Positions 1 to 63,309 of a stretch of 63,309 nt of DNA are shown in pieces. The DNA comes from Porticoccaceae bacterium (lineage in GTDB: Bacteria; Pseudomonadota; Gammaproteobacteria; Pseudomonadales; Porticoccaceae): assembly GCA_023228865.1 (NCBI GenBank), contig JALOAH010000012.1:1-63309 (forward strand). Reading direction: 5' to 3'. Each line of letters begins with the position of its first letter. Position 1 is the stretch's first letter. A program made the translations under genes and the position numbers. The notes under the pieces were generated by a model, which was not told the DNA's origin, did not search any database, and saw nothing but the letters and a program-made list of their open reading frames with translations.

Positions 1-70
1 GCTGGCCTTGCTGCCATTGATCCCAGATGGCAGCCTTCTTTACATCATTCATCCTATCAAACTCCTGCAT
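1..70 (-). CDS. N-terminus of a truncated gene, possibly IS30-like transposase
   Basis: An open frame starts with ATG at 70 on the minus strand and runs off the window edge after 23 codons. An in-frame TAA lies immediately upstream of the ATG, and a good ribosome-binding site (GAGGTGG) sits 5 bases before it, so the start is well defined. The visible peptide includes KKAAIWDQWQQGQ. This resembles the opening 'lIWDrWqqGeSl' helix seen in IS30-family transposases just before their HTH domain. That match is from memory and over a short stretch, so the product is an inference. The gene would read out of the window, away from the phosphotransferase operon. Confidence 0.45.
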   Translation of the reverse strand, partial: MQEFDRMNDVKKAAIWDQWQQGQ

Positions 71-133
71 TTACCACCTCTTTACTCATTGTAGTATCGG
101 GTGTTGCAGTGACCGGTTGAATCCAAGCCGGTT

Positions 134-156
134 AAAAATGGGGGGATTACCCCCCC
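134..156 (-). terminator. Rho-independent terminator of the phosphotransferase operon
   Basis: Six G, ATTA, then six to seven C form a short, very GC-rich hairpin (140-155). On the minus strand it is followed by ATTTTTAA. It lies downstream of the minus-strand operon ending at 312 and upstream of the partial gene starting at 70, where a terminator is expected. Confidence 0.55.
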
Positions 157-231
157 AGCTGGGAGAGTCACCTATTCTAAACCCTTCCCCAGCTCCAGCC
201 AGCAGGCTGAAAAGTTGTCCCACAAACACGA

Positions 232-260
232 AAGCCGTGACCAGATCCTGGCCACGGCTT
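232..260. terminator. Hairpin downstream of the operon
   Basis: AAGCCGTG (232-239) pairs with CACGGCTT (253-260), and the inner ACCA/TGG bases extend the stem. On the minus strand it is followed by a modest T-rich stretch. It could be a first, weaker terminator or an mRNA 3'-end stabiliser for the operon that ends at 312. Confidence 0.35.
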
Positions 261-311
261 CGCGATTTAAAACGAGAGTCTGGAGGACGGCGCTATTTCC
301 TGGTCGCCCAA

Positions 312-854
312 CTAAACTCTGTATGCGTCACTGACGAGCATGTCGTCAATGGAACCTAGCTTAGCTTTGTCTGGATCAAGGCCATTGGCGTTAAACCAGA
401 TTCTTTCCCTGGTCGCCTGTTTTTCGCCATAATTAAGCACCAATTCCGATAACGCTGCCTTGAAAGCGGCACTGCCATCGACATAACAGGCGTTGATCAG
501 ATTATCGACCAGATTGCCAATAGCAATGGTGTATTTATTGATACCACTGGGGGTCAAGGGCAGTTCCACCGGAATATCCCCAAGCGCTGTTGTCAGGGCA
601 TCTTTTGCCTTCAGGGTTTGCTGCCCGCCATCGACTATTGCCACCAATTGACCGGCCAACGATTTCATATTGTCAAAAGACCCTCTCTCAAAAAGATAGG
701 CCTTATCCCACTGGGTGTTGAGCATTTTGAGGTGCCCCACCACCAGCGCCGCCTGCTCCTGGGCGAGGCCATTTTCAGGATCAATGGCAGGCGCTATGGT
801 TTTTTCCACCGCTTTTATGAGGTTGTTAATTCGATTATCGATATCAGGCAGCAT
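312..854 (-). CDS. Hypothetical protein of phosphotransferase operon
   Basis: This 180-residue soluble protein was not recognised as a named family. It has no signal peptide or membrane segment and looks mostly helical, with a Gln/Ala-rich first half (for example NGLAQEQAALVVGHLKML). The ATG at 854 overlaps the end of the phosphotransferase gene by 11 bases, which implies translational coupling and a shared role. Small helical proteins of this kind often accompany ACAD10/FadE-type phosphotransferase genes in lipid-degrading bacteria, but that is recollection rather than a match to a characterised protein. It is the last gene of a three-gene operon. Confidence 0.75.
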   Translation of the reverse strand: MLPDIDNRINNLIKAVEKTIAPAIDPENGLAQEQAALVVGHLKMLNTQWDKAYLFERGSFDNMKSLAGQLVAIVDGGQQTLKAKDALTTALGDIPVELPLTPSGINKYTIAIGNLVDNLINACYVDGSAAFKAALSELVLNYGEKQATRERIWFNANGLDPDKAKLGSIDDMLVSDAYRV

Positions 855-1986
855 GTTTTTGTCCTCTTATCAACTCTACCATTTGATCCAAAAAGACAGC
901 ACCGGCAGAACCCAGCCAGGTGATCAACAAATCTTGATGACTGTTACTGTTTTGACCCGCCATAATAGCACTACCGAGATCCATAATCGCGCATTTCCAG
1001 GCGTTCATCACTTCGTAGTAGCGCAGGGTTTCCGGGTTGATGGTGCGCCCGGAAAGCCGCTGGTAGTCGGCAAGGAATTTGTCCCTCGGCATCAGGTTGC
1101 AGACGAGAAACTCGCCTTTGTCATTCCAGCCGCCAAAGAGCTTTTGTAAAATCCAGGCGATGTCTTCGTGGAAATCGCCAAAGTGTGCCAGCTCCCAGTC
1201 GAGGATGGTGGTGATTTTCCCTGAAGGCTCCTCAAACATAAAGTTGCCAAGGCGATAATCGCAGTGCACCAGGCAGGGGGCTTCACAGACAGGGGCGTTT
1301 TCCCGCAACCAGTTTTCCACCAGTGTGACCATGGGCACAGGCTCGACCTTGTCTTGCGCCCAGGTCAATGCCCAGTCATTGAGCTGGTAGAGCGCCGCCT
1401 CATTGGTGTTGGCTCGAGGAATCACATAGGTGCTGAGATCTTTGTTGCTCCAGTCCGTCCAGGAATGGATTTTGGCCAGGTTCTCGACAAACTGAGGGGC
1501 GATCAAGTCAGTGTAGCGACCATAGTTGGAGCCTATGCCTGAAACCCCGGTAATGGAGGGATCTGTTGGCTTGGTAACTCCGGGAACAAACTCAATGAGC
1601 AGCCCCGGCTGCCCCAGATACTCACCCTCGGGATCGACATCGAACACTGGCGGTACAGGCACCACATCGGCAACGGCGCGAAGAATTTGCGCCTCTCTCA
1701 ACCGACAGGTTTCGTTGATCCCTTCCAGGGGATCCATGCGCAGAATATAGCGCTTTGGCTCTGGAGCCTGGTCGTGAGCCAGCCAAAATGCAAACTGCTC
1801 TTTGGACGCGCCGCCGGTCATGCGCTTTAAGCCGCTGATCTGAATATTTTTGAACCCCCGGGCGCTGAACAATCGCAACAACGCTGCCTCAGCCTCTTCA
1901 TCGGTGCGGGGGTAATAGGGGCCATCCTTGCGTTTGGCCGCTTTTCTTTCGCTAATATACTGGACTCTAGGTTCAATCAATAACAT
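844..1986 (-). CDS. APH-family phosphotransferase (ACAD10-type)
   Basis: This is a protein-kinase-fold phosphotransferase of the aminoglycoside/choline kinase (APH) superfamily, 380 residues. The catalytic loop is visible as HCDYRLGNFMFEE with H241, D243 and N248. It is followed by the metal-binding ILDWELAHFGD segment (D263, D271). This 'phosphotransferase family protein' subgroup resembles the kinase domain of ACAD10/11, which phosphorylates 4-hydroxyacyl-CoAs. In bacteria these genes commonly sit in fatty-acid, steroid or terpenoid catabolic loci rather than acting in drug resistance. It lies between a DUF7064/7065-like gene 44 bases upstream and a small unknown gene that overlaps it by 11 bases. 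The exact substrate is unknown. Confidence 0.88.
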   Translation of the reverse strand: MLLIEPRVQYISERKAAKRKDGPYYPRTDEEAEAALLRLFSARGFKNIQISGLKRMTGGASKEQFAFWLAHDQAPEPKRYILRMDPLEGINETCRLREAQILRAVADVVPVPPVFDVDPEGEYLGQPGLLIEFVPGVTKPTDPSITGVSGIGSNYGRYTDLIAPQFVENLAKIHSWTDWSNKDLSTYVIPRANTNEAALYQLNDWALTWAQDKVEPVPMVTLVENWLRENAPVCEAPCLVHCDYRLGNFMFEEPSGKITTILDWELAHFGDFHEDIAWILQKLFGGWNDKGEFLVCNLMPRDKFLADYQRLSGRTINPETLRYYEVMNAWKCAIMDLGSAIMAGQNSNSHQDLLITWLGSAGAVFLDQMVELIRGQKHAA

Positions 1987-2030
1987 GTGTTAAAACCTTG
2001 TAAACAATAAACTCTGCAATCATTGAGTTG

Positions 2031-2963
2031 TCAGTTGCCGTTACCGCGCCAGGGGAAGCTGAAACCCAGCTCGCTCATACCGTAACCCACAGTGCCATCC
2101 GTCAATCTGTATTCCATCATCTGTTCGATAAAGTTGAAGGAATCGTAGGGAAACTGCCAGCGGAATAAAGGTTTTCCGGTAAACTCCCAAACACGACCGA
2201 GCTCGTCAGTGAGCTTCCAATGGGAGTGCTTCAATGTCATCTCGTCTTCTTCATAGGTGATGGTTTCTTCCACCTTGTCGATGGTCAGCCAGCGTTCGCC
2301 GTCGTGAAGAATTTTCTGATAGCTGTCACCCTTTTCGGTAATACCGTGAACCGCCACACAGGCCATGCCATTATCAAAGATCGGCCAGGCCAGACGGTAG
2401 TGAATCAACCCTGTCCAATTGCGCGGCCCAACGCTGAGATCCCGGAATCCTTTGTCATCAATGCTAATCACTTCTCCAGTTCTCAGCTTAATATCACCTT
2501 TGACATTACAGAAGCCTTCGGGGTGGACATAGGTAAGTTCCTTAGCAATAGCGTCGTCGGGGTCGTTTTTACTCAAGGCAATACTGTCACCCATGGGATG
2601 AATGAGATCCCATTCTAATTCAGCATGAAAATCTTCTGCTTCCACTTTAACAATGGCCGTTTGCAGGGGCTTTGTCGCCTTCATGGTAATACCAGCGACA
2701 GTCATACCGGGATCGAGACGATCATCGGTATAGGGTAAATTCATATTAAGTCGCGTAAATAAAGGTTTACCATCGCGAAAAAAAATGGCGAAGCAGTTTA
2801 TTTCTTTAAGATTTTCGAGAACACCAATGCGAAAAAAACCACCGACCTTCTGCTTGCGATCATAAAAATTAAAGTAAAAGCTCTGGTTCCACTTGAGGAT
2901 ATCTGGATTGGGAATATAGCGCTCTATATTTTCCGACATGTACTCAATGGTAAGTTTGGTCAT
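2031..2963 (-). CDS. DUF7064/DUF7065-like protein
   Basis: This 310-residue soluble protein is beta-rich, with repeated strands ending in Trp/Phe (FYFNFYDRKQKVGGFFRIG, WKLTDELGRVWEFTGKPLFR). It has no signal peptide. The layout, with an N-terminal 'FYFNFYDrk..GGFFRiG' and a C-terminal segment containing GYGMSELGF, recalls the paired DUF7064/DUF7065 lipocalin-like (AttH/CrtC-like) proteins found in steroid and hydrocarbon degraders. The family assignment is from memory. It is the first gene of the minus-strand operon, 44 bases before the phosphotransferase, so it probably serves the same pathway. Enzymatic activity is unknown. Confidence 0.7.
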   Translation of the reverse strand: MTKLTIEYMSENIERYIPNPDILKWNQSFYFNFYDRKQKVGGFFRIGVLENLKEINCFAIFFRDGKPLFTRLNMNLPYTDDRLDPGMTVAGITMKATKPLQTAIVKVEAEDFHAELEWDLIHPMGDSIALSKNDPDDAIAKELTYVHPEGFCNVKGDIKLRTGEVISIDDKGFRDLSVGPRNWTGLIHYRLAWPIFDNGMACVAVHGITEKGDSYQKILHDGERWLTIDKVEETITYEEDEMTLKHSHWKLTDELGRVWEFTGKPLFRWQFPYDSFNFIEQMMEYRLTDGTVGYGMSELGFSFPWRGNGN

Positions 2964-4187
2964 TCTATACCTCGTTTTTATTAAATGTTAAAAAAACAAA
3001 TAAAACTTGTGCTTAAAGGAGGCCAGCTTTAACTTAAAGCGAAACCCTGTTAACGCCAATACCAATTTATTCGATTGCGAATCAACAGCTAAGCAGTCGG
3101 ACAACGGTAACATTCGGGCTTTTAAGCTGAAGCTTAAAAATTTCTGTACCGATGGCTTTTATCAACAAAATTATTGCCACCCAAAATGGGCTTTTAATTA
3201 GAAAGAATAATGGCCTGACCCCGACGGCTTGCGCGGCCTTATTTGTCAGACGCCAAGACTAAAGCCCATCCCCGGCAGTCAAAATCCAACCGCGCCTACC
3301 AAGCAAAAATTATACATACGCCTGCCATCATCCTATCACCAAATAACAGTATTTCCACATTTATTTTTAACCATGACAGTAGAGCAATAAAAAATCAACT
3401 ATCCAAAATCATCGACATTTACACCCACCTCAGAGATAGTCAAACCCCATAAACCGATCGTACACAAGCCATAACTAGCCGTAAAAATAGAAAACAAAAA
3501 AACTATACATCTCAATAATATAAAATAATAAAACAGTATTTTTTTCATACTAATTATTGGCAGTCACCATAGAAAAATACCTCTATCCGCACTCAGAAAA
3601 CTGGCATTCAAAAAGATATAAAGCCATTAAAAGCCAAGCCAAACAGAGCCAAAAAATAAGAAATTTTACCTCTTCATCAATTGAGTACTAAATCAAAAAT
3701 ATAACGCTCGATCTAAAATAAAACATAGACAAAACAGTATCTTCTGAAAATCTTGGGCTCGCCCCACAAAAAACCAACAACCACTGCCCACCCGCAAAAA
3801 ACAGGTATCGAATTGGAGAAGATTATCACGCCACTTTACTGCTCTGATTAAATCTCCACTCCGGCCAGGTCGAGGACAAAATTCCTGTGCGGCAAGGCAT
3901 TAATCAGATATTCCTTAAGACAGGCTTAATTACTTTATTTGTGATCATGGTGTTAAAAAATGACGTAAATACGTCTATTCCATAATCCATCATTGCCACA
4001 TACCGTGGCACTTCCTCCAGGTTGCAGATTTGATAGTTTCTGCAAGGCGGAACAGTTATTTAGCTATTAGTTCTAAACAAATAAATTGGTAACCAAATTA
4101 AATCTTGTCGTTTCAACTCTTTTAAGTATGAAGTGAGACCACGGCTTAGGCGCACCAAGGTTTAAAAAATCACAAAAGGAAACCCAC
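2964..4187. other. AT-rich 1.2-kb divergent intergenic region
   Basis: This gap separates the DUF7064/7065 operon (minus) from the first TonB receptor (plus). It is clearly AT-rich against its neighbours. Short open frames near 3007-3201 and 3243-3452 lack convincing ribosome-binding sites and look non-coding. Apart from the palindromes listed at 3962-4045, I see no gene. It presumably carries both promoters and may contain decayed sequence. Confidence 0.6.
3962..4045. promoter_or_regulatory. Three clustered palindromes upstream of the first TonB receptor
   Basis: Three inverted repeats lie within 84 bases. They are GACGTA-AA-TACGTC (3962-3975), TGCCAC-N5-GTGGCA (3994-4010) and TTGCAGA-N10-TCTGCAA (4022-4045). 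They end about 140 bases before the receptor start. They are candidate regulator sites, possibly for the LuxR-type protein at 7056, but no binding protein can be assigned from sequence. Confidence 0.4.
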
Positions 4188-6602
4188 ATGAACATCACAA
4201 AAACTAAAATGTCTATAGCTGTGAGCATAGGCGCATGTTTATTATGTTCCAATCAAGTCTTCGCAGCCATGGCCCTGGAAGAAATCATTGTTACAGCCAA
4301 CAAGCGCTCAGAAAGTGTAAATGATGTAGGCCTGTCGATTTCTGCCCTGGGCGGCGAAAAACTGGCGGAACAAAAATTGACATCTCTTGAAGAAATATCT
4401 TCTGCGATTCCTGGCCTTGTGTACTCTGCCAGCACTGCCAATACCCCTATTTTCACGCTTCGCGGCATTGGCTTTAACGAACAGACTCTGGGTGCATACC
4501 CGGCCACCAGCCTGTACCTTGACGAAGCACCTATGCCGTTTCCCGTACTTGCCAGCCATACTTCCTATGACCTTGAGCGAGTTGAGGTTCTGAAAGGACC
4601 ACAGGGCATTCTTTTTGGTCAAAACTCCACCGGAGGCGCTATTAACTTTATTGCTGCCAAACCTACAGATGAGTTCGAAGCAGGTGGTGATCTGAGTTAT
4701 GGACGCTTTGATAAAATGGAATTTAATGGCTTTGTGAGCGGACCGCTATCTGACACCGTCGCCGCAAGACTAGCTGTCACTGGCGTCAATGCCGACGAAT
4801 GGCAAAAAAGTTCAAGTCGAGATGATGAAAATGGCGCTGAAGAATATTTTGCAGCACGTCTGACATTAACATTTGAGCCAACCGACACCTCCCGTTATTT
4901 AGTCAATATTAACGGCTGGAATGACCAGTCCGACCCTCAAGCCCAGCAATTGGCCGCCATTAACCCGCAAATTTCCGGAGAAGCCGCTGGCGCCAACTTG
5001 GAAACCGTATTGGCGCAAACTCTGACCCAAGAAGATACCCGTGCTGCAGACTGGTCTCCTGATATCAACCCATCTGGCGATCGTGACTTTTACCAGTTTA
5101 TTGCTCGAGGAGATTGGGATCTGGCAGATACTATGACATTGACTGCTCTGACAACCTATCAAGACTTCGAACAAAATCAGCGTACTGATGGCGATGGCAC
5201 CTCTTTGGTACTATTCGATCTCTCTCCGATTCAGGGAGAAATCGACACTTGGATCACAGAAATTCGTTTAGCAGGCAATACCGATGCTATGAAATGGGTG
5301 ATGGGCGCCAATTACGAGGACAGCAACACCTACGAGAGCGAAATCCTTAACTACAGAGACTCTACCAACACAAACCCTGCCAATCTTTTCATCAATACTT
5401 CAGGCATTGCTCTGGAACAAGAAATTTCCAACTATGCGATTTTTGGCAACGTGGATTATGATCTGACAGAAAACCTTACAGTAAAGCTGGGAGCTCGCTA
5501 TACGGATTCAAGCATTGATGTAAATAGCTGTAATTTTGCGCCCGCCAATGATCCATTAGCGGTAGATGCTGGGCAGGGAGCTAACGTTGCAACGCTATTT
5601 AATGTTTTGGGGGACTTGCTTAATGGTGGCGATGGCGATTTTTCGAATGGCCTCGCCGTTCCATTTGACATCATAGGGATGAATGATTGTTATACGCTTA
5701 ATGATAGCGCCATTCCCGGTGATGCCTATGTTCAGAGCCTGGAAGAAAACAATACCTCTTGGCGAGCAGGCCTAGACTATGCGCTAAATGAAAATACACT
5801 GGTTTACGGAAATATTTCAAAGGGTTATAAATCAGGTAGCTTTCCTGCCCTTGCTGCGGCTAACTTCTTCCAGCTCGATCCCGTTACCCAGGAATCAGTA
5901 TTATCCTACGAGGTGGGCTTTAAATCATCATTGCTCGACAGCAGGGTGCAACTTAATGCTGCTGCTTTCTACTATGAGTATGAAGACAAGCAGCTGAGAA
6001 CCAAAACTCTGGACGACATTTTTGGCCTTTTAGATGTTTTGGACAACGTCCCTGAAAGTGAAATCTTTGGTTTCGAAGCAGATATTACCGCTCAAATTAC
6101 AGAAGGACTACGCTTGAGCGGCGCTATCACCTATTTGGAATCAGAAGTCAAAGACTACAGCAATGGTATTGGCTTTAACGGCGAAACCAATGTAGATTTT
6201 AGCGGTGAGCCCATCCCGTTCACTCCAGAGTGGACTTATAGCCTGGATGCTGATTACAGGGTTTTCTTGGCTTCAGGTGGCGAGGTTTTTATGGGTGTTA
6301 ATGTCACAGGCCAGTCTGAGTCGGAAGCCGCTTTTGGCGCGAGCATGCTGACGCTGACACCAGAGCAATTTACCGCCGGAGCCCAAGTCATCAAATCTGA
6401 CTATAACGTGATGGACTCTTATGCGGTATGGGGCGCTCGGCTGGGTTACGAAGACAAGGACGGGCGCTGGAAAGTCATGCTTTGGGGCAAAAACCTGGCT
6501 GACGAATATTACGTCACCAACCTGATTGCTTCTTCCGATACCACAGCACGCTTTGTTGGTCGTCCCCGCACCTACGGCATCACAGTTGGATACACCTACT
6601 AG
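4188..6602 (+). CDS. TonB-dependent outer-membrane receptor (copy 1)
   Basis: This 804-residue TonB-dependent receptor should import a substrate across the outer membrane using TonB-ExbBD energy. It has a signal peptide (about residues 1-26, ending VFA) and then the TonB-box-like LEEIIVTANKR. The plug domain contains the hallmark VEVLKGPQGILFGQNST and the segment TSLYLDEAPMPFP. The beta-barrel runs to a terminal aromatic, GITVGYTY. AAAGGA sits 8 to 10 bases before the ATG. It is closely related to the receptors at 8029 and 30235, sharing the LDEAP loop, the WKVMLWGKNL segment and the RPRTYG end. It belongs to the general family typical of sphingomonads and Cellvibrionales. The ligand is unknown; nearby enzymes suggest a hydrophobic terpenoid- or steroid-like compound. 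Confidence 0.93.
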   Translation: MNITKTKMSIAVSIGACLLCSNQVFAAMALEEIIVTANKRSESVNDVGLSISALGGEKLAEQKLTSLEEISSAIPGLVYSASTANTPIFTLRGIGFNEQTLGAYPATSLYLDEAPMPFPVLASHTSYDLERVEVLKGPQGILFGQNSTGGAINFIAAKPTDEFEAGGDLSYGRFDKMEFNGFVSGPLSDTVAARLAVTGVNADEWQKSSSRDDENGAEEYFAARLTLTFEPTDTSRYLVNINGWNDQSDPQAQQLAAINPQISGEAAGANLETVLAQTLTQEDTRAADWSPDINPSGDRDFYQFIARGDWDLADTMTLTALTTYQDFEQNQRTDGDGTSLVLFDLSPIQGEIDTWITEIRLAGNTDAMKWVMGANYEDSNTYESEILNYRDSTNTNPANLFINTSGIALEQEISNYAIFGNVDYDLTENLTVKLGARYTDSSIDVNSCNFAPANDPLAVDAGQGANVATLFNVLGDLLNGGDGDFSNGLAVPFDIIGMNDCYTLNDSAIPGDAYVQSLEENNTSWRAGLDYALNENTLVYGNISKGYKSGSFPALAAANFFQLDPVTQESVLSYEVGFKSSLLDSRVQLNAAAFYYEYEDKQLRTKTLDDIFGLLDVLDNVPESEIFGFEADITAQITEGLRLSGAITYLESEVKDYSNGIGFNGETNVDFSGEPIPFTPEWTYSLDADYRVFLASGGEVFMGVNVTGQSESEAAFGASMLTLTPEQFTAGAQVIKSDYNVMDSYAVWGARLGYEDKDGRWKVMLWGKNLADEYYVTNLIASSDTTARFVGRPRTYGITVGYTY

Positions 6603-7055
6603 ATAATAAACACATATTCTATTAGATGCAGTTACTACAGGGTGCTATCTTTGCAAAGATAGTACCCTTTTATTTTATAAGATCTCTGAAAACAAACCAC
6701 CGTAGAGAACCCTCACCACAAAACTAGCAAGACGTTCCCTTCCCTTCACAATCAGGGGATTACCAATTAATCAGGCTCTTTGTTGCTACCCTTACACTCT
6801 AGCCGATAATTGCCCGAACCCAAGCATGCGCATCAGGAACTGCACTATAGTCGCGAGCGAGCCATGGACCAACAAGAATAAAACCATTTAAATTAATACG
6901 TTATGGAAAATAGGCAATATTTTCCTGACGAAATCCTGTTGTAATAATTCGCCCAGAGAGCCATAATGAAAAAATATAATACAAAAATTAAACAATGATT
7001 TGACGGCTGATTCGGCAGCGCTCTGTCGCGCCACTGTTTACAGGGGAAATCTTGT
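6603..7055. other. Intergenic region before the LuxR-type gene
   Basis: Apart from the receptor terminator at its start, this 450-base AT-rich stretch shows no coding pattern and no obvious repeat. It should carry the promoter of the LuxR-type gene. A weak GGGGAAA ribosome-binding site precedes that gene's ATG. Confidence 0.5.
6640..6677 (+). terminator. Rho-independent terminator of the first TonB receptor
   Basis: GGGTGCTATCTTT pairs with the facing AAAGATAGTACCC around a GC centre (6640-6667), with one G-T wobble. TTTTATTTTAT follows. This is a strong intrinsic terminator 38 bases after the receptor stop codon. Confidence 0.85.
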
Positions 7056-7805
7056 ATGACCACTTATAGCTATGATCTGGCCAATACTTCCTACGCACAG
7101 CAGATCATTCATCGTTCAAAGGCGAGCGGGGTTTCTCTATTTTTATTTAACAATCGCCTTCAAAACGAACAAGCTATCACATTTATCCATCAATGGAATA
7201 CGCCTTACAAAGCTATAGAGCTATATCGTAACGGTCTTTTTCGCTTTGACTCTAATTTGCCCCACGAAGCGCTGCCACAACGCCTCGGCGCTCGCTATGT
7301 CACCAGTAAAAACAAACGTCTCAACGGCAATGGCACCATAATTACCAAAGGCAACAAAAAGTACTGGGAAACCCTGAGCAATTTTGGCTACGACCAAACT
7401 GCCGCCATGGTACAGTCCATTTCAACCGATATTTATATGGTGATTGGCCTGCATTTAGTGAATCCCAAATACAACCTTGATGTGGATAAGTCACTTAGCT
7501 TGTTGGAGTCCTGGATCAGTGAAAGTTGCGACTACATCATTGGCGAATCAGTCAGCAATTTTCAGTGTGCACTTTCGCATAATGCGTCAGCTTCCACCTT
7601 TCAAACTACTGCTGAAACCTTGACCAAACGCGAGTTTCAGGTGGTTTGCGAGGTATTAAAGGGCAAGAGCAACAAGCAAATAGCCGCCACCCTAAAAATG
7701 TCTGAGCATACCGTAGACAACCACCTTCGCCGCGTCTACAGGAAATTCGGCGTCCACAGCAGAACAGCCTTGGCCGCCGCCGTGAATAATCAATCACAGC
7801 ATTGA
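7056..7805 (+). CDS. LuxR-family transcriptional regulator
   Basis: This 249-residue regulator has a C-terminal LuxR/FixJ helix-turn-helix at about residues 189-245 (LTKREFQVVCEVLKGKSNKQ, then the recognition helix MSEHTVDNHLRRVYRKFG). The roughly 180-residue N-terminal domain has no receiver aspartate pattern and no clear acyl-homoserine-lactone-binding Trp/Tyr set, so it is more likely a PAS/GAF-like sensor of a small molecule. It lies alone between two paralogous TonB receptors pointing in different directions. That placement suggests it controls one or both in response to their substrate. No luxI-like synthase is visible, so quorum sensing is not supported. Confidence 0.88.
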   Translation: MTTYSYDLANTSYAQQIIHRSKASGVSLFLFNNRLQNEQAITFIHQWNTPYKAIELYRNGLFRFDSNLPHEALPQRLGARYVTSKNKRLNGNGTIITKGNKKYWETLSNFGYDQTAAMVQSISTDIYMVIGLHLVNPKYNLDVDKSLSLLESWISESCDYIIGESVSNFQCALSHNASASTFQTTAETLTKREFQVVCEVLKGKSNKQIAATLKMSEHTVDNHLRRVYRKFGVHSRTALAAAVNNQSQH

Positions 7806-8028
7806 ACATAACAAGGATATACTTGTTCGAAAAAACACCTGTTCAAGCTATTAAATAGATGATTCTGATATCTCCGTGAAACACCACCGCCATATAAAGC
7901 CAATATTAGCGATATTTCGAGCGATCTACTTTGAAAGCCACCGAGAAATGCGAACGAAAAAGGGCAGAGACCAGTTAATTCGACAAATTCTGCAAATTAA
8001 GTGACCCCTGCCCACCACCAGCTTACTG

Positions 8029-10413
8029 CTAGTAAGTATAACCTACAGTAACGCCATAGGTTACCGGACGACCAGCAAATCTGGCAATAGTGTCAGATGA
8101 GGGTATGACCGAAGTCCAGTAGTATTCATTGAGGACGTTTTTGCCCCAAAGCATGACTTTCCAGGCTTGATCAGGAGACTCCCACCCCATTCTCAAATCG
8201 AGAATTTTGTAGCTGTCGATAAGGTAGGGATACTGCTGTGCAGTCCTGTTGACCCCTTCATTGTTAAAGGAAAGACGGTCACCACCAATAGCCGCATCCA
8301 CATCATCCTGGCCGCGCAGATTGCCGCCAAAGAAGATCTCGGCGCCAGTGCTCAAGGGGATGCGATAGTCCGCCCCCACTGTATAGCTGAGCTCGGGGGT
8401 GAACGGCAGACGATCGCCGCTGAAATCCTGATTCAGGTTGCCGAGAATATCGGTGCCAGCGTATTCGGTAATTTCAGAATCCAGCCAGGTTGCCGTCGCT
8501 GTCAGAGTCAAGCGATCTGTTGCCTGCCAGGTAATATCCGCTTCAAGGCCTTTGATTTCAGACTCGGGAACATTGATCAGGGCATCAAGGATACCGAAGA
8601 TCGGGTCAAGAATCTTGCCGCGAACCTGCTTGTCCTTGTAGTCGTAATAGAATGCCGCACCGTTCAACTGCACACTGCCGTCGGCCAAGGTCGCTTTAAA
8701 ACCTGCCTCATAGGAAAGGTTGGATTCCTGGGTCACAGGATAAAGCGCCACTTCCTGTGCTGCCGCCAGTGCTGGATAACTACCGGTTTTATAGCCTTTG
8801 GAGACATTGAGGTAGGTCAGAATATCTTCGTTGAACTGATAGTCGAGACCAACACGCCAGGAAGTGTTATCTTCAGATAACTCATCAACAAACACATTGC
8901 CTGTTTCACCAGCCGCATTAAAGGTATAACACTGCCCAAGAGGGCGGTTATAGTCGATTTGATCAATGGGAACACCTTCGTAAATCAACTGCTCAAGAAA
9001 GCTAAACAATTCGAGAACATTTCCACCCGGATCAGAGTAACCGCAGTTTCTGGCATCAATGGTGGTATCTGTATAACGGGCGCCCGCTCTCAGGGTCAGA
9101 GCATCGGTGGCGCTGTATTCCACATTACCAAAGAAAGCGTAGGATTCAATTTCCTGATCTAAGTCAACAGCACTATGGTTGATCCAAAAGTTGCCGGCGT
9201 TATAGGTGGAGTTGTGGAAATAACGCAGATCCTGACGTTCAAAAGTGTCAGTGCTGTCGTAGTTGGCGCCGACAATCCAGTTAAACTTGTCGACATCACC
9301 TGTCAGACGGACTTCGGTGTTGAAGGATTCGACATCGCCCTCAATGTTCTCCAGGTCGAAGCCAACCCCGGCGGAGCCGTCACCGTCAGTGGCAAGTTGT
9401 TGCGTATAGTCGGTGTAAGTGGTCAACCAGGTAAAGACCATATCCTCATTGAGATCCACATCCAGGCGGACGATACCCTGCATAAACTCCCGATCAGCGT
9501 AGGGCTGGATGCCGTCATATGGGGCAATGCCCTGCTCCGGAATGCGCACATTCGCTGGGGACCAGTCAGCAGCGCGAGCAGTAAAAGGCACCAACGGCGC
9601 ATTTATCTGTTCAGGCTTTACTGTGCTTGGCACGTTCGGCCTTACCGCAGCCAACTGCTGCGCCTGGGGGTCAGACTTATCAGTCCAGCCGTTCAGGTTA
9701 ACATTGACACGGACATCGTCGGTGGGCTGAAAGTCGAACAACAGTCTGCCGGCAAAATATTCCTCTTCACCGTTTTCGTCATCTCTGGTGACACTGTACT
9801 GCCAGTCGTCGGAATTCACCGAAGTGAAGGCAAAGCGGGCAAGGAGCTTGTCGCTTAAAGGCCCGCTGACAAAACCGTTTGCCTCGACCTTGTTAAAGCG
9901 GCCATAGCTAAGATCGGCACCGGCTTCAAAGGTGTCGGTAGGCTTGGCGGCAATAAAGTTAATGGCGCCCGCAGTGGAGTTTTGGCCAAACAGGGTTCCC
10001 TGGGGACCCTTGAGAACTTCCAGCCGCTCCAGATCAAAAGCTGTGTGCATGGCAAGGGTTGGGAACGGCAATGGCGCTTCGTCAATGTACAAGCTTGTGG
10101 ATGGATAGACCCCCAGGGAGCTTTCATTGAAGCCTACACCGCGAAGGGTAAAGATAGGCGTATTGGTGGTACTTGGAGAAAATACCAGCCCTGGAACAGC
10201 GGTGGAAATATCCTCAAGAGAGGTCAATCCTTGATTCTTGATCTGATCCCCAGAAAGCGCCGCAATCGACATACCAACATCGTTGATGCTTTGTGAGCGT
10301 TTTTGTGCGGTTACGATAACCTCTTCAAGCTGGGCAAAGGCGGAGCTGGTGAATAACGCAGCCGAACCCAGGGTTACCAAAGCCGCTAACGGTTTGATTT
10401 TTTTCGTAAACAT
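8029..10413 (-). CDS. TonB-dependent outer-membrane receptor (copy 2)
   Basis: This TonB-dependent receptor, about 794 residues, is a paralogue of the one at 4188. The ATG at 10413 is preferred over one 42 bases upstream because AGGGAGAG lies just before it and a proper signal peptide begins there (MFTKKIKPLAALVTLGSAAL, cleavage near FAQ). TonB box LEEVIVTAQKR, plug motif VEVLKGPQGTLFGQNST and loop TSLYIDEAPLPFP are all present. The C-terminus is GVTVGYTY. Compared with copy 1 it differs mostly in barrel loops, as expected if the copies recognise related but different ligands. It is transcribed toward the LuxR-type regulator, which suggests shared control. Confidence 0.93.
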   Translation of the reverse strand: MFTKKIKPLAALVTLGSAALFTSSAFAQLEEVIVTAQKRSQSINDVGMSIAALSGDQIKNQGLTSLEDISTAVPGLVFSPSTTNTPIFTLRGVGFNESSLGVYPSTSLYIDEAPLPFPTLAMHTAFDLERLEVLKGPQGTLFGQNSTAGAINFIAAKPTDTFEAGADLSYGRFNKVEANGFVSGPLSDKLLARFAFTSVNSDDWQYSVTRDDENGEEEYFAGRLLFDFQPTDDVRVNVNLNGWTDKSDPQAQQLAAVRPNVPSTVKPEQINAPLVPFTARAADWSPANVRIPEQGIAPYDGIQPYADREFMQGIVRLDVDLNEDMVFTWLTTYTDYTQQLATDGDGSAGVGFDLENIEGDVESFNTEVRLTGDVDKFNWIVGANYDSTDTFERQDLRYFHNSTYNAGNFWINHSAVDLDQEIESYAFFGNVEYSATDALTLRAGARYTDTTIDARNCGYSDPGGNVLELFSFLEQLIYEGVPIDQIDYNRPLGQCYTFNAAGETGNVFVDELSEDNTSWRVGLDYQFNEDILTYLNVSKGYKTGSYPALAAAQEVALYPVTQESNLSYEAGFKATLADGSVQLNGAAFYYDYKDKQVRGKILDPIFGILDALINVPESEIKGLEADITWQATDRLTLTATATWLDSEITEYAGTDILGNLNQDFSGDRLPFTPELSYTVGADYRIPLSTGAEIFFGGNLRGQDDVDAAIGGDRLSFNNEGVNRTAQQYPYLIDSYKILDLRMGWESPDQAWKVMLWGKNVLNEYYWTSVIPSSDTIARFAGRPVTYGVTVGYTY

Positions 10414-11093
10414 AGAGGTACTCTCCCTTATTCTATCGTGTTGAAATTTATGCATTTTTAATAGTTAAGTATTTCGAGCCAAGCAACCATTCGAGGCAAT
10501 CTGGAACACAGAACAGCTTATATGCCTCTCTGATTTCTGAACAATTATCGTAATTAATATACACGCCATTAGAGACGCTGATAAAAGCATAGCACAATCA
10601 ATACTTATATTTCTATTTTTATTCGGATAAATAAAAAAATATGCTCACTGCGGACACCGGCAGGTCTGCGCCCAGACAAACATTGCCAAAAACACCACAG
10701 CCAAAAAATATTAACAATTAAAATCATATGGTTAAAAAATATTACTAGATTATATAGAGAAAGTAAGCACTATCTTCCTTACCAAAGCGATAGCAACAAC
10801 GGCTAAAAAACCGCTACCCAGGGATGCCCTCAGTGGGGTCAAAGTCGAATTATTATTAATAATGGCGGAGGCATAACAGCCAGACCATGGATCTGAGCAT
10901 ACGAATTATGGCCGAATTTTCAGCGGAAATATAAAACGAAAACCAATCGCACGAAGAAATTCCCCCCGAGCCACGGGGCGGCACATACTGATGCCAGACT
11001 TGGCAATGACGAAAGAACAGAGATCTCAGGAGCAACGGCAGACTTGAAATCAAACAGCTGCCCCGAAGCGCGCGGAAGACAGAGTCAAAAAAA

Positions 11094-11119
11094 GAGGCGA
11101 ACCCTACCGGGCTCGCCTC
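11094..11119. terminator. Bidirectional Rho-independent terminator of recA
   Basis: GAGGCGA (11094-11100) pairs with TCGCCTC (11113-11119), and an inner CCC/GGG strengthens the stem. T tracts flank both sides: seven T on the minus strand, and AATATTTTTT on the plus strand. On the minus strand it is the first strong terminator after recA, but a MITE lies between it and the recA stop. Confidence 0.8.
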
Positions 11120-11134
11120 AATATTTTTTAATAC

Positions 11135-11250
11135 TAAGGAAATTCTGATTAATGTCATTCCCGCGCCGGCGGGAATCTATAATCCCTTGATTTTTCTGGA
11201 CTCGCGTCTACGCGAGAGTGACGAAAACAGAATTAATCAGAGTCTCCCTA
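11135..11250 (+). mobile_element. 116-bp TA-flanked MITE, copy 1
   Basis: A short non-coding element bounded by TA dinucleotides has imperfect 19-bp terminal inverted repeats: TAAGGAAATTCTGATTAAT at one end, and the complement of TAGGGAGACTCTGATTAAT at the other. Inside is the palindrome ATTCCCGCGCCGGCGGGAAT (11157-11176), like the dRS3-type 'ATTCCC-N8-GGGAAT' repeat, and a second hairpin near 11200-11217. A nearly identical copy of the same length lies inverted at 35722-35837. The TA ends suggest mobilisation by an IS630/mariner-type transposase, which is an inference. It sits between recA and its terminator. Confidence 0.8.
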
Positions 11251-11278
11251 AATAATTAGAAATTGATGGCAAAACCCA

Positions 11279-12319
11279 TCAATCATCGACCTCTTCAACC
11301 TTGGCTTCAGCCGTTACCGCCTCGGCCTTCGACTTATCAAGAAGCTCCGTGCGAATTCGCGCCTCCAACTCAGACGCCACCTCTGGGTTTGTGCGCAAAA
11401 ATTCGCAGGCATTACTTTTGCCCTGACCAATTTTATTGCCATTGTAGGCGTACCAGGCACCGGCCTTGTCGACCATCCCCAGCTTAACGCCATAATCGAT
11501 CAACTCGCCAAAGCGGTTGATACCCTGGCCATAGAGAATCTGGAATTCACACTGTTTAAAGGGGGGCGCAACCTTGTTTTTAACCACCTTAACTCTGGTT
11601 TCACTGCCAATGACCTCTTCACCCTCTTTTACCGAGCCTGTCCGGCGAATGTCCAGGCGCACCGACGAGTAAAACTTAAGGGCATTGCCCCCTGTAGTGG
11701 TTTCGGGGTTGCCAAACATGACACCAATTTTCATGCGAATCTGGTTGATGAAAATCACCAGGCAGTTGGCATTCTTGATATTGCCGGTCAGTTTGCGCAA
11801 CGCCTGGGACATAAGGCGCGCCTGCAAGCCGACATGGTGATCACCCATATCACCTTCAATTTCTGCCTTGGGGGTCAAGGCGGCCACGGAGTCCACCACC
11901 AACACGTCTATCGCTCCTGAACGCACCAGCATATCGGCGACTTCAAGCGCCTGCTCCCCCGTATCCGGCTGGGATATGAGGAGATCATCGACATTGACGC
12001 CAAGCTTCTCTGCATACTGGGGATCCAGAGCATGTTCAGCGTCGACAAAGGCGCAGGTGCCGCCCAGCTTCTGCGCCTGGGCAATTACGGACAATGTCAG
12101 GGTGGTTTTACCGGAAGACTCGGGGCCGTAAATTTCGACAATCCGACCCTTGGGCAGACCGCCTATGCCCAGCGCGACATCCAGCCCGAGAGAACCGGTG
12201 GAGATACTGGGCATGACAGCATGTTCCCGGTCTCCCATTCGCATCACAGTCCCCTTGCCAAATTGACGCTCAATCTGGCTCAGAGCGGCTTGCAGTGCTT
12301 TTTCCTTGTTGGCATCCAT
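11279..12319 (-). CDS. recA: Recombinase A
   Basis: RecA binds single-stranded DNA, catalyses ATP-dependent strand exchange and activates LexA self-cleavage in the SOS response. The 346-residue protein is of normal length. It begins [20 protein letters not shown] and shows the Walker A motif GPESSGKTT (66-74), the Walker B region (LVVDSVAAL) and the conserved [20 protein letters not shown] segment of loop L2. The acidic C-terminal tail (AKVEEVDD) is typical. It follows pncC on the same strand, as in many gammaproteobacteria, with a LexA box between them. recX is not found directly downstream. Confidence 0.99.
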
Positions 12320-12388
12320 GGAGTCTACCTCTCGCTGTGTTTTTGCTGTTGAATAAGATTTTGTGGAGCTTACCTGAAAACGAATAAG

Positions 12389-12404
12389 CTGTATAGTTAT
12401 ACAG
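12389..12404. promoter_or_regulatory. LexA box (SOS box) of recA
   Basis: CTGTATAGTTATACAG is an exact match to the gammaproteobacterial CTGT-N8-ACAG LexA operator. It lies 70 to 85 bases before the recA start and overlaps the last codons of pncC, so recA has its own SOS-controlled promoter here. Confidence 0.93.
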
Positions 12405-12891
12405 TATTTTTAGTGTAATGAACGAGACCCTCAAGCGCCGCCACAACGGCCTGCTCGCGAACCTGACTCCTGTCACCGGCAAACCCCCGACGCATTGTAT
12501 GGCAAGAGCCGTCAGCAAGAGCCCAGCAAAACCAGACCGTGCCCACCGGTTTGCTTGGGGTGCCGCCATCGGGCCCGGCAATGCCGCTCACTGCGACAGC
12601 AATATCGGCAGCGGCGGCCAGCAATGCTCCCTGCGCCATTTCCCGAACCACTTCCTCGCTGACAGCGCCAAACTGTGCCAGGGTAGCTTCTTTTACCCCC
12701 AGCATTGTCTGTTTGTGGTTGTTCGAATAGGTGACAAAACCCGCGCCAAACCAGGAAGAACTGCCGGGAATGGCGGTAATGGCGGCCGCCACTCCGCCCC
12801 CGGTGCAGGATTCGGCGCAAGTCACCTGCCAGGCTCTGGAAAGAAGCGCTGCCCCCAGGTCACTCGCGAGCTGTGCTATTGCTTTGTTCAT
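12397..12891 (-). CDS. pncC: Nicotinamide-nucleotide amidase (CinA C-terminal family)
   Basis: PncC deamidates nicotinamide mononucleotide to nicotinate mononucleotide in NAD recycling. The 164-residue protein is the stand-alone CinA C-terminal domain. It shows the conserved [14 protein letters not shown] motif (residues 26-39, with the candidate catalytic Ser in ESCTGG) and the downstream [20 protein letters not shown] signature. It stops 77 bases before recA. The pncC-recA arrangement is widely conserved, and the recA LexA box overlaps the pncC 3' end. Confidence 0.93.
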
Positions 12892-13041
12892 TGACCAATT
12901 GATCCCATCGGTGAAACCTGCGCGGGGATAAGGTACGAAAGACAGGACTCAACTGCAAGTGCCGTATTAAAGGGCTCCCCATACCGCTATAATTTTGCCC
13001 GCGAGACTCAACCCAGCCGCCAAAATCACCGGAATCGACCT

Positions 13042-14277
13042 TTGTCATTTTTCTTCAGCCATTACGATGTCGTTATTGTCGGCGCCGGCGCCGCCGGCCT
13101 CTTCTGCGCCCTGACGGCAGGTCAGCGCGGCCGCCGCGTGCTGGTCGTGGAAAAAGCCAACAAAGTCGGCAAAAAAATTCTCATGTCCGGCGGCGGGCGC
13201 TGTAACTTCACCAATCTTTCCATTGAGGCGAACAATTATATTTCCGCCAATCCCCATTTTTGCAAGGCCGCCCTGAAACGCTTCAGCCAATGGGATTTTA
13301 TTGCCCTGGTGGATCGTTACGGCATTGCCTATGAAGAGCGCAAGCACGGCCAGCTGTTCTGCAAGGATTCCGCCAAAGATATTCTCAATCTGCTTCTGGA
13401 AGAGTGCCGCAACGCCAATGTGGAAATTCAGACCCTCTGCGAACTGACCCATTTAGCGCCAGGACAACAACGGCTACAGGACAACCAAAATCAAGGCTAC
13501 AGGGTTAAACTTTGCCAACAACAGCGCGAGTTTGACATTGACTGCGAGTCACTGGTGATTGCCAGCGGCGCACTGTCCATTCCAACTCTGGGGGGCAGCG
13601 GCATGGGCTACGATATTGCCCGTCAGTTCGGCCTCGGTATCATTCCGCAGCGAGCAGGGCTTGTGCCTTTTATGTTCAGCGACGCCCTCAAGCCCGTCTG
13701 TGAGCGCCTGTCCGGCCTGGCTCTTGATGTGGAGGTCAGCTGTAACCACCGGGGGTTTCGCGAGAATATGTTGTTTACCCATCGCGGCATCAGCGGCCCC
13801 GCCATGCTGCAGATTTCCAATTACTGGCACCCCGGAGATGAACTTTCCATCAACCTGCTCCCCACCGTTGACGCTGCCGAGTGGTTAATCGCAAGCAAGC
13901 GCCAGCAGGGAAAGGTTCTGCCCAGAACCCTTCTTCACCAGCATTTGGCAAAAAATTTGGTGGCCGAGTTACAGGGGCTTTGGTGGCCGGAGTCAGCGGA
14001 AAAATCCCTGGCGGAATTCAGCGACAAACAGCTCCACAACCTGGGGGAAAAGCTTAATCGCTGGCTCGTAAAACCCTCGGCAACCGAAGGTTACCGCACA
14101 GCGGAAGTGACCCTTGGCGGAGTCGATACCGCCGAACTCAGCTCCAAAACCCTCGAAGTCAAAAACCGGCCGGGACTGTTTTTTATCGGCGAAGTGGTGG
14201 ATGTCACTGGACATCTGGGGGGATTCAACTTTCAGTGGGCTTGGTCTTCGGGCTATAGCGCAGGTCTAGCTGTCTAA
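13042..14277 (+). CDS. YhiN/HI0933-family flavoprotein
   Basis: This 411-residue FAD-dependent oxidoreductase belongs to the HI0933/YhiN family, whose substrate is not established. The N-terminal Rossmann motif VVIVGAGAAGLFCALTA (GAGAAG at 14-19) binds FAD. It is followed by the family hallmark GKKILMSGGGRCNFTN and ends with the conserved GFNFQWAWSSGYSAG. The reading frame opens with TTG at 13042; no ATG precedes the FAD motif, so a TTG start is likely. It is divergent from pncC and convergent with ttcA. Confidence 0.9.
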   Translation: MSFFFSHYDVVIVGAGAAGLFCALTAGQRGRRVLVVEKANKVGKKILMSGGGRCNFTNLSIEANNYISANPHFCKAALKRFSQWDFIALVDRYGIAYEERKHGQLFCKDSAKDILNLLLEECRNANVEIQTLCELTHLAPGQQRLQDNQNQGYRVKLCQQQREFDIDCESLVIASGALSIPTLGGSGMGYDIARQFGLGIIPQRAGLVPFMFSDALKPVCERLSGLALDVEVSCNHRGFRENMLFTHRGISGPAMLQISNYWHPGDELSINLLPTVDAAEWLIASKRQQGKVLPRTLLHQHLAKNLVAELQGLWWPESAEKSLAEFSDKQLHNLGEKLNRWLVKPSATEGYRTAEVTLGGVDTAELSSKTLEVKNRPGLFFIGEVVDVTGHLGGFNFQWAWSSGYSAGLAV

Positions 14278-14379
14278 GCTGACCCCCAATGCGCAGGCCG
14301 TCTGAATTTGGGCAAGGAAGAAATCTGTGAAAAACCGCTAAAAGGCGCCGACAGCAGACTTCTGCCAAACTGAAATCAC

Positions 14380-14412
14380 CTTTAAACCTGTTTTAAACCT
14401 GTTTTAAACCTG
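14380..14412. repeat. Short tandem repeat, 12-bp unit
   Basis: Nearly three copies of a 12-base unit (TTTTAAACCTGT) lie in tandem between the convergent flavoprotein and ttcA genes. Next to it, AACCTGGA (14427-14434) can pair with TCCAGGTT (14457-14464), which overlaps the ttcA stop codon. Confidence 0.7.
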
Positions 14413-14462
14413 ATATGCCAATACAAAACCTGGAGTTGCAAGGGCATTGGCGCCATTCCAGG

Positions 14463-15356
14463 TTATGGCAGCTGCATCACATTGATGAACTGACGGGGAT
14501 CAACACCCATATTGGTGGCTCCTACGGTGGCATCCGCAAATTCGTATTCAGCCCGCTCACCGGAACGATCCAGAGGCAGATTGACAAAATCGAACAAGCG
14601 GGTATCCGCCATCTGGCTCAGGGAGATGTTTTGCATGGATTTAAAGATATTCTCCACGCGCCCGGGGTCTTTTTTCTCCCAGCCCTGAAGCATGTCCTTG
14701 ATGGCCTGGCGCTGAAGATTTTCCTGGGAGCCGCAAAGGTTGCACGGAATAATGGGAAACTGGCGCTGTTGGGCAAAACGAATCAGGTCTTTTTCACGGC
14801 AATAGGCAAGCGGCCTGATGACCACATTGCGACCATCGTCGGAGCGCAGTTTTGGCGGCATACCCTTCATGCGGCTGCCGTGAAACATGTTGAGAAACAG
14901 GGTTTCAACAATGTCGTCCATATGGTGGCCGAGAGCCATTTTGGTGGCGCCGATCTGTTCGGCAAACGCGTACAGGGTTCCCCGGCGCAACCGCGAGCAC
15001 AGGCCGCAGGTTTTTTGCCCTTCAGGAATTTTTGAGCGCACTACTGAGTAGGTATCCTTATCGATAATGTAATAAGGAACAGCAATGGACTCGAAATACT
15101 CGGGAAGCACATGATCGGGAAAGCCGGGCTGCTTCTGATCCATATTGACGGCAATCACCTGAAAGCTCACCGGCGCGGTTTTTTGCAACCCCAGGAGAAT
15201 ATCGAGCATGGCAAAGGAATCCTTGCCACCACTGATACACGCCATAACCACGTCGCCGTCTTCAATCATGGCGTAATCGGCAATGGCCTTGCCGACATTG
15301 CGGCGCAGCCGCTTTTGCAGTTTGTTGAATTCGAGGCGGGCTTTAGAGTCGGTCAT
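14463..15356 (-). CDS. ttcA: tRNA 2-thiocytidine(32) synthetase
   Basis: TtcA thiolates cytidine 32 in certain tRNAs using ATP and an iron-sulfur cluster. The PP-loop motif SGGKDS is plain. Two Cys pairs ([11 protein letters not shown] and [14 protein letters not shown]) hold the cluster and persulfide, as in the E. coli enzyme. The ATG at 15356 is preferred (297 residues); the frame stays open 42 bases further to a TTG, but GGGAG there abuts the codon too closely. The [20 protein letters not shown] segment matches the usual N-terminus. Single gene, convergent with the flavoprotein gene. Confidence 0.95.
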
Positions 15357-15447
15357 ATCGATAACGGCTGGGACAGGCAGCGGGCTAAACAGTGACAACT
15401 CCCGGTGTCCGGGAGCGGCGCAAAGGAAGCGATTCTACCACGGCAAC

Positions 15448-16293
15448 CTAGGGTTTCGCCCCCAGGTATGCGGGCATGTTGAGTCGGGAGTCGGTGGTAA
15501 AGTCGATAGTGCCGGTATAGCCAAGCACATAAAGAGCCTTCATATCCCTGGCGTAGTGGGCAAAAACCTTGGTGAGGGTTTTTTCGTCAGCGGCGAAATC
15601 CGCCATGTACTCCTTGAAAAGTCGCGAGGCATGGAGAACCCCATTGCTGTAGAGCAGACCGGCATTGGTATTGATGAAACGCTGGCCGGCCTCAGAGAGC
15701 TGGCTCTTGATATTGAGGGCGGTGTAGGCGCGGGGAGAAAGATTGGGACAGTCGCGGGTGGCGCAATTGAGGCCGAAAAGAACCCGGTGATCTTTCCAGA
15801 TGGGGCGCAGAATACGGTGTTGAATGTCGTTCAACGACAGTTTTTCACTGGCAATTTTTACCCGCTTTTCGCTCCACACCTCAGGGGCCAGGGGTTGCGC
15901 GAAGTCGGCCTTTTTGAGCGTCTGGAGGTTTTCCGTTACCGCCTGCACGGTTAAGGCGTTGTAGAGATTCATCCAGAAGGCTTTTTGCTCCAGACTGGAA
16001 TAGATGCGTGGATCGATTTGCTCAAGATTATCGATGTACTGAGCCAGTTGTTTGTGCGCCTGGACATTCATATCCCCATAGCGAAAGGTGACAATACCCT
16101 CATCCTCTTCGGCGACGGCGTAGCTGGCAAGAAGGCCATCCCAAAGGCTGTGATCAATCACATCCTGGTTGCTTTCATTGCTTTTGTCCCACAATGACCA
16201 GTATTCCGCTTGCGGCGCGGCCACGACACTGTGGCTGCCAAGTAACAGCAACGGCAGAAGTAGCGACAAAAGCAGTTTTTTGAATTCGAACAT
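15448..16293 (-). CDS. DUF547 domain secreted protein
   Basis: This 281-residue exported protein has a signal peptide (MFEFKKLLLSLLLPLLLLGS, cleavage near VAA). The mature part matches DUF547, with FWMNLYNALTVQAV, then the Cys-containing LNCATRDCPNLSPRAY and the downstream HASRLFKEYMADF. DUF547 proteins are common in aquatic gammaproteobacteria, and their function is unknown. The conserved Cys and His residues suggest a fold related to transglutaminase-like cysteine peptidases, but this is a guess. Single gene upstream of ttcA on the same strand with a 91-base gap. Confidence 0.88.
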   Translation of the reverse strand: MFEFKKLLLSLLLPLLLLGSHSVVAAPQAEYWSLWDKSNESNQDVIDHSLWDGLLASYAVAEEDEGIVTFRYGDMNVQAHKQLAQYIDNLEQIDPRIYSSLEQKAFWMNLYNALTVQAVTENLQTLKKADFAQPLAPEVWSEKRVKIASEKLSLNDIQHRILRPIWKDHRVLFGLNCATRDCPNLSPRAYTALNIKSQLSEAGQRFINTNAGLLYSNGVLHASRLFKEYMADFAADEKTLTKVFAHYARDMKALYVLGYTGTIDFTTDSRLNMPAYLGAKP

Positions 16294-16470
16294 TCGGCGT
16301 TACTCTAGAGTGCTTATATGAGCATGTTGTGACGTCGCCGCTGGCAACGGCAACCTTTTAGAACCCGGAGTATAGTGGTTTAGGTGATTGATTGGCTAGC
16401 CGCGCTATTGTCAAATTGACGTTTTAGCGCCACAAATGGCTTGACGGCGCCACAGCCGCGACTGGCGCTT

Positions 16471-16502
16471 AGCAAAAATCCCGGAAATTCCGGGGTTTTT
16501 GC
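16471..16502. terminator. Bidirectional terminator downstream of aldehyde dehydrogenase
   Basis: AGCAAAAATCCCGG pairs across AAATT with CCGGGGTTTTTGCT. The A/T arms give a T tract in both directions. It ends the minus-strand aldehyde dehydrogenase transcript 95 bases after its stop codon. The rest of the 303-base gap (16294-16596) holds no gene I can see. Confidence 0.82.
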
Positions 16503-16596
16503 TCTGGTGACACTTTGCCACCAGTTTCACTTGTCGGTTTTTCAGCGGATCTCGCCCCCTGAACGGGACAGTTCAGGCAGCACCGCAGTTTTCGAG

Positions 16597-18081
16597 TTAA
16601 ACATCTGTCCTTAACCAGACGGTTTTCGAATAGAGATATTCTTCAATGTGATGGCGACCGCCCTTTTCGCCATAACCGCTCATTTTGATACCCCTGGAGC
16701 TGATGGCAGGTTCGGTGACACTGTAGCAGTTAACCCAGAACATCCCCGACCTTATGGCTCTCGACACCCTCAGGGCGCGGCCTATATTCTGACTCCAGAC
16801 ACCGCCGCCAAGACCGTATTCCGTGGTATTGCCCAGCTGAATGGCCTCTTCTTCATCGTCAAACGGAATGACCGACAGTACGGGGCCGAAAATTTCCTCC
16901 CGGGCAATACGCATATCGTTGCTGACCCCCGCCAGCACGGTTGGCTCGACAAAATAACCATCGGCCAACTCGCCGCCAAGGCGCCTGCCCCCGGACACCA
17001 TCTCGGCACCCTCATCACAGGCTATGTTCATGTAACCCTGAACCCGATCCAGCTGCGCCTGGGAAATCAAGGGACCCAGCTGGGTCTGCGGGTTCAGACT
17101 ATCGCCAACTTTCAGGGTTTTGCCGAAGGCGGCAATCCGTTCGACGAACTGATCGTAGATTCCTCGCTGCACAAACAACCGCGTGCCGGAATAGCAGACC
17201 TGCCCCGTATTGGCAAAGCAACCCATGGCCGCACCGGGAACTGCAATATCGAGATTGGCATCGTCAAAGACGATATCCGGGGATTTGCCACCAAGCTCAA
17301 CAGCAACTCTCTTCATGTTAATGGCAGAGGCTTCGATAATTTTTCGCCCGGTAGCCGTCGAACCGGTAAAGGCAATTTTGTCGACACCGGGGTGGGCGGC
17401 CAGCGCGGCGCCAGCGGTATGACCAGGACCCGGAACCACATTGACAACGCCGGGGGGCAGCCCCGCCTCCATCATCAACTCCGCCAACCTTAGACAGGAC
17501 AGTGGCGCTTCTTCTGCAGGTTTCAGCACCAGGGTGCAGCCTGTCGCCAGGGTTGGACAGATACTCCACAACTGGGTCAGCAGCGGACCGTTCCAGGGAA
17601 TGATACCGCCGACAACCCCCACAGGATCTTTAACCGTATAGGTCATAAATGAACCGGGAAAGGAGTTCTCGGAAGTTTCCCCGTGGATATTCACCGCCTG
17701 GGAGGCGTAATAGCGAAAAGCCTGAACCAGCCAGCGCTTAAATAGACTGGTACGGGCAACTGGAGCCCCCATATCCAGAGTCTCAAGCAAGCCCAGCTCG
17801 TCGAAATTGACTTCGACATGATCGGCAATTTTCAGCATTAACGCCTGGCGATCAAAAGGCTTCCATTGACTCCAGGGACCTTCAAAAGCTTCTCTGGCCG
17901 CCTTGACCGCTCGATCTATATCCTCGGCGCCACCGCGGGAAACCTTGGCGATTACTTTGCCCGTGGCAGGGTTTAAACAATCAAACGTTTCCTGAGCGAG
18001 AGACTCCACCCATTCTCCGCCAATGAGAAGACGCTTTAATTTACCGTCTAGAAATGGATGAGAAACAGTACTGAAAGTCAT
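16597..18081 (-). CDS. NAD(P)-dependent aldehyde dehydrogenase
   Basis: This 494-residue aldehyde dehydrogenase oxidises an aldehyde to the carboxylic acid. The fold and catalytic residues are complete: N164 in IIPWNGPLL, the general base E262 in VAVELGGKSPDI, and the nucleophile C296 in NTGQVCYSGTRLFV. FTGSTATGRKI marks the cofactor pocket. Length and motifs fit the phenylacetaldehyde/betaine-type ALDH superfamily, but the substrate cannot be read from sequence. It is divergent from an MFS transporter and lies near CoA-transferase and Baeyer-Villiger genes. It therefore probably oxidises an aldehyde intermediate of the same catabolic route. Confidence 0.95.
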   Translation of the reverse strand: MTFSTVSHPFLDGKLKRLLIGGEWVESLAQETFDCLNPATGKVIAKVSRGGAEDIDRAVKAAREAFEGPWSQWKPFDRQALMLKIADHVEVNFDELGLLETLDMGAPVARTSLFKRWLVQAFRYYASQAVNIHGETSENSFPGSFMTYTVKDPVGVVGGIIPWNGPLLTQLWSICPTLATGCTLVLKPAEEAPLSCLRLAELMMEAGLPPGVVNVVPGPGHTAGAALAAHPGVDKIAFTGSTATGRKIIEASAINMKRVAVELGGKSPDIVFDDANLDIAVPGAAMGCFANTGQVCYSGTRLFVQRGIYDQFVERIAAFGKTLKVGDSLNPQTQLGPLISQAQLDRVQGYMNIACDEGAEMVSGGRRLGGELADGYFVEPTVLAGVSNDMRIAREEIFGPVLSVIPFDDEEEAIQLGNTTEYGLGGGVWSQNIGRALRVSRAIRSGMFWVNCYSVTEPAISSRGIKMSGYGEKGGRHHIEEYLYSKTVWLRTDV

Positions 18082-18623
18082 AGGTTACTCCCGTTTATTA
18101 AAATTAAATCTACCTAAAAACAGCGGCGAGACGTCATCAGCTCTGGGACAAACTGCGCCATTTACCTGCATTCACTCAGCAGCGCCAACCCGGCGGATCA
18201 GAAAAAATGGGTTGCCGGGAATGACGAAAATCGTGGCTTTGGCGCCAGTCAGTGCCATTCAGGTTGCCGGCGCTTACCCGCCAACGATTCCTAGAATATC
18301 CACCAAGGAACATCTCTAAAGTGAGCCACCTTACTCTATCACACAGCAAATAACCGATACCAAATCCATCTAGAAACAATAATAACTTGCTATAACAGCG
18401 CGGCGCACAAAGCAGACAAACTACCTTCACTGTTAGCATCGATGATAACCCGCGCTCAACAGTCTGATTTTTATAACCGTTGGCTAACATGCGCACCAGG
18501 CCTTGTTGACATTGGCCATGAATAACTGCAAATAATAGCCATCCTGCGCACCCGGCGACACCCAATACCGGGGGCAACGGCCACAGCCTGCAGCCAAACC
18601 ATAAGAAAGGAGCTTTGCCTCTC
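18082..18623. other. Divergent intergenic region, ALDH / MFS
   Basis: This region of about 540 bases carries two divergent promoters. Around 18180-18290 there is a GC-rich, partly self-complementary stretch (AGCGCCAACCCGGC with a distant GCCGGCGCTT; TTGCCGGGAATGACG) that looks like a degenerate extragenic repeat. No gene was recognised. Confidence 0.5.
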
Positions 18624-19934
18624 GTGACAACAGTTCAACAAAAAGAACCCACCAGTTACAGGTTTTTCGTACTTTTAATGCTGTTTATCGTTTATACCTT
18701 TAACTACCTGGATCGACAGATAATCAGCATTCTCGCGGTTCCCATTCAACAAGAACTCGACCTCAGCGATACCCAACTCGGCCTGATGGGGGGCTTTGCC
18801 TTTGCCTTATTCTATTCCGCCCTCGGTGTGCCAATTGCCCGCTTTGCCGATCGCTTAAATCGCAGCTGGATCATTGCTGGCTCCCTGACCCTATGGAGTT
18901 CGTTCACGGCGCTCTGCGGCCTCGCAACCGGTTTTTGGCAACTGTTTCTCGCCCGCCTTGGCGTGGGTGTCGGCGAAGCCGGTGGTGTGGCGCCCTCTTT
19001 TTCCATGATCAGCGATTATTTTCCCCAAAGCCAAAGAGCCAGAGCCCTGGCAGCCTTTACCTTGGCACTGCCTGTTGGCACTGCTGCAGGCCTTTATATT
19101 GGTGGCCAATTGGCCGTAGAGTACGGCTGGCGAACGGCCTTTCTTGTCCTTGGTTTGGCCGGTGTCATTATTGCGCCATTTTTCCTTTTGATCGTTCGCG
19201 AGCCGGAGCGCGGGCGCTATGACCCGAAACGACTGGTCACTGATACCGGCCAGGCATCCTTTAAAGATGTCTGCAAAGTCGTACTGCCCAAAGCCAGCTT
19301 TTGGTATTTGTCACTGGGTTCAGGAGTGGCTTCCATGCTGTCCTACGGCCTGGCTTTCTGGCTTCCCGCCTATGTACAGAGAAGCCTCGAACTCGACCTG
19401 TCAGACACATCAAAATTTCTTGCTTCTGCCGCCCTTATCGGCGGCACCATGGGCATTATTCTGGGGGGACTGCTCGGCGATTATCTCGGCAAAAAAGACC
19501 GCGGCGCCTATGGCCGCATCCCCGCCGTGGCCTTTATGATTGCCATGCCCTTTATGCTGGGGGCAATGGCAACGTCAAATTTGTGGCTGGTCTTTTTTCT
19601 CCTTTTAGTACCCCAGGCCATGGGGCTTGTCTGGGCTCCCCCCAGTGTCGCCGCCATACAACAGATAGCACCTGCCCATATGAGAGCCACTGCTTCCGCC
19701 ATTTATCTGCTTATCACCAACCTGATCGGTCTCGGTGCCGGAACCGTGCTGTTTGGCGTCATTTCAGACATTTTGACGGCTCAATATGGCGGCGAGGCGC
19801 TGCGTTATTCTATTGTTATTTGCTGCCTCACCCTCTATCCGGCGGTGATAATCCTGTATTTACTGGCGGCGCGCAATCTGAAAAGGGATGAACAGCTGGA
19901 TGAAACCAGCGCTTACGCCCAGGCAACGACCTGA
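18624..19934 (+). CDS. MFS transporter (spinster-like)
   Basis: This 12-helix major facilitator has about 436 residues. The N-terminal half contains YTFNYLDRQIISILAVPIQQ, typical of the spinster/anion-cation symporter branch. It also has the loop 2-3 motif (GVPIARFADRLNR) and GVGVGEAGGVAPSFSMISDY. GTG at 18624 is the likely start, with AAGGAG 11 bases upstream; an in-frame TTG nine bases earlier sits too close to that site. It probably imports or exports an organic acid or pathway intermediate. It is convergent with the LysR gene and divergent from the aldehyde dehydrogenase. Confidence 0.9.
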   Translation: MTTVQQKEPTSYRFFVLLMLFIVYTFNYLDRQIISILAVPIQQELDLSDTQLGLMGGFAFALFYSALGVPIARFADRLNRSWIIAGSLTLWSSFTALCGLATGFWQLFLARLGVGVGEAGGVAPSFSMISDYFPQSQRARALAAFTLALPVGTAAGLYIGGQLAVEYGWRTAFLVLGLAGVIIAPFFLLIVREPERGRYDPKRLVTDTGQASFKDVCKVVLPKASFWYLSLGSGVASMLSYGLAFWLPAYVQRSLELDLSDTSKFLASAALIGGTMGIILGGLLGDYLGKKDRGAYGRIPAVAFMIAMPFMLGAMATSNLWLVFFLLLVPQAMGLVWAPPSVAAIQQIAPAHMRATASAIYLLITNLIGLGAGTVLFGVISDILTAQYGGEALRYSIVICCLTLYPAVIILYLLAARNLKRDEQLDETSAYAQATT

Positions 19935-19966
19935 CGGCTGCCGCCAAACACAAAGCGGCGCCCCTG

Positions 19967-20962
19967 TCAGGCAACCGTCGCTTTATTGCCAGGTCTGAGC
20001 GGAAAAAGAGTGGAGGGTGTCGCCCGCATAAATTGCGGCGCTGCAGGTATTTTGGCTTCGGCGCGCACCTGTCCGGCAACGGCCCTGGCTGCGCGCACGA
20101 CGAGATCGTGAACGGCGCGCCCCGATCGCTGCAATTCGCGACTTTTCAAATGGGAGACCGAAATAAGACCACGGAGATCCGGGTTGGTAATCTTGCGCGC
20201 CTGAAGGCGACCTTCGACGATATCTTCAACCATGCTGGAATGGGGCAGCAAGGCACAGCATTTGCCGGACAGCACCAGAGAGCGCATGGCGTAGAAAGAC
20301 TCGGTCTCAACCTGAACATCGAGAATTTTGCCGCGATTTCGCGCCGCCTCATCAAGAATTTTTCGCCAGGTCGTCGCCTGGGAGGACGTCACCAGGGGGT
20401 AGTCAAATATTTTGTCGAACTCGATTTCATCCGCCTTGCCATTGCCTTCGGGCAGACTCACCAACGAGTAGTCCTCAACATAGAGGGGCGTCTGCTCCAG
20501 GGCGTTGGTATCCTGCAGGCTGAAAAGTATTGCCAGGTCAATCTTGCCGTCAAGCAGCCACTCGTAGAGCACGGAAGAGCTGGCATCGGCGATGTACATG
20601 TTGACATCGGGGAGCTCTTCGCGCAGGGATTCGTAAATTTTCGGCAACAGCATGCTCGACATGCTGGACGGCAGCCCAAGGGATACCAAGCCCTTGGGCT
20701 TGTCCTTGCGAGACTTAAGGGCGTTGAGGGACTCCTGGTGATACTTCAACATCACCACCGCGCGCTCATAAAGCAGAGCGCCATCTTCCGTCAACTCAAT
20801 ACCGCGGTGACTGCGGGTAACCAACTGGGTTCCCAGTTCCGCTTCAAGATTGGAGAGATGAACACTCAAGGCAGGCTGGGCGACGTAGAGACGCTCACTG
20901 GCCTTCATCAAACTGCCAGCCTCTGCCATTGCCACAAAATAACGAAGATGCCGAAGCTCCAC
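19967..20962 (-). CDS. LysR-family transcriptional regulator
   Basis: This 331-residue LysR-type regulator begins with the winged HTH (MELRHLRYFVAMAEAGSLMK, then LYVAQPALSVHLSNLEAELG) and continues with a periplasmic-binding-like effector domain. The N-terminus resembles the NAC/CatM-type subgroup. It is divergent from the CoA-transferase gene at 21453, with a 30-bp palindrome and a 7-bp tandem repeat between them. That is the classic layout of a LysR regulator acting on its neighbour. The effector is presumably a pathway intermediate. Confidence 0.93.
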   Translation of the reverse strand: MELRHLRYFVAMAEAGSLMKASERLYVAQPALSVHLSNLEAELGTQLVTRSHRGIELTEDGALLYERAVVMLKYHQESLNALKSRKDKPKGLVSLGLPSSMSSMLLPKIYESLREELPDVNMYIADASSSVLYEWLLDGKIDLAILFSLQDTNALEQTPLYVEDYSLVSLPEGNGKADEIEFDKIFDYPLVTSSQATTWRKILDEAARNRGKILDVQVETESFYAMRSLVLSGKCCALLPHSSMVEDIVEGRLQARKITNPDLRGLISVSHLKSRELQRSGRAVHDLVVRAARAVAGQVRAEAKIPAAPQFMRATPSTLFPLRPGNKATVA

Positions 20963-21013
20963 TGGAACCCCCCAATTATTAATCCCCGGTCAGGCCGATA
21001 TTGGCAGACCGTC

Positions 21014-21046
21014 GACCATTGACCATTGACCATTGACCATTGACCA
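21014..21046. repeat. 7-bp tandem repeat (GACCATT) upstream of LysR gene
   Basis: Four full copies of GACCATT plus a partial fifth (GACCA) run without interruption. The array lies 52 bases upstream of the LysR start codon, in its likely promoter or leader. Seven-base arrays can change copy number by slipped-strand mispairing. Confidence 0.9.
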
Positions 21047-21062
21047 GTATCAAAAAAATGAC

Positions 21063-21092
21063 ATACAAATTCTTATATAAACTTATTTGTAT
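21063..21092. promoter_or_regulatory. Candidate LysR operator (ATACAAAT palindrome)
   Basis: ATACAAAT (21063-21070) and ATTTGTAT (21085-21092) form perfect 8-base arms around a 14-base AT-rich spacer. The site lies in the divergent spacer between the LysR regulator and the CoA-transferase. Dyads of this kind often bind LysR-type tetramers. Confidence 0.45.
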
Positions 21093-21452
21093 ACCCAGCA
21101 TTTAACTTATCAAAATTTAAGAAAGCTGATTCTAGTTTGGCTGCCAATGTCCGTCAAACTTTGCGAGAGACATAGTTATTTTCGCAATTTGGCGACTATA
21201 CTCCCAACAGCGCCAAAATAAAACCCGAAATAACGTTGGGTTTTTCATTTATAACAGTTTGCTATGACCACCATAAAATAATCGCTATTTGCCCTTAGCC
21301 CGCGAGAGGTTATGATCCCCGCCAATAGCCAAGAATTGCCCCCATAACAGCAATGCAAGCTGGCAAGCTAAACTGTTGATAATTAGTATCTAGCCAACAT
21401 GATCCCGCCGGATCAACCCCGAACAAAAATACACTCAGGCAACTTGACCCCT

Positions 21453-22646
21453 ATGGAAAACCCAAAACCTATCTACCCCCTTGAAGGGGTTGTCGTTCTA
21501 GATCTAAGCCAGATTTACAATGGCCCCTATGCCACCTACTTGATGGCAGTGGCCGGGGCAACGGTGATAAAAATCGAACCCCCGGGCGGCGAGTCCCTGC
21601 GCCGCCGGGGCGTTGTTGGCGGCGCCGGACTGCCTTTTGCCATGCTCAATGGCTGCAAGGAATCCATTGTCCTCAATCTAAAAACGGAAGAAGGCAAGGG
21701 AGCGCTACGGGAATTGGTGAAAACCGCCGATGTCCTGGTGGAAAATTTCTCCCCCGGCGTTATGGATCGGCTGGGGCTGGGGGCGGATGAGCTGCAAAAG
21801 CTCAACCCCAATCTGATTTATGCCTCAAGCTCCGGCTATGGCAGAGATGGCCCCTACAAGGAATACCCGGCCATGGACTTAACCGTTCAGGCCATGGGCG
21901 GCATTATTGATTCCACCGGTTTTCCCGACAGCCCGCCAGTGAAGTCAGGCCCGGCAATTGCCGATTTCTTTGCCGGTACCCACTTTTACGGCGCCATTCT
22001 CACCGCCCTCTATGACCGCGAACATAACGGCAAAGCCCGCCGTGTGGAAGTGTCGATGCAGGATGCGGTTTACGCCTCCCTGAGCTCCAACCTGGGGCTT
22101 CACTGGTCTGCCGCCGGCAAAGACATACCACCGCGAACCGGCAATCGCCACGGCGGTCTGGCGGAGTCGCCTTACAATGTCTACCCTTCCAGCGATGGCT
22201 ATGTCGCCATTATCTGCGTTACCGAAGGGCATTGGCGGGCACTGACAACCCTGATGGGGCAGCCCGAACTTGCCGATGACCCAAGATTCAGCACCTTGAA
22301 AGAAAGGGTTTCACGCATGGATTTGATCGACAGCACCGTCGCGGCCTGGACCAGCCAGCACCCCAAGGAATGGCTGGTTCAGCAGATGCTCGCCGTTCGT
22401 GTGCCATCAGCGCCGGTGCGCACCCTCGACGAAGTGGTCAACGACCCCAACATGCACGCCCGCGGCGCCCTGGAGTGGCAGGATCATCCAGATTATGGCC
22501 GCATTGTTGTCCAGCAGTCGCCAATTCGTTTCGACGGCCTGCCACCCTTTCCCCTCGAACCCAGTCACCGCCTCGGCGCCGACACGGAAAAAGTTCTTCG
22601 CGAACGTCTGGGAATGAATGACGAGGAAATTAAAAAACTACTATAA
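21453..22646 (+). CDS. Class III CoA-transferase (CaiB/BaiF family)
   Basis: Family III CoA-transferases move CoA between carboxylic acids. This protein (about 397 residues from ATG 21453) has the canonical VVVLDLSQIYNGPYATYLM opening. It then shows VKIEPPGGESLRRRG, LNLKTEEGKG, VLVENFSPGVMDRLGL, and YPAMDLTVQAMGGI with the catalytic Asp. A further in-frame ATG at 21399 would add 18 residues that do not look conserved. It is the first gene of a plus-strand series with the Baeyer-Villiger monooxygenase and is divergent from a LysR gene. It likely activates the acid product of the pathway as a CoA thioester. Confidence 0.92.
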   Translation: MENPKPIYPLEGVVVLDLSQIYNGPYATYLMAVAGATVIKIEPPGGESLRRRGVVGGAGLPFAMLNGCKESIVLNLKTEEGKGALRELVKTADVLVENFSPGVMDRLGLGADELQKLNPNLIYASSSGYGRDGPYKEYPAMDLTVQAMGGIIDSTGFPDSPPVKSGPAIADFFAGTHFYGAILTALYDREHNGKARRVEVSMQDAVYASLSSNLGLHWSAAGKDIPPRTGNRHGGLAESPYNVYPSSDGYVAIICVTEGHWRALTTLMGQPELADDPRFSTLKERVSRMDLIDSTVAAWTSQHPKEWLVQQMLAVRVPSAPVRTLDEVVNDPNMHARGALEWQDHPDYGRIVVQQSPIRFDGLPPFPLEPSHRLGADTEKVLRERLGMNDEEIKKLL

Positions 22647-22761
22647 CAAACGACTATGAGCGCCAGATTCAATCTCTAGTTCCGCAGCCCTGGAACCATT
22701 GATATTCTGGCGCCCCTGTAAAAAGCTAAAACCATTACCAGTATAAGAGAGGATAGACCCA

Positions 22762-24387
22762 ATGACGTCTGCACCGCAAACTGCCACGGATTCACCTAAA
22801 AAGCTGGATGTGCTCATCGTGGGCGCTGGCTTTGCTGGCATGTATCTGGTTCATAAATTCCGCAAATTAGGCTACAGCATCCTCGCCGTGGATGCCGCCT
22901 CAGATGTGGGTGGCACCTGGTACTGGAACCGCTATCCCGGGGCGCGCTGCGATGTGGAAAGTCTTCAGTACTCCTATTCTTTCTCGGAAGAACTGGAAAA
23001 TGAATGGGAATGGTCCGAAAAATTTGCCGCCCAGCCTGAAATCCACGCCTATCAAAAATACGTTGCCGACAAATTTGACCTGCGCAGGGACATGCTTTTC
23101 AACACTCGAGTGACCAGCGCGATCTTCAACGACGATCGCAGTCGCTGGCTCGTGGAAACCGATCAAGGCATTGCCTTTGACGCCAAATACTGCGTGCTGG
23201 CCACAGGCCCGCTGTCTGTACCCTTATTTCCCAAATTTGAAGGTATGGAAAAATTCAAAGGCAACATTTATCACACCGGAAAATGGCCTCGCGAAGAAGT
23301 GGATTTTAGCGGTCAACGGGTGGGCGTTATCGGCACCGGATCATCCGCTGTACAGACCATCCCAGAAATCGCCAAACAGGTTAAAGAGCTTCATATTTTT
23401 CAACGCACCGCCAACTACAGTGTTCCTGCGCAAAACCGCCCGCTGACCGCAGAGGAAAAAGCCAACTGGAAAAACAACTTCCGCGAACTGAGGAAAAAAT
23501 CCCGCACCACCCGAGTTGCCATGCTCCACGAATTTGGCCAAAAATCAGCCCTGGAAGTCAGCCCCGAAGAGCGGGAAAAAGAATACCAGCGGCGCTGGGA
23601 AAAAGGCGGTACCAACTTTGGCTATGCCTACAACGACATCATTTTCAATGAAGAAGCCAACAAAACTTGCGCCAACTTTGTGCGCCGCAAAATAGATCAG
23701 ATTGTAAAAGATCCAGAAACGGCGGCACTATTAAAAACCCAGACCTACCCCATAGCCACCAAACGGCTGTGTATCGACACCAATTTTTACGAAACCTTCA
23801 ACAAGGATTACGTGCATTTGGTGGACGTGAGAACCAACCCCATTGAGCGCTTCACTGAAAACGGCCTCACTGTTGCCGGTAAAGAATATGTTTTTGACAG
23901 CATTATTTTGGCAACCGGTTTCGACGCCATGACCGGCGCTGTGCTCAATATCGACATCAAAGGCAAAGAGGGTTTGCCCCTCAAAGAAAAATGGGAGGCA
24001 GGCCCCAGAACCTATCTGGGACTGCAAGTTGCGGGTTTCCCCAATCTTTTTATCGTCAACGCCCCCGGCAGCCCCTCCGTGTTCACCAACATGGTGATCT
24101 CCATCGAGGATTCGGTGAACTGGATAACCGAATGCATTGCCAACATCGATAAACAGCAATTCAAACGCATTGAGCCCTCGGAGCAGGCCGAGGAGGAATG
24201 GATTCACATCGTCAATGATGCCGCCAACAAAACCCTGGTTCCCAAGGCCAACTCCTGGTACCTGGGCGCCAATGTTCCCGGCAAAACCCGCGTTTTTATG
24301 CCCTATGTGGGTGGTTTTGACAAATGGTTGAACCTGATCTGGGAAATTGCCGAAAAAAATTACAACGGCTTTGAACTGTCAAAATAG
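22762..24387 (+). CDS. Baeyer-Villiger monooxygenase (cyclohexanone monooxygenase-like)
   Basis: This 541-residue class B flavin monooxygenase uses FAD, NADPH and O2 to insert oxygen next to a ketone, giving an ester or lactone. Both Rossmann motifs are present (GAGFAG at 21-26 and GTGSSA at 191-196). The Baeyer-Villiger fingerprint FKGNIYHTGKWP (165-176) fits FxGxxxHxxxW(P/D), and GGTWYWNRYPGARCD and ILATGFDAMTG are also present. Its length matches cyclohexanone/phenylacetone monooxygenases. A good ribosome-binding site (GAGAGGAT) precedes the ATG. The context, with SDRs, a zinc ADH and hydrolases, fits oxidation of a cyclic ketone or terpenoid. Confidence 0.94.
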   Translation: MTSAPQTATDSPKKLDVLIVGAGFAGMYLVHKFRKLGYSILAVDAASDVGGTWYWNRYPGARCDVESLQYSYSFSEELENEWEWSEKFAAQPEIHAYQKYVADKFDLRRDMLFNTRVTSAIFNDDRSRWLVETDQGIAFDAKYCVLATGPLSVPLFPKFEGMEKFKGNIYHTGKWPREEVDFSGQRVGVIGTGSSAVQTIPEIAKQVKELHIFQRTANYSVPAQNRPLTAEEKANWKNNFRELRKKSRTTRVAMLHEFGQKSALEVSPEEREKEYQRRWEKGGTNFGYAYNDIIFNEEANKTCANFVRRKIDQIVKDPETAALLKTQTYPIATKRLCIDTNFYETFNKDYVHLVDVRTNPIERFTENGLTVAGKEYVFDSIILATGFDAMTGAVLNIDIKGKEGLPLKEKWEAGPRTYLGLQVAGFPNLFIVNAPGSPSVFTNMVISIEDSVNWITECIANIDKQQFKRIEPSEQAEEEWIHIVNDAANKTLVPKANSWYLGANVPGKTRVFMPYVGGFDKWLNLIWEIAEKNYNGFELSK

Positions 24388-24434
24388 GCAAATAATTCGT
24401 ATAAACTCACACAAACGAGCACTGTAGTGTTACC

Positions 24435-24475
24435 TTGCCACAAAAGACAAACTCTTTTTGTGGCAATTTTTATCA
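24435..24475 (+). terminator. Rho-independent terminator of the BVMO transcript
   Basis: TTGCCACAAAA (24435-24445) pairs with TTTTGTGGCAA (24456-24466) in a perfect 11-bp stem, followed by TTTTTAT. It is 48 bases after the monooxygenase stop codon. Confidence 0.88.
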
Positions 24476-24571
24476 GCCTGTACAGGGCAGACAAAAACCA
24501 TCGTCAAAATATTTTTACTTTTTTGTAGGCAACGACAGCACCCATAAAGCCAATAGCACGGAGTCAACATT

Positions 24572-25063
24572 ATGCCCATAAGCCAGGAAACCATTGATCG
24601 CGTCGCCATAAATGAAGTTGGCCAACGCTACGCCAAAGCCCTTGATCTGCGCAATTATGAAGAGTTAAAAACCGTTTTTGCGCCAAATGCCCAACTCGCC
24701 TATACCATTGGCGATGATCGTTATTTTGCCTTTCCCATGTCGGCAGCCATCGATACTTTCTCCTCATTTTTGCGCAACTGCTACTGGACATGTCATCTTA
24801 TCGGCACCGGCGTTATCGATATCGACGGCGACCGGGCTCACGCCTCCAGCAGAGTTCATGCCACCCATATTCAAATACGCAATGATGGCTCCAGAAATAT
24901 CTGGATTGTCAGCGGCGGTTATGAAGACGACCTTATTCGCACCCCCGACGGCTGGAGAATCATTAAACGCGACTGTATCTGTCCCTACGAAGAAGGCAGT
25001 TTTGAGGGGGAAGGTGTTCGCGAATTTAGCAGAGCGCCCACCATCGACGATTTTCGCAAATAA
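24572..25063 (+). CDS. SnoaL/NTF2-like protein
   Basis: This 163-residue protein is of the NTF2-like/SnoaL type (alpha+beta cone). It starts with RVAINEVGQRYAKALDLRNY and has GTGVIDIDGDRAHASSRVHA and DGWRIIKRDCICPYEEG, as in ring-hydroxylating dioxygenase beta subunits and steroid delta-isomerases. Such proteins in catabolic islands act as isomerases, dehydratases or dehydrogenase partners; which one cannot be decided here. GGAGTC lies before the ATG. A strong terminator separates it from the monooxygenase upstream, so it has its own promoter. Confidence 0.85.
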   Translation: MPISQETIDRVAINEVGQRYAKALDLRNYEELKTVFAPNAQLAYTIGDDRYFAFPMSAAIDTFSSFLRNCYWTCHLIGTGVIDIDGDRAHASSRVHATHIQIRNDGSRNIWIVSGGYEDDLIRTPDGWRIIKRDCICPYEEGSFEGEGVREFSRAPTIDDFRK

Positions 25064-25261
25064 CCGCCAGATTTGTTTTTGCCTGGACATTAGCGCTGCC
25101 CCGAGCATGAACAGGTTGCAGAGCAATACAAAAGAGCTATAGACCAATCTCTGGCATTTGCGTATTTTGGCAAGGAAAATGGGTATTATAGCGAAGGCTT
25201 AATCACTGCAAATTTTGCCGCTCAGACCAGAGCGAATCATAATAGAAATAGGAGCACGAAA

Positions 25262-25765
25262 ATGGATAAAGACCACCTATATTTTCAAGAAGCCAGCAAA
25301 AACAAAGACGCCATGACCGAGCTGCCTGATCAGGTAAAAAATGAACTGGCCGCACATCTGGAGTTGTATCAGCAAGATCCTGAAGCAGCCCATTATTGGG
25401 ATACCGCCAAAATTGGTCTCACCGGGGTTGTTCCCTGCCTGATGCTAACCGTGCGCGGCGCAAAATCCGGCATTCCGCGCCAGAACGTTTTGCAATATTA
25501 CAGAATCGACGATCATTATGTGGTGGTCGGATCACGGGGCGGCACCATTGACCACCCCATTTGGTACGTCAACCTTCGCGCCAATCCTGATTGCGAAATC
25601 CAGGTTGGTGGGTTCCACTCAAAAGCCATTGCCCGCACTCTGCCCGATGGCCCGGAGAGAGACAGATACTGGCAACACATTACCGCAGAACAACCTATTC
25701 AGATTGAATACCAAAAGCGCACCAGCCGCCAGATCCCCGTGGTTGTTTTTGATCTGGTTGACTAA
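25262..25765 (+). CDS. Ddn-like deazaflavin-dependent oxidoreductase
   Basis: This 167-residue protein is of the nitroreductase/deazaflavin (F420)-dependent family related to mycobacterial Ddn. Visible landmarks are LTVRGAKSGIPRQNVLQYYR (the 'G..SG..R..pl' phosphate-binding strand), VVVGSRGGTIDHPIWYVNLR and the conserved ANPDCEIQVGG. In Actinobacteria these enzymes reduce quinones and other substrates with F420H2. Some family members use FAD, FMN or heme instead, and F420 is uncommon in Gammaproteobacteria. The true cofactor is therefore an open question. AGGAGC precedes the ATG. It is convergent with the molybdopterin oxidoreductase. Confidence 0.87.
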   Translation: MDKDHLYFQEASKNKDAMTELPDQVKNELAAHLELYQQDPEAAHYWDTAKIGLTGVVPCLMLTVRGAKSGIPRQNVLQYYRIDDHYVVVGSRGGTIDHPIWYVNLRANPDCEIQVGGFHSKAIARTLPDGPERDRYWQHITAEQPIQIEYQKRTSRQIPVVVFDLVD

Positions 25766-25788
25766 TTTTTGATTTAACCCGGATATTG

Positions 25789-25831
25789 CGCCCATTGCCG
25801 GATTAGCAATGTATTAACCCGGCAGTGGGCG
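25789..25831. terminator. Convergent terminator-like stem
   Basis: CGCCCATTGCCGG (25789-25801) faces CCGGCAGTGGGCG (25819-25831), a 13-bp stem with one wobble. It lies between the convergent Ddn-like and molybdopterin oxidoreductase genes. The T tract is poor, so it may act mainly as an mRNA 3' end barrier for both. Confidence 0.55.
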
Positions 25832-25885
25832 AGTTTCCTGGTATTTCAAGGGATTGCCCTGGCCTACCCCATTACCAGGAGATAA

Positions 25886-28132
25886 TTATTCCTGGGTGAT
25901 TTGCACCCCTACGCCATTTAAAACCGCATTGCCTGTCAGTGCATCAAGACGCCCGTCATCCATCAATATATTGATATTGACACCGGGTTTTTGCTGGGCA
26001 AGGTTGAGCCTGGTGCCCTCTTTGTTGTGCCCCCAGCCGTGGGGCAAACTGACAACTCCCGGCATAATCTCATCGGTTATTTCCAATGTTGCCTGCAGCT
26101 GTCCGGCTGTGGTGGTGAGCACCACGGGTTTATTTTCCTCAAGCCGCAAACGATCCACATCCAGCGGATTAATCAACAGGGTACAGCGGTTTTTACCTTT
26201 GGCAAGGATATGAACATTGTGTCCCCAGGAGTTGATGCTGTGGGACTGGCGGCGGCCGATCAACAGCAATTGATGGGGATTTACGTCCCGATCCGTTGCC
26301 GCCAGGAGCTTGCTCAACTCTGCCATAAAAGCCGGGGGCGCCATCTCGACTTTTCCGGAAGGGGTGCGCAACACCTCTGGCAATCGGGGTTGCAGAGGAC
26401 CCAGATCAATACCATTAGGCGCGGCAATAATTTTTTCCAGAGTCAAACCGGCGGGATTCGCGCCAAAGCCATCGCCATAGGGACCGACTCGAAAGCCCAC
26501 ATCCATAATCCGCTCTATACCCCGCGTATGGGAAAGCTGCGCCATGGCGTTGTCAATGTCGATGCCATAGGCGATGGAGTGGCTGTCAGTGGCAGCCTCT
26601 TCCAGCAGTGCGGAAATGACCTGATCCTCAAAGGCTCGCAACCCCTTCTCATCGACCACGCCCATACCGGCGGCAATGGCGCTGACCTGCAAAAGGGCAT
26701 CCCAGTCAGACACCCAGCCTGGCGGAGACTCAAACAGGGCGGGAGAAAACCTCGCCACGTTGCGACTGGCGTAATTGATGGAATAGGCGCCGTAGTAGGA
26801 TTTCTCAAAGGTGGGGGTTCCCGGCAAAATAACATCGGCGTGGCGGCTGGTTTCATTGATATAAATATCAAAGGACAACAAAAAATCCAGCCCGGGCAGC
26901 GCTTTTTGAAGACGCTCCGAATTGGGCGCACTCAGCGCCGGATTGCCGCAAATACTGATCAGGGCGCGAATTTGCCCCTCCCCCGGCGTTGCTATTTCTT
27001 CGGCAAGGCAGGCCGAAGGCAGTTCTCCACAGACGTGACCCCTGTTGCGCACTCGGGTTCTGAAACCTGAGTCCGCTGCTTTTTTGCCAATACCTGGCTG
27101 GCCTTTTGTGTTGGCGGCAAAGGCTGGCGCTTTGGGAAACATCATGCCGCCAGGAATATCCAGATTTCCGGCAACAATATTGACCACTTCAATCAGCCAG
27201 CTGGTAACTGTACCCTGCTCCTGGGTGGTGGAACCCACGCGACCATAAACACCGGCGCATTGGGTATTTACCAACTCATAGGCCATAGCTTCAATGTTTT
27301 TTGCCGCGATACCACAAAGACTCGCCATTGCTGCCAGTGAAATATCTTTAACCATAGCTTCGACAGACTCAAGCCCTGCAAGCATGGCAGCGCTGGCCTC
27401 AGTTTTCACCAGGTCGTCACGAAACATGACATGCAATAGACCGAGGAGAAAATAGGGGTCGGTGCCTGGGCGAATAAAAAAATGCTGATCGGCAATCCTC
27501 GCCGTTTCCGTGCGTCGGGGATCGATAACAACCAGTTTACCGCCGCGCTTTTTCATGTCCTTGACTCGCCCCCTGAACCCTGGAGCCAGCCACAGGCTGC
27601 CATTTGACACCATGGGGTTGGCGCCGAGGATGAGCAGATACTGGCTGCGATCTATATCGGGAACCGGATTGGAAAAAACGTCGCCATACATCTCTGCACA
27701 AGTAAGCAGCTTGGGGATATGGTCAAGGGTTCCCGCCGTATAAAGCTGTGGCGTTGCCAGGCTTTTCAGCAATACCGGAAAACCCACCATAAAAGCCATC
27801 GAGCCAATGGTGGCGTTGCCGATATAGAGGGCAACAGATTCTCTGCCGTGATTTTTTATGACGGCGGAAAGTTTTTCCTGGATATAGGCAAAGGCTTCGT
27901 TCCAACTGGCCGGCACCAAGACCCCATTCTTGCGCACCATGGGCGTGCGCACCCTGTCGGGATCATCCCTCAACTCCATCAGGGCGACACCTTTGGGGCA
28001 GACATGTCCCAAACTGATCAAGTCGTCACTGTTGCCGCGAATAGCGACAACCTGGTCATGCTCCACTGTCAATTCAAGGCCACAGGTGGCCTCGCAAATC
28101 GGGCATATACGGTACTGTTTTTGACAAGACAT
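25886..28132 (-). CDS. Molybdopterin-dependent oxidoreductase
   Basis: This 748-residue DMSO-reductase superfamily protein binds a [4Fe-4S] cluster through C10, C13, C17 and C45 (ICPICEATCGLEL and HVCPKG) and two molybdopterin guanine dinucleotides. Downstream are the typical LLILGANPMVSNGSLW, KLVVIDPRRTETA and C-terminal SLPHGWGHNKEG. No signal peptide or Tat motif is seen, so it should be cytoplasmic. It stands alone, without obvious iron-sulfur or membrane subunits. This fits the 'molybdopterin oxidoreductase' genes found in degradation islands, whose substrate is often unknown. The active-site ligand cannot be assigned confidently. Confidence 0.92.
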   Translation of the reverse strand: MSCQKQYRICPICEATCGLELTVEHDQVVAIRGNSDDLISLGHVCPKGVALMELRDDPDRVRTPMVRKNGVLVPASWNEAFAYIQEKLSAVIKNHGRESVALYIGNATIGSMAFMVGFPVLLKSLATPQLYTAGTLDHIPKLLTCAEMYGDVFSNPVPDIDRSQYLLILGANPMVSNGSLWLAPGFRGRVKDMKKRGGKLVVIDPRRTETARIADQHFFIRPGTDPYFLLGLLHVMFRDDLVKTEASAAMLAGLESVEAMVKDISLAAMASLCGIAAKNIEAMAYELVNTQCAGVYGRVGSTTQEQGTVTSWLIEVVNIVAGNLDIPGGMMFPKAPAFAANTKGQPGIGKKAADSGFRTRVRNRGHVCGELPSACLAEEIATPGEGQIRALISICGNPALSAPNSERLQKALPGLDFLLSFDIYINETSRHADVILPGTPTFEKSYYGAYSINYASRNVARFSPALFESPPGWVSDWDALLQVSAIAAGMGVVDEKGLRAFEDQVISALLEEAATDSHSIAYGIDIDNAMAQLSHTRGIERIMDVGFRVGPYGDGFGANPAGLTLEKIIAAPNGIDLGPLQPRLPEVLRTPSGKVEMAPPAFMAELSKLLAATDRDVNPHQLLLIGRRQSHSINSWGHNVHILAKGKNRCTLLINPLDVDRLRLEENKPVVLTTTAGQLQATLEITDEIMPGVVSLPHGWGHNKEGTRLNLAQQKPGVNINILMDDGRLDALTGNAVLNGVGVQITQE

Positions 28133-28201
28133 AATTGATCTTCTTTATGGAATTGTTGGCCAATCAAGACTAGCGCTATTTCAACTTGTTATTGCGGCGC
28201 C

Positions 28202-28281
28202 TTTCCGATCTTCGGAAAATCGCCTGCAGACAGGCTCCTACGAGTGAAATTGTGTTTTTGTAGGAGGCTGCGATACAGGCG
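28202..28281. repeat. REP-like palindromic pair (copy A)
   Basis: CGCCTGCAGACAGGCTCCTAC (about 28221-28241) faces GTAGGAGGCTGCGATACAGGC (28260-28280). The CTCCTAC/GTAGGAG ends match the Pseudomonas-type REP pattern seen elsewhere in this window. A small hairpin, TTTCCGA/TCGGAAA (28202-28218), adjoins it. It lies between the GST gene and the start of the molybdopterin oxidoreductase gene. Confidence 0.65.
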
Positions 28282-28334
28282 CTGCCTGAAAATTCAGCAA
28301 GACGGATAATATCAGACAAAACCAAATTACAGTG

Positions 28335-29051
28335 CTAAGTCACTATCACATATTTAAGTAACCCTTCCGCTGGAAAAATGGCCGTACCCTTGTCATTGCG
28401 AGCGTAGCCCGTATCGACAGACAGCCCTTTTGAATAAGCCGCTTGGACCGCAGGTCTGTCTGCTATTTCTTCTGCCCATCGGGAAATATTTTTATATTCC
28501 TTTGCGCCATTTCTAGGCTCCGTATAAATCACCCAGGGGAAACAGGCCATATCGGCAATGGAATAATCTCCAGCCAGATAGGGACTTTGTCCCAGTTGTT
28601 TGTCCATGATTTCCCACAAACCAATCCAGATGTTCGAAAATCGATCCAGTGCATAACTGTGATCCATCTGTGGCGCAATGCGCGGCGCCCAGCGGTTGAA
28701 ATGCCACTGCTGACCGCCCATGGGTCCCAGGCTCGCCATTTGCCAGTATAGCCACTGCTTGACGAGATACCTTGAACGCAGATCTTTCGGCAGAAATTGT
28801 CCGGATTTTTCGGCAAGATATTCCAAAATTGCGCCAGACTCGAAAATAACTAAAGGCTCGCCACCATCCTGGGGAGCATGATCGCGAATAACAGGTAGCT
28901 TGCGATTGACGGCGCCGGCAATGTTGGCAGGGTCAAGGTGTTCGCCCTTACTGATATCCACAAAGTGGCACTCATGAACCAATCCCATTTCTTCCAGAGC
29001 GACACTGACCTTGTATACATTTGGGCTGGTGACAAAAAATAATTCAATCAT
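28335..29051 (-). CDS. Glutathione S-transferase
   Basis: This 238-residue GST has an N-terminal thioredoxin-like domain beginning MIELFFVTSPNVYKVSVALE and the glutathione-binding KLPVIRD and FESGAILEYLAEKSG segments. The all-helical C-terminal domain includes YLAGDYSIADMACFPWV. The TSPNVYKV active-site loop matches the bacterial YfcG/YghU (Nu-class-like) group, which has disulfide-bond reductase activity. In a catabolic cluster it may also open an epoxide or detoxify an electrophilic intermediate. It is followed on the same strand by the molybdopterin oxidoreductase after a REP element. Confidence 0.92.
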   Translation of the reverse strand: MIELFFVTSPNVYKVSVALEEMGLVHECHFVDISKGEHLDPANIAGAVNRKLPVIRDHAPQDGGEPLVIFESGAILEYLAEKSGQFLPKDLRSRYLVKQWLYWQMASLGPMGGQQWHFNRWAPRIAPQMDHSYALDRFSNIWIGLWEIMDKQLGQSPYLAGDYSIADMACFPWVIYTEPRNGAKEYKNISRWAEEIADRPAVQAAYSKGLSVDTGYARNDKGTAIFPAEGLLKYVIVT

Positions 29052-29225
29052 CGCGATAGACTAACCTTGTTTTTGACATACTACAGCCAATGCTCGCAGA
29101 CAAACCCGGCAGAGCTGACCCTATCGCTACAGGAGCTTGCCCGTTATAGCCCTGAAGCTTACCGCAGCGCTGCATTTGTGCAGGGCAGACGACCTCTGCG
29201 GGTGCCATTATTAGACTGCGAAGCG

Positions 29226-29250
29226 GGTTCCCACGCAAAGCATGGGAACC
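29226..29250. repeat. Hairpin between GST and SDR genes
   Basis: GGTTCCCA (29226-29233) and TGGGAACC (29243-29250) form an 8-bp stem with flanking GCGG/GCGG sequence. Just before it (29125-29142) lies CGCTACAGGAGCTTGCCC, which resembles one arm of the REP elements seen elsewhere. The site may be a decayed extragenic repeat that also serves the SDR gene as a 3' end. Confidence 0.45.
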
Positions 29251-29285
29251 ATAAGCGGAATCCAGCATTGTCAGCTGAAGGCGGA

Positions 29286-30140
29286 CTAGCTGATATTAAT
29301 ACTCAGTCCTGCATCCACCGGCAAGACGATTCCATGAACATAGCGCGCCTCATCGGAAGCCAGAAAATTGACGGCATTGCCGATATCCTCGGGGTCAACC
29401 CCTGGAACAGGCAGGAGATGCATACCTTTGAGGACCGCAAGCATCCCTTCCCTGGTACCGCCAGGGCCGCCGGTAAACAAATCATAGTAAAACTGATTAT
29501 CCGTCATGGGCGTATCCACCATGGTCGGCGCCACCGCGTTGACGCGAATGCTGCGAGGCCCCAACTCTGTTGCCAGCGCCCTGGTCAAACCAACAACAGC
29601 ATGTTTTGCCGTCACGTAGTGGGCAAATCCCGACGTGCCGCCCTGAATACCAGCAACAGAGGAAATAATGACAATACACCCCCTGCCCGCGTCAATCATT
29701 CCCGGGATGGCAGCACGGGCAGTATTCCAGGCGCCTTTGACATTGACATCCATCATCAGATCCCACTGCTTTTCACTGAGCTGGTGGGCAGGAACACCGC
29801 CGGAAAAAATACCCGCATTGGCAACCACAATATCGAGGCGACCGAATGTTTCGATGGTTTGCTTGACGGCATGCTGCATTTCCTCAATGGAGCGCACATC
29901 AGCGACAATGGGCAAACAGCGGCCACCGGCAGCTTCAATCATCTCTCTGGTGGCTTCAAGATCGGTGCTGGTTGCAGTTTTGTAAGGCACAGACGCATCC
30001 GCCTGCTGCGATAAATCTGTAATGGTCACCGCCGCCCCTGACTGCGCCAATCGCCGCGCAATAGCGCGACCATTGCCCCTGGCTCCACCCGTGACCAGGG
30101 CTACCTGCCCCTGTAAACTACTCAACATAGAACTGTTCAT
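29286..30140 (-). CDS. SDR oxidoreductase, mycofactocin-coupled type
   Basis: This short-chain dehydrogenase has 284 residues. The start at 30140 is chosen because GGAGAAAA directly precedes it; an upstream extension in frame lacks such a site. NAD-binding TGGARGNG (17-24) and the catalytic Ser (SSVAG), Tyr175 and Lys179 (YVTAK) are present. The insert VPYKTATSTDLEATREMIEA, between strands 2 and 3, is the mark of the mycofactocin-coupled SDR group (carveol dehydrogenase-like), where NAD is held non-exchangeably. No mycofactocin genes are in the window. A terpenoid alcohol is a reasonable substrate guess. Confidence 0.88.
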   Translation of the reverse strand: MNSSMLSSLQGQVALVTGGARGNGRAIARRLAQSGAAVTITDLSQQADASVPYKTATSTDLEATREMIEAAGGRCLPIVADVRSIEEMQHAVKQTIETFGRLDIVVANAGIFSGGVPAHQLSEKQWDLMMDVNVKGAWNTARAAIPGMIDAGRGCIVIISSVAGIQGGTSGFAHYVTAKHAVVGLTRALATELGPRSIRVNAVAPTMVDTPMTDNQFYYDLFTGGPGGTREGMLAVLKGMHLLPVPGVDPEDIGNAVNFLASDEARYVHGIVLPVDAGLSINIS

Positions 30141-30234
30141 TTTTTCTCCATAATGAATGAAATTACCATAAATTAAAAACCGCATTGCCAGTGACATCAG
30201 TACGGTTTTACATCAAAGCAAGAAGGGCTTCTTA

Positions 30235-32595
30235 CTAAAACTGATAGCTAAAGGTGGCGCCATAGGTGCGGGGCAAGCCGGCAGACCGGGAAATATTGTC
30301 CTCAGCAACGTTAACGTTATTCCAGTAATAATCATCTTTGAGGTTTTTCGCCCACAAAAACAATGTCCAACTACCATCCAGGGCACTGACGCCCGCCCTG
30401 GCGTTGATCAGATCATAGCTGTCAATGACGAAAGGTTTTTCAAAGCCGGGATGAGCGCGGTTTTGCGGAAACCCATCAGGTGTTGCAATGGGGGCAAAGT
30501 TATAACCATCAATGGCCGCTGTTTTTGAGTCGTCATACATATAAGTAATGCCGACAAAGGGGCTGAAATGGCGTGTATCCCAGGTATATTCAACATCCAC
30601 CTTGTGGGACCACTCGGCGGTGAACGGCAGCTCGGCGCCGGTGAAGTCCCAGGGCTGACCGACATCATTAAATTGATTTTCCCCTCCTTCGGTAATCTCG
30701 GTATCCAGGTAAACCGTTGATAGCGACACCACCAGGCCATCAACCGGGGATACTGTCAACTCAACCTCTGCACCCTTAACCTCAGATTCAGGAATATTGC
30801 GCAACTGGGGAAGCACCTCAAACACAGGGTCGAGAATACTGCCGCGTACCTGCTTGTCGTCATATTTGTAGAAAAACGCGGCAGCGTTCAGATTGACACG
30901 GCCATCCATATATTGACCCTTGGTGCCCACTTCATAAGCCAGCACAGACTCCTGGGTCACCGGTTCCAGACCTACCCATCCAGCAGGGGAAGAGGTGGGG
31001 AAACTACCCTGTTTATAACCTTCGGAAATATTGGCATAGAGCAGCACGTTGTCAGTGAGGTTATAGTCCAAACCTACACGCCAGGAAACGTTATCTTCAG
31101 AGAGGGTGTTGTTGTACACATCGCCGGGGACACCCTGGAAATTCAGCGGGAAGCACTGGCCAGGGCCTACGCCGATGGGATCAAAAGGCACAGTGCCCAG
31201 CAAACCACCGAGGAAATTAAAGAGTCCGGCAATGGCGCCATCGCCCTCATCCGTATTACAGGATCTGAACTTGTATTCCGAGTCTGTATAACGGGCACCC
31301 ACTTTCAGATTCAGGGACTCGGTTAGGCGGTAATCCAGGTTGCCAAAAATCGCCCAGTTTTCCATTTCGGAATCAAGCTCAATGGTGTTTTGAAAGATAC
31401 CAGTGTTTATAGCAACGGAGTTATTCACATAGGACTGTAACTGGCGCTCAGCAACTTCGCTATTTTCGTAGTTGAAACCCAATACCCAGCGGTAGACGTC
31501 CACATCGGTGTTTTCAATTCTGAATTCCTGAGAATAGGTTTCAATGGTCGCATCCATACGGGTCTGATCCTGGTTTTGAATGGCAGAACCATCGCGATCA
31601 GTGGCTTGCGCCTGATCAAAGTCGATATAAGACGACAAAGAAGTGAATAACAGATTGTCAGCGAAATTGTGCTCCAGGCGAAGCACTGTTTGGAAAAGCT
31701 CGCGATCAGAATAGGGGGTCACAGAACCCCAATCCGCGGCGCGATTTTCTTCAGGCACCAATGGCTGGTTGACAATGGGCAGGCCGTTGGGGGTACCCAG
31801 CGCCGTAGGCGCACTGTATTTGGTTGCCGCCAACTGCATGGCTTGGGGATCAGACTCATCCTTCCAGGTATTTAGCGTTAAGGATACGCTGGTATCGTCG
31901 GTTGGATCCCAGTCAAGCATGGCGCGACCGGTGTAATACACTTCTTCGCCATGTTTATCACCGCGAGTAACGGAGTACTGCCAGTCGTCCATGTTATGGG
32001 TTTTAACCGCAACCCGGGCTTTGAGGGTATCTGTTAAAGGCCCGCTGATATAGCCCTCGACTTCAACAAGGTCAAAACGGCCATAGGTGGTGGTAACTCC
32101 CGCTTCAAGTTCATCGGTGGGTTTTTTGGCAATATAGTTGATAGCGCCGCCAGTGGAGTTTTGACCAAACAGCGTACCCTGGGGTCCTTTGAGCACTTCG
32201 ATGCGCTCAAGATCAAAGGCCGCATTGGCTGCCAGAGTGGGAAATGTCAGAGGCGCTTCATCGAGATACACGCTCACCGCCGGATAGACACCGAGACTGG
32301 CTTCGTTAAAGCCGATACCGCGCAAAGTATAAATAGGCGTGTTGTAATCTGAGCGAGCATAGCTAAGGCTGGGTATGGCAGTGGCTATATCATCGGCATT
32401 GGAAATCCGTTGTTTGATTAGGTTTTCGGAAGACATCACGCTCATGGTTGCACCCACATCGGCGAAACTCTGCTCGCGCTTGTTGGCTGTGACCATAATT
32501 TCCTGTATCTGAGCATGGGAAACAACTGGCAAAGCCAATGTTGTGACCACGCAGGAAGCCAAGAGTTTTTTGTTCGCTAAAAAACCATTTTTCAT
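30235..32595 (-). CDS. TonB-dependent outer-membrane receptor (copy 3)
   Basis: This TonB-dependent receptor of about 786 residues is the third member of the paralogous set with 4188 and 8029. ATG at 32595 is preferred, because the GAGGG ribosome-binding site overlaps the codons of a further upstream ATG. The signal peptide ends near SHAQ, followed by TonB box IQEIMVTANKR. The plug has VEVLKGPQGTLFGQNST and VSVYLDEAPLTFP, and the barrel ends GATFSYQF. The 590-base AT-rich leader on its 5' side suggests complex regulation. It lies downstream of the PQQ dehydrogenase and upstream of the mycofactocin-type SDR, all on one strand. Confidence 0.93.
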   Translation of the reverse strand: MKNGFLANKKLLASCVVTTLALPVVSHAQIQEIMVTANKREQSFADVGATMSVMSSENLIKQRISNADDIATAIPSLSYARSDYNTPIYTLRGIGFNEASLGVYPAVSVYLDEAPLTFPTLAANAAFDLERIEVLKGPQGTLFGQNSTGGAINYIAKKPTDELEAGVTTTYGRFDLVEVEGYISGPLTDTLKARVAVKTHNMDDWQYSVTRGDKHGEEVYYTGRAMLDWDPTDDTSVSLTLNTWKDESDPQAMQLAATKYSAPTALGTPNGLPIVNQPLVPEENRAADWGSVTPYSDRELFQTVLRLEHNFADNLLFTSLSSYIDFDQAQATDRDGSAIQNQDQTRMDATIETYSQEFRIENTDVDVYRWVLGFNYENSEVAERQLQSYVNNSVAINTGIFQNTIELDSEMENWAIFGNLDYRLTESLNLKVGARYTDSEYKFRSCNTDEGDGAIAGLFNFLGGLLGTVPFDPIGVGPGQCFPLNFQGVPGDVYNNTLSEDNVSWRVGLDYNLTDNVLLYANISEGYKQGSFPTSSPAGWVGLEPVTQESVLAYEVGTKGQYMDGRVNLNAAAFFYKYDDKQVRGSILDPVFEVLPQLRNIPESEVKGAEVELTVSPVDGLVVSLSTVYLDTEITEGGENQFNDVGQPWDFTGAELPFTAEWSHKVDVEYTWDTRHFSPFVGITYMYDDSKTAAIDGYNFAPIATPDGFPQNRAHPGFEKPFVIDSYDLINARAGVSALDGSWTLFLWAKNLKDDYYWNNVNVAEDNISRSAGLPRTYGATFSYQF

Positions 32596-33185
32596 CTTAT
32601 TTACCCTCATTATTTAGGCTGCTTAACTACAGGTACAAGTAGAGGCATTATTGTGAGTTCTATCTGTACACTTTTAACACTGACGCATTGATAAGGCTCA
32701 TGCGATTTACGATTGACGGGAATCCACCCCAATTAGGTGCTGGCATAGAAACAGCCCTTAATAATATTATTTCTGCTTATAGTGTGAATTTTTCACGCCA
32801 GCACATCCCCTTTTCGAGCCGGACAAGCCATTGCGCATTTTTTATCTGTCTATGAGCACCTCCCCAGCATAGTTGATAACATAGCGTTGATCCAGATTAT
32901 TATTCGAACATATGTCATATTCTTAGAAAAAACACAGCATCTTTATAGTTATAAAAAAACAAATAGAGACAACCTGACGCAAGGCAAAATAAATTCTTTA
33001 AATATAGCCATCATCTGCGGAGAAAATGGGGAAAACCCTAGAATACAAACCACCCCCTGAAGTTATTTGTTATTGAACAATACTGAAATTCAATTTAACC
33101 AGGGGGTAGAATAACATTAAAAAAATAAATTTTGCCTATATTAAATTATGTTGATCAAGGCACAAATAACACTTTATTTCGGCTT
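32596..33185. other. Intergenic region before TonB receptor copy 3
   Basis: This AT-rich stretch of about 590 bases should hold the receptor promoter and the 3' end of the PQQ dehydrogenase transcript. No clear gene, terminator or repeat stands out in it. Confidence 0.5.
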
Positions 33186-35564
33186 TTAGTTAGCGCTTTC
33201 CGGTATCGCAAACGCCTGAACATAGTCTCCCAACGGGGATTGCAATGTTCTGTGCCCACCAGCAATAGTCACCACAAACTGGCGTCCACTGGTGGGGGAA
33301 ATATAGGTCATAGGGGTTGCGTGGGCGCCAGCTTTGAGCCGAGCCTTCCATACTTCCTTACCGGTGCGAATATCAAAAGCCCGCAGTGCGCGCTCGTGAC
33401 TGGCGCCAATAAAGACCAGGCCACCCCGGGTTGTCATTGAGCCGCCAAAATTGGGCATCCCCATTTTGATGGGCACGCCCAGACCTGTTTTGAACAATCC
33501 GCTATCCCTTGCGGTACCCAGGCGCACCGACCACAGCAGTTTGCGACTATTGAGATCGACCGCACTCATCAGACCGTAGGGCGGTTCATTGCAGGGAATC
33601 AGCAGGGGCGAAATAAAAGTATCCCAATAGAGGGCGTAAGGAGTTCCCGTCATAGGGGCGCCACTGAGGTGGAACTTATGTTCTTTGCCGTCATCCTCAG
33701 CCATTTCTTCCCTGGGAACAAGTCTGATTCTGGTGCCCACATGGAGACTATTAACCAACATTACTCCGCGCTCGGGATCGACGGACACGCCGCCATAGTT
33801 CATGCCGCCGCCGACACCGGGGTAAATAAGGGTCATTCTGTCGGTGCCAATGGGCGTAAAGGGACCTTCATAGCGCATTTTTTTAAATTGGATGCGACAC
33901 CACATTTGATCAAAGGGCGTAATCCCCCACATATCCTTTTCGGCCAATGTTTCTGTTGAAAACGTGGGCAGCTCTGTCGAAAACGGCTGCGTTGGCGACA
34001 TCCAGTCACCGGGAGCGGCATCATGGGAAACGGGGCGCTCCTCCACATCGGCAAGCAATTTGCCATTGCGACGATCGAGAAGAAATGTCTGCCCCTGCTT
34101 GGTGGGTTGCACCAGTGCAGGAACCCGCTCGCCGTCAATTTCGACATCAATCAAAGTGGGCTGGGATGCGACATCGTAGTCCCAAAGATCGTGATGGACG
34201 GTTTGATAGTGCCAGCGCAACTCACCGGTTTCCGCATCCAGCGCCACCACGGAGCTGCTGAACTCATCCATTTCCTTGGTGCGGTGGCCACCCCAGTGAT
34301 CGGGAGTGGCATTGCCTGTGGGCAGGTACACCATGCCCAATTCTTCGTCGCCACTCATGGGCGCCCAGCTATTGGGTGTACCTCGCGTATAGACTTCCCC
34401 TGGAGCGGGCTCAGCGTGGTAACCGGGACGACCCAAATCCCAAGCCCAGGAAAATGCGCCTGTGACCGCATCAAAGGCGCGAATGACCCCCGACGGCGGT
34501 TCCACCTGAACATTGTCGGCGATCCAGCCACCGAGAATCACATTGCCGCGAACGATGGTGGGCGCAGAACTGGCGTAGTAGAAGCCGGCATCAACCTGCC
34601 CCATGCCGCGCTTCAAGTCCACCTGGCCATTGTTGCCAAAATCAGGGCAAAGACCGCCAGTATCTGCGTTCACTGCAATCAATCTGGCGTCAAAAGTGGC
34701 CGCAATAATGCGCTTGGGGCAAACGGTTGATACGGGGGTTTCGCTATAGGCAACCCCTCTGCATGTGGTGACGACAGAAGCGCCAGTGGGATCCACCTTG
34801 GGATCATAACGCCAGCGCTCCTCACCGGTTTCAGGATCGAGGGAAATAACGATATTGGTTTGCGTGCAAAGATACAGACTGTTATTAACCATCAAGGGTA
34901 CAGACTGGAGCGGGCTGGTCTCGCCTTCTTGGACAACACCGGTGCGATAGGTCCAGGCCGGTTTTAATTGATCGACATTATCGATATTGATTTGAGTGAG
35001 CGGAGAAAATCGGGTACCGGCCAGAGTATTGCCGAAGTGTTTCCATTCACCCTCCTCAGAACCCGTAAGTTTTGCATCCACCGGAAAATTCACCGCTGAA
35101 GGGAAAGCTGCCGGCTCGTCCAAAGGCTTGAGCGCTGCCCCCAGAATAACCACTACCGCAGCCACAGAAAGCGTCAAACAGGCTCTTGCCCCTGAAGGCA
35201 CTTGACCCTCGCCAGGATTTGGGTAAAGCCAGCGCTTTATCCACGGCAGCGCCATCCAGACACCAAAACCAGCGGGAATCAGGAGTCGCGGGGCAAGAGA
35301 CCAGCCGTCAAACCCCGCTTCATAAATCGCCCAAAACAGAGTAAAAGCACTAAATAGGACATAGAGCCATAGCGCCGATGGCTTGCCGCGCCACAACTGA
35401 ACAGCAGATAAGAGAACAAGAATACCGCCAACCAAATAATAGCTGGTACCCCCAAGGCTCAGCAAATAGACGCCACCACCGGCGAACCCCCCGCCAAACA
35501 AAAACAGTAACAGCGCCAATATCCAGGGACGTGTGGAGCTTTTTTGTGCCGATTGCTGTGCCAT
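33186..35564 (-). CDS. Membrane-bound PQQ-dependent dehydrogenase
   Basis: This protein of about 792 residues is of the glucose/quinate/shikimate PQQ dehydrogenase family. The N-terminus has about five membrane helices (ILALLLFLFGGGFAGGGVYL through LTLSVAAVVVILGAALK). An eight-bladed quinoprotein beta-propeller follows, starting at WKHFGNTLAGTRFSPLTQIN and facing the periplasm, passing electrons to ubiquinone. The start at 35564 (ATG) is favoured by AGAGG upstream. This family oxidises sugars, sugar acids or cyclic alcohols. Given the context, a cyclic alcohol is possible. PQQ biosynthesis genes are not in the window. Confidence 0.93.
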   Translation of the reverse strand: MAQQSAQKSSTRPWILALLLFLFGGGFAGGGVYLLSLGGTSYYLVGGILVLLSAVQLWRGKPSALWLYVLFSAFTLFWAIYEAGFDGWSLAPRLLIPAGFGVWMALPWIKRWLYPNPGEGQVPSGARACLTLSVAAVVVILGAALKPLDEPAAFPSAVNFPVDAKLTGSEEGEWKHFGNTLAGTRFSPLTQINIDNVDQLKPAWTYRTGVVQEGETSPLQSVPLMVNNSLYLCTQTNIVISLDPETGEERWRYDPKVDPTGASVVTTCRGVAYSETPVSTVCPKRIIAATFDARLIAVNADTGGLCPDFGNNGQVDLKRGMGQVDAGFYYASSAPTIVRGNVILGGWIADNVQVEPPSGVIRAFDAVTGAFSWAWDLGRPGYHAEPAPGEVYTRGTPNSWAPMSGDEELGMVYLPTGNATPDHWGGHRTKEMDEFSSSVVALDAETGELRWHYQTVHHDLWDYDVASQPTLIDVEIDGERVPALVQPTKQGQTFLLDRRNGKLLADVEERPVSHDAAPGDWMSPTQPFSTELPTFSTETLAEKDMWGITPFDQMWCRIQFKKMRYEGPFTPIGTDRMTLIYPGVGGGMNYGGVSVDPERGVMLVNSLHVGTRIRLVPREEMAEDDGKEHKFHLSGAPMTGTPYALYWDTFISPLLIPCNEPPYGLMSAVDLNSRKLLWSVRLGTARDSGLFKTGLGVPIKMGMPNFGGSMTTRGGLVFIGASHERALRAFDIRTGKEVWKARLKAGAHATPMTYISPTSGRQFVVTIAGGHRTLQSPLGDYVQAFAIPESAN

Positions 35565-35721
35565 ACGCAATTAACCTCTTATCAATGCTGTTTTTATTAC
35601 TTATCCACCCCACTTTATTTATTAACCCGGCAATCCAGCAGGTATGCAGATCTAGTGGATTACACGCCCCGGAAACAGCGGTGGCATTGCGGGAATTTTC
35701 CCGCGTTCCCTAGGCCAATAG

Positions 35722-35837
35722 TAGGAAAACTCTGATTAATTCTGTTTTCTTCACTCTCGTGCCGGCAGGAGTCCAGAAAAATCAAGGGATTATAGATTCC
35801 CGCCGGCGCGGGAATGACATTAATCAGAGTTTCCTTA
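35722..35837 (-). mobile_element. 116-bp TA-flanked MITE, copy 2
   Basis: This is the inverted copy of the element at 11135-11250 and has exactly the same length. Its ends are TAGGAAAACTCTGATTAAT and the complement of TAAGGAAACTCTGATTAAT. The inner palindrome is identical; the second hairpin differs (CTGCCGGCA in place of CGCGTCTACGCG). It lies in the 401-base spacer between the PQQ dehydrogenase start and the TonB receptor stop, which otherwise shows no gene. Confidence 0.8.
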
Positions 35838-35897
35838 GGTTAATAAACCTATCGCTGCCATACCATGCAAAGACGACAGCATTGGCAGAAAAATTAT

Positions 35898-35949
35898 GTC
35901 CGCCACCCTGCGGATGGCGGACGCCAAAGCTGGGGTCAGTTTACCCCAG
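35898..35949 (-). terminator. Paired hairpins, terminator of TonB receptor copy 4
   Basis: CTGGGGT-N6-ACCCCAG (35930-35949) lies 17 bases after the receptor stop on the minus strand. GTCCGCCA-N9-TGGCGGAC (35898-35922) follows. Neither has a long T tract, so termination may be partial. Confidence 0.5.
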
Positions 35950-35965
35950 TTTGGGCAGTGACCAT

Positions 35966-38260
35966 TTAGAACTTATAAGTCACATCAGCACTCCACCAGC
36001 GCGGCGGCCCATAGAAGCCGTAACGCAGGTTGCCAAGCCCCGGAATCAGGAATATCGAGGTGTTGTATTCCTTGTCCGTCAGATTTTTGACACTCGCTGA
36101 AATTTCCCAGCGTTCCGAGCTATCAATGAAATAGGCTCTGGCGTTATAGGTTGTGTAACCCTTAACAATGGAGGCAGGGTTGTCTGCGGGATCGTTGGTA
36201 AAGCTGTCACGGCCGCGGCCATCCACTTGAACGCCAAGGATATGCCCCTCGCCAACATACATTTCATAGTTGATGGCGCCCGCCAGTGTCCATGAAGGAG
36301 CAATGGGCATTTCCCAGTCACCGACAATGCCACTGCCATTGGGCACATCGTACAGGGTGGACTCCAGCAAGCCGCCGTTCAGGGTCAGCGTTAGGCCTTC
36401 GAGTGGCTTCACCGTCAAGTCAAATTCGGCACCGTAGAGTTTGGCATCGCTGTTGGTGAGAAATGAACCTATGCCGATGTAGCTGAGGGTGTGGTAATCA
36501 TTGTAATCATAGTAGAAGGCAGCTGCGTTGAAGTTGGCGCGCTGATCCCAGAATGTGGTTTTCATACCCACTTCATAGGCCAGGAGTTCCTCTTCATCAT
36601 AGAAGTAGGCCTCTTTGGGCAGCCCGGCGGAAATAAAGCCATGGTTGTAGCCCGGCGCCTTGGTGCCGCGACTGAACGAGATATATAACAGCATATCGTC
36701 CGTCGGCTTGTAATCCAGACCTATCTTGGCGTTCCAGGAATTTTTATCAAAGCTGTTAAAGCCGGTGTCATTATTGAGCAAGTCTTCCGAGAGCAATGCG
36801 CCCCTGGGGATCTCTGTGCTGTTTTCCCAGCCGAGCCACTGCTGATCGATGGGCGCATCGGGGGTAGCGGATGCATAGGTTGCATAGCGGGAGTCCATTT
36901 CTTTTTCGTCGTAGGATACGCGCACACCTGTGGTCAGGGTGAACTTATCGCTGAGATCAAACTCCGCATTGGCAAAAAGGGCATAGCCTTTCAGGTCTTG
37001 CTCAGCATCGGCATCGAGAAGCAGGCCACCACCACCAAGACCTACAACCAAAGGCGCAATTTGGTTCACATCCTGATATTGCTCAAGATAATAGGCGCCA
37101 AAGGTGTAACGCTGGGTGCCTAAATCCATAAAGGTTCTGAATTCCTGGGAAAACTGATGGCTGGAGTTGTCGTAATGGGTGGCGCAAATCCACACCTGGG
37201 CGCCATCACAGTCTTCAACCAGATCCCGTTCGTATTCGTTATAGCCAGTGACGGAGGTAAAGGTAATATTGTCGGCAATACTCCAGTCAAGCTTGTTAAT
37301 GATGGTCGTCGACTCTGCGCCTTTCAGCTCGCGCAGGCCGCCGTTATCCGACTCGTGGTATTCGTGAACAGGGGCAGTGCCAAAATCTGTCAAAGAGCCG
37401 GGTGGCTGTTTGACTTCCTGAAGACCGGTGACCGGATTGGTAATCGCAGCGTCAGTCCAAATGGCGGTGGAATGACCCTGTGCCTTGCTGTGGCTGATTT
37501 TGATCACATTGTTGATATTATCCGTGGGCTGTACCGCGAGGGATACGCGGAAGGAATGGTTCTCCATCTCACCGCCATCGGGCTGGTTGCCGGTTCTATG
37601 CTTCATCCAGCCATCGTTTTCGCTGAAATAGCCAGCGACCCGGAACTGCATACGATCATTAATGGGCGCATTAAGGAAACCGGAAGTTCGCCTTGTGTCA
37701 TAGGCACCAACGCCCACCTTGATTTCGCCTTCGCCGACATCAGTGGGATCTTTGCTGATAAAGTGCATCACCCCGCCGGTACTGTTGCGGCCAAACAATG
37801 TCCCCTGCGGCCCCCTCAGAACCTCGACCCGCTCCATATCATAGAGTGGAAAAGACCCGGCACCGGTGGTCACCAGATACATCTCGTCCATATAGGTGGC
37901 AATAGGGGCTTCGGTGGCGTCGTTATAGTCGTTCATGGTGACGCCGCGGATTGAGTAGTTGGGATTGGTGCCAGGACCAAAAATCGCCGTGTGCTCGATA
38001 TTGGGAATAAAATTGACGATGTCGTTTGACAGCTGCATACCGAGAGCAGACATCTGGTCGCCGCCCAGCACGGAAACGGAAATACCCAGATCCGCCGTGC
38101 TCTGCTCGCGCTTTTGCGCCGTCACAATCACTTCGTCAATGGTCGATGATACCGTTCTTTTGCGCTCGCCATCCTGGGCAAAAGCACCTGCGGCAACGGT
38201 GGTTGCCAGCAGTGCCATGGCTCCCCTGGAGCAGGCTATGGATAGTGTTTTAAGTTTCAT
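35966..38260 (-). CDS. TonB-dependent outer-membrane receptor (copy 4, divergent)
   Basis: This 764-residue TonB-dependent receptor has a signal peptide ending near AFAQ, TonB box IDEVIVTAQKR and the plug motif VEVLRGPQGTLFGRNST. Its plug loop (ATYMDEMYLVTTG) and barrel differ clearly from the other three receptors, so it is a more distant family member with another ligand. GGAGATC precedes the ATG. It ends with the aromatic terminus WWSADVTYKF. It follows an SDR gene on the same strand, separated by a hairpin. Confidence 0.92.
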   Translation of the reverse strand: MKLKTLSIACSRGAMALLATTVAAGAFAQDGERKRTVSSTIDEVIVTAQKREQSTADLGISVSVLGGDQMSALGMQLSNDIVNFIPNIEHTAIFGPGTNPNYSIRGVTMNDYNDATEAPIATYMDEMYLVTTGAGSFPLYDMERVEVLRGPQGTLFGRNSTGGVMHFISKDPTDVGEGEIKVGVGAYDTRRTSGFLNAPINDRMQFRVAGYFSENDGWMKHRTGNQPDGGEMENHSFRVSLAVQPTDNINNVIKISHSKAQGHSTAIWTDAAITNPVTGLQEVKQPPGSLTDFGTAPVHEYHESDNGGLRELKGAESTTIINKLDWSIADNITFTSVTGYNEYERDLVEDCDGAQVWICATHYDNSSHQFSQEFRTFMDLGTQRYTFGAYYLEQYQDVNQIAPLVVGLGGGGLLLDADAEQDLKGYALFANAEFDLSDKFTLTTGVRVSYDEKEMDSRYATYASATPDAPIDQQWLGWENSTEIPRGALLSEDLLNNDTGFNSFDKNSWNAKIGLDYKPTDDMLLYISFSRGTKAPGYNHGFISAGLPKEAYFYDEEELLAYEVGMKTTFWDQRANFNAAAFYYDYNDYHTLSYIGIGSFLTNSDAKLYGAEFDLTVKPLEGLTLTLNGGLLESTLYDVPNGSGIVGDWEMPIAPSWTLAGAINYEMYVGEGHILGVQVDGRGRDSFTNDPADNPASIVKGYTTYNARAYFIDSSERWEISASVKNLTDKEYNTSIFLIPGLGNLRYGFYGPPRWWSADVTYKF

Positions 38261-38331
38261 TTTTGATCTCCACGTAAACTCGTTGTTATTAACTTTCCAT
38301 TACTCTTGTTGTCACTTGCACGGCATCGCTT

Positions 38332-38354
38332 CGAAATTCCCGTCAGGAATTTCG
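38332..38354 (-). terminator. Hairpin after the SDR gene
   Basis: CGAAATTCC and GGAATTTCG form a perfect 9-bp stem around CGTCA. It lies 12 bases past the SDR stop and before the start of the divergent-type TonB receptor. There is no strong T tract, so it could be a weak terminator or a processing hairpin. Confidence 0.5.
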
Positions 38355-38365
38355 ACTTACGATTT

Positions 38366-39145
38366 TTAAAAAACATTAAGATTGGGCAGACCCGTGCCCG
38401 CAGTCACACCACCATCTACAGGGACTATCGCCCCGGTCACATAGGAAGCTGCATCTGAGGCGAGAAAACCGACCACTTCGGCAATTTCTTCCGGCTGCGC
38501 CAGCCTGCCCATGGGAATGCGGGAAATAAATTCCTTGCCAAGGGTTTGGTGTTCCTTGAGGGGAGCAAACAGAGGTGTGTCAACGCCGCCCGGGCATACC
38601 GCGTTGATGCGTATACCTTCAGCGGCGTGATCCATGGCCATGGATCTGGTGTAGTTGATAACACCCCCTTTGGCGGCGTTATAGCTGCCCATGCCATAAT
38701 CTCCACCCATTCCCGAGATGGAGGCATTGTTGATAATTGCCCCGCCCCCCTGCTTTTGCATATAGGGAATGGCAAAATGGCAGCTGTAATAAATCGAAAA
38801 CAGGTCAATTTCCAGAACTTGACGCCAGGACTGGGGCTCCATTTTCGGCGTGATTCCCATACCGGCAATGCCCGCATTATTGAAAAGAATATCCAGGCGG
38901 CCAAAGCGCTCAACGGTGCCGTCAATCAGGGCTTTAACCTGGTCGACATTGCTGACATCGCAACGAACATAGACCGCATTGGCCTCGCCAAGCTCTGCAA
39001 TCATTTCTGCTGCCAGCTGGTCGTTAAGGTCGGCAATAACCACTTTGCCGGCATCCCTGACCACAAGGCGACTGAATGCCGCCCCCATCCCGGACGCTCC
39101 GCCGGTCACAACAGCGATTTTGCCTTCGAAACGCTTACTCGTCAT
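38366..39145 (-). CDS. SDR-family oxidoreductase
   Basis: This classical short-chain dehydrogenase of 259 residues has the cofactor motif TGGASGMG (14-21), NNAGIAG (89-95), Ser142, and the YNAAK active site (Tyr155, Lys159). IADL at the end of the second strand favours NAD(H). The C-terminal PVDGGVTAGTGLPNLNVF closes normally. It is an alcohol/ketone oxidoreductase, perhaps for a cyclic or hydroxysteroid-like alcohol, and could supply the ketone for the Baeyer-Villiger enzyme. It reads in the same direction as the TonB receptor downstream. Confidence 0.93.
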   Translation of the reverse strand: MTSKRFEGKIAVVTGGASGMGAAFSRLVVRDAGKVVIADLNDQLAAEMIAELGEANAVYVRCDVSNVDQVKALIDGTVERFGRLDILFNNAGIAGMGITPKMEPQSWRQVLEIDLFSIYYSCHFAIPYMQKQGGGAIINNASISGMGGDYGMGSYNAAKGGVINYTRSMAMDHAAEGIRINAVCPGGVDTPLFAPLKEHQTLGKEFISRIPMGRLAQPEEIAEVVGFLASDAASYVTGAIVPVDGGVTAGTGLPNLNVF

Positions 39146-39324
39146 AGATAACCCCTGTTTTTATTGATCAACTAATTGCCATAAAAGGTATTTTTATAAT
39201 CGGTAATTTCCTTGCCCAGGTATTATCAGCCAGTAAGCCAACAAAATTTCGAAAATTATCAATAAATAGTATGTTTTAAATAGAGTTAATTACTAATAGT
39301 CGATTTTTTATCATATTACAAGCC

Positions 39325-39352
39325 AAAAAAAAGACTCTGCCTCCGCAGAGTT
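39325..39352 (-). terminator. Rho-independent terminator of the hydrolase-ADH operon
   Basis: On the minus strand ACTCTGC-GGAG-GCAGAGT is followed by CTTTTTTTTT. This is a canonical terminator about 55 bases after the alcohol dehydrogenase stop codon. Confidence 0.88.
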
Positions 39353-39406
39353 GCCCCCATGACGCCGCGCAGATTGTTCGTCTACGGGCATTGGGGGCGG
39401 TACGCC

Positions 39407-40465
39407 TCAGTGCTCGCCAAGCAAAACCACGCGCCCAGTGACTTTGCCGTCCCTGAGCGCAACCATAGCCTCATTGGCACAATGTTTTTCCATACAGGTA
39501 ATTGGGGTTGGCGGCAACTTGCCTTCAGCAGCCAACGCTATCACATCGCGCAAATCCTGAATGGTGCCGGTAATGGATCCCTGTACGGTAAAGGCGCCAA
39601 AAACCATGGCTCCCAACAGCAGGGTAAGCTCGCCACCGGCGACGCCGACAATAATCAGCTTGCCATTTTTAACGAGGACATCAAAGCCCATGCGCGAAGT
39701 GGCCGACATACCAACAAAATCGATCACTGCAGGCACCGACCCACCGGCAACCTCGAGAATTCGCTGAGCAGCACCTTCAGTAGAGCTGTTGACCGTGCCG
39801 GTGGCGCCTTCCTTTTTGGCTGCCGCCAGTTTCTCGTCGCTGATATCAACGGAAATGATATTGCGGTGGCCAAAGGCCTTGAGCATGGCAATGGCCGTCA
39901 GCCCCAAACCACCGGCACCCACGAGAACCACAGGCTTATCGGGCGCCAATGGCATGATTTTTTTAATGGCCGAATAGGTGGTAATCCCTGAGCAGGCGTA
40001 GGTTGCCGCAAGGGACAGGTCAACACTGCCGGGATCGATAAGATAACGGGAATGGGGCACAAGCACATGGGAGCCAAAACCGCCGTGGCGCACCACCCCA
40101 AGACTGCGCTGCCCGACACAGAGATTATCCTCTTCAGCCAGACAGTGTTCACACTCGCCGCAGCCGAGCCAGGGATAGGCGACGCGAATATCGCCGACTT
40201 TCACGCCTTTGACATCCTCGCCAACCGCGACGACGCGACCGGCAATTTCATGGCCAGGGGCTCGAGGCAGGGTTATTCCCCGATCACTGAGCTTGACGGA
40301 TTTTCCGCCTCCAAGGTTGTACTCCCCCTTCCAGAAATGAATATCAGAATGACAAACGCCGCTGTGGGTGACTTCGAGCAGGACTTCCGTGCCTGTAGGC
40401 TTCGGCGTTGGCAACTCGATTTCTTTCAAAGGTTTTTCTGCTTCAACAACAACCCATGCTTTCAT
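39407..40465 (-). CDS. Zinc-dependent alcohol dehydrogenase
   Basis: This 352-residue medium-chain dehydrogenase has catalytic zinc ligands C38 (GVCHSDIHFW) and H72-E73 (GHEIAG). The structural zinc is held by C102, C105, C108 and C116 (CGECEHCLAEEDNLC). The NAD-binding VLVGAGGLGLTAI motif is complete. Length and motifs match the ADH family that oxidises primary or cyclic secondary alcohols. It begins 12 bases after the HSL-type hydrolase and forms an operon with it. The pair suggests ester cleavage followed by oxidation of the released alcohol, as expected downstream of a Baeyer-Villiger lactone or ester. Confidence 0.94.
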   Translation of the reverse strand: MKAWVVVEAEKPLKEIELPTPKPTGTEVLLEVTHSGVCHSDIHFWKGEYNLGGGKSVKLSDRGITLPRAPGHEIAGRVVAVGEDVKGVKVGDIRVAYPWLGCGECEHCLAEEDNLCVGQRSLGVVRHGGFGSHVLVPHSRYLIDPGSVDLSLAATYACSGITTYSAIKKIMPLAPDKPVVLVGAGGLGLTAIAMLKAFGHRNIISVDISDEKLAAAKKEGATGTVNSSTEGAAQRILEVAGGSVPAVIDFVGMSATSRMGFDVLVKNGKLIIVGVAGGELTLLLGAMVFGAFTVQGSITGTIQDLRDVIALAAEGKLPPTPITCMEKHCANEAMVALRDGKVTGRVVLLGEH

Positions 40466-40477
40466 TACAGCGTCCTC

Positions 40478-41506
40478 TTAAATTTTCAATGCTTTTTTCA
40501 GTGCTCTGGAGACATCCTGCTGGAATGCTCCGGTGACCGCCGCAGACTCTATCAAATTGAACCCGTGGTAGGCGCCTGGATAAAGATGCAGTTCTGTGGG
40601 CACCCCGGCACGTATCAAATCCCGGGCAAAATGCAGGTCTTCGTCGACAAACAAATCAATACTGCCCACGGCAATAAAGGTTGGTGGCAGTCCCGCGAGA
40701 TTTTCAGCCCGCGCCGCAGCCGCGTAAGGAGACACCGCTGCAGAGCCCGGCACAACATCTGCGCCAAGATAGGATCGCCAGCCGAAACCATTGGCTTCAA
40801 TGGGCCAGACATGACGCCCCGCACAGGGATGGGCCTGGGTGCGGTCATCGAGCATGGGGTAGATCAACAGCTGATAGGCAATCGGGAATTCACCGCGATC
40901 CCGAGTGAGAAGCGCAAGCCCCGCCGCCAGGCCGCCACCGGCACTCACGCCCCTGACGGCAATTCGATTCTTGTCCACACCCAGGGCGTCGGCGTTCATG
41001 TGGAGCCAGGCTAGGGCAGCATAGGAATCGTCGAGGGCGCCGGGAAAAGGGGTTTCTGGCGCCAGGCGATAATCCACAGAAACAATCACCGCGCCCACAT
41101 CCGCAGCCATCTGCCTCATGACCGCATCTTCGCGCTGAGCAGTGCCGGCAACAAAACCGCCGCCGTGAAGACTGAGAATTGCCGGGCGCCGGCCTTGGCT
41201 TTCACTGTGTTGATAAAGAATGCCATTCACTCCCGGCTGATCGCCCTTGCCAGGAATGTGAATTTTGCTGACCACGAGAGATCCCGACTTGCCTTCCACA
41301 ATAGGGTCGCCAGCCAGCAATCGCCTGACATCACCCAGGGTTTGCGCGGAGAGATCGCTGAAATTGGGCAGAGCGCTCAGCACCGTTGCCAGTTCCGGGT
41401 CTACCAGTTGGTCGGGATCTATGTCCATAGTCTTTCTATCTAATTGTTTTAAAAAATCAGAAGCCAGCTCAGGCTTGCTGCCAATCAACCGGCGTCGGTC
41501 AGCCAT
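40478..41506 (-). CDS. HSL-family alpha/beta hydrolase
   Basis: This 342-residue hormone-sensitive-lipase-type (family IV) hydrolase has the oxyanion motif HGGGFV (114-119) and the nucleophile elbow GVSAGGG with Ser188. The Asp (IDLFVDED) and His (GAYHGFN) of the triad follow. This family cleaves short-chain esters and lactones. It is the first gene of a two-gene operon with the zinc ADH. The start could be the ATG at 41506 or a later one at 41428; neither has a strong ribosome-binding site. Confidence 0.9.
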   Translation of the reverse strand: MADRRRLIGSKPELASDFLKQLDRKTMDIDPDQLVDPELATVLSALPNFSDLSAQTLGDVRRLLAGDPIVEGKSGSLVVSKIHIPGKGDQPGVNGILYQHSESQGRRPAILSLHGGGFVAGTAQREDAVMRQMAADVGAVIVSVDYRLAPETPFPGALDDSYAALAWLHMNADALGVDKNRIAVRGVSAGGGLAAGLALLTRDRGEFPIAYQLLIYPMLDDRTQAHPCAGRHVWPIEANGFGWRSYLGADVVPGSAAVSPYAAAARAENLAGLPPTFIAVGSIDLFVDEDLHFARDLIRAGVPTELHLYPGAYHGFNLIESAAVTGAFQQDVSRALKKALKI

Positions 41507-41999
41507 TATTTATTGCCCACGCCTCCGGGGCGCATTAAGCCCACATCGAAACTTGCCGGGTTGATAAAAATCACTTAACCGGAAAATTGCGCCTGCTGCC
41601 TGCATTTCCCCGTTTGACAGGCGTCCCGGTCGACCATTCCCTTGTCCCGAGTCACATCAGGCTACAGGAATTCACAGCAATTCATAGTACATGAGGGAAC
41701 TCAAATTTTGTGATAGGAGTTTTGCCTAATGGCCATAACAAACCCGTATGAAAATCATCTCAGAGTTACCAATTGACACATTTCCACAGAGAAGTGTTTC
41801 GAAAAAATCCAGGTTTTCATCAAAATTGTCCTTTTATCCCTGTGAAGCCCCCTTTTGTCGCACAACCCTTTAATTCCAGAGCTTGCCGACCTCGACAACT
41901 TGATGTTGATGCTGAATAGGGTAAAAATACCGCGGCATGGATTAATGCCCCGTCTGTTATTAAGGGCATCGTAAAATTAAAAATATAGGGGGATACACC
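41507..41999. other. Divergent intergenic region
   Basis: This region of about 490 bases lies between the minus-strand hydrolase and the plus-strand TonB-like gene. I found no gene, repeat or clear palindrome. It carries two divergent promoters that I could not delimit. Confidence 0.5.
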
Positions 42000-43193
42000 T
42001 TGAACGCCAGGAAGCTTGCCATATTGGCAATTCTGCCATTACTCGTGCTCGTGGGATTAAAAGCCCAGGCGCTGGAACCCAATGGAACCGCTATCTACAG
42101 CGAACTGGGTAACCAGCTCTACCTGGGTACGCTCTATCTCGATACACCTTCAAAATCGGCAAACGAAATTCTCGGCAGCAGCCAGCGCAAACGCATGGAA
42201 CTGCGCTTTGCCAACGCCATGTCAAAGCGACGCTGGAGCCAGACCTGGACGCAAAGTATTGCCATCAACAGCAGCCAGGAGAACATGATCAGCGCCGCCG
42301 CCGATCTCTCCGAAACCCTGAGTTCGTTCCAGTCGAACCTGGAGTCCGGCGACACCGTCATATTTGACTATGATCCCTTGTCCGGAACCTCTGTTTCCGC
42401 CAACGGCGTGACTCTTGTCAAAGACAAATCGGCGGCCTTGTTCAACCTTCTGCTCTCCGCCTGGATAGGGCCTGTGCCACCCACCAGTCAGTTTAAAAAT
42501 GCCATTCTCGGCACCGCCGATTCAAAAAATGACTACTCGGCGTTTCTCGCCCTCAGCCCATCCCAAGAGCGTATCGACACGGTGAAAAGCTGGTCGACCA
42601 AGCTGAAGGAAGCTGAAGAGCGCGCCCTCGCTGAAGCCCAGGCGGAAGAAGAGGCCATTCGCAAGGCAGAAGAAGAGGCTCAGAAAAAGGCAGAAACTGA
42701 AGCCCTTGAGGAAAAACAGCGCCTCGAACTCATTGCCGAAGAAAAGCGCAAAGCTCAGGAAGCCGCTCGCAAAGCCGCCGAAGAAACTGAGGCAAAACGC
42801 AAAGAAGCGGAGCGTCAGGCTCTGGCTGCACAACAAGGCCAGGGCGGCCAACAACCACCGCAGGAGGATGAAGGTGAAGACGACCTGTCAGCGGAAGGCA
42901 TTCTTGCCCAGCAAAACTACACATCCCAGCTGATTGGCTTGATTTACAAGGCAGTGAAATATCCGGGCACCGCCGTCAAGCGCAACCAGGAAGGCAGCGT
43001 GCGGGCAAACATTACCATTGACCGCGCCGGCAAAGTCGTCAATATTGATCTCGTGGAAGAAGCCCAGTTTGAGGTTCTTAACAAAGCGGTAATCTCCGCG
43101 ATCAATAATGCGGCGCCCTTCCCGTCCCTGCCCAACAACATCAGGGGCAATACCATGAGCATCACTGTCCCGGTCGCTTTTAAACTAAACTGA
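42000..43193 (+). CDS. Chalcone-isomerase-like domain fused to TolA/TonB C-terminus
   Basis: This 397-residue secreted protein has an unusual layout. It starts at TTG 42000 with AGGGGG nine bases upstream. A signal peptide (1-25, cleaved after QA) comes first. Residues 27-165 resemble the bacterial chalcone-isomerase-like fold, with GDTVIFDYDPLSG, VSANGVTL and LLLSAWIGPVPPTSQFKNAI. A long charged Ala/Glu/Lys coiled coil follows (about 195-283, TolA-like). The C-terminal TonB/TolA domain (about 300-397) contains YPGTAVKRNQEGSVRANITI. No membrane anchor other than the cleavable signal is seen, so it is probably periplasmic and not a classical TonB. Its role is unknown. Confidence 0.78.
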   Translation: MNARKLAILAILPLLVLVGLKAQALEPNGTAIYSELGNQLYLGTLYLDTPSKSANEILGSSQRKRMELRFANAMSKRRWSQTWTQSIAINSSQENMISAAADLSETLSSFQSNLESGDTVIFDYDPLSGTSVSANGVTLVKDKSAALFNLLLSAWIGPVPPTSQFKNAILGTADSKNDYSAFLALSPSQERIDTVKSWSTKLKEAEERALAEAQAEEEAIRKAEEEAQKKAETEALEEKQRLELIAEEKRKAQEAARKAAEETEAKRKEAERQALAAQQGQGGQQPPQEDEGEDDLSAEGILAQQNYTSQLIGLIYKAVKYPGTAVKRNQEGSVRANITIDRAGKVVNIDLVEEAQFEVLNKAVISAINNAAPFPSLPNNIRGNTMSITVPVAFKLN

Positions 43194-43211
43194 TACGCCC
43201 AAACACAAGCC

Positions 43212-43247
43212 AACGGCCACGCAGATATCCCTATCTGCGTGGCCGTT
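43212..43247 (+). terminator. Rho-independent terminator of the TonB-like gene
   Basis: AACGGCCACGCAGATA and TATCTGCGTGGCCGTT form a perfect 16-bp stem with a TCCC loop, followed by TCAGTTT. The hairpin starts 18 bases after the stop codon. Confidence 0.85.
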
Positions 43248-43317
43248 TCAGTTTAAGAACTACTGTAAACTCTGCTATCTTTGCTTTTTTTTAAAATTTA
43301 ATTCGGTGCTCAACCTT

Positions 43318-44454
43318 ATGAACAACATTACACCCTTCACATTGGATATTCCCGAACAAACCCTGGCAGACTTGCGCAACCGTCTCGCCATGACCCGCTG
43401 GCCCGATGCAGAAACCAGCAGCGACAGCTGGGGTCAGGGTGTACCTCTCGCCCGCGCAAAGGAACTCGTCGAATACTGGCAGAACAGCTACGACTGGCGA
43501 CGCTGCGAAACCAAGCTCAACAATTTTGGCCAATATAAAACCTCCATTGATGGTGTCGACATCCACTTTATTCACGCCCGCTCGCCCCATGCCAATGCCC
43601 TGCCCCTGATCATCACCCATGGCTGGCCCGGCTCGGTGATTGAATTTCACAAGGTGATTGAACCTTTAATTGACCCCGTCGCCCACGGCGGCAGAGCCGA
43701 AGACGCATTTCATGTTATTGCCCCGTCACTGCCGGGTTTTGGCTTTTCCGGCAAACCCGTCACATCCGGCTGGGGAGTGATGCGCATTGCACAGACCTGG
43801 ATCGAACTTATGAAACGCCTGGGTTACGAGCGCTATGTTGCCCAGGGTGGCGATTGGGGTTCGGCGGTAACCCTGGCGTTGGGAAAAATACGCCCCGAGC
43901 CACTGGCGGGCATACACATCAACATGGTCGTGGCATTTCCAGACGCCGGGGATGAGCTCAGCGAAGAAGAAAAACTGGCCATGGCCGCATTTGAGGCATA
44001 TCAGCGCGATGAATCTGCCTACGCCATGGTACAGACTACCCGCCCTCAAACCCTGGGCTACGGCCTGGCGGATTCTCCCGCAGGCCAGGCGGCGTGGATA
44101 TACGAAAAATTCCAGCGCTGGAGCGACTGCAATGGCGATCCGGAAACCGTGCTCAGCCGCGACGAAATACTCGACAACATTATGCTCTATTGGCTGACAA
44201 ACTCTGCAGCCTCATCGGCACGCCTTTACTGGGAAAGCTTTGGAAGTGCCTTTACACAGGTGAAACTGGATCTGCCCGTGGGCTGCACGGTTTACCCAAA
44301 AGAGCTGCTGACGCCGTCACGGCGCTGGGTAGAGCGAATCTACCACAATCTGATTCACTGGAGCCGGCAGGAAGTTGGCGGTCATTTCGCCGCCTTTGAG
44401 CAACCGGACATTTTTGTTAACGAATTGCGGGATTGTTTTAGAGGACTTCGTTAG
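43318..44454 (+). CDS. Epoxide hydrolase (EHN-domain family)
   Basis: This alpha/beta-hydrolase-fold epoxide hydrolase of about 378 residues has an N-terminal EHN domain (FTLDIPEQTLADLRNRLAMT). It shows the oxyanion motif HGWPGSVIEF and the nucleophile Asp in AQGGDWGSAVTLAL. The C-terminal HFAAFEQPDIFVNE carries the catalytic His. It resembles microsomal/juvenile-hormone-type epoxide hydrolases, which open epoxides to diols, and often handles terpene or steroid epoxides. The ATG at 43318 is preferred over an in-frame GTG 12 bases earlier. It follows the TonB-like gene and its terminator, so it has its own promoter. Confidence 0.92.
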   Translation: MNNITPFTLDIPEQTLADLRNRLAMTRWPDAETSSDSWGQGVPLARAKELVEYWQNSYDWRRCETKLNNFGQYKTSIDGVDIHFIHARSPHANALPLIITHGWPGSVIEFHKVIEPLIDPVAHGGRAEDAFHVIAPSLPGFGFSGKPVTSGWGVMRIAQTWIELMKRLGYERYVAQGGDWGSAVTLALGKIRPEPLAGIHINMVVAFPDAGDELSEEEKLAMAAFEAYQRDESAYAMVQTTRPQTLGYGLADSPAGQAAWIYEKFQRWSDCNGDPETVLSRDEILDNIMLYWLTNSAASSARLYWESFGSAFTQVKLDLPVGCTVYPKELLTPSRRWVERIYHNLIHWSRQEVGGHFAAFEQPDIFVNELRDCFRGLR

Positions 44455-44474
44455 TCTTCCAGCCAATATCAGGC

Positions 44475-44538
44475 ATCGCCAGCAGGGCTATCTCCTACGG
44501 GTAGAATTTTTTGGGTAGGAGCCAGCCCTGCTGGCGAT
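44475..44538. repeat. REP-type palindromic element (copy B)
   Basis: ATCGCCAGCAGGGCT (44475-44489) and AGCCCTGCTGGCGAT (44524-44538) are a perfect 15-bp inverted repeat. TCCTAC and GTAGGA lie inside, and the loop contains a run of T. This matches the Pseudomonas-type REP consensus (ATCGCCAGCAGG...CTCCTAC). It lies between the convergent epoxide hydrolase and greB genes. Confidence 0.85.
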
Positions 44539-44601
44539 AGCGGATTCAGATTGCCACAGCTGGTATTCTGCAATATCTGACAACATCAATCGAAGAGTCC
44601 T

Positions 44602-45084
44602 TTAAGCCATTGGTCCGTAACTGATACTTTTAACAGACCAATAAGCCCTACCCGCTGGGGTTTCTACAGCCACTTCGTCATCCACCTGTTTTTTCAACAG
44701 CGCCCGCGCCATGGGCGAGTCGATGGAAATATAGTCTTTGCGATCAAAAATTTCGTCATAACCGACAATGCGAAATTTCAAGATTTTGCCATCATCATTT
44801 TCAATTTCCACCCAGGCGCCAAAAAAGACTCTGCCCTCCTGCTGCGGCGAATAGTCGACAACCCGCAACTCCTCAAGGCTTTTGCGCAGGTAACGCACGC
44901 GGCGATCAATTTCCCTGAGCAGCTTTTTGTTGTATTGATAATCGGCATTTTCGCTGCGATCGCCAAGGCTTGCCGCCCAGGCCACTTTTTTGGTGACATC
45001 CGGACGCTTTTCTTTCCACAGTTGATCCAGCTCCGCCTTTAGGGTGGCGTAACCTTCCGGAGTAACCAGTCTGGCTTTTGTCAT
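44602..45084 (-). CDS. greB: Transcription elongation factor GreB
   Basis: GreB rescues backtracked RNA polymerase by stimulating transcript cleavage. The 160-residue protein starts with the coiled coil (ARLVTPEGYATLKAELDQLW). Its tip contains the catalytic acidic pair D42/E45 in GDRSENADYQYNKKLLREID. The C-terminal globular domain ends VKSISYGPMA. The length and the GreB-specific YITPEG-like start favour GreB over GreA. It begins 6 bases after a uracil-DNA-glycosylase-like gene, itself just after mgtE, so the three form one operon. Confidence 0.96.
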   Translation of the reverse strand: MTKARLVTPEGYATLKAELDQLWKEKRPDVTKKVAWAASLGDRSENADYQYNKKLLREIDRRVRYLRKSLEELRVVDYSPQQEGRVFFGAWVEIENDDGKILKFRIVGYDEIFDRKDYISIDSPMARALLKKQVDDEVAVETPAGRAYWSVKSISYGPMA

Positions 45085-45090
45085 AGCTTG

Positions 45091-45678
45091 TCAGTGCTCC
45101 AAAATTGCTGCGACCCGCCGCCGCAATTCAGGCACCAGGGTTTCTTCATACCAGGGATTTTGGCTATGCCAGCGTCGGTTTCTTGGCGAGGGATGCACCA
45201 GTGGAAAAAAGGGCTGTGGCATGAATGCCCACTGTTTGACGATGTCGGTCACCGAGGTAAAGCGATCACCGAGGTAATAGCGCTGGGCGTACTGGCCAAT
45301 CAGCAACGTCAACTGAATATTCGGCAACCGCGCCATTACGGGCTGATGCCAGTGGCGGGCGCATTCTTTGCGGGGCGGCAAATCCCCGGATCGGCCTTTG
45401 CCCGGATAACAGAAACCCATGGGCACAATGGCAATTTGCTGTTCATCGTAAAAACTGTCCTTGCTGATTCCCAGCCATTCGCGGAGTTTATCGCCACTGG
45501 GGTCATTCCAGGGAATGCCGGTCTTATGCACCCTGGTGCCCGGCGCCTGACCGATGATGAGAATGCGGGCAGATTCTGCTGCACTCAATACCGGGCGAGG
45601 CCCCAGAGGCAAATCCGCGCACAGATGGCAACGGCGGATATCTGCGAGCAAATCCGTCAGAGGGATTGAGTCTTTCAC
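45091..45678 (-). CDS. Uracil-DNA glycosylase superfamily protein
   Basis: This 195-residue protein of the UDG superfamily (COG1573-like) excises uracil or related bases, or is an inactive relative. An N-terminal Cys pair (RRCHLCADLP, C17/C20) resembles half of a cluster-binding site. Motif 1 is ILIIGQAPGTRVHKTGIPWN, followed by DPSGDKLREWLG. Motif 2 is HPSPRNRRWHSQNPWY. The set matches a stand-alone group of 'uracil-DNA glycosylase family proteins' whose substrate range is not settled. It lies 24 bases after mgtE and 6 before greB in one operon. Confidence 0.87.
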   Translation of the reverse strand: MKDSIPLTDLLADIRRCHLCADLPLGPRPVLSAAESARILIIGQAPGTRVHKTGIPWNDPSGDKLREWLGISKDSFYDEQQIAIVPMGFCYPGKGRSGDLPPRKECARHWHQPVMARLPNIQLTLLIGQYAQRYYLGDRFTSVTDIVKQWAFMPQPFFPLVHPSPRNRRWHSQNPWYEETLVPELRRRVAAILEH

Positions 45679-45702
45679 AATAAAGCCATCTGCTGCTCAG
45701 GT

Positions 45703-46887
45703 TTAAGGTAACAGGGTTGTCGCCAATAACAGCATCAGCCCCATCCCCACCACGTCGGTAAAGGTGGTGAGAAAAATACTGCTCGCCGCCGCCGGGTCGG
45801 CACCAAGCCGCTTTAGGGTCAGGGGAACAAGCACACCGAAGATGCCACTGCAGGTACAGGCGCCCACCATGGCGACAAGAATAACCAGCGCCAGGGTAGG
45901 GGCATGGCTGGTATCTGTATAGCCTGCGTAAATCCACATGGCCATCGCTGCCACCAAGCCGACACAAAAACCATTCATGGCGCCAAGGAGTATCTCCTTG
46001 CGCAACAATTTTCGCACCGGATAGTTTCCCAAATCTCCCAGAGTCAGCCCCCGCAGGGTAATCGCCAATGTCTGGCAGCCGGTGTTGCCGCTTTGACCGG
46101 CAAGCACGGGCAAAAACACGGCGAGAACAACCACTTTGGCAATGGTGTCTTCAAATATGCCCACTACAAATGCGGCGGCAAAGGCGGTTAGCAGATTGAC
46201 CTGCAACCAGGGATGGCGCATGCGAAAGGCGCGCAGCAATGAAGTCGTCACCCGCTCCTCCTTGTCGACACCCACCATGGAGCCGGTTTGCGCGCTGATT
46301 TCTGTGGCAACCCGCTGGGAAAGTTTCCAACTGTGAACAAGCCCCAACAAACAGCCCTGGGCGTCGACAACGGGGTAAAGCCGAAAATGCCTCTTCAAAG
46401 AAACATTCACCGCTTCCGAAATGGGGGTATCCCTGGCAAACACGAAGGGGGCATCGGTCATGATGTCGGCCATTTTCTGGCCTGGGCGCGCAAGCAGCAG
46501 ATCCCGCATGGCAACAACACCCATAAGGCGATTCACTGAGTCAGTAACATAAATATAGGTAATATCCTTCGGCGTGGTATGAACCAGGTAATCAAGGGCG
46601 CCCGCCACCGTGGTGTCCTGGGAGAGAACACCCAAGGGTGCGGTCATCAATTCGCTGACCGTTCCTCTAATGCTATGGGTGAGTTCAAGCTCTTCTGAGC
46701 GCTGCTGTGATACCGTCCCCGGCAAATAGGACGCTATAGTGACAACTTTGTCCACGGGAAGCAGCGCCAAAACCTGCTGGATAATCGCCTGCGGCTTGCT
46801 GCCCAGCAAGGCGGCGGCGTCCACAGGAGGCAGACTGTGCACCTGTTCTGCCAGTGCCTGGTGTTCATTTAAAATGGATTCCGTCAC
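45703..46887 (-). CDS. mgtE: Magnesium transporter MgtE
   Basis: MgtE is a Mg2+ channel gated by cytoplasmic Mg2+. From GTG 46887 (GGAG upstream) it has about 394 residues. It has an MgtE-N superhelix, two CBS domains (about 85-205, including KDITYIYVTDSVNRLMGVVA and LYPVVDAQGCLLGLV), and then five membrane helices with the signature LAGQSGNTGCQTLAITLRGL. The frame stays open 43 codons further upstream, but that extension has no conserved features and lies in the gcvP promoter region. It is first in an operon with the UDG-like and greB genes. Confidence 0.9.
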   Translation of the reverse strand: MTESILNEHQALAEQVHSLPPVDAAALLGSKPQAIIQQVLALLPVDKVVTIASYLPGTVSQQRSEELELTHSIRGTVSELMTAPLGVLSQDTTVAGALDYLVHTTPKDITYIYVTDSVNRLMGVVAMRDLLLARPGQKMADIMTDAPFVFARDTPISEAVNVSLKRHFRLYPVVDAQGCLLGLVHSWKLSQRVATEISAQTGSMVGVDKEERVTTSLLRAFRMRHPWLQVNLLTAFAAAFVVGIFEDTIAKVVVLAVFLPVLAGQSGNTGCQTLAITLRGLTLGDLGNYPVRKLLRKEILLGAMNGFCVGLVAAMAMWIYAGYTDTSHAPTLALVILVAMVGACTCSGIFGVLVPLTLKRLGADPAAASSIFLTTFTDVVGMGLMLLLATTLLP

Positions 46888-47056
46888 CCTGGTTTCTCCG
46901 CTGATCAGTGGGGATTGACTCAAAAATTCGGCAGCTTTGCTGAAAAGGCTGAAAAATCTGCTTGTGTCATTATAGCCGCCCATATCAAGGAATATTGCAA
47001 TACCATTTGGCGACAACAGCCAGCATTGTTAAAATTGCCGCCTTTGAAAATCTTCC

Positions 47057-47085
47057 GGCGGGGGAAACTCCGCCCTATCCTTTTT
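47057..47085 (+). promoter_or_regulatory. Candidate leader hairpin before gcvP
   Basis: GGCGGGG (47057-47063) pairs with CTCCGCC (47068-47074) across a GAAA tetraloop, with one wobble. CTATCC and TTTTT follow. It sits 21 to 49 bases before the gcvP ATG. It may be an attenuator or a stem that blocks or exposes the ribosome-binding site AGGAAA. Whether it responds to glycine is unknown; a full glycine riboswitch is not apparent. Confidence 0.35.
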
Positions 47086-47105
47086 CAGTCTTTCAGGAAA
47101 ACCCC

Positions 47106-49973
47106 ATGCCAGCCACCTTCAGTTTCGAACAATTACTGGATCAGGACAACTTTATTCACCGTCATATAGGTCCCGATAACGACCAAATTGCGACCATGCT
47201 GGCGGCGCTGGCCATCACCGATCTCGACGATCTGGTGACCAGGGTCACGCCAGGCAACATTCTCAAGCACGACCAGCTGTCTCTGGGTGACGCCAAAGGT
47301 GAGGCGGAAGCCCTGGCAGAGCTCAAAGCCCTCGCGGCAAGGAACCAAATTTACACCTCCCTTATCGGCATGGGTTACCACCCCACACGAACCCCCAATG
47401 TCATTCTGCGCAATGTCCTCGAAAATCCCGGCTGGTACACCGCCTACACGCCCTATCAACCGGAAATTGCCCAGGGTCGCCTTGAAGGCCTACTCAATTT
47501 CCAGCAAATGATCTGCGATCTCACCGGCATGGAAATGGCCAATGCCTCCATGCTTGACGAGGGCACAGCAGCGGCGGAAGCCATGGCCATGGCCAAGCGC
47601 CAGCAGCGCAAAAACTCCAGTAGCGCATTTTTTGTCGATGAAAACTGCCACCCCCAAACCCTGGCAGTGGTGAAAACCAGAGCAGAGCATTACGGCTTTG
47701 AGATTATTAGCGGCAATCCCGCAACCGACCTGACAAGCGCTGAAATTTTTGGCGCCCTGATTCAATACCCTGGGTCAACGGGGGAAATTCGCAATCTCGC
47801 GCCGATTATCGCCACACTCCACAGCAACGATGCCCTGGCAGTGGTGGCTGCGGATCTGATGGCACTGGTCGCTCTCAAGTCCCCGGGCTCGCTGGGTGCA
47901 GATATTGTTATCGGCACTAACCAGCGCTTTGGCATTCCCATGGGCTTTGGCGGTCCCCACGCCGCTTTTTTCGCCTTTCGCGATGAGTTCAAACGCTCCG
48001 CCCCCGGGCGCATTATCGGCGTGTCCGTGGATAGCAAAGGCAAAACCGCGCTGCGCATGGCCATGCAAACCCGCGAGCAGCATATTCGCCGCGAAAAAGC
48101 CAATTCCAATATCTGTACTTCCCAGGTATTGCTGGCGCTGATCAGCGCCTTTTACGCCATCTACCACGGCCCCCAGGGATTGAAAAAAATTGCCCTGCGC
48201 ATTCATACCCTCACCAATCACCTCGCTAACGGCCTGCAAGCCGCCGGTTACAGCCTGCGCCACAATAGCTGGTTTGACACGCTCACCGTTGAAACCGGCA
48301 ACCGCCAGCAGGAAATCTACGCCAAGGCCATTGCCGCGGAAATCAATCTGCGCCCGGTGGGCGACGATGCTCTCGGCATCAGCCTCAACGAACTGAGCAC
48401 GCCGGAACAGGTTAACCAGCTGCTCGCCCTTTTTGGCGCGGCAGAAGTCACCTTCAGCGGCGAAGCGCCATCGGGAATCCCCAGCGCCTATGAGCGCGAT
48501 ACGGATTTTCTCCGCCATCCGGTGTTCAACCGCCACCACAGCGAAACCGAGATGCTGCGCTACCTGAAACAGCTGGAAGCCAGGGATATCGCGCTTAATC
48601 ACAGTATGATCCCCCTGGGCTCCTGCACCATGAAGTTGAATGCCACCGCCGAGATGATTCCCATCACCTGGCCGGAATTTGCCAACATTCACCCCTTTGT
48701 TCCCCAGGATCAGGCTGCGGGCTATCACCAGCTGTTTCGCGAACTTGAGGCCATGCTCGCCGCCTGCACCGGCTACGATGCCATTTCCCTGCAACCCAAC
48801 GCCGGTTCCCAGGGCGAGTACGCTGGGCTGGTCGCCATCAAGAAGTACCACGAACACCGCGGCGACAGCCATCGCACCATCTGCCTGATTCCCTCATCGG
48901 CACACGGCACCAACCCCGCCAGCGCCCAGATGGTGGGCATGAAGGTGGTTGTGGTGAAATGCGACAACAACGGCAATATCGACATTGACGACCTGCGCGC
49001 CAAGGCCGAACACCACAGCCACAACCTGGCGGCGCTGATGATCACCTATCCTTCCACCCACGGCGTCTTTGAGGAAGGGGTAAGCGAAATCTGCAAGCTC
49101 ATCCACGACCACGGCGGCCAGGTCTATATGGATGGCGCCAACCTCAATGCGTTGGTGGGTATCGCCGAACCGGGCAAATTTGGCAGCGACGTCTCCCACC
49201 TCAATCTTCACAAAACCTTCTGTATTCCCCACGGTGGCGGCGGCCCCGGCATGGGTCCCATCGGCGTAAAATCCCATCTGGCACCCTTTCTGCCGGGACA
49301 TCCGGTCACCCATATACCGGGCACCGACAGCCTTAACGGCACCATCTCCGCCGCTGGCTGGGGGTCGGCATCCATCCTGCCGATTTCGTGGATGTACATT
49401 AAAATGATGGGCGCTGCCGGATTAAAAAGAGCAACCCAGGTGGCCATTCTCAACGCCAATTATCTGGCGAAAAAACTCGACGACCACTACCCGGTGCTTT
49501 ATACCGGCAGAAATGGCCTGGTGGCGCACGAATGTATTATCGACTTGCGTCAGCTGAAAGAGGAGAGTGGCATCAGCGAAGAGGATATTGCCAAACGGCT
49601 GATGGATTTCGGCTTTCACGCCCCCACCATGTCATTCCCCGTGGCCGGGACTTTGATGATAGAACCCACAGAAAGTGAATCCCTGGAAGAGCTGGAGCGC
49701 TTTCTCGCCGCCATGTTTATTATTCGCAAGGAAATCCAGCAGGTTATTGACGGCGAACTGCCCGCCGACAACAACCCATTGGTCAACGCGCCCCATACCC
49801 AGGACGACGTACTCACGGAGCACTGGGATCGTCCCTATTCCAGAGAGACTGCGGTGCGCCCCGCTCCCTGGCTCAAACATCACAAGGTTTGGCCGACGGT
49901 CAATCGCATCGATAACGTCTACGGCGACCGCAACCTGGTGTGCAGTTGCCCGCCTCTTGAGGCTTATTTGTAG
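47106..49973 (+). CDS. gcvP: Glycine dehydrogenase (decarboxylating), P protein
   Basis: GcvP decarboxylates glycine and passes the aminomethyl group to lipoyl-GcvH in the glycine cleavage system. From ATG 47106 (AGGAAA eight bases upstream) it is 955 residues, the usual length of the fused alpha-beta form. The opening [17 protein letters not shown] is typical, as are the first-half [20 protein letters not shown] and the PLP lysine in [20 protein letters not shown]. gcvT and gcvH are absent from the window, so the operon is split. It is divergent from mgtE. Confidence 0.98.
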
Positions 49974-49982
49974 GCAACTTGA

Positions 49983-50037
49983 ATCGCCAGCAGGGCTAGC
50001 TCCCACCATTAAGGAATTGTGGCGAGCCCTGTTGGTG
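49983..50037. repeat. REP-type palindromic element (copy C)
   Basis: ATCGCCAGCAGGGCTAGCTC (49983-50002, followed by CCAC) faces GTGGCGAGCCCTGTTGGTG (50019-50037). It is less symmetrical than copy B but follows the same REP consensus. It lies in the short spacer between the convergent gcvP and metallo-hydrolase genes. Confidence 0.8.
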
Positions 50038-50038
50038 T

Positions 50039-51442
50039 CTAACTCTCAGGAATTAGCACCGTTGCCTGGGGACAGATTTGCCGCACTTTGTCGGCAAATA
50101 CCGCTTTGACTTCAGGGTCGCCGTGGACGATCCTGATTTCCTTCGGCTTTGTGTGAATGCGCCTGATAAAGCGCAGCAAATCCCCCTGATCCGCATGGGC
50201 TGAATAGCCCGACATCACATGAATTCCCGCGTTGATGGCAACGCGTTCACCATCGAGCACCACATAGCCATGCTCGGCACCGTAGCGCTGTATATCGCGC
50301 CCCGGTGTGCCTTCCGCCTGATAGCCGACAAAGATCACATCGGTGCGCGGATCGGGCAGCAACGCCTTCAGGTAGTTGACAATGCGACCACCGGCGCACA
50401 TGCCGCTGGCGGCAATAATAATGGCGGGGCGGCCACTGTCGCGAAGATAATCCACCAGCTTGAGGTGGTTTTCATGCTTTTCCACCGTTATCAGCTGGTC
50501 AAAATCCAGGGGGTGACGCCCCTCAAAAAGCCGCCGTCGCGCCTCCCCGTCCCACAGGGTTCGCATCTCCCGATAGAACTTGGTAAAAGAGGCGGCCAGG
50601 GGCGAATCCACCACCACATCGACGTTTTGCCAGTCGATGGGCGACTTTGCCCGCGCTGGCTCCCTGGCGTGGCGATGGATAATTTCTTCGATTTCATACA
50701 GCAATTCCTGGGTGCGGCCGATGCTGAAGGCAGGAATTAAAACGGAACCGCCATTTTCGTAACAGCGTTCAATCACTGCTTTCAAGGCTTTGCGGCGCTT
50801 CTTTCTGCCCTCGTGCAAACGATCGCCATAGGTGCTTTCAATCACCAGGGTATCTGCTCTGTAGGGTGCTTTGGGCGCAGGCAATAGCGGTGTATAGGGC
50901 GCGCCGAGATCACCGGAAAACACCACCCGCTCACAGTGTTTGCCCTTGCCCACATCGATCTCCACATAGGCCGATCCGAGAATATGGCCGGCAATTCGAA
51001 AACGCGCCCTCATGGGCGTGCCTTTTATTGGCTGAATGTAAAACCACTGGTCATAGGGGATTGGCGTCAGCTGCGCCTCAAGCCTGGCGATGACTTTTTT
51101 AATAAGATCCTCGTTGCGGGTAACACCAATTTTCATGGCATCACTGAGCACCAGGGGCAACAGCTTGGCGGTGGCCTCTGTGGCGTAGATGGGGCCGTCA
51201 AAACCCGCTGACAACAACCAGGGAATCCGCCCGCAATGGTCTATATGACAGTGGGTAACCAGCAACGCCTTGATGCCGTCGAGAGGAAAATCAATGGCAC
51301 GATCGTCAGCCTCAGCTTTTTTCGACTCCGCCCCCTGAAAGAGGCCGCAATCCACCAAAATGGATTCGCGCTCGTTGGCAAACAGTTGGTGACAGGAGCC
51401 GGTTACTCCCGAAACCGCGCCGTGGTGGCTTATCTTTGCCAT
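50039..51442 (-). CDS. Beta-CASP metallo-hydrolase (RNA-processing family)
   Basis: This 467-residue MBL-fold protein has the zinc motif THCHIDH (H64, H66, D68, H69), GHILGSAYVEI and the beta-CASP/RNA-specificity region (IIAASGMCAGGRIVNYLKAL). It ends with GYSAHADQGDLLRF and HGDPEVKAVFADKV. It belongs to the CPSF/YSH1-like 'MBL fold metallo-hydrolase RNA specificity domain' group, typically nucleases that act on RNA 3' ends. In Gammaproteobacteria its role is poorly known. It is a stand-alone gene, divergent from the WecA-like gene. Confidence 0.9.
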   Translation of the reverse strand: MAKISHHGAVSGVTGSCHQLFANERESILVDCGLFQGAESKKAEADDRAIDFPLDGIKALLVTHCHIDHCGRIPWLLSAGFDGPIYATEATAKLLPLVLSDAMKIGVTRNEDLIKKVIARLEAQLTPIPYDQWFYIQPIKGTPMRARFRIAGHILGSAYVEIDVGKGKHCERVVFSGDLGAPYTPLLPAPKAPYRADTLVIESTYGDRLHEGRKKRRKALKAVIERCYENGGSVLIPAFSIGRTQELLYEIEEIIHRHAREPARAKSPIDWQNVDVVVDSPLAASFTKFYREMRTLWDGEARRRLFEGRHPLDFDQLITVEKHENHLKLVDYLRDSGRPAIIIAASGMCAGGRIVNYLKALLPDPRTDVIFVGYQAEGTPGRDIQRYGAEHGYVVLDGERVAINAGIHVMSGYSAHADQGDLLRFIRRIHTKPKEIRIVHGDPEVKAVFADKVRQICPQATVLIPES

Positions 51443-51597
51443 AAATCCCCCTTGATAGTTAAAGAATCCATAAAAAAACCCGCCATTGTCTTACTACAGA
51501 CTTTACTCTTGCTAGAATACTGGGCAAAACTACCACAAAAAAACGGGGTCGATGCCATGAAATTGATTTCAACAAGCTGGCCAGTAAAAGTCCAGTA

Positions 51598-52644
51598 ATG
51601 CCTGAAACCCTTGTTCAAATCATTGCAGGTTTTTTCATTACCCTTGCCGTTATTTGGGTGTCCGCCCCTCTCGCCCATAAAATCAAGCTCCTCGATATTC
51701 CCGATCACAGAAAACAGCACAGCCAGGCAATACCTTTAACGGGCGGCATTGCCATTTATAGCGCTCTGCTGATTGTGCTTGGCACCACCAGGCCTGCGGA
51801 TACCTATCTGACTTCATTTCTCGTCGCCAGCGGCCTTCTGGTTTTATTTGGCGCGCTGGATGACCGCAACCAACTCAGCGTCAGGCACAGAATTGTTCTC
51901 GAAATCATGGCCGCTTCGGTGATGATTTTTGGCGCCGATCTCTGGGTGGGCAACCTCGGCAATCTCCTTGGCGTGGGCGCCATCCATATGCCTTTTTGGG
52001 CAGGTTATCTGTTTACCCTGGTAGCTATTTTCGGCGTCGTCAATGCCATCAATATGCTTGATGGCATTGACGGTCTTGCCGGCGGCGTAACCCTGGCTAT
52101 TTTTATTGTTCTCGCCATTTTTACCGAAGAGGCAAAAGGGCTGGTCATTTTTGGCTTTGCCCTGTCGGGCGCGCTCCTGGCATTCCTCATCTCCAACACC
52201 GGAGTTACCCGCTGGTTTCCCAAAGTTTTCCTCGGCGATGCCGGCAGTAAACTCCTGGGACTGACGATTGTCTGGATACTCATAGAAACCGCCCGCACTC
52301 AAAATGGCGTCGTCGCCAGCATCCATCCCGCCACAGCTCTCTACCTCATCGCCATCCCCCTGATGGATATGGTGGACACCACCATTGGCCGAGTCCGCCG
52401 TGGCCACTCACCCTTCAAAGCAGACAGAACTCATCTTCACCATGTGCTGCTGGCCATGGGTTTGACAAAATCCACAGTGGCGGTGACTGTTGTTTTTTTA
52501 TCCCTTGCCTTTAATTTGCTGGGAATCGCCATGACAAGAATGAATGTGCCAGAATTCTTTCAGTTTGGTTTTTTCTTTATTTCTTTTATCGGGCTTGTCC
52601 TTTTCAAAAAACGCTCTCACACAGAAAGCGGCGAAATGGGATGA
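51598..52644 (+). CDS. Undecaprenyl-phosphate glycosyl-1-phosphate transferase (WecA-like)
   Basis: This 348-residue polytopic membrane enzyme of the MraY/WecA/WbpL family transfers a sugar-1-phosphate (commonly GlcNAc-P) to undecaprenyl phosphate, the first step of O-antigen, ECA or EPS assembly. It has about 10 membrane helices. The Asp-rich ALDDRNQL, NMLDGIDGLAGG and FLGDAGSKLLG motifs are all visible, and so is the cytoplasmic His motif RTHLHHVLLAMG. It is joined by a 4-base stop-start overlap (ATGA) to the nucleotidyltransferase gene. It likely starts the polysaccharide pathway encoded in this end of the window. Confidence 0.93.
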   Translation: MPETLVQIIAGFFITLAVIWVSAPLAHKIKLLDIPDHRKQHSQAIPLTGGIAIYSALLIVLGTTRPADTYLTSFLVASGLLVLFGALDDRNQLSVRHRIVLEIMAASVMIFGADLWVGNLGNLLGVGAIHMPFWAGYLFTLVAIFGVVNAINMLDGIDGLAGGVTLAIFIVLAIFTEEAKGLVIFGFALSGALLAFLISNTGVTRWFPKVFLGDAGSKLLGLTIVWILIETARTQNGVVASIHPATALYLIAIPLMDMVDTTIGRVRRGHSPFKADRTHLHHVLLAMGLTKSTVAVTVVFLSLAFNLLGIAMTRMNVPEFFQFGFFFISFIGLVLFKKRSHTESGEMG

Positions 52645-53765
52645 CAGCAACAAAAGTCAACACCGCGGCAAAAGACTGGCTTTTAGGCCTGTTGAAAGGG
52701 GTTGCACCAGGGTCAAATGGCGGTATTTTTTTTGCGGACACACAAGAATTGCTGGATATTTGCGAATACGAGGGAGTTACACCGCTACTCTGGCACCAGA
52801 TTCTTGTTAACGATCTCAAACCATCTCTACCGCCAGGGCTGACGACCAAGCTGCAAGCCCTGAGTTTGCAATATGCTGCAGTCAACATGCTTCGCCAGCA
52901 GGAACTGCAGCGACTGATCAAACTGTTTCACTGCGAGGGGCTTGATTTTCTCATCCTAAAAGGTGAAGCCCTTGCCGTCACCTGCTATCCGCAACCCCAT
53001 TTGCGCACCAGAGCCGACAGTGACTTATTATTCAGCAGCAAGGACGCAGCGGAAAAAGCCTGGCAACTGCTCAACCTCGAAGGCTATCAACGCTTTGCCA
53101 CCCTGCAGGGGGAATTTGTCGGCTTTCAGTTTCCCTGCCAAAAAACACTGGTTTCGGGCGTCAGCAACAATCTCGATATTCACCACAAAATTACCAACGC
53201 CCTGTGGTTTGCCCAGCGCCTCGACTACGTTGAGCTTAAAGAAAACAGCATTGGCGCCGACTATATGGGGCAGCCCGTGTCGGTGCTGAACCCCCTCTAT
53301 GCCCTGATTCATGCCTGTATTCATCGCACCAGCAATAAGTCCCACGAAACCGAAAACCGTTTGATCTGGCTCTACGACATACACTTGCTCAGCGGCAAAC
53401 TTACCCTTGCAGACTGGCAAAAACTGCTGCAGATTTGTGAGGAAAAAAATTTCGCCGCCATTATTCTTGAGGGTCTCACCAGCACAGCGGAGGCCTTTGG
53501 CGACAACACCCCCGAAATCATTGTCGAACACCTGGCCGCCCTGGCCAATAGACAGCATGCCCCCATCGTTAACGCAGACAGCCGCCTCAAACACTATCTG
53601 CTGGATCTCTCCACCCATAAAGGCATTAAAAATAATTTACGCTTTCTCAAGGAGCAACTGCTGCCGCCGCCCGCCTATGTGACGATGAAATACGGCGTCA
53701 AACACAAGATACTGCTTCCCTGGTACTACCTCAAACGGGTTGTGGATGTTATTTTCAAAAAATAG
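52641..53765 (+). CDS. Nucleotidyltransferase-fold protein (PF14907-like)
   Basis: This 374-residue protein resembles the 'uncharacterised nucleotidyltransferase' family. The recognised strand FLILKGEALAVTCYPQPHLR is followed by ADSDLLF with the conserved acidic pair of a minimal nucleotidyltransferase. Later, NNLDIHHKI and ALIHACIHR are typical of the family. Relatives are common in EPS/exosortase loci of aquatic Proteobacteria, where their function is unknown. It overlaps the WecA-like gene by 4 bases, so the two are co-translated. It is convergent with the ydcF-like gene. Confidence 0.82.
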   Translation: MTATKVNTAAKDWLLGLLKGVAPGSNGGIFFADTQELLDICEYEGVTPLLWHQILVNDLKPSLPPGLTTKLQALSLQYAAVNMLRQQELQRLIKLFHCEGLDFLILKGEALAVTCYPQPHLRTRADSDLLFSSKDAAEKAWQLLNLEGYQRFATLQGEFVGFQFPCQKTLVSGVSNNLDIHHKITNALWFAQRLDYVELKENSIGADYMGQPVSVLNPLYALIHACIHRTSNKSHETENRLIWLYDIHLLSGKLTLADWQKLLQICEEKNFAAIILEGLTSTAEAFGDNTPEIIVEHLAALANRQHAPIVNADSRLKHYLLDLSTHKGIKNNLRFLKEQLLPPPAYVTMKYGVKHKILLPWYYLKRVVDVIFKK

Positions 53766-53767
53766 CC

Positions 53768-54517
53768 TCACCAAACCCATTGGCCGAGCAATTCCTTGAA
53801 CGCCTTGCCGTTGGCGTCGAGGGTATCGCCATCGGGAAAACAACAGTATTTGCCGCCGAGTCGGCCGCTGTCAAAATCCGTGGGCACGGGTGTGACCGCA
53901 ATACCCTCCTCGGTAAAATGGTGCAAGGCTCTATCCATGTGGAGGGCAGAGGTCACCAGAAGAACCTTGTTGATATCATAATTTCTGACCAATGCCGCCG
54001 TAAAACGGGCATTTTCCCTGGTATTTTTGCTGCCATTTTCGAGAAGCATTTCCTCGGCGGGAACGCCAAGATCTGCCAAAAACACCTGCATTGCTTCCGC
54101 CTCGGAAAAACCGGCGAAATTTTTCGCACTGCCGCCGCTCAACACCACCAGGGGCGCCTTGCCACGGTGATAAAGGCGGGCGCCAAACCAGACGCGATCG
54201 GCGGCGTTGCCGAGATTGATGGGCTGGGCAGTGACACCTGAAAAACCCGTTGCAAAAACACCACCGCCAAGAACCACAATGGCGTCTGCCACGGGAAGAT
54301 CGTCAATATCAACGGGGGAATATTGTTGCTCCAGGGTTTTGATCAACAGCTGGCTTGTGGCTGGCATAGACCAAAAATAAAGCCAGCACAGGGCAACCAA
54401 CCCCGTCAGGGTCGCCAGGGTTTTTCTACCCAGAGTGGCGGCAATCAAGGCAAAAAACCCCAGAAATAAAGCCGTTCCAAGCGGTGACACAAGACTGATG
54501 ATCATTTTGTCGAGCAT
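53768..54517 (-). CDS. YdcF/DUF218-family membrane protein
   Basis: This 249-residue protein has two N-terminal membrane helices and the DUF218 (ElyC/SanA/YdcF) domain. Visible motifs are DAIVVLGGGVFATGF, APLVVLSGGSA, LLENGSKNTRENARFTAAL and LLVTSALHMDRALHHF. Members such as ElyC and SanA affect envelope integrity and peptidoglycan precursor (lipid carrier) metabolism. That role would fit its position among polysaccharide genes. It ends 2 bases from the nucleotidyltransferase gene, in convergent orientation. Confidence 0.9.
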   Translation of the reverse strand: MLDKMIISLVSPLGTALFLGFFALIAATLGRKTLATLTGLVALCWLYFWSMPATSQLLIKTLEQQYSPVDIDDLPVADAIVVLGGGVFATGFSGVTAQPINLGNAADRVWFGARLYHRGKAPLVVLSGGSAKNFAGFSEAEAMQVFLADLGVPAEEMLLENGSKNTRENARFTAALVRNYDINKVLLVTSALHMDRALHHFTEEGIAVTPVPTDFDSGRLGGKYCCFPDGDTLDANGKAFKELLGQWVW

Positions 54518-54581
54518 TGCAATAATCCTAAAAAACTCTTCTGGTGTTGGTTTACGCTGAAAAATCCTGGCGATTCACAAC

Positions 54582-54646
54582 TTGCAGGAGCTTGCCCTGC
54601 AAGCGATATTCTCCTTCACAACAATCGCTTGCAGGGCAAGCCCCTA
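54582..54646. repeat. REP-type palindromic element (copy D)
   Basis: CTTGCCCTGCAAGCGAT (54591-54607) and ATCGCTTGCAGGGCAAG (54624-54640) form a perfect 17-bp inverted repeat. GCAGGAG and CCCCTAC ends mark the REP pattern. It lies between the YdcF and glycosyltransferase genes. Its core (CTTGCAGGGCAAG) differs from copies B and C, so a second REP subfamily is present. Confidence 0.85.
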
Positions 54647-54711
54647 CGGAAAATCATTGGCAACGGAAGTCTATTTTCCTCACTCGCACCTAAAAAATCA
54701 CAGCATTCTTT

Positions 54712-55833
54712 TTAAGCAACAGTGTTTGGCAAGGCCTTAATTGCAGCGTCCACCACAAGGTCTTCGCTATAGGCACGCTCAATCAAATGACGGCTATTGT
54801 CGCCAAGGCGCTTGCGGTCATTTTCTGGCATATTCAGCAGCGCCGCCATAGCAAGCTGTAACGACTGGCTGTTTTTAGGCTCACAGAGAAGGCCATTGTC
54901 GCCGTGTGCCACCAGATTGCGACAGCCGGGCACATTGGTTGTAACCACAGGCAAGCCCATGGCACCGGCTTCAAGTAAACTTCTGGGCATCCCTTCTCTG
55001 TAGGATGGCAGCACCACGGCATCCACCTGGGCATAAATGTGTTCCATGTTGTCGCTTGCGCCGAGCCAGGTAACACCGGGCAATTTTGCCCAGGCCTGCA
55101 ACCTGCTTTCAGAAATAGCGGAGACATTGTCCGCATCGGTAAAACCGCAAAGCCAGAGCGCGCAATCCTGTCGCGACAGGTAAAGTGTTGTAAAGGCTTC
55201 AATCAATTCGTACAAACCCTTGTCTGCCAGCATGCGTCCCGCATACAGAAAGCGAAAGGAATCGCCGTGACTCTGCCTCAACCCTGGGTGAAAGCGCTGC
55301 AAATCGACACCGGAGCCGGGCAGCAACTGTAACCGAGAGACGGGCACCAGTTTCTGCTCGACAAGCAATTGATAATCCTCTTCGTTCTGGCAAAACACAC
55401 GATGCGCCAGCGGCTGGCTGGTTTTGTAGAGCATACGCACAATCGCTGCCACAACACCGGAACGAATAAATGCAGTGCCCAGGCCAGAGACATTATTGAT
55501 CGCAGGAATATTCAAAAGCCGCGCCGCCCAGGTGCCATAGATATTGTTTTTGATGGTGAAATGAAAGGCTGCAATGGGTCTTAATTTTTTGTAACAGCGG
55601 ATAAATTGCCTGAAAAGAAAAGCATCGCGCAAAGGATTACTGCCTTTATTATCCATAGTCAAAGGCAACCATTGGCAACCCAGCTCAGCTTCCAGCCTGG
55701 CGCTGTAATCGTCTTGTGGCGACAAACAAACAACCCTATAGCCCTCGGACTGCAAGCGCAAAATGGTTGAGCGACGGAAATTGAACAAATACCAGGAGGT
55801 ATTAGCCGATAATGTCACCGTGGGAATACTCAT
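54712..55833 (-). CDS. Glycosyltransferase family 4
   Basis: This GT-B glycosyltransferase of about 373 residues is of the GT4 (RfaG/WbnE-like) type. It has the N-terminal TVTLSANTSWYLFNFRRSTI and the C-terminal nucleotide-sugar pocket VVLPSYREGMPRSLLEAGAM. VVTTNVPGCRNLVAHGDNGL closes the donor site. The likely start is the ATG at 55833; an upstream extension has a low-complexity Ser/Gly/Cys run and no conservation. It follows the membrane gene at 55928 on the same strand and probably adds a hexose to the cell-surface glycan. Confidence 0.9.
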   Translation of the reverse strand: MSIPTVTLSANTSWYLFNFRRSTILRLQSEGYRVVCLSPQDDYSARLEAELGCQWLPLTMDNKGSNPLRDAFLFRQFIRCYKKLRPIAAFHFTIKNNIYGTWAARLLNIPAINNVSGLGTAFIRSGVVAAIVRMLYKTSQPLAHRVFCQNEEDYQLLVEQKLVPVSRLQLLPGSGVDLQRFHPGLRQSHGDSFRFLYAGRMLADKGLYELIEAFTTLYLSRQDCALWLCGFTDADNVSAISESRLQAWAKLPGVTWLGASDNMEHIYAQVDAVVLPSYREGMPRSLLEAGAMGLPVVTTNVPGCRNLVAHGDNGLLCEPKNSQSLQLAMAALLNMPENDRKRLGDNSRHLIERAYSEDLVVDAAIKALPNTVA

Positions 55834-55927
55834 GGGTTCAATCCGCCCTGAATTCTGCCCGCATCCATCCCCCACGGCAACCGAGGAGGATGGGTAGCTT
55901 TCCCACAAATTGAATATTTCATCGGCG

Positions 55928-56653
55928 CTATTGAACCAGCCAGGCCGCAGCTATGGCAAATAACGCCGACATCAGTGTGCCGACCAGCATGTACTCGGCA
56001 AAAACTGGATCCTTGAGTTTGTCAAACCTCACCAGTCCCTTGGCCGCGAGAATAAAGCCCAGGGCACTCCAGTCATCGCTGAACAACACCACCAAAAGCA
56101 TCAACCAGCGCTCGAGAATACCGATGACACGACCTGCATTGTACTCACGGGTATCGGGAGATTGGCTGGTGCGCGGCACCAGATCCAGGGCGTGGAAAAT
56201 ACCGCGCATGGCAATGTTGACTTCGTTGGCCAGCAACAGTATTGCCAGCAAAACCGATAGGATTCGATCAGCCGCAACATCTCCTGGCTGCGTCACAACG
56301 CTGGCAACTCCGCCGAACACCTCCCCGATCCATACCGCAAAGGAAGACAACTCCAGATGACCCAGGTTTAAAGCCATCAAGGCAGGGGCGAGGACAAGCC
56401 CCGCCAACACGCTCAGGCGACACCAATGCACTGGCAACCTGCTCTCCAGCCAATCTCCGAGCACAGAGAATACCAGCACCACAGCAACCGTCCCCCAGGC
56501 CATAGTGGTCGCGCCAAACACCAGCAACACCAACAGGCTCTGAACAACAGCCAACAAGCCGCCAAACCACCATTCCCCAGGTTCATCCTTGCGCAGATAA
56601 ACCAACCGGGATAACAGCATCAGGCATAGGTACAGTTGATATTCAAACGCCAT
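55928..56653 (-). CDS. Membrane partner of SatD-like protein (DUF3307-C-terminal-like)
   Basis: This polytopic membrane protein has about 241 residues and six to seven helices (for example LLAVVQSLLVLLVFGATTMA). The C-terminal AGRVIGILERWLMLLVVLFS, ALGFILAAKGLVRFDKLKDP and FAEYMLVGTLMSALFAIAAA resemble the end of DUF3307 proteins, which frequently sit beside SatD-type genes. The N-terminal half does not show the usual DUF3307 start. ATG 56653 overlaps satD by 11 bases, so both are translationally coupled. Function is unknown; a two-gene stress or DNA-related module is possible. Confidence 0.75.
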   Translation of the reverse strand: MAFEYQLYLCLMLLSRLVYLRKDEPGEWWFGGLLAVVQSLLVLLVFGATTMAWGTVAVVLVFSVLGDWLESRLPVHWCRLSVLAGLVLAPALMALNLGHLELSSFAVWIGEVFGGVASVVTQPGDVAADRILSVLLAILLLANEVNIAMRGIFHALDLVPRTSQSPDTREYNAGRVIGILERWLMLLVVLFSDDWSALGFILAAKGLVRFDKLKDPVFAEYMLVGTLMSALFAIAAAWLVQ

Positions 56654-57278
56654 GGTTCCCTGCCAACATATCGTCCATATTTGCGGAAATGGCCGTAGAA
56701 ATACCGGAAATGGTCTCCAGCAAGCCGTCATTGATATTTTTGTACACTGCTACTTTGCTGATTCCCAGCGCCTCGGCAATGCCTTGCACAGGCTGGCCGG
56801 CAAGATAGCCTCGATAAACCGCGAACCGGTTGTGCTGCCACTGCCCCTGCAAATGAGCCACCAGCGCCAGGGAATGATTGGCCAGTTCCCCCCGCGGTAA
56901 ACCCTCGATTCGAAACAGTCCGCCATCCTTTTTCAGCGTGCCCATTGCATCGCGGGCAAGATGAAATGCCGAGCCATCCATGCCCAGCGCCGCCTCCCGA
57001 TTGATGGCGGTATCGATTCGCCCCAGCCCCATGCCGAAACGCACTCGAACAGGAAAGAGGTCATTCTGAATCGCTGCGATCATTTGCCACAGGGGTACCG
57101 CCGTTGACAACAGCGCCTGAAACTCGTCCCCCAATGTAATGGTGAAAGGCGAGCTCAGCGCCCTGTCGTGAGCCAGGTTGAGTTGATCGAGAACACGCCG
57201 GAGCGTCTCCTGTAATTGCCCTCTGTCCTGTACCTTGCGAGAGTCACAGATATCACCAATCAACGCCAGGTAATTCAT
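56643..57278 (-). CDS. SatD-family protein
   Basis: This 211-residue protein of the SatD family takes its name from a gene of the Streptococcus mutans acid-tolerance operon; the biochemical role is not established. The N-terminal half (YLALIGDICDSRKVQDRGQL, then FTITLGDEFQALL and RFGMGLGRIDTAINREAALG) resembles a nucleotide-cyclase/GGDEF-like alpha-beta fold. The C-terminal part (GQPVQGIAEALGISKVAVYK) is a helix-turn-helix. It is coupled to a membrane protein gene by an 11-base overlap. Its promoter region holds three AACC-N5-GGTT-type palindromes, which suggests autoregulation. Confidence 0.85.
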   Translation of the reverse strand: MNYLALIGDICDSRKVQDRGQLQETLRRVLDQLNLAHDRALSSPFTITLGDEFQALLSTAVPLWQMIAAIQNDLFPVRVRFGMGLGRIDTAINREAALGMDGSAFHLARDAMGTLKKDGGLFRIEGLPRGELANHSLALVAHLQGQWQHNRFAVYRGYLAGQPVQGIAEALGISKVAVYKNINDGLLETISGISTAISANMDDMLAGNHGV

Positions 57279-57310
57279 ATCAACCCAGTAAGTTAAATTT
57301 AATAATAGTT

Positions 57311-57376
57311 AACTATATTGGTTATATAAAAATCAACCTTTTTGGTTATTTTCTTAAAATATAAACCAATGTGGTT
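57311..57376. promoter_or_regulatory. Triplet of AACC-N5-GGTT palindromes upstream of satD gene
   Basis: Three related 13-bp sites precede the satD-like gene: AACTATATTGGTT (57311-57323), AACCTTTTTGGTT (57335-57347) and AACCAATGTGGTT (57364-57376). Each is followed by AT, and their starts are 24 and 29 bases apart. The satD start is at 57278 on the minus strand, so they lie 33 to 98 bases upstream, in promoter position. They are candidate operators for the SatD HTH protein. Confidence 0.6.
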
Positions 57377-57395
57377 ATATATTTTCCAGGCTATA

Positions 57396-57821
57396 TTACT
57401 CATCGCAACGCCCTTGCGCCCGCTGCCGGTACCATGCTCGATAACCACGCACAGCCCCATCGCCCACAGCGATCAAGCCCGCCGCTGCGCCAACGCCCAC
57501 CAGTCCCATGGCCAAATCATCCAGGGCGAAATTACGGCGCGGCAGCCACCACTGACTGGCCTCGTCCAATAACAGCACCATTGCCGCTACCAGAGGCGCC
57601 GCCCACCAGCGCCGTCGCGGCGCCAACAGCAACCACAGCGCCAGAGTGACCGCCATTCCCATCCACGCATGGGTTGCCTTGTCGCCGCCCAAATACTCTT
57701 GCAGCCGATAAATATCGTGAATAAAAAAACCCGTGGATCGCAACAGCGACGCCACAAGGATCACAGCGGGGATCATCAAACCTAAAATCAGCCGCCATTT
57801 ATTTGAAGTCAAAGAGAGCAT
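57396..57821 (-). CDS. VanZ-like membrane protein
   Basis: This small polytopic membrane protein of about 141 residues resembles the VanZ family, with four helices. Visible are ILGLMIPAVILVASLLRSTG, GGDKATHAWMGMAVTLALWL (VanZ core 'DK..H...Y') and LLLDEASQWWLPRRNFALDD ('D..QE.....R....D..'). VanZ proteins are often linked to EPS or envelope loci, and their role is poorly known. The start is uncertain: ATG 57821, or a TTG 45 bases upstream. It lies 114 bases after the YdjC-type gene (69 with the TTG start), on the same strand. Confidence 0.78.
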   Translation of the reverse strand: MLSLTSNKWRLILGLMIPAVILVASLLRSTGFFIHDIYRLQEYLGGDKATHAWMGMAVTLALWLLLAPRRRWWAAPLVAAMVLLLDEASQWWLPRRNFALDDLAMGLVGVGAAAGLIAVGDGAVRGYRAWYRQRAQGRCDE

Positions 57822-57935
57822 TCCATCGTCGCGGCTCAATGGGAGGCGGACAATTTTTTGCGTCAAAACATAGGGGGCGTTGAGAAACCAGACCCAGAGG
57901 CCAAATGGTTGTTGTGCCGTAGGGAGCGGGCGCCA

Positions 57936-58775
57936 TCAAGACACGTCCCGGTAAGTGCCAAGGCGGAAGCCCATGGACTCTGCCAGAGAAGGCAACTCCC
58001 CTGTGCGTAGCCAATGGTACTCCGCCTCTCCCACCGCGCCAACACGGGTATAACCTTTCATGGCCACGGCAGATGTCACCGGGTGCACCATGAGTTCGAA
58101 TACCCCAGATGTTGCCGCTTCCAGGATTGCAGCGTAGTGAGCAGTTTCCAGCGAGTCACCAACAACCCCCAGGTCAAACACGCTGCCCAGGGCGTCATTC
58201 CAGCGCACAGAGCCAGACCAGCGCCCCGTGGAGTGGGCAAGCAGCGCGGCCAATGCGACACGGCGCAAACGGCGACGCAAACCCGCACCGCGTTCCTTTG
58301 CCACCCAGGGCACGCGCATTGGAAGACCTTCCCGAGAACAGAGTGCCGCTATGGTCGAAAATACCACACCAAACCCGTGAACATGCTGGTGGCTGTCCAC
58401 ATGGGTGACATCGACCCCCAGGGATCGCAACCGGTTGAATTGCGCATCCAACTCTATTTCGAGCTGCTTTTGGGGAATGCGGCCAAGGAGACTCCGCTTC
58501 GCCAGGACTTCACGGGAAAGAAACCTGCCCTTAGCGTCCACCAGCGCAGGCACCATAGCCGGATCACTAATAGGTTCGCCCCAGGTCAGATTAAAGTGCA
58601 ACCCGATCGCCAGGGACGGATTACAGCGACTCAACTCCACTGCCGCTGCCAGCGCAGGGCCATTGGCCATCAAGGTGGCGCTGGTAACGCTGCCCATGCG
58701 ATGACATTCGATGATAGCGGCGTTGGCCGTATCATTAATGCCAAAGTCATCGGCATTGACGATTAATAGCTTCAC
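57936..58775 (-). CDS. YdjC/ChbG-family carbohydrate deacetylase
   Basis: This 279-residue polysaccharide-deacetylase-like protein of the YdjC/ChbG/HpnK family removes acetyl groups from N-acetylated sugars such as chito-oligosaccharides. The N-terminal metal-binding LLIVNADDFGINDTANAAII is diagnostic. Further metal ligands are GLHFNLTWGE and VTHVDSHQHVHGFG, and the C-terminal FELMVHPVTS supplies another His. It starts within the last codon of the ATP-grasp gene (4-base ATGA overlap), showing tight coupling. It may trim an N-acetyl group from a glycan or lipid-linked precursor. Confidence 0.9.
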   Translation of the reverse strand: MKLLIVNADDFGINDTANAAIIECHRMGSVTSATLMANGPALAAAVELSRCNPSLAIGLHFNLTWGEPISDPAMVPALVDAKGRFLSREVLAKRSLLGRIPQKQLEIELDAQFNRLRSLGVDVTHVDSHQHVHGFGVVFSTIAALCSREGLPMRVPWVAKERGAGLRRRLRRVALAALLAHSTGRWSGSVRWNDALGSVFDLGVVGDSLETAHYAAILEAATSGVFELMVHPVTSAVAMKGYTRVGAVGEAEYHWLRTGELPSLAESMGFRLGTYRDVS

Positions 58776-59947
58776 CCACGCCTCTCCAGTGCCTTCCTGG
58801 CAAACTCAAAGGGTTCCGCCAGCGCGGGCAGCGGATCGCGGATATCAAAGACGGGGGAGCTTTTCACCGCACACCATTCGGCACCGGACACATCGGGGGC
58901 GGGAAAAATGAAATCATGCTGACTACGATAAAACTGCGCCGACGCCATATCTTTGAAAAGGTAGCGCCAGAGAACGTCTGTACGGGGTATGATTTCGGCA
59001 ATTTGCTCCTGCCCCGCCATATCGCGCCACGCGGCCTCCAGTATTCGGCAGCCCGCATCATGGGTGGCTTGAAACCACAGGGTGGGGCGCGGATTGATCT
59101 CTATGATCTTCAGGCGTCCATCGCGGGGATCACGCTTGAATTCCGCACCGCAAATTCCACGGAAACCAATTTTCGACAGGAACTTCAATGTCAGTGATTC
59201 AGTTTCCTTGCACGGCACACTGGTGACAAGGGATGCGGAACCAAAACCTGCCGGATACTGCCGCAACTTGCGCCCGGTGAACACTTGCCTGGGTGCACCG
59301 CTGCGATCTATGTAGCCACCAAAAAGGGTGATAGCGGATTCAGCGCCGGGAATAATTTCCTGCACTAACCATTCACCCAGGCCTTCGGGCATAGCCGCGA
59401 CCTGGGTGAGAAATTCCGCTTCGTTCCGCGCCAACAACACTTTGCGTCCGCGCAGAAACCCCCGCGCCCGGTGGATTAACGCCGGTTTGAGAATGCATGG
59501 GAGGGGAACCTTAGCGGCAAGGGCACGCAACTCTTCCTTGTTCCTGGCCTGCCAGACGCCGGGGGTTTCCATGCCATGGCTTTTGCACAGCGTATGGAAC
59601 GACAGCTTGTCCAACAAGGCACCCGCCATGTCAGCATAGGCTGGGAACCGCAAAGCCACCGCCGGCGACAATCTCAGTTGCATCACTGCTTCAATCCAGA
59701 TATCGCTGGTAGGCACAAGAAGTGGAGCCGGGCTGCTTTGGTTAAGCCCGCGCAGCCAGTCCAGCAAGCTGGCAGGGGGCATAACTGCCGCAAAGACAGG
59801 GTAGCGCGAAGCAAATGCACAGCCGCGGGTTGCATCCAGCAAACCCATGTTCAAACCCGCTCGCGCCGCTTCGCGCACCACATACAGACCGGTGGGAGAA
59901 CTCCCCAGCACAACGATGTCAAGACGGGTTCTCACGGCAACAGCCAC
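58772..59947 (-). CDS. ATP-grasp ligase (COG3919-like)
   Basis: This 391-residue ATP-grasp enzyme has the N-terminal pre-ATP-grasp fold IVVLGSSPTGLYVVREAARA and the lid segment LDKLSFHTLCKSHGMETPGV. ATP-binding PCILKPALIH and QEIIPGAESAITLFGGYI follow. The metal-binding end is GICGAEFKRDPRDGRLKIIE, then INPRPTLW. Such 'predicted ATP-grasp' proteins form amide or ester bonds between a carboxylate and an amine. In an EPS cluster it could attach an amino acid to a sugar. It overlaps the EpsG-like gene by 16 bases and the YdjC gene by 4. Confidence 0.88.
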   Translation of the reverse strand: MAVAVRTRLDIVVLGSSPTGLYVVREAARAGLNMGLLDATRGCAFASRYPVFAAVMPPASLLDWLRGLNQSSPAPLLVPTSDIWIEAVMQLRLSPAVALRFPAYADMAGALLDKLSFHTLCKSHGMETPGVWQARNKEELRALAAKVPLPCILKPALIHRARGFLRGRKVLLARNEAEFLTQVAAMPEGLGEWLVQEIIPGAESAITLFGGYIDRSGAPRQVFTGRKLRQYPAGFGSASLVTSVPCKETESLTLKFLSKIGFRGICGAEFKRDPRDGRLKIIEINPRPTLWFQATHDAGCRILEAAWRDMAGQEQIAEIIPRTDVLWRYLFKDMASAQFYRSQHDFIFPAPDVSGAEWCAVKSSPVFDIRDPLPALAEPFEFARKALERRG

Positions 59948-60987
59948 GACTCATAGGGGATATAGCAAATATTACCGTGCCTTGAGAGGAGGAACCAAGA
60001 GAGGATATACCCCCCATAGACAAGGAAAGGTAAAGACCATGCCAGTTGACGGCTGGATCTGCTGAAAACGCACTCTACGACACACAGCAGCGCCAACAGA
60101 CTGACAGGGAGCATATAGTATGTCAGACGATGCAGCGCCACCGTTGAGACGACGCCAACCAGCACCAACGCAAATGTGGCCAGCATGAACAGCCACAGCA
60201 ATGGAAACAGTTTCGGGAACGCCGCCGCTACCAACTTCATCTTCCACCACATAAGCAGGAATGGCGCAACTGCCACCCCATAGCGAATCCAGGCTCCACC
60301 TGACGAACTCTCTCCGTAAATCTGCTCTACATAGCGGGCATTGTAGACCTCGAATCGGTCGCCCAACAGCCAACCGGCAATGGGCGCCAGCAAGACGAGG
60401 GCGGCAATCAGATATTTGAGGGACACCTGGCGTCGCGCCAGCCATGCAATCGGCAACAAAATGATTGCGGATGCGTGAAACAGAAAGGCGATGCCCACCC
60501 ACATTGCCGTAAGCCACTGGCTTCGCTGCGTAAACGCAACGTATGCAAGCATCAGAAATGCGGTGGCCATCGCCTGACGCATTCCCGACATGCCGAGCTG
60601 GACAACCAGAATAGGAAATGCAATTGCCACCAACGCCATTGGAAATGGTGCGAGACGAGAAAACCGAACCAGGCACCACGCATAGACAATGCCACAGATC
60701 AGCACTACACCGTGAAAACCCCAACCGAAATCCCTGGCAATCAAGTTGACGAAATGGAACCCGCCCTCGCCCATTTTGAATCCATCCCACCAATCCACAT
60801 AGCGTGGATACAGCCATTGGAACCGCGCCTCATATGCCCTGTAATCGCAGCCAATGACAGAGCGACCGCCAATAAAAAGCGCCAGAAAGACCCCCGTCAC
60901 ACAAGCGAATCGCCAGCTCCGGCGTTGCGATCTCACAAGAAATGCAGTCCCGGCCATGAGAACATAAAGCAGCAGGTAGACATGCAT
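59932..60987 (-). CDS. EpsG-like polysaccharide polymerase
   Basis: This 351-residue polytopic membrane protein resembles the EpsG family of polymerases. Visible marks are FIGGRSVIGCDYRAYEARFQ (the family 'R..vG.Dy..Y'), LGMSGMRQAMATAFLMLAYV ('gmRqa.a') and AFLFHASAIILLPIAWLARR ('lFH.sali.lp'). Such proteins polymerise repeat units on undecaprenyl-PP at the periplasmic face. It begins with an ATG sharing one base with the TGA of the upstream glycosyltransferase (TGATG). Confidence 0.85.
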   Translation of the reverse strand: MHVYLLLYVLMAGTAFLVRSQRRSWRFACVTGVFLALFIGGRSVIGCDYRAYEARFQWLYPRYVDWWDGFKMGEGGFHFVNLIARDFGWGFHGVVLICGIVYAWCLVRFSRLAPFPMALVAIAFPILVVQLGMSGMRQAMATAFLMLAYVAFTQRSQWLTAMWVGIAFLFHASAIILLPIAWLARRQVSLKYLIAALVLLAPIAGWLLGDRFEVYNARYVEQIYGESSSGGAWIRYGVAVAPFLLMWWKMKLVAAAFPKLFPLLWLFMLATFALVLVGVVSTVALHRLTYYMLPVSLLALLCVVECVFSRSSRQLAWSLPFLVYGGYILSWFLLSRHGNICYIPYESWLLP

Positions 60988-62102
60988 CAGGGTTCAGCCT
61001 CCAGACCAGATCGTCCGCCAGCCACCGCGAACAGAAATCCAGCCATCTTTGCAGCGATCACCCCAGGGGCAAAGCGTTTTTCGACCTCCATCCTGGCGGC
61101 TTTGCCAACTGCGGCACACAACTCCGTATCAGCGATGAGATTTTCGAGAACAGTACGCCATTCGTCATGGGTGTGACACAGAAAACCTGTTCGCCCGTGC
61201 TCGATCAATTCCAGGTTGTATCCTATAGCCGTACACACAGGGACAACTCCGGCGGCCATATAGGTTCGAGCCTTGCCGCCGGATTTTCCCTTCGCCCAAT
61301 CCTCCTCGGGTAATGGCATAAGACCAATACACCACCGGGACAATGCATCCACTTCCCCCTGCAAAGACCAGGGAAGCAACGTCCAGGGTACGCCCTCCAT
61401 TCGAAAATCCCCCCCACCCATCAACTCGAACCTTATCTGGGGATAACGTTCCGCCAGGTTACGCAACACCGGCTCGATCTCGCGCAGGTATTTAACAGTA
61501 GAGCTGGAGCCCAGCCAGCCGATTACCAGCGGCTCTTTTCTGCTTTGTAGAGAGGCGGGGAAGCGACTTGTGTCTTCCGCCACCTCCAGTGTCACCCCAT
61601 TGCCGCCATGGGCGCGAGCCTGGTCGCGCAACCAATTGTTGCCGGCAATCACCAGATCCACCAGGCTGAACAGCTCACGCACCTTTTCAGGGGTTCGCAG
61701 CAGACTTGCAATGGGGTTAAACCGGCTCGGCTTGCCGATGAACAATGCATCATCGTAATCAAACACCAACCGTGCCCCCCGCCGCTTGAGCCAACGCTCC
61801 AGCCACGGCGCGCCAAACGGCAACAGTTCACGTTGCATATAAATCACATCAAATCGCGAATAGTATCTTAACGCCAGCAACCGACGCACCGTTGCTAGCA
61901 AGGTTTTTCGAATCTTGGCAAAAGTGCGGCCAGGGGAGAAACTGAGCTGGTATAAGTCTTCGTCCATAAATGGCTGGACTTCACAGCAAATCCCCAGAGC
62001 CTCGAGATGGGGGATGTACTGGTAAACCCGGTAGCGACTGGATGCCCCCAGGGCTGGATAGCGGGTCAGAAACAAAACCCGTAGCGATGCACAATCAGAC
62101 AT
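60987..62102 (-). CDS. Glycosyltransferase (GT-B fold)
   Basis: This GT-B glycosyltransferase has about 371 residues. The ATG at 62102 is chosen because it overlaps the preceding gene's stop (ATGTCTGA, 8 bases) and opens with LRVLFLTRYPALGASSRYRV. A frame extension further upstream is not needed. Donor-site features are IGWLGSSSTVKYLREI, GKARTYMAAGVVPVCTAIGY and LELIEHGRTGFL. It likely adds a sugar to the repeat unit. The operon continues with the EpsG-like polymerase. Confidence 0.87.
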   Translation of the reverse strand: MSDCASLRVLFLTRYPALGASSRYRVYQYIPHLEALGICCEVQPFMDEDLYQLSFSPGRTFAKIRKTLLATVRRLLALRYYSRFDVIYMQRELLPFGAPWLERWLKRRGARLVFDYDDALFIGKPSRFNPIASLLRTPEKVRELFSLVDLVIAGNNWLRDQARAHGGNGVTLEVAEDTSRFPASLQSRKEPLVIGWLGSSSTVKYLREIEPVLRNLAERYPQIRFELMGGGDFRMEGVPWTLLPWSLQGEVDALSRWCIGLMPLPEEDWAKGKSGGKARTYMAAGVVPVCTAIGYNLELIEHGRTGFLCHTHDEWRTVLENLIADTELCAAVGKAARMEVEKRFAPGVIAAKMAGFLFAVAGGRSGLEAEP

Positions 62103-63309
62103 CAGCCAATTCCCGATAGATCGCCCCATACCGTGCCACGCCTTCCTCCAGGGAAAAATGGCGCTGCGCACTGGCCACACAGCGCTGGCGAATATCAGGT
62201 TCGCCACAGAGAGCCAGAAGGTCTGATACGCCCTGACGAATGCTCGCCTCGTCAGTAGCATCAGCGGCAATGCCTACTCCGTCTTGGCGGAGAATTTGCG
62301 CCATATCGCCCACGCCCGCATTTGACAGTACAGGTATACCACAGCCGAGGAACTCCCCTAGCTTAGTCGGTGCCGAGGCCTGTTTTGAGAAGGCTGGTTT
62401 GATAAAGAAGGCCGTCGCGTCCATTCTCGCCATAAGTTGCGGGATTTCTACTGGATCTGCCCGCTGTATCTCGACACTGGCAAGATCCACATCGCCCGCA
62501 CGCAACTTGCTGCGAATCAGATCGTGCTCATTGCGATTGACGATGAGGAATTTAGCATCGGGTTGCAGGGTCTGAAGATAGCGAAATGCCACAACAGTGA
62601 CATCGAACAGATACCAGGTTCCCGCCGACCCCACATAACCCAAAGTAAAACCCTTGGGATCACGGTGACCATCGATGGGCACAAAGCGCGCCAGATCCGC
62701 GCAGGTAGGAATCACTGTCACTGGTGGCATGCAGCCTTGCAAATAGTCGAACCGCTCCATCTCGCCAACCGCTGCATGGGTGAGGGAAACCACATGGTCG
62801 GCTCCCAACAGCAGCCTGCGCTCAAACCATTTGGCAACAGCATACAAACTGCCATCCCGGCGCCACAAGTCGCCATCCACGCGTTCGTCCGCCCAGAAGC
62901 CGCGCATGTCGAAAACAAACTTTGCGCCGGTCTGCCCCTTGACTATCAACGCCATCACCGACGCCACATAACTGCGGCCATGGACGATACCGATTCGATA
63001 ACGCCTTGCCAGCCGCACACCCAAGTACCCGCCAATGGCAATATCCCAGAGTGTTGCCAGAGCAGATGGGCGTTTGTGGTACCTGCGCGGATGCCAGTGA
63101 ATCCCGGCGCGCGCAATCCGTGCCTTGAGAATAGCCACGCGCTCGCCATCAGCCAAATCCTCCGCGCGCTCAAAACTGATGATATGAACTGGCCGGGTAC
63201 TGGCCAGGCGCTCCTGGTAGGCGAGAACCTGGGATTGCCCCAAAGGCTCCAACAACCCGGTGTAGGAGATATAAAGAACACCTGCATTCACCGGGTATTG
63301 ACTCTCCAA
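62095..63309 (-). CDS. Glycosyltransferase family 4, reaching the window edge
   Basis: This GT-B glycosyltransferase of up to 404 residues is visible to the last base of the window. The frame opens at the edge with TTG, and a GTG six codons on is an alternative start; the true start may also lie outside. N-terminal VLYISYTGLLEPLGQSQVLA and VFDMRGFWADERVDGD match the EPS-type GT4 ('DMRGFWADE') group. The donor site includes LGYVGSAGTWYLFD and KLGEFLGCGIPVLSNAGVGD. It is the first visible gene of the polysaccharide operon. Confidence 0.85.
   Translation of the reverse strand: MESQYPVNAGVLYISYTGLLEPLGQSQVLAYQERLASTRPVHIISFERAEDLADGERVAILKARIARAGIHWHPRRYHKRPSALATLWDIAIGGYLGVRLARRYRIGIVHGRSYVASVMALIVKGQTGAKFVFDMRGFWADERVDGDLWRRDGSLYAVAKWFERRLLLGADHVVSLTHAAVGEMERFDYLQGCMPPVTVIPTCADLARFVPIDGHRDPKGFTLGYVGSAGTWYLFDVTVVAFRYLQTLQPDAKFLIVNRNEHDLIRSKLRAGDVDLASVEIQRADPVEIPQLMARMDATAFFIKPAFSKQASAPTKLGEFLGCGIPVLSNAGVGDMAQILRQDGVGIAADATDEASIRQGVSDLLALCGEPDIRQRCVASAQRHFSLEEGVARYGAIYRELADV

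Follow-up and report, generated by a model that had tools for sequence, protein, structure and literature searches.

We found that a single open reading frame in the analyzed DNA, a stretch of 63,309 nucleotides hereafter called the window, joins a head with the chalcone isomerase (CHI) fold, a spacer and a TonB-type C-terminal domain. Throughout the family that shares this combination, the head has lost the arginine of the CHI strand motif and the spacer keeps its length despite changing chemistry. The architecture is secure and the mechanism is what we infer: tentatively, with somewhat less than even confidence, we regard the fusion as a secreted TonB-like adaptor of the periplasm, neither anchored nor energised and with a spacer of conserved length, and not as a TonB energy transducer. 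The gene and its product are laid out as follows.

41987..41993, plus strand: Shine-Dalgarno-like AGGGGGA, 6 nt 5' of the TTG start (sequence reading)
42000..43193, plus strand: fusion gene, 397 aa plus stop, TTG start; homologues begin at the same position
42000..42071, plus strand: probable signal peptide, residues 1-24, ending AQA (pattern only)
42072..42560, plus strand: CHI-fold head, residues 25-187; the PF16036 match covers 20-171
42078..42098, plus strand: residues 27-33 (PNGTAIY), in the place of the LxGxGxR strand, with Tyr33 where stand-alone relatives carry Arg
42564..42902, plus strand: spacer, residues 189-301, a Glu/Ala/Lys-rich helix and then disordered
42897..43190, plus strand: TonB-type C-terminal domain, residues 300-397; the PF03544 match covers 318-396
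43212..43247, strand given as "." (listed on the minus strand): 16-pair inverted repeat just 3' of the stop, a possible terminator

The fusion gene stands alone in the window. Upstream, on the other strand, are genes for an alpha/beta hydrolase, an alcohol dehydrogenase, a short-chain dehydrogenase and a receptor-like protein, and downstream the inverted repeat is followed by an epoxide hydrolase gene. The scan that listed this repeat found 5 terminator-like sites against 3.1 +/- 1.8 in shuffles, and a promoter scan gave no promoter-like site 5' of the fusion gene and no excess over shuffles. Four genes of the window resemble TonB receptors by eye (4188-6602, 8029-10455, 30235-32610 and 35966-38260), with many catabolic-type genes (monooxygenase-, CoA-transferase- and dehydrogenase-like) between them, and this stretch is possibly a substrate-uptake and degradation region.

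That the three parts form a real fusion in one frame, as the first-pass annotation had proposed, is borne out by profile matches, fold comparison and relatives. A first protein search returned 36 proteins including the window's own, with both domains in 36/36, and a profile search returned 132, again including the window's own, with both domains in all 120 among the matches listed. We rejected chance or an assembly artefact because the two domains co-occur in all of these listed relatives. Most of the organisms named among the matches listed belong to Microbulbifer, and one is a Porticoccaceae MAG. In a phylum-wide sample of 398 genomes, two-domain matches were found only in G187 (two copies) and G123. 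Within the order of G187, 71 of the 390 sampled genomes match: 51 in one two-domain match, 2 more in two pieces, and the remaining 18 with the head alone, many of them in frames of 380-560 aa. Judging from the named homologues, this order would be the gammaproteobacterial group that includes Microbulbifer and Porticoccaceae. One family was also covered, with matches in 27/112 genomes. The fusion had been called unusual; with 53 two-domain genomes among the 71 matching it is common in one order, and what stands of that claim is the lack of a specific name. Sources call the proteins 'TonB family protein', 'energy transducer TonB', 'periplasmic protein TonB' and similar, and among open-licence papers on chalcone isomerases, PF16036 and TonB C-terminal domains, titles and opening lines of abstracts show no such family. 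We consider this conserved family undescribed. No plasmid record covered 80% of the fusion protein, and a scan of genome contigs gave one match, to the tail only. At individual loci the fusion frame is interrupted: L127 has two open reading frames (head and tail), only the head part was seen in L128, and in L111 there are stop codons inside the match.

The head of the window protein scores 76.2 bits with the PF16036 (Chalcone_3) profile, above the cut-off of 27. A PDB sequence search with the head returned no CHI chain up to E 1; fold comparison of the N-terminal region, a check that the first-pass annotation had proposed, did find the CHI fold. The beta-3 motif LxGxGxR of this fold holds the catalytic arginine, which is kept in the yeast CHI-fold haemoproteins Aim18p and Aim46p, and arginine mutants of the two lost their golden haem colour (PMC9996372). 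In contrast, the fusions read LNGxAx(Y/E/F/H), with Y in 42, E in 12, F in 10, H in 9 and arginine in none of 73 (the 74th row of the fusion set lacks the position). Stand-alone bacterial PF16036 proteins belong to the same Pfam family as the head, both being above cut-off, but they keep the arginine in 22/23 proteins read, its placement being least certain in those of L131 and L138. The pattern [LF]NGA[GS][IV]R was present in 16/16 stand-alone proteins from loci of the phylum-wide genome sample, and 6/7 of those from fusion-bearing genomes keep the arginine by eye, the exception being L154. The match also starts differently, at profile positions 12-35 in the fusions and at positions 1, 1, 1, 2, 7, 10 and 24 in stand-alone proteins, which were present in 5/20 fusion genomes searched. 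Other positions of the fusion head are invariant (D118, G157 and P160, kept in 74/74). An enzymatic (isomerase) reading was rejected because the arginine is absent from the fusions. The head is thus under constraint, though not that of an isomerase, and it is probably not an arginine-anchored lipid or haem binder.

This loss also bears on the model of the first-pass annotation: a CHI head loaded with a lipid or some other hydrophobic ligand, and a tail that exchanges this ligand with a TonB receptor or a different machine of the envelope. The data do not support ligand binding of the kinds known for CHI folds, because the arginine is replaced in the fusions and kept in nearly all stand-alone proteins, and its loss in Aim18p and Aim46p abolished the haem colour (PMC9996372). 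A link to the receptors of the island found no support either: the window's four receptor-like proteins have no match in the 52 relatives' loci (E<=1e-5), and the nearest receptor gene lies on the opposite strand, beyond three other genes. We judge the ligand-carrier model rather unlikely; that the tail engages an outer-membrane receptor or Tol-Pal is possible.

Spacers were compared in a family set of 74 rows (39 loci and 35 proteins, identical rows dropped). They measure 78-149 residues in 73/74 proteins, with a median of 114.5 and one of 238, and their make-up varies between Glu/Ala/Lys-rich with no proline and a proline content of 24%. Spacer length thus seems to matter more than spacer chemistry. 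Known linkers of comparable kind are the Pro-rich linkers of TonB and the helical linkers of TolA. The spacers of L082 and L087 have an early Ala/Val-rich hydrophobic stretch, which in L082 could be a membrane segment.

The tail of the window protein exceeds the cut-offs of both PF03544 (51.4 bits against 24.6) and TIGR01352 tonB_Cterm (51 against 27.1). It differs from TolA in that the TolA equivalog TIGR02794 stays below cut-off (55.7 against 59.45) and the spacer is Pro-rich in the fusion's relatives. TonB and HasB, which share this C-terminal domain, stay attached through an N-terminal helix that is not cleaved. In contrast, the spacer of the fusion is preceded by a CHI-fold head and, before that, probably a signal peptide: residues 1-24 are signal-peptide-like, and the CHI domain has its first strand starting at residue 26. 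An AxA-type site was found in 66/74 family members by a crude, lax pattern without control, with 8/74 rows failing. On this pattern, a cleavable signal peptide instead of the uncleaved anchor of TonB and TolA is probable, as had been suggested from the window alone. A true TonB-type energy transducer would instead keep its N-terminal hydrophobic segment uncleaved and work with ExbB/ExbD. The two profile scores agree with such a protein, as do the name 'energy transducer TonB' given to relatives and an ExbD-like gene (named by eye) located 4.6-7.2 kb from the fusion in 4/40 loci, but the AxA-type site is directly followed by a globular domain, and no ExbB/ExbD was seen by eye adjoining the window gene. 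Moreover, all 20 fusion genomes searched have at least one further TonB_C match (3-12 per genome including the fusion); four such proteins of ordinary length show, by eye, a hydrophobic segment and then a polar Pro-rich linker. We consider an energy transducer quite improbable.

In one clade (L084, L085, L086, L092 and L093), fusions of 523-540 aa carry two tandem TonB-type domains; the profile shows both in the genomes of L084, L085 (the second weak) and L092, and by motif both are seen in all five. Dimerisation and peptidoglycan contact are known of TonB-type domains, and tandem copies would fit avidity if the protein were a structural scaffold whose tail serves self-association or peptidoglycan holding. 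A scaffold would leave the recurring pump and cNMP-binding neighbours described below unexplained, and we hold it to be unlikely. The tandem-tail loci also have a porin-like gene (PF13609 in L085) before or after the fusion and a secreted protein of about 150 aa without Pfam match.

Following the survey of the order, we determined the genomic context at 40 loci from 38/71 matching genomes of the order and at loci of 12/18 newly matched genomes of the family, 52 loci in all, which are not independent (the fusions of L080 and L081 are identical). Divergent upstream neighbours within 6.5 kb were a protein with a cyclic-nucleotide (cNMP)-binding domain (22/52), an RND adaptor (26/52) and an RND pump (25/52), their domains having been checked on 3, 2 and 2 proteins respectively and many other neighbours having been named by eye. 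At least one of them was found in 37/52 loci and none in 15/52, although two genomes counted among the latter have a cNMP-binding gene beside a second fusion copy. A midpoint-rooted tree, built from 39 loci and nine further proteins and lacking support values, places fusions with the cNMP-binding neighbour on branches far apart, and such fusions share as little as 29% identity. Neither neighbour type is present in the window or in L117, its closest relative in the genome set. In the window, tblastn of 20 cNMP-binding proteins gave only weak matches (best E 0.003), 6 RND-operon proteins gave no match there at 1e-3, and 14 other window genes had no match in the 52 relatives' loci at E<=1e-20. 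Among 19 genomes searched at E<=1e-5, 5 had no cNMP-binding match and 4 only a weak one, and 3 (G605, G425 and G559) carry a clear homologue at a distance from any fusion. Because 15/52 loci, the window and L117 have neither neighbour, the link to the pump may reflect local synteny, and we do not claim it, or the cNMP-binding link, for the window's organism. A relation of the cNMP-binding neighbour to Pseudomonas CbpA was considered and dropped. Near the cNMP-binding gene, L060, L065, L069, L070 and L073 have a PilZNR/PilZ protein (Pfam-tested in L060), accompanied in the first four by a secreted protein, without Pfam match in L060.

If the fusion is a non-energised adaptor, as we prefer, its signal peptide would be cleaved and the protein would be free in the periplasm. 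The tail would dock, perhaps by edge-strand pairing, on a barrel of the outer membrane or on a different protein of the envelope, and the head, without enzymatic activity, would serve to bind a protein or an unspecified ligand. A spacer of about 115 residues would set the reach between them, and the whole protein would form an envelope bridge that is not energised. In many relatives the fusion may serve, or share regulation with, the divergent RND efflux pump and cNMP-binding protein. We counted in favor of the adaptor the fold and domain assignments, the arginine loss, the spacer length, the AxA site, the other TonB_C proteins and the recurring neighbours. Against it we counted the rows failing the AxA pattern, the possible membrane segment of L082, the loci without neighbours, the cNMP-binding homologues away from fusions and the non-independence of the loci. 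Head and tail may also be unrelated to bridging. A bolder version, which we regard as doubtful, is an anchor-free TonB-like class working without proton-motive force, in which the tail holds an outer-membrane barrel while the CHI head, repurposed after losing its arginine, grips a machine of the periplasm or inner membrane. In many species this machine would be the divergently encoded RND pump, and the cNMP-binding protein would be the switch.

The database label TonB implies energised uptake, and the anatomy of the fusion argues otherwise. If an anchor-free class exists, the labels 'TonB family protein' and 'energy transducer TonB' would be wrong for many proteins. If our reading is right, evolution has turned a TonB-type domain into a passive docking module, and a CHI fold that lacks its defining arginine into a binding module. 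In Microbulbifer and relatives, the cNMP-binding and RND genes that recur divergently offer a direct genetic handle on these proteins.
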